From the NCBI GenBank assembly GCA_016176845.1, contig JACOWJ010000011.1:1-6298 (forward strand): a DNA stretch of 6,298 bases, read 5' to 3'. The DNA comes from Nitrospinota bacterium. Lineage in GTDB: Bacteria > 2-12-FULL-45-22 > JACOWJ01. Below, one piece after another: positions 1 to 6,298 of the stretch. The notes under the pieces were generated by a model. The model was not told the DNA's origin and ran no database searches. It saw only the letters and a program-made list of their open reading frames with translations. Within the stretch, counting starts at the first letter, position 1. Every line of letters begins with the position of its first letter. The translations under genes were made by a program, and so were the position numbers.

Positions 1-3
1 TTT

Positions 4-52
4 AAGTTTTAGGTTTTAGGGCTTAAAACTTAAAACCTAAAACCTAAAACTT
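4..52. repeat. 7-bp-period inverted repeat (CCTAAAA/CTTAAAA units)
   Basis: Bases 4-20 and 36-52 are a perfect 17-bp inverted repeat around a 15-base loop. The right side is built from 7-base units: CTTAAAA at 22-28 and 29-35, then CCTAAAA at 36-42 and 43-49. It lies upstream of the Nudix gene. Interspersed arrays of this style are common in environmental bacterial genomes, but I cannot assign it to a named family. The transcript could fold into a long A/U-rich hairpin. A terminator for a gene left of the window is possible but unproven. Confidence 0.8.
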
Positions 53-195
53 TCTGCAGGGAACCAAATGGGCAAGTTATTTAGTCCACGATCCTTAGCA
101 AGTGAGTCATCTTTTGCCGTTGATCCCTTGTGCGAAAGTTGCATGGCAAATGGGTGGCCCTTGGCGGCAGGCAGGGCATGGAAGGGCAGACAGAT

Positions 196-642
196 ATGGA
201 GAGGACTTCTTCCCGGGAATATCCACGATACCCCATCGTGGGGGTGGGAGCGGTGGTGTTAAAGGATGGCCAGATCCTCTTGATCAAGCGGCTCCATGAA
301 CCGGGGGCTGGACAGTGGACGTTCCCAGGAGGGGCAGTAGAACTGGGAGAGGGGCTGGAAGAGGCGACCCTGCGAGAAGTGTGGGAAGAGTGCGGCATTC
401 GAATTGCTATCCGGAAGCTGGCGGGCGTGGTCAACCGGGTGATCCCGGATGAAGAGGGGCGCATCCAATATCACTACGTGATCGTAGACTATCTGGCCCA
501 GCCTCTCTCCGACCAGCTGAAGGCAGGGAGCGACGTCGCCGAGGCAGCCTGGGTGCCTCTCAACGAATTGGACCGCTACGCGTTAGCCTCCGGGATGAAG
601 GAGTTCTTACACGACTGCGTCGAATTGGAAATTGAAAATTGA
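196..642 (+). CDS. Nudix hydrolase
   Basis: A 148-residue cytoplasmic Nudix-superfamily hydrolase. Such enzymes cleave nucleoside diphosphates linked to another moiety (NTPs, ADP-ribose, dinucleotides) using Mg2+. The complete Nudix box GX5EX7REUXEEXGU is at residues 46-68, with R60, E61, E64, E65 and G67 all present, preceded by the typical WTFPGG. The first strand (residues 14-31, VGVGAVVLKDGQILLIKR) is also typical of the family. The ATG at 196 is chosen because AAGGG (182-186) sits nine bases upstream; in-frame GTG 130 and ATG 178 would extend the protein before the domain and have poorer ribosome binding sites. The substrate cannot be told from sequence; the protein resembles the short ADP-ribose/NTP-type members. 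The last residues (ELEIEN) and the stop are encoded inside a 7-bp-period repeat, so the original C-terminus was probably different. It is convergent with the IscS-like gene. Confidence 0.93.
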   Translation: MERTSSREYPRYPIVGVGAVVLKDGQILLIKRLHEPGAGQWTFPGGAVELGEGLEEATLREVWEECGIRIAIRKLAGVVNRVIPDEEGRIQYHYVIVDYLAQPLSDQLKAGSDVAEAAWVPLNELDRYALASGMKEFLHDCVELEIEN

Positions 643-739
643 AAATTAGAAATTGAAAAATGAAGGAAAGAGCGGTCGGCCTAATTCAGAGAGTAACAAA
701 TTTGCAATTTTCAATTTACAATTTCTAATTTTCAATTCG
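621..739. repeat. 7-bp-period inverted repeat (AATTGAA units) between convergent genes
   Basis: The left arm (621-658) and right arm (702-739) are imperfect inverted copies, matching at about 31 of 38 positions by hand alignment. Both consist of roughly 7-base AATTGAA-type units (GAAATTGAAAATTGAAAATT and similar). The left arm covers the last codons and TGA of the Nudix gene. The right arm ends next to a GC-rich 5-bp hairpin, CGCGC-GAA-GCGCG (738-750), that abuts the stop codon of the convergent IscS-like gene at 751. It could fold in transcripts from either strand and act as a bidirectional end or 3' stabiliser, but neither strand shows a classical GC stem followed by a T run. The middle (660-701) holds no gene. 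Confidence 0.8.
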
Positions 740-750
740 CGCGAAGCGCG

Positions 751-1932
751 TTACCGCCCGCTAAAGTATTCCTTTGGGGTGAAAGGAGACATGGCCCGGA
801 GTCGATCCACCACCTTGGGCAAATGATCCAAAATGTAATCCACCTCGGCTTCTGTGCTCGATTTCCCCAGTGCAAAAAGCAAAGAGCCATGGGCCTGTTC
901 TTCGGTAAGGCCGATCCTGAGCAAAGTCCGTGAAGGCTCCAATGTCTTGGAAGTACAGGCGGAGCCCGTGGCAGCAGCAACCCCGAGCATGCTCAGGCTA
1001 AGGATCAGGGATTCTCCCTCGATATAGTCGAAGCGGAAATGGGCATTGTTCGACAGGCGTCGCGTGGGATGCCCATTCAAGTAACTGTTTCGGATCCGGC
1101 CCGTGACCCCTTCGATGAGCTTATCCCGCAAGCGGCTGAGCCTTTGTGCTTCTCCTTCCAACTCTTCGCGGGCCATTTCGGCGGCTACGCCCAGTCCTAC
1201 AATCCCGGGAATATCCTCCGTCCCCGACCGCAGTCCAAACTCCTGTCCCCCTCCCTGCATTACCGGGATCACCCGGGTCCCTTTCCTCACGTAAAGGGCG
1301 CCCACGCCCTTGGGGCCGTAAAGGTCATTGGCCGAGAAGGAGAGGAGATCGATCTTCTCCCGCTCCACGTCAATGGGCACCTGACCCACAGCAGCTACGG
1401 CATCCACATGGAAGTAGATGCCCCGAGAGCGAGCAAGCTCTCCAACCTCGGCGATCGGCTGGAGGGTCCCGATCTCGTTGTTGGCGTATTGCAGGGTGAT
1501 GAGGATCGTCTCGTCACGGACTTCCGCGGTAAGCCGCTCAAGGTCCACCATGCCGAACCGGTCGACCGGCAGGTGAGTGATCTTAAAGCCCTGATTCTCC
1601 AAGAACTTACAGATATTGAGGACCGAAACGTGCTCGATCTCGGAGGTGATGACATGATTCTTTCCGCGGGCCCGTAAGGCAACCCCTTTAATGGCGAGGT
1701 TGCTCGATTCGGTCGCCCCAGACGTGAAGAGGATCTCCTCGGGAAGGCGGGCGCCGATCAGCTGGGCCACCTGCTCCCTGGCCCGCTGCAAGGCTTGTCG
1801 CGGCTCCCCGCCAAAGAGATGGAGGGAAGAGGGGTTGCCAAAATGCTTCAGAAAATAGGGCCTCATGGCCTCCAGACACCTGGCTTCCAGGGGCTTGCCT
1901 GCACTATAATCCATATAGATCCCATCGTCCAT
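751..1932 (-). CDS. iscS: IscS/NifS-like class V aminotransferase with Asp replacing the PLP lysine
   Basis: A 393-residue member of the cysteine desulfurase family; such enzymes take sulfur from L-cysteine as a persulfide using PLP. Numbered from the ATG at 1932, it keeps the start signature IYMDYSAGKPL, GATES (72-76), the PLP-stacking histidine (H101 in SEIEHVSVL), ANNEIG (150-155), HVDA with D177, RSGT, and the catalytic-loop cysteine C326 in GSACTSKTLEPS. The canonical SxHK lysine segment reads SFSANDLYGPKG: the Schiff-base lysine is D203 (codon 1324-1326) and the preceding histidine is N202. The glutamine that contacts the PLP hydroxyl in IscS is A180. Length and ends match IscS (about 400 residues), so this is not decay. 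As I recall, Archaeoglobus fulgidus IscS also has Asp here. ATG 1932 fits the family N-terminus and follows a purine-rich GGGGAAGG; ATG 1968 adds 12 unrelated residues and lacks a ribosome binding site. It lies 160 bases downstream of tusA on the same strand, probably one operon. Whether it is active is unknown. Confidence 0.9.
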   Translation of the reverse strand: MDDGIYMDYSAGKPLEARCLEAMRPYFLKHFGNPSSLHLFGGEPRQALQRAREQVAQLIGARLPEEILFTSGATESSNLAIKGVALRARGKNHVITSEIEHVSVLNICKFLENQGFKITHLPVDRFGMVDLERLTAEVRDETILITLQYANNEIGTLQPIAEVGELARSRGIYFHVDAVAAVGQVPIDVEREKIDLLSFSANDLYGPKGVGALYVRKGTRVIPVMQGGGQEFGLRSGTEDIPGIVGLGVAAEMAREELEGEAQRLSRLRDKLIEGVTGRIRNSYLNGHPTRRLSNNAHFRFDYIEGESLILSLSMLGVAAATGSACTSKTLEPSRTLLRIGLTEEQAHGSLLFALGKSSTEAEVDYILDHLPKVVDRLRAMSPFTPKEYFSGR

Positions 1933-1949
1933 CTTTCCTTCCCCATCTT

Positions 1950-2015
1950 CTATGCCAAAACCCACCATTTGGGCTTCGGCATCTTAAGAAGCGGAGCCTT
2001 TGTCCACCGCCTCAC
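1950..2015 (-). CDS. possible 21-residue small ORF upstream of iscS
   Basis: In the 160-base gap between tusA and the IscS-like gene, a GTG at 2015 is preceded six bases away by a good AAGGAG (2022-2027 on the minus strand) and opens a 21-codon frame ending in TAG at 1950. The peptide is basic and tryptophan-rich (MRRWTKAPL at the start, KWWVLA at the end). Its stop lies 17 bases before the IscS-like start, so it could couple translation. No family is recognised. Without conservation data it may be chance; the Shine-Dalgarno placement is the only positive evidence. Confidence 0.2.
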   Translation of the reverse strand: MRRWTKAPLLKMPKPKWWVLA

Positions 2016-2092
2016 GGCTGTCTCCTTAGAAGGGCTCGATTGCACCCCATTTCCGTCTGCCCCAGTGCTCCGAAGCTCGTGGCCAGGGGACC

Positions 2093-2368
2093 TTACTTGA
2101 CCTTCCTTACCAAGAACCGATAATGATGGTTTTCTCGAGACAGCTTCAAGAACTGCTGGCCTACCCGGTTGGCCCATTTGGGGATATCTTCCGCCGAGCC
2201 GGGGTCGTCGGCCATCACCTCAAGAATCTGGCCCACGGTCATCTTTTCCATCTCCTTGCGGGTCTTCAAAACCGGCTCGGGACAGAAAAACCCTATCGCA
2301 TCGAGGGTGCGGTCCGGCTGGATGACCTCCAGGGACACTTCCTGTTTGATTTCCGGCCTCTCTTCCAT
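2093..2368 (-). CDS. tusA: TusA-family sulfur carrier (SirA/YedF-like)
   Basis: A 91-residue TusA-family protein. These small cytoplasmic proteins accept persulfide sulfur on a single conserved cysteine and pass it on for tRNA thiolation, molybdenum cofactor maturation or dissimilatory sulfur metabolism. The family signature is present as DAIGFFCPEPVLKTRKEM with C29 in the CPEP motif, followed by the usual amphipathic helix, the G-x-x-L-E-V-x-A-D-D-P-G strand (GQILEVMADDPGS) and the late phenylalanine-containing strand. The start is ATG 2368 because AAGGAG (2377-2382) is eight bases upstream; GTG 2377 would overlap that site. The 12 to 15 residue N-terminal lead before the first strand is slightly longer than in Escherichia coli TusA. 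A strong promoter lies about 90 bases upstream, and the IscS-like gene follows on the same strand, so IscS-to-TusA sulfur transfer is the natural hypothesis. The specific acceptor pathway cannot be read from this window. Confidence 0.92.
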   Translation of the reverse strand: MEERPEIKQEVSLEVIQPDRTLDAIGFFCPEPVLKTRKEMEKMTVGQILEVMADDPGSAEDIPKWANRVGQQFLKLSRENHHYRFLVRKVK

Positions 2369-2456
2369 CTCCCCCACTCCTTCTCGAATCGGGTTTTTGG
2401 CTTGCGATCAAAGCCTCAACGACTATTGTTGACTATTCTGCTAGTGATCCCTACCT

Positions 2457-2485
2457 CTTATAAAACAAGGCGGGGAATTTGTCAA
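2457..2485 (-). promoter_or_regulatory. sigma70-type promoter for tusA-iscS
   Basis: Read on the minus strand, TTGACA (2480-2485) is followed by a 17-base spacer and TATAAG (2457-2462), a near-consensus housekeeping promoter. Transcription would start near 2450, leaving a leader of about 80 bases before the tusA ATG. A direct repeat GACTATT (plus-strand 2421-2427 and 2431-2437, ten bases apart) lies in that leader region and could be a regulator site. Confidence 0.75.
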
Positions 2486-2512
2486 CGAATTTTTCTCCCT
2501 GATCAAAACCTC

Positions 2513-2541
2513 TTGACGGAACCTCCTGGTTTCGCTAAACT
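2513..2541 (+). promoter_or_regulatory. sigma70-type promoter for the PilZ gene
   Basis: TTGACG (2513-2518), a 17-base spacer and TAAACT (2536-2541) make a good plus-strand promoter with a start expected near 2548, about 53 bases before the pilZ GTG. It is arranged back-to-back with the tusA promoter; the two -35 boxes are 27 bases apart, so one bound regulator could affect both. Confidence 0.6.
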
Positions 2542-2600
2542 CATGGCCAGGGTAGCTTAAACCGATTAAAGCAAACCAAACTTCAGTAGGGGGCATCCTG

Positions 2601-3434
2601 GTGGAGAAAAGAGAAGAAGAGACCTCCCCGGGGAAGGGTGAAAAGCTAAAAATATCCTTGCCTGTGGATTGCCTGTGCGAAGAACAAGAATTTACCGCCA
2701 AGGTGATCGAGCTGAGTCGGGATGGGGCTTCTTTGGAGAGCAAGCAGGAGATTGCGGTGGGCTCCCGGATCACCTTATGGTTTGCCTTGCCTAATCCCGA
2801 GGTACTGGCGCCCTTAGAGTTTACGGGCAAGGTTGTCAGCGCATCCGGGGGGACCATGGAGGTGAGCTTCGTGGCCTCCAGCCCTCAAGACGAGGCGATC
2901 ATCACGGGATTCATTGAAAGAAGCCTGGCCAGTTCGCGCAAGAGCCCACGGGTGCCAATCGGTTTGAAGGTGGACTACAAATGCGGGGAAGCCTGGGCCA
3001 CCGGCCAGATTGAAGACATTAGTGAGGGCGGCCTCTTCTTATTGGCCCATTCCCCCCTTCGTCCGGGAGAGGGACTTCTGCTGCAGTTTCTTCCTCCCCA
3101 TCTCATGGCTGGCCGGCCCATTCGGGTAATTGGAGAGGTCACCAGGATGGTCAAGCTCGATTCGCAAAAGGGAGGAGAGGCTTACTCGATCGGACTGGGG
3201 ATCAAGTTCAAGAGCATCCACAGCCAGAGCAGGGGCGACTTTGCCCAGTACATCAAGAAGTTGACCGAGGTCCTGGATGCCAGGAAAACCGAACGCGAAG
3301 CCCCAACACCCTCTCCGGAGAAGGCTGCCGAACTGCCCTCGAAAAAAACGGAGAGGAGGGAAGTCCACCCCGAGGAGCCCGCTAAAAAGTCCGTCTTCGA
3401 CTCGCTTTGGAAACACTTGAAGGGAAAGAAGTAG
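2601..3434 (+). CDS. tandem PilZ-domain protein (putative c-di-GMP receptor)
   Basis: A 277-residue soluble protein with two PilZ-like beta-barrel domains and a charged tail. The second domain (about residues 110-225) carries the c-di-GMP motif: RKSPR (113-117, RxxxR) and DISEGG (139-144, D/NxSxxG), with a late GLGIKF strand. The first (about 14-108) has the matching fold pattern and an ELSRDGASL segment at 37-45 but no RxxxR, so it is probably a non-binding or YcgR-N/PilZN-like partner. Residues 230-277 are rich in Lys, Glu and Pro and end in a basic amphipathic stretch (SVFDSLWKHLKGKK), possibly a contact or membrane-surface segment. The start is GTG 2601, seven bases after AGGGGG; no ATG is better placed. 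There is no signal peptide or membrane segment. PilZ proteins convey c-di-GMP signals to motility, pili or polysaccharide export; the target here is unknown because the neighbours are unrelated. Confidence 0.88.
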   Translation: MEKREEETSPGKGEKLKISLPVDCLCEEQEFTAKVIELSRDGASLESKQEIAVGSRITLWFALPNPEVLAPLEFTGKVVSASGGTMEVSFVASSPQDEAIITGFIERSLASSRKSPRVPIGLKVDYKCGEAWATGQIEDISEGGLFLLAHSPLRPGEGLLLQFLPPHLMAGRPIRVIGEVTRMVKLDSQKGGEAYSIGLGIKFKSIHSQSRGDFAQYIKKLTEVLDARKTEREAPTPSPEKAAELPSKKTERREVHPEEPAKKSVFDSLWKHLKGKK

Positions 3435-3449
3435 ACAAAGAGCTCATAA

Positions 3450-3595
3450 CTTGACAATGTTAAATTCGAGATTGCTTCGTCGCTTACGCTCCTCGCAATG
3501 ACAGTCGGTGTATCTTCCGTGTCATTGCGAGCGAAGCGAAGCAATGCGAGCGAAGCGAAGCAATCTCCACCTGAGGGAAATCTAACATTGTCAAG
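3450..3595. mobile_element. MITE-like element with 13-bp terminal inverted repeats
   Basis: The 146-bp element begins with CTTGACAATGTTA (3450-3462) and ends with its exact inverse TAACATTGTCAAG (3583-3595). The tetranucleotide ATAA occurs immediately outside both ends (3446-3449 and 3596-3599), consistent with a target-site duplication, although a 4-base match can arise by chance. Inside is a second pair of inverse segments: GAGATTGCTTCG...CGCAATGAC (3468-3502) and GTCATTGCGAGCG...CAATCTC (3521-3567), the ATTGCGAGCGAAGCGAAGCAATCTC-type repeat widely dispersed in environmental bacterial genomes. It has no coding capacity, so mobilisation would need a transposase elsewhere. It starts 15 bases after the pilZ stop and ends five bases before the coaE Shine-Dalgarno. 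Its transcript would fold into a strong stem and could terminate pilZ or affect coaE. Confidence 0.75.
3527..3564. repeat. exact 19-bp tandem duplication inside the MITE-like element
   Basis: GCGAGCGAAGCGAAGCAAT occurs twice without a gap (3527-3545 and 3546-3564). Only the right arm of the inner palindrome is duplicated, so it is now longer than the left arm (3468-3502). This looks like a later slippage event in this copy. Confidence 0.9.
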
Positions 3596-3612
3596 ATAAG
3601 AAGGAGGAAGGA

Positions 3613-4239
3613 ATGGCCATCTCCATCGGCCTTACGGGAGGGATCGCAACGGGAAAGAGCCTGATCTCTCAGATCCTGGCCCAATTTGGGGCTTACATCA
3701 TCGACTCAGACAAGGCTGCCCACGAGATGTACCTGCCTCAGGGAAGACTTTGGCGCAACGTCGTGGAGGCCTTTGGGAAAGAGGTTCTCCTCCCCGATGA
3801 AAACATCGACCGCCGCCGATTAGGGGAGATCGTTTTTAAGGATCCACAGGCCTTGAAGCGGCTGAACGCGGCCACCCATCCCCAGATCATCCAGTGGGCC
3901 AAAGAGGAGATCGGGCGCCAAAAGAAGCGGATGGGAGAGAAGGGAGTGGTGGTCTTGGAGTCGGCGTTGATCGTAGACCTGAAGCTTTTCGATATCGTAG
4001 ACCACGTCTGGGTGGTCATTGCTGACAAGGAGATCGCGGTCCAGCGCCTCTGCCAGAGCCGAGGCCTCAGCCCCCAACAGGCCGAGGACCGCATTTCGTC
4101 CCAGCTTTCCAACGAGGCAAGGGTTCGGCACGCCCACGAGGTCATCCTCAACAACGACGGGGTAGAAAAAGTGGAAGACCAGGTGGCCAAGGCCTGGCAG
4201 CGACTCTGGGATGGAGCACAAACAGCCCATTCATCTTGA
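3613..4239 (+). CDS. coaE: dephospho-CoA kinase
   Basis: A 208-residue cytoplasmic P-loop kinase for the last step of coenzyme A synthesis: ATP-dependent phosphorylation of the ribose 3'-hydroxyl of dephospho-CoA. The Walker A loop is GLTGGIATGKS (6-16) with K15; the family acidic pair is D31 and D33 in IIDSDKAAHE. LNAATHPQI in the middle is the CoA-binding lid signature (L-x(4)-HP-x-I), and the C-terminal RISSQLSNEARVRHAHEVILNNDG is the usual Q-x-x-x-x-x-R...A..VI.N.G block. The length matches the family (about 200). VVLESALIVD stands where many homologues have VVxDxPLLFE, a modest variation. The start is fixed by AAGGAGG (3601-3607) five bases before ATG 3613. The gene sits right after the MITE-like element, and no convincing promoter was found between pilZ and coaE, so it is either cotranscribed with pilZ or served by a promoter I do not see. 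Confidence 0.96.
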   Translation: MAISIGLTGGIATGKSLISQILAQFGAYIIDSDKAAHEMYLPQGRLWRNVVEAFGKEVLLPDENIDRRRLGEIVFKDPQALKRLNAATHPQIIQWAKEEIGRQKKRMGEKGVVVLESALIVDLKLFDIVDHVWVVIADKEIAVQRLCQSRGLSPQQAEDRISSQLSNEARVRHAHEVILNNDGVEKVEDQVAKAWQRLWDGAQTAHSS

Positions 4240-4270
4240 ACGTATAGGAATTCCTTTTTTTGAGGTTAGT

Positions 4271-4398
4271 TCATTCTCCGGTCCTGTGACACGGGTTGAA
4301 CTGTTGACACAAAAGGCCAAATCTTGTAAGATCGCAAAAAATCAAAAAGATAAGGAGCATAGGAAGCGACCCATTCTCTGGGGTCATGACACAGCTTG
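4271..4398. repeat. imperfect 28-bp direct repeats exactly 100 bp apart, bracketing a promoter
   Basis: Bases 4271-4298 and 4371-4398 match at 19 of 28 positions without gaps by hand, including the blocks CATTCTC and TGACAC. TGACAC occurs a third time at 4305-4310, inside the promoter. Repeated short sites around an internal promoter are typical of some insertion-sequence ends (IS21-like, for example), but no transposase or clear terminal inverted repeat is visible here. The 180-base gap 4240-4419 contains nothing else recognisable apart from this repeat, the promoter, and a weak AGGAATTCCT palindrome with a T run at 4247-4260. Confidence 0.4.
4304..4332 (+). promoter_or_regulatory. sigma70-type promoter upstream of the histidine kinase
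   Basis: TTGACA (4304-4309), a 17-base spacer and TAAGAT (4327-4332) make a near-consensus promoter. Transcription would start near 4339, followed by an A-rich leader and an AAGGAG (4352-4357). No ATG, GTG or TTG lies at a useful distance after that AAGGAG, so the promoter seems to have lost its original gene. It would now read into the kinase gene 80 bases further on. It lies in the AT-rich block, just before the jump in GC content. Confidence 0.65.
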
Positions 4399-4419
4399 CG
4401 TTGGAGAGGGGGGGTCGAG

Positions 4420-6087
4420 ATGTCCAGACCGACCGGTGCACCTACCATGGGATCGATGGACGCTCGCACGATCGCTGCAATCAGGCCTGTCCTGGCCTTA
4501 TCGGCGATGCTGATCCTCTGCACCGACCCGCCGGAGCCCGGCCGCTATCCCGCTTTCACCTGCGCGGCCCTGATTCTCTACACCGTCTATAGCGCCATCC
4601 TTTACCTCCTCGCGTTGCGCCGTCCTCTCCTTTTCCCGGCCAGAGTCCTCCCCTGGATAGACGTGGGCTGGTACCTGATGATGCTGGTTGTGCCCGGCAG
4701 CGGCAGGAGCCGCATCTTCTTCCTCTTTTTCCCCGTTCCCATCCTGATGGCCTCCCTGGACTGGGGGGTTGCCTCGGGACTATGCGTGGCCCTTGCCTGC
4801 GCCACCCCCTTCCTCACCGTCGGCCTGGCGACAGCGCCGGGAGGGCCGGACTCCCAACTCCTGCTGGGTCCAACCTACCTGATCCTTCTCGGCGCGATGA
4901 TGGCCTGCTGGGGTGGGTCCGAGACCCGGCTCAGGCTCCGGCTGGAGCTCCTCAAGGAGATTGGCCGGCTCTCCAACCCGCGCTTCGGGGTTGACCGCAC
5001 GATCGGTTCCATCCTGGAGCGGCTGCGCGCCTTCTATGACGCCGATGCCTGCCTGTTCGTCGTGGCCGCTCCGACTGCCGGCGGGCTTAGCATGCGCCGC
5101 GCCGACCGTCGCAACCCGGAGGCCGCCATGCGGGCTGAGCCGATCCCGGAGGGGTTGGCGGATCCCCTGCTCGCCCTGCCCGCCGGCCAGGCAGTGGTCT
5201 GTCGCGGCGAGCCGCGCCTGGGGAGAGGGTGGCGCGCGGGAGGGGGCGTTCGCGCTTACGACGTGGCGACCGGCAGGCGCGTGGCCAATCCGCCGGAGAT
5301 GAGTGGGGTGCTGGAGGCCGAGTCGTTTCTCACGGTGCCGTTTGGCTACGATGGCAAGGGCGGCGGGAGGCTCTATCTGCTGGCCCCACGGCGCTGTGAC
5401 TTCGACGCGCCGGAGGTGGACTTCCTGCTCCAGGTGCTGGGGCATACCCTGCCGGCCATCGATACCCTCCGGCTGGTGGATCGGCTGGCCTCGGATGCGG
5501 CCGGGGCGGAACGCCGCCGGATCGCGCGCGACCTCCACGACAGCGTGATCCAACCCTACCTCGGGCTCCAGATGGGACTGGCCGCCCTTCGCCAGAAGCT
5601 GGCCTCGGGCAGCGCCGAGGTCAAGGGGGAGGTCGAGCGGCTGATCTCGCTGACCGAGGTCGGGCTCGACGACCTGCGCCACTACACGGGGGCGTTGCGG
5701 GAGGGAGACGAGCCTGAGGGCGGCCTGCTGCCGGCCGTGAGGCGCTTCGCCGGGAGATTCGCTGAGGCGACCGGCATCGCCGTCCATGTCGAGGCCGGGG
5801 CCGATCTCTGCGTGAACGACCGGCTGGCCGCCGAGGTGTTCCAGATGGTGGCCGAAGGCCTGAGCAATATCCGGCGGCACACGGGCAGCCGGCGGGCCAC
5901 CGTTGGCCTGGCCTGTAGTGATGGCCATCTCGTCCTGCGGGTCGGGAACGACGTCCCTGCGGGGGCGGCGCCTGTCCCCTTCATCCCTCGCTCGATCACA
6001 GAGCGCGCCACGGCCCTGGGCGGGCGCGGGCGCGTCGAGTGGACAGAAAGCGGCGATACCGTCGTGATCGTCGAGATCCCGCTCTAG
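4420..6087 (+). CDS. NarL-type membrane sensor histidine kinase (GAF, HisKA_3, HATPase)
   Basis: A 555-residue sensor kinase. About six hydrophobic segments lie at residues 21-34, 43-66, 76-92, 99-113, 115-138 and 147-164, then a charged linker (ETRLRLRLELLKEIGRL) and a GAF-like region (about 187-347). The HisKA_3 dimerisation domain has ERRRIARDLHDSVIQ with phospho-acceptor H373 (codon 5536-5538). The C-terminal ATPase domain has an N-box EGLSNIRRHT (479-488); its G1/G2 region is atypical (VGNDVP, then PFIPRSITERATALGG), so the ATP lid is short. Such kinases phosphorylate LuxR-type response regulators, and one begins 12 bases downstream. The sensed signal is unknown; the absence of an obvious periplasmic domain suggests a membrane or cytoplasmic (GAF ligand) cue. 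ATG 4420 follows GGAGAGGGGGG at a suitable distance; TTG 4396 and ATG 4447 are alternatives. GC content and third-position bias are far above those of the genes to the left, suggesting transfer or a chimeric join. Confidence 0.92.
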   Translation: MSRPTGAPTMGSMDARTIAAIRPVLALSAMLILCTDPPEPGRYPAFTCAALILYTVYSAILYLLALRRPLLFPARVLPWIDVGWYLMMLVVPGSGRSRIFFLFFPVPILMASLDWGVASGLCVALACATPFLTVGLATAPGGPDSQLLLGPTYLILLGAMMACWGGSETRLRLRLELLKEIGRLSNPRFGVDRTIGSILERLRAFYDADACLFVVAAPTAGGLSMRRADRRNPEAAMRAEPIPEGLADPLLALPAGQAVVCRGEPRLGRGWRAGGGVRAYDVATGRRVANPPEMSGVLEAESFLTVPFGYDGKGGGRLYLLAPRRCDFDAPEVDFLLQVLGHTLPAIDTLRLVDRLASDAAGAERRRIARDLHDSVIQPYLGLQMGLAALRQKLASGSAEVKGEVERLISLTEVGLDDLRHYTGALREGDEPEGGLLPAVRRFAGRFAEATGIAVHVEAGADLCVNDRLAAEVFQMVAEGLSNIRRHTGSRRATVGLACSDGHLVLRVGNDVPAGAAPVPFIPRSITERATALGGRGRVEWTESGDTVVIVEIPL

Positions 6088-6099
6088 CCTGAGGCTATC

Positions 6100-6298
6100 A
6101 TGTCCCTATCGATCCGGGTCCTGATTGTAGACGACCACGCGGTAGTCCGCGCCGGGCTGCGCATGCTCCTCGAGAGCGGGCCGGGGATGCGCGTGGTCGG
6201 CGAGGGGCTCAAGAACCGGCAGATCGCCCAGCGCCTCTTCCTCAGCGAGACGACGGTGCGCCACCACCTCACGGCGATCTTCGCCAGGCTGGGGGTGG
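6100..6298 (+). CDS. NarL/LuxR-type response regulator, internally deleted, cut by the window end
   Basis: The frame opens at ATG 6100, 12 bases after the kinase stop, with GAGG (6091-6094) as ribosome binding site, and stays open to the window edge (66 codons). Residues 1-35 ([20 protein letters not shown], ending MRVVGE) are the start of a NarL-type receiver, including the acidic pair D11 and D12. Residue 36 onwards ([31 protein letters not shown]) is the second half of a LuxR-type helix-turn-helix. The phospho-acceptor Asp, the conserved Thr/Ser and Lys, the linker and the LTPREREVL helix, roughly 110 to 130 residues in a usual 210 to 220 residue protein, are missing, yet the join is in frame (about 6199-6207). 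The product could not be phosphorylated and probably could not fold as a receiver. It is a decayed gene or an assembly collapse; a tiny functional protein is the least likely reading. Confidence 0.85.

Follow-up and report, generated by a model that had tools for sequence, protein, structure and literature searches.

An iscS-like gene without the PLP lysine

The window analysed here, a 6,298-nucleotide stretch of a Nitrospinota bacterium contig, carries an iscS-like gene and, directly upstream of it, a tusA-like sulfur-carrier gene, the two being separated by 124 bp with no dsrE between them (Table 1). Downstream of the iscS-like gene lie an inverted repeat and then a Nudix-type gene on the opposite strand, and no iscU is found there. 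The true start of the iscS-like open reading frame may be Met13 (codon 1930-1932). Profile searches identified its product as a full-length type I IscS/NifS homologue (TIGR03402, 5.8e-153), which also passes the NCBIfam model NF002806, "IscS subfamily cysteine desulfurase", with 307.6 bits against a cut-off of 304.

Table 1. Features of the iscS-like locus in the window, with codons of individual residues, and loci of extended IscUs elsewhere in the clade
Feature	Position	Strand	Support or detail
iscS-like gene without PLP lysine, 405 aa	751..1968	-	ORF translation; Pfam Aminotran_5, 6.6e-69
Lys341 codon (GSACTSK), three residues past the loop Cys, typical of the clade	946..948	-	
Cys338 codon, loop cysteine (Cys328 in E. 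coli, Cys321 in A. fulgidus)	955..957	-	TGT
Asp215 codon at the PLP Schiff-base lysine position (Lys206 of E. coli IscS)	1324..1326	-	GAC
Asn214 codon, replacing the His before the lysine	1327..1329	-	AAT
Ala192 codon, replacing the PLP-contacting Gln (Gln183 of E. coli IscS)	1393..1395	-	GCT
Asp189 codon, pyridine nitrogen contact, kept	1402..1404	-	78/78 in clade
His113 codon, PLP-stacking His, kept	1630..1632	-	78/78 in clade
tusA-like sulfur-carrier gene, 94 aa, directly upstream of iscS	2093..2377	-	PF01206, 1.5e-24
Cys32 codon of TusA (CPxP), sulfur-carrying cysteine	2282..2284	-	60/60 in TusAs of clade operons
IscU with full thioredoxin-reductase-like domain	L135, L072, L103, L044, L097		
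IscU with NAD(P)-binding-like half only	L100, L106, L133, L138 and others		

The initial annotation had pointed to the replacement of the Schiff-base lysine by Asp, of the preceding His by Asn and of the PLP-contacting Gln by Ala in an otherwise intact IscS framework with its loop cysteine, and every one of these codons was confirmed in the sequence. The substituted segment, residues 210-221, reads SFSANDLYGPKG, while the open reading frame is full-length and retains Cys338, His113 and Asp189. The protein thus has the similarity and the loop cysteine of a type I cysteine desulfurase and lacks the PLP lysine and the equivalent of Gln183. The loop cysteine of IscS serves as a persulfide carrier or as a cluster ligand. 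In a comparison set of 64 Lys-bearing homologues, chosen for having Lys, both the Gln and the His occur in 61 of 64, so Asn214 and Ala192 are real departures. Since the K206A and Q183E variants of E. coli IscS are each without activity (PMC9978102), the window protein probably has no desulfurase activity of its own, and by analogy the release of sulfur from L-cysteine by this protein is unlikely. A second IscS of the host genome (G000:C2, L001), 51% identical to the window protein, is normal and reads SAHK.

Several minor features accompany the locus. AT-rich inverted repeats at 623-737 (AATTGAAAATT type) and 4-52 (AAGTTTTAGG type) flank the Nudix-type gene, the former sitting between this gene and iscS. 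A REP-like element, CATTGCGAGCGAAGCGAAGCAATC, is present in two tandem copies at 3523-3565 and in 41 copies within 2 mismatches in the host genome, with 0 for the reversed control. At 6100-6298, right before a scaffold gap, a response-regulator open reading frame has almost no receiver and reaches a LuxR-type helix-turn-helix after ~35 residues; past the gap, apparently the same stretch follows in another frame, and the open reading frame is probably an assembly scar.

Spread and ancestry of the lysine-less family

The best match to the window protein among solved structures is IscS of Archaeoglobus fulgidus (PDB 4eb5, 1.6e-131; 53% identity over the full length). The Asp that the initial annotation had mentioned for this protein is indeed present in 4eb5, and entries 4eb5, 4eb7 and 4hvk share with the window protein the Asn-Asp pair, Ala for Gln, the loop Cys and the Lys three residues beyond it, while entry 4r5f of the same protein has Lys at the Asp position. 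A. fulgidus IscS is reported to be devoid of desulfurase activity, with Asp for Lys (PMC7585200), and its Cys321 to be a ligand of the [2Fe-2S] cluster on IscU in an (IscS-IscU)2 structure (PMC7585200, PMC9769115). Like the window protein, IscS1 of Methanosarcina acetivorans (MA0808) is reported to be missing the PLP lysine; its gene is clustered with iscU1 and with four further genes that were called unknown, TusA and DsrE being unnamed (PMC7585200). With both proteins reported as lysine-less, substitution of this lysine is a known phenomenon.

Further relatives were searched for in a species-genome collection of public genomes with the DNA pattern D-x-[LIMFV]-[ST]-x-[SA]-x-x-(codon NNY)-[LIMFV]-YGPKG. 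As the codon NNY excludes Lys, its absence from the matches is by construction, which is not the case for the prevalence of Asp, the replacement of Gln by Ala, the kept Cys or the gene neighbourhood. At least 117 stretches matched, and every one among those listed is a type I IscS homologue; Asn-Asp was found in 81 of the 117 matches listed, the rest being mostly His-Asn, His-Arg, Gln-Asp, Asp-Leu and His-Thr. Among the matches listed, the archaeal hosts are Bathyarchaeota, Methanosarcinales/ANME, Thermoplasmata, Asgard archaea, Hadesarchaea and Nitrososphaeria, and the bacterial hosts are WOR-3/Stahlbacteria, Aminicenantes, Eisenbacteria and deltaproteobacterial MAGs. This spread of the lysine-less clade over many archaeal and bacterial phyla is new here.

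In an alignment of 78 full-length proteins from the Asn-Asp clade, Gln-Asp and Asn-Asn variants included, Asp occupies the lysine site in 77 and is preceded by Asn in 75, and Ala stands for the PLP-contacting Gln in 73. The loop Cys, the stacking His and the Asp at the pyridine nitrogen are each found in 78/78, and the phosphate-binding residues of the PLP pocket are conserved. A further clade-typical residue is the Lys three positions past the loop Cys (75/78), where Lys206-bearing IscS most often has Gly. This residue conservation, together with dN/dS values of 0.08-0.18 in four close pairs, identifies the lysine-less IscS as a maintained protein family; it rules out a sequencing error or a decaying gene, and because Asp is evidently not random at the site, the conserved subfamily proposed in the initial annotation holds.

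In a tree built without the trait columns, the Asn-Asp clade (42 rows, among them the window protein and A. fulgidus IscS) formed one side of a branch with an SH-aLRT of 92. Its neighbours there are Lys-bearing IscS proteins whose genomes contain a Lys-less copy as well. In a quick tree the Lys-less rows fell into three groups, namely the Asn-Asp clade and two further ones; a tree joining all Lys-less proteins had a higher likelihood and was not rejected (AU p 0.87), so that the lysine may have been lost once, the site then diverging in part of the branches. The three groups are accordingly not taken as several independent losses, and no convergence is claimed.

Sister groups without the lysine have Asn, Arg, Thr, Ser, Leu or Gln at this site. 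One such group (L082, L113, L119, L123, L125, L130), mostly from deltaproteobacterial MAGs, combines SAHN, SGHN or SAHH with GSACSSED; tusA and dsrE were not found nearby, and iscU is adjacent in at least five of the six loci. Lys-less IscS proteins with SAHTMYGPKG occur in archaea (L037, L088 and L134; Hydrothermarchaeota, Pyrohabitans and a euryarchaeal MAG). Their genes directly follow tusA, and iscU was not found next to them.

Genes beside lysine-less iscS

Neighbouring genes were counted per locus, with kinship among the loci ignored. Among 70 Asn-Asp loci with enough flank, tusA, whose company with S-A-N-D homologues the initial annotation had singled out for counting, precedes iscS on the same strand in 55; dsrE is adjacent in 40, either gene is present in 57, and in about half of the loci dsrE lies between tusA and iscS. 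In a slightly different set of 70, picked by downstream flank, iscU is adjacent in 55; a single-domain query was used for this count, as a profile including fused IscUs also picked up reductase domains. In an unprejudiced clustering of all neighbours, the three largest families were those of iscU, tusA and dsrE. In the operons of the clade, the sulfur-carrying cysteine is kept in 60/60 TusA and 43/43 DsrE proteins.

Lys-bearing cysteine desulfurase copies in the genomes of 40 Lys-less loci served as an internal control. Of these, only 1/36 has tusA upstream (a divergent type-II-like enzyme), and dsrE is adjacent in 1. The corresponding Fisher values for the tusA/dsrE link to Lys-less iscS are 1e-16 and 5e-15 with relatedness ignored, while a test of independent pairs yielded 2-3 such pairs, too few for significance. 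Most genomes of the clade also contain a normal IscS, so their sulfur may come mainly by another way than the Lys-less protein. The conserved block tusA-dsrE-iscS-iscU of the Lys-less clade is reported here as new. Within the literature searched, TusA, DsrE and IscU occurred together in a single paper, apparently a work on protein persulfidation, and an earlier description of the block elsewhere is possible. The same order, with an iscS reading NDLGGPRG, is found in three genomes from the phylum of Methanoperedens (L293-L295), which may be Methanosarcina-like.

The window itself shows the Asn-Asp and Ala substitutions and tusA on the same strand, and it lacks the downstream iscU and the intervening dsrE of the clade. 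Its TusA is 46-53% identical to the best-matching TusAs of clade operons, which the host's two other TusAs resemble less closely. In the recovered host genome (1.53 Mb, 68% complete), iscU (NifU_N), dsrE (DrsE_2) and SufB/D were not found; this is weak evidence of absence, since the contig begins with the first base of the window and roughly one third of the genome was not recovered. Another genome of the phylum (G001) holds a Lys-less IscS of another type, with Ser at the site and iscU adjacent; its locus L241 agrees at every one of 3,044 bases with L126, "Nitrospinae bacterium RIFCSPLOWO2_12_FULL_45_22".

Of two Lys-less iscS copies in the A. fulgidus genome (G216, a single contig of 2.18 Mb), the product of the first is 100% identical to the solved IscS and that of the second 87%. 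Both copies are of the Asn-Asp type and closely flanked by dsrE on the upstream and iscU on the downstream side, and tusA is found at the second copy only; the window differs in being bacterial, in having tusA directly upstream and in having neither iscU nor dsrE beside the gene. Among the other class V matches of A. fulgidus, the strongest is a glyoxylate/pyruvate-type transaminase, two are SepCysS, and two further ones look by eye like decarboxylases. No Lys-bearing cysteine desulfurase was found among the class V matches checked, all but the weakest, a result that is new here and is consistent with a cysteine-independent sulfur supply in this organism. Downstream of the second Lys-less iscS-iscU pair, and separated from it by a few genes, is one of the SepCysS genes (L277:2994-4181, minus strand); class V matches that are weak and similar in score occur within ~4 kb of Lys-less iscS in G133, G231 and G142.

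The adjacent IscUs of the Asn-Asp clade are frequently extended. In 5 of 55, ~315 extra residues match pyridine nucleotide-disulfide oxidoreductase (Pfam, on L135), and in 17 of 55, 122-144 extra residues resemble the NAD(P)-binding part only, with weak Pfam matches. In contrast, IscUs beside Lys-bearing IscS have no or short extensions, except for some with 145-177 extra residues, which we infer to be NifU-type. The thioredoxin-reductase-like extension often seen on iscU of the clade is new here. An attractive reading of these sequences is that the reductase-like tail may act as a reductant for the persulfide.

A candidate sulfur relay and its alternatives

Textbook Fe-S assembly starts from cysteine. 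For the window protein we lean, with modest confidence, towards a different scheme, in which a dead IscS of the A. fulgidus type would relay sulfane sulfur from TusA and DsrE through Cys338 to IscU. This sulfur would stem from an inorganic source or from some other compound than cysteine; TusA, often together with a DsrE protein, would carry it and hand it to loop Cys338 of the IscS-like dimer. The dimer would act as both relay and docking partner, passing the sulfur from Cys338 to the scaffold IscU, where it would become Fe-S cluster sulfide; the loop cysteine could perhaps also be a ligand of the cluster as it grows, a role reported for the (IscS-IscU)2 structure of A. fulgidus. As an IscS without the lysine should not make persulfide from cysteine, the TusA encoded next door is a likelier donor than acceptor. 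We infer the flow from TusA through IscS and on into IscU, the origin of the sulfur and the assembly of Fe-S clusters in this way in the host. The individual contacts have precedents: DsrE3A transfers thiosulfate sulfur to TusA in Metallosphaera (PMC4175335), and the E. coli IscS dimer binds IscU and TusA at once, forming heterocomplexes (PMC11302665). The initial annotation had offered a subfamily with altered PLP binding or, alternatively, a persulfide carrier or scaffold that makes no sulfur from cysteine itself; its conserved subfamily stands, and the carrier or scaffold fits best, given the inactive E. coli mutants, the A. fulgidus IscS reported as inactive and the neighbouring tusA, dsrE and iscU.

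Counting against the scheme, the window has neither dsrE nor iscU beside iscS, and most genomes of the clade keep a normal IscS as well; gene neighbourhood, moreover, proves neither a transfer of sulfur nor its direction. The scheme would also not be strictly needed for cluster assembly, since in E. coli without IscS sulfide alone allows IscU to build clusters anaerobically (PMC13015791). This observation also favours a rather unlikely alternative, in which the protein would be only a ligand and assembly platform that binds IscU and contributes its loop cysteine, with free sulfide as the sulfur source and with TusA and DsrE acting elsewhere or in regulation. Such a role was suggested for IscS1 by the M. 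acetivorans authors (PMC7585200), and the cluster ligation by A. fulgidus Cys321, as reported for the IscS-IscU structure (PMC9769115), is in keeping with it; however, it leaves unexplained why tusA or dsrE with intact cysteines stand beside 57 of 70 Lys-less iscS genes yet hardly ever beside a Lys-bearing one.

The conserved stacking His, pyridine-nitrogen Asp and phosphate-binding residues, the near-invariant Asp of the Asn-Asp clade and the residual PLP binding of E. coli IscS K206A (PMC9978102) would all suit a real PLP enzyme of altered chemistry, which would hold PLP or PMP without a Schiff base and use Asp215 as a base on cysteine or another substrate. We nevertheless consider this improbable, as E. 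coli IscS can dispense with neither the Lys nor the Gln (PMC9978102), A. fulgidus IscS is reported to be inactive (PMC7585200), and the Asn, Arg, Thr, Ser, Leu or Gln of the sister groups argues against one catalytic residue. Sulfur might also flow the other way, with the protein being loaded by canonical IscS or by persulfides and feeding TusA pathways such as tRNA thiolation, molybdenum cofactor synthesis or SepCysS-dependent Cys-tRNA formation. E. coli TusA does take sulfur from IscS (PMC2854127), and SepCysS is encoded a few genes downstream of one A. fulgidus Lys-less copy; yet iscU is the commonest neighbour and a canonical desulfurase to load the protein was not found in A. fulgidus, which makes an exit route of this kind very improbable.

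The proposed relay through TusA, the IscS-like dimer and IscU resembles several known systems in part. Canonical IscS, NifS and MisS share with the window protein the fold family, most of the PLP pocket and the loop cysteine, whereas the equivalents of Lys206 and Gln183 are missing from the latter and its gene neighbourhood is another one. In the relays of sulfur oxidisers such as Metallosphaera cuprina, DsrE and TusA likewise exchange sulfur (PMC4175335), but these are tied to Hdr-like complexes, while TusA and DsrE of the Lys-less clade are tied to an IscS fold and IscU. The minimal iron-sulfur (MIS) system, MisS-MisU, is a comparable minimal iscS-iscU pair (PMC12442378); MisS is described as a cysteine desulfurase, whereas the Lys-less clade is without its lysine and has TusA and DsrE in addition.

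A. fulgidus IscS has been a structural oddity with an unsettled sulfur source; it now belongs to a widespread clade of archaea and bacteria, and the block with TusA and DsrE provides a testable candidate for this source. Tentatively, and with slightly more doubt than confidence, the clade could represent a distinct and widespread archaeal and bacterial Fe-S route, with sulfane sulfur from TusA/DsrE, a Lys-less IscS as relay and dock and an IscU that is often fused to a thioredoxin-reductase-like domain, a route on which A. fulgidus would depend and which would give other hosts a second, separately fed line. The clade also carries a warning for annotation, as current models call Lys-less proteins cysteine desulfurase: NF002806 does so for the window protein, and the Lys-less protein at L151:1407-2591 (plus strand) reaches 564.2 bits with the NCBIfam model TIGR03402, "cysteine desulfurase NifS". 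Since this exceeds the curated cut-off of 530.75 bits, automatic annotation would name the L151 protein an active desulfurase.
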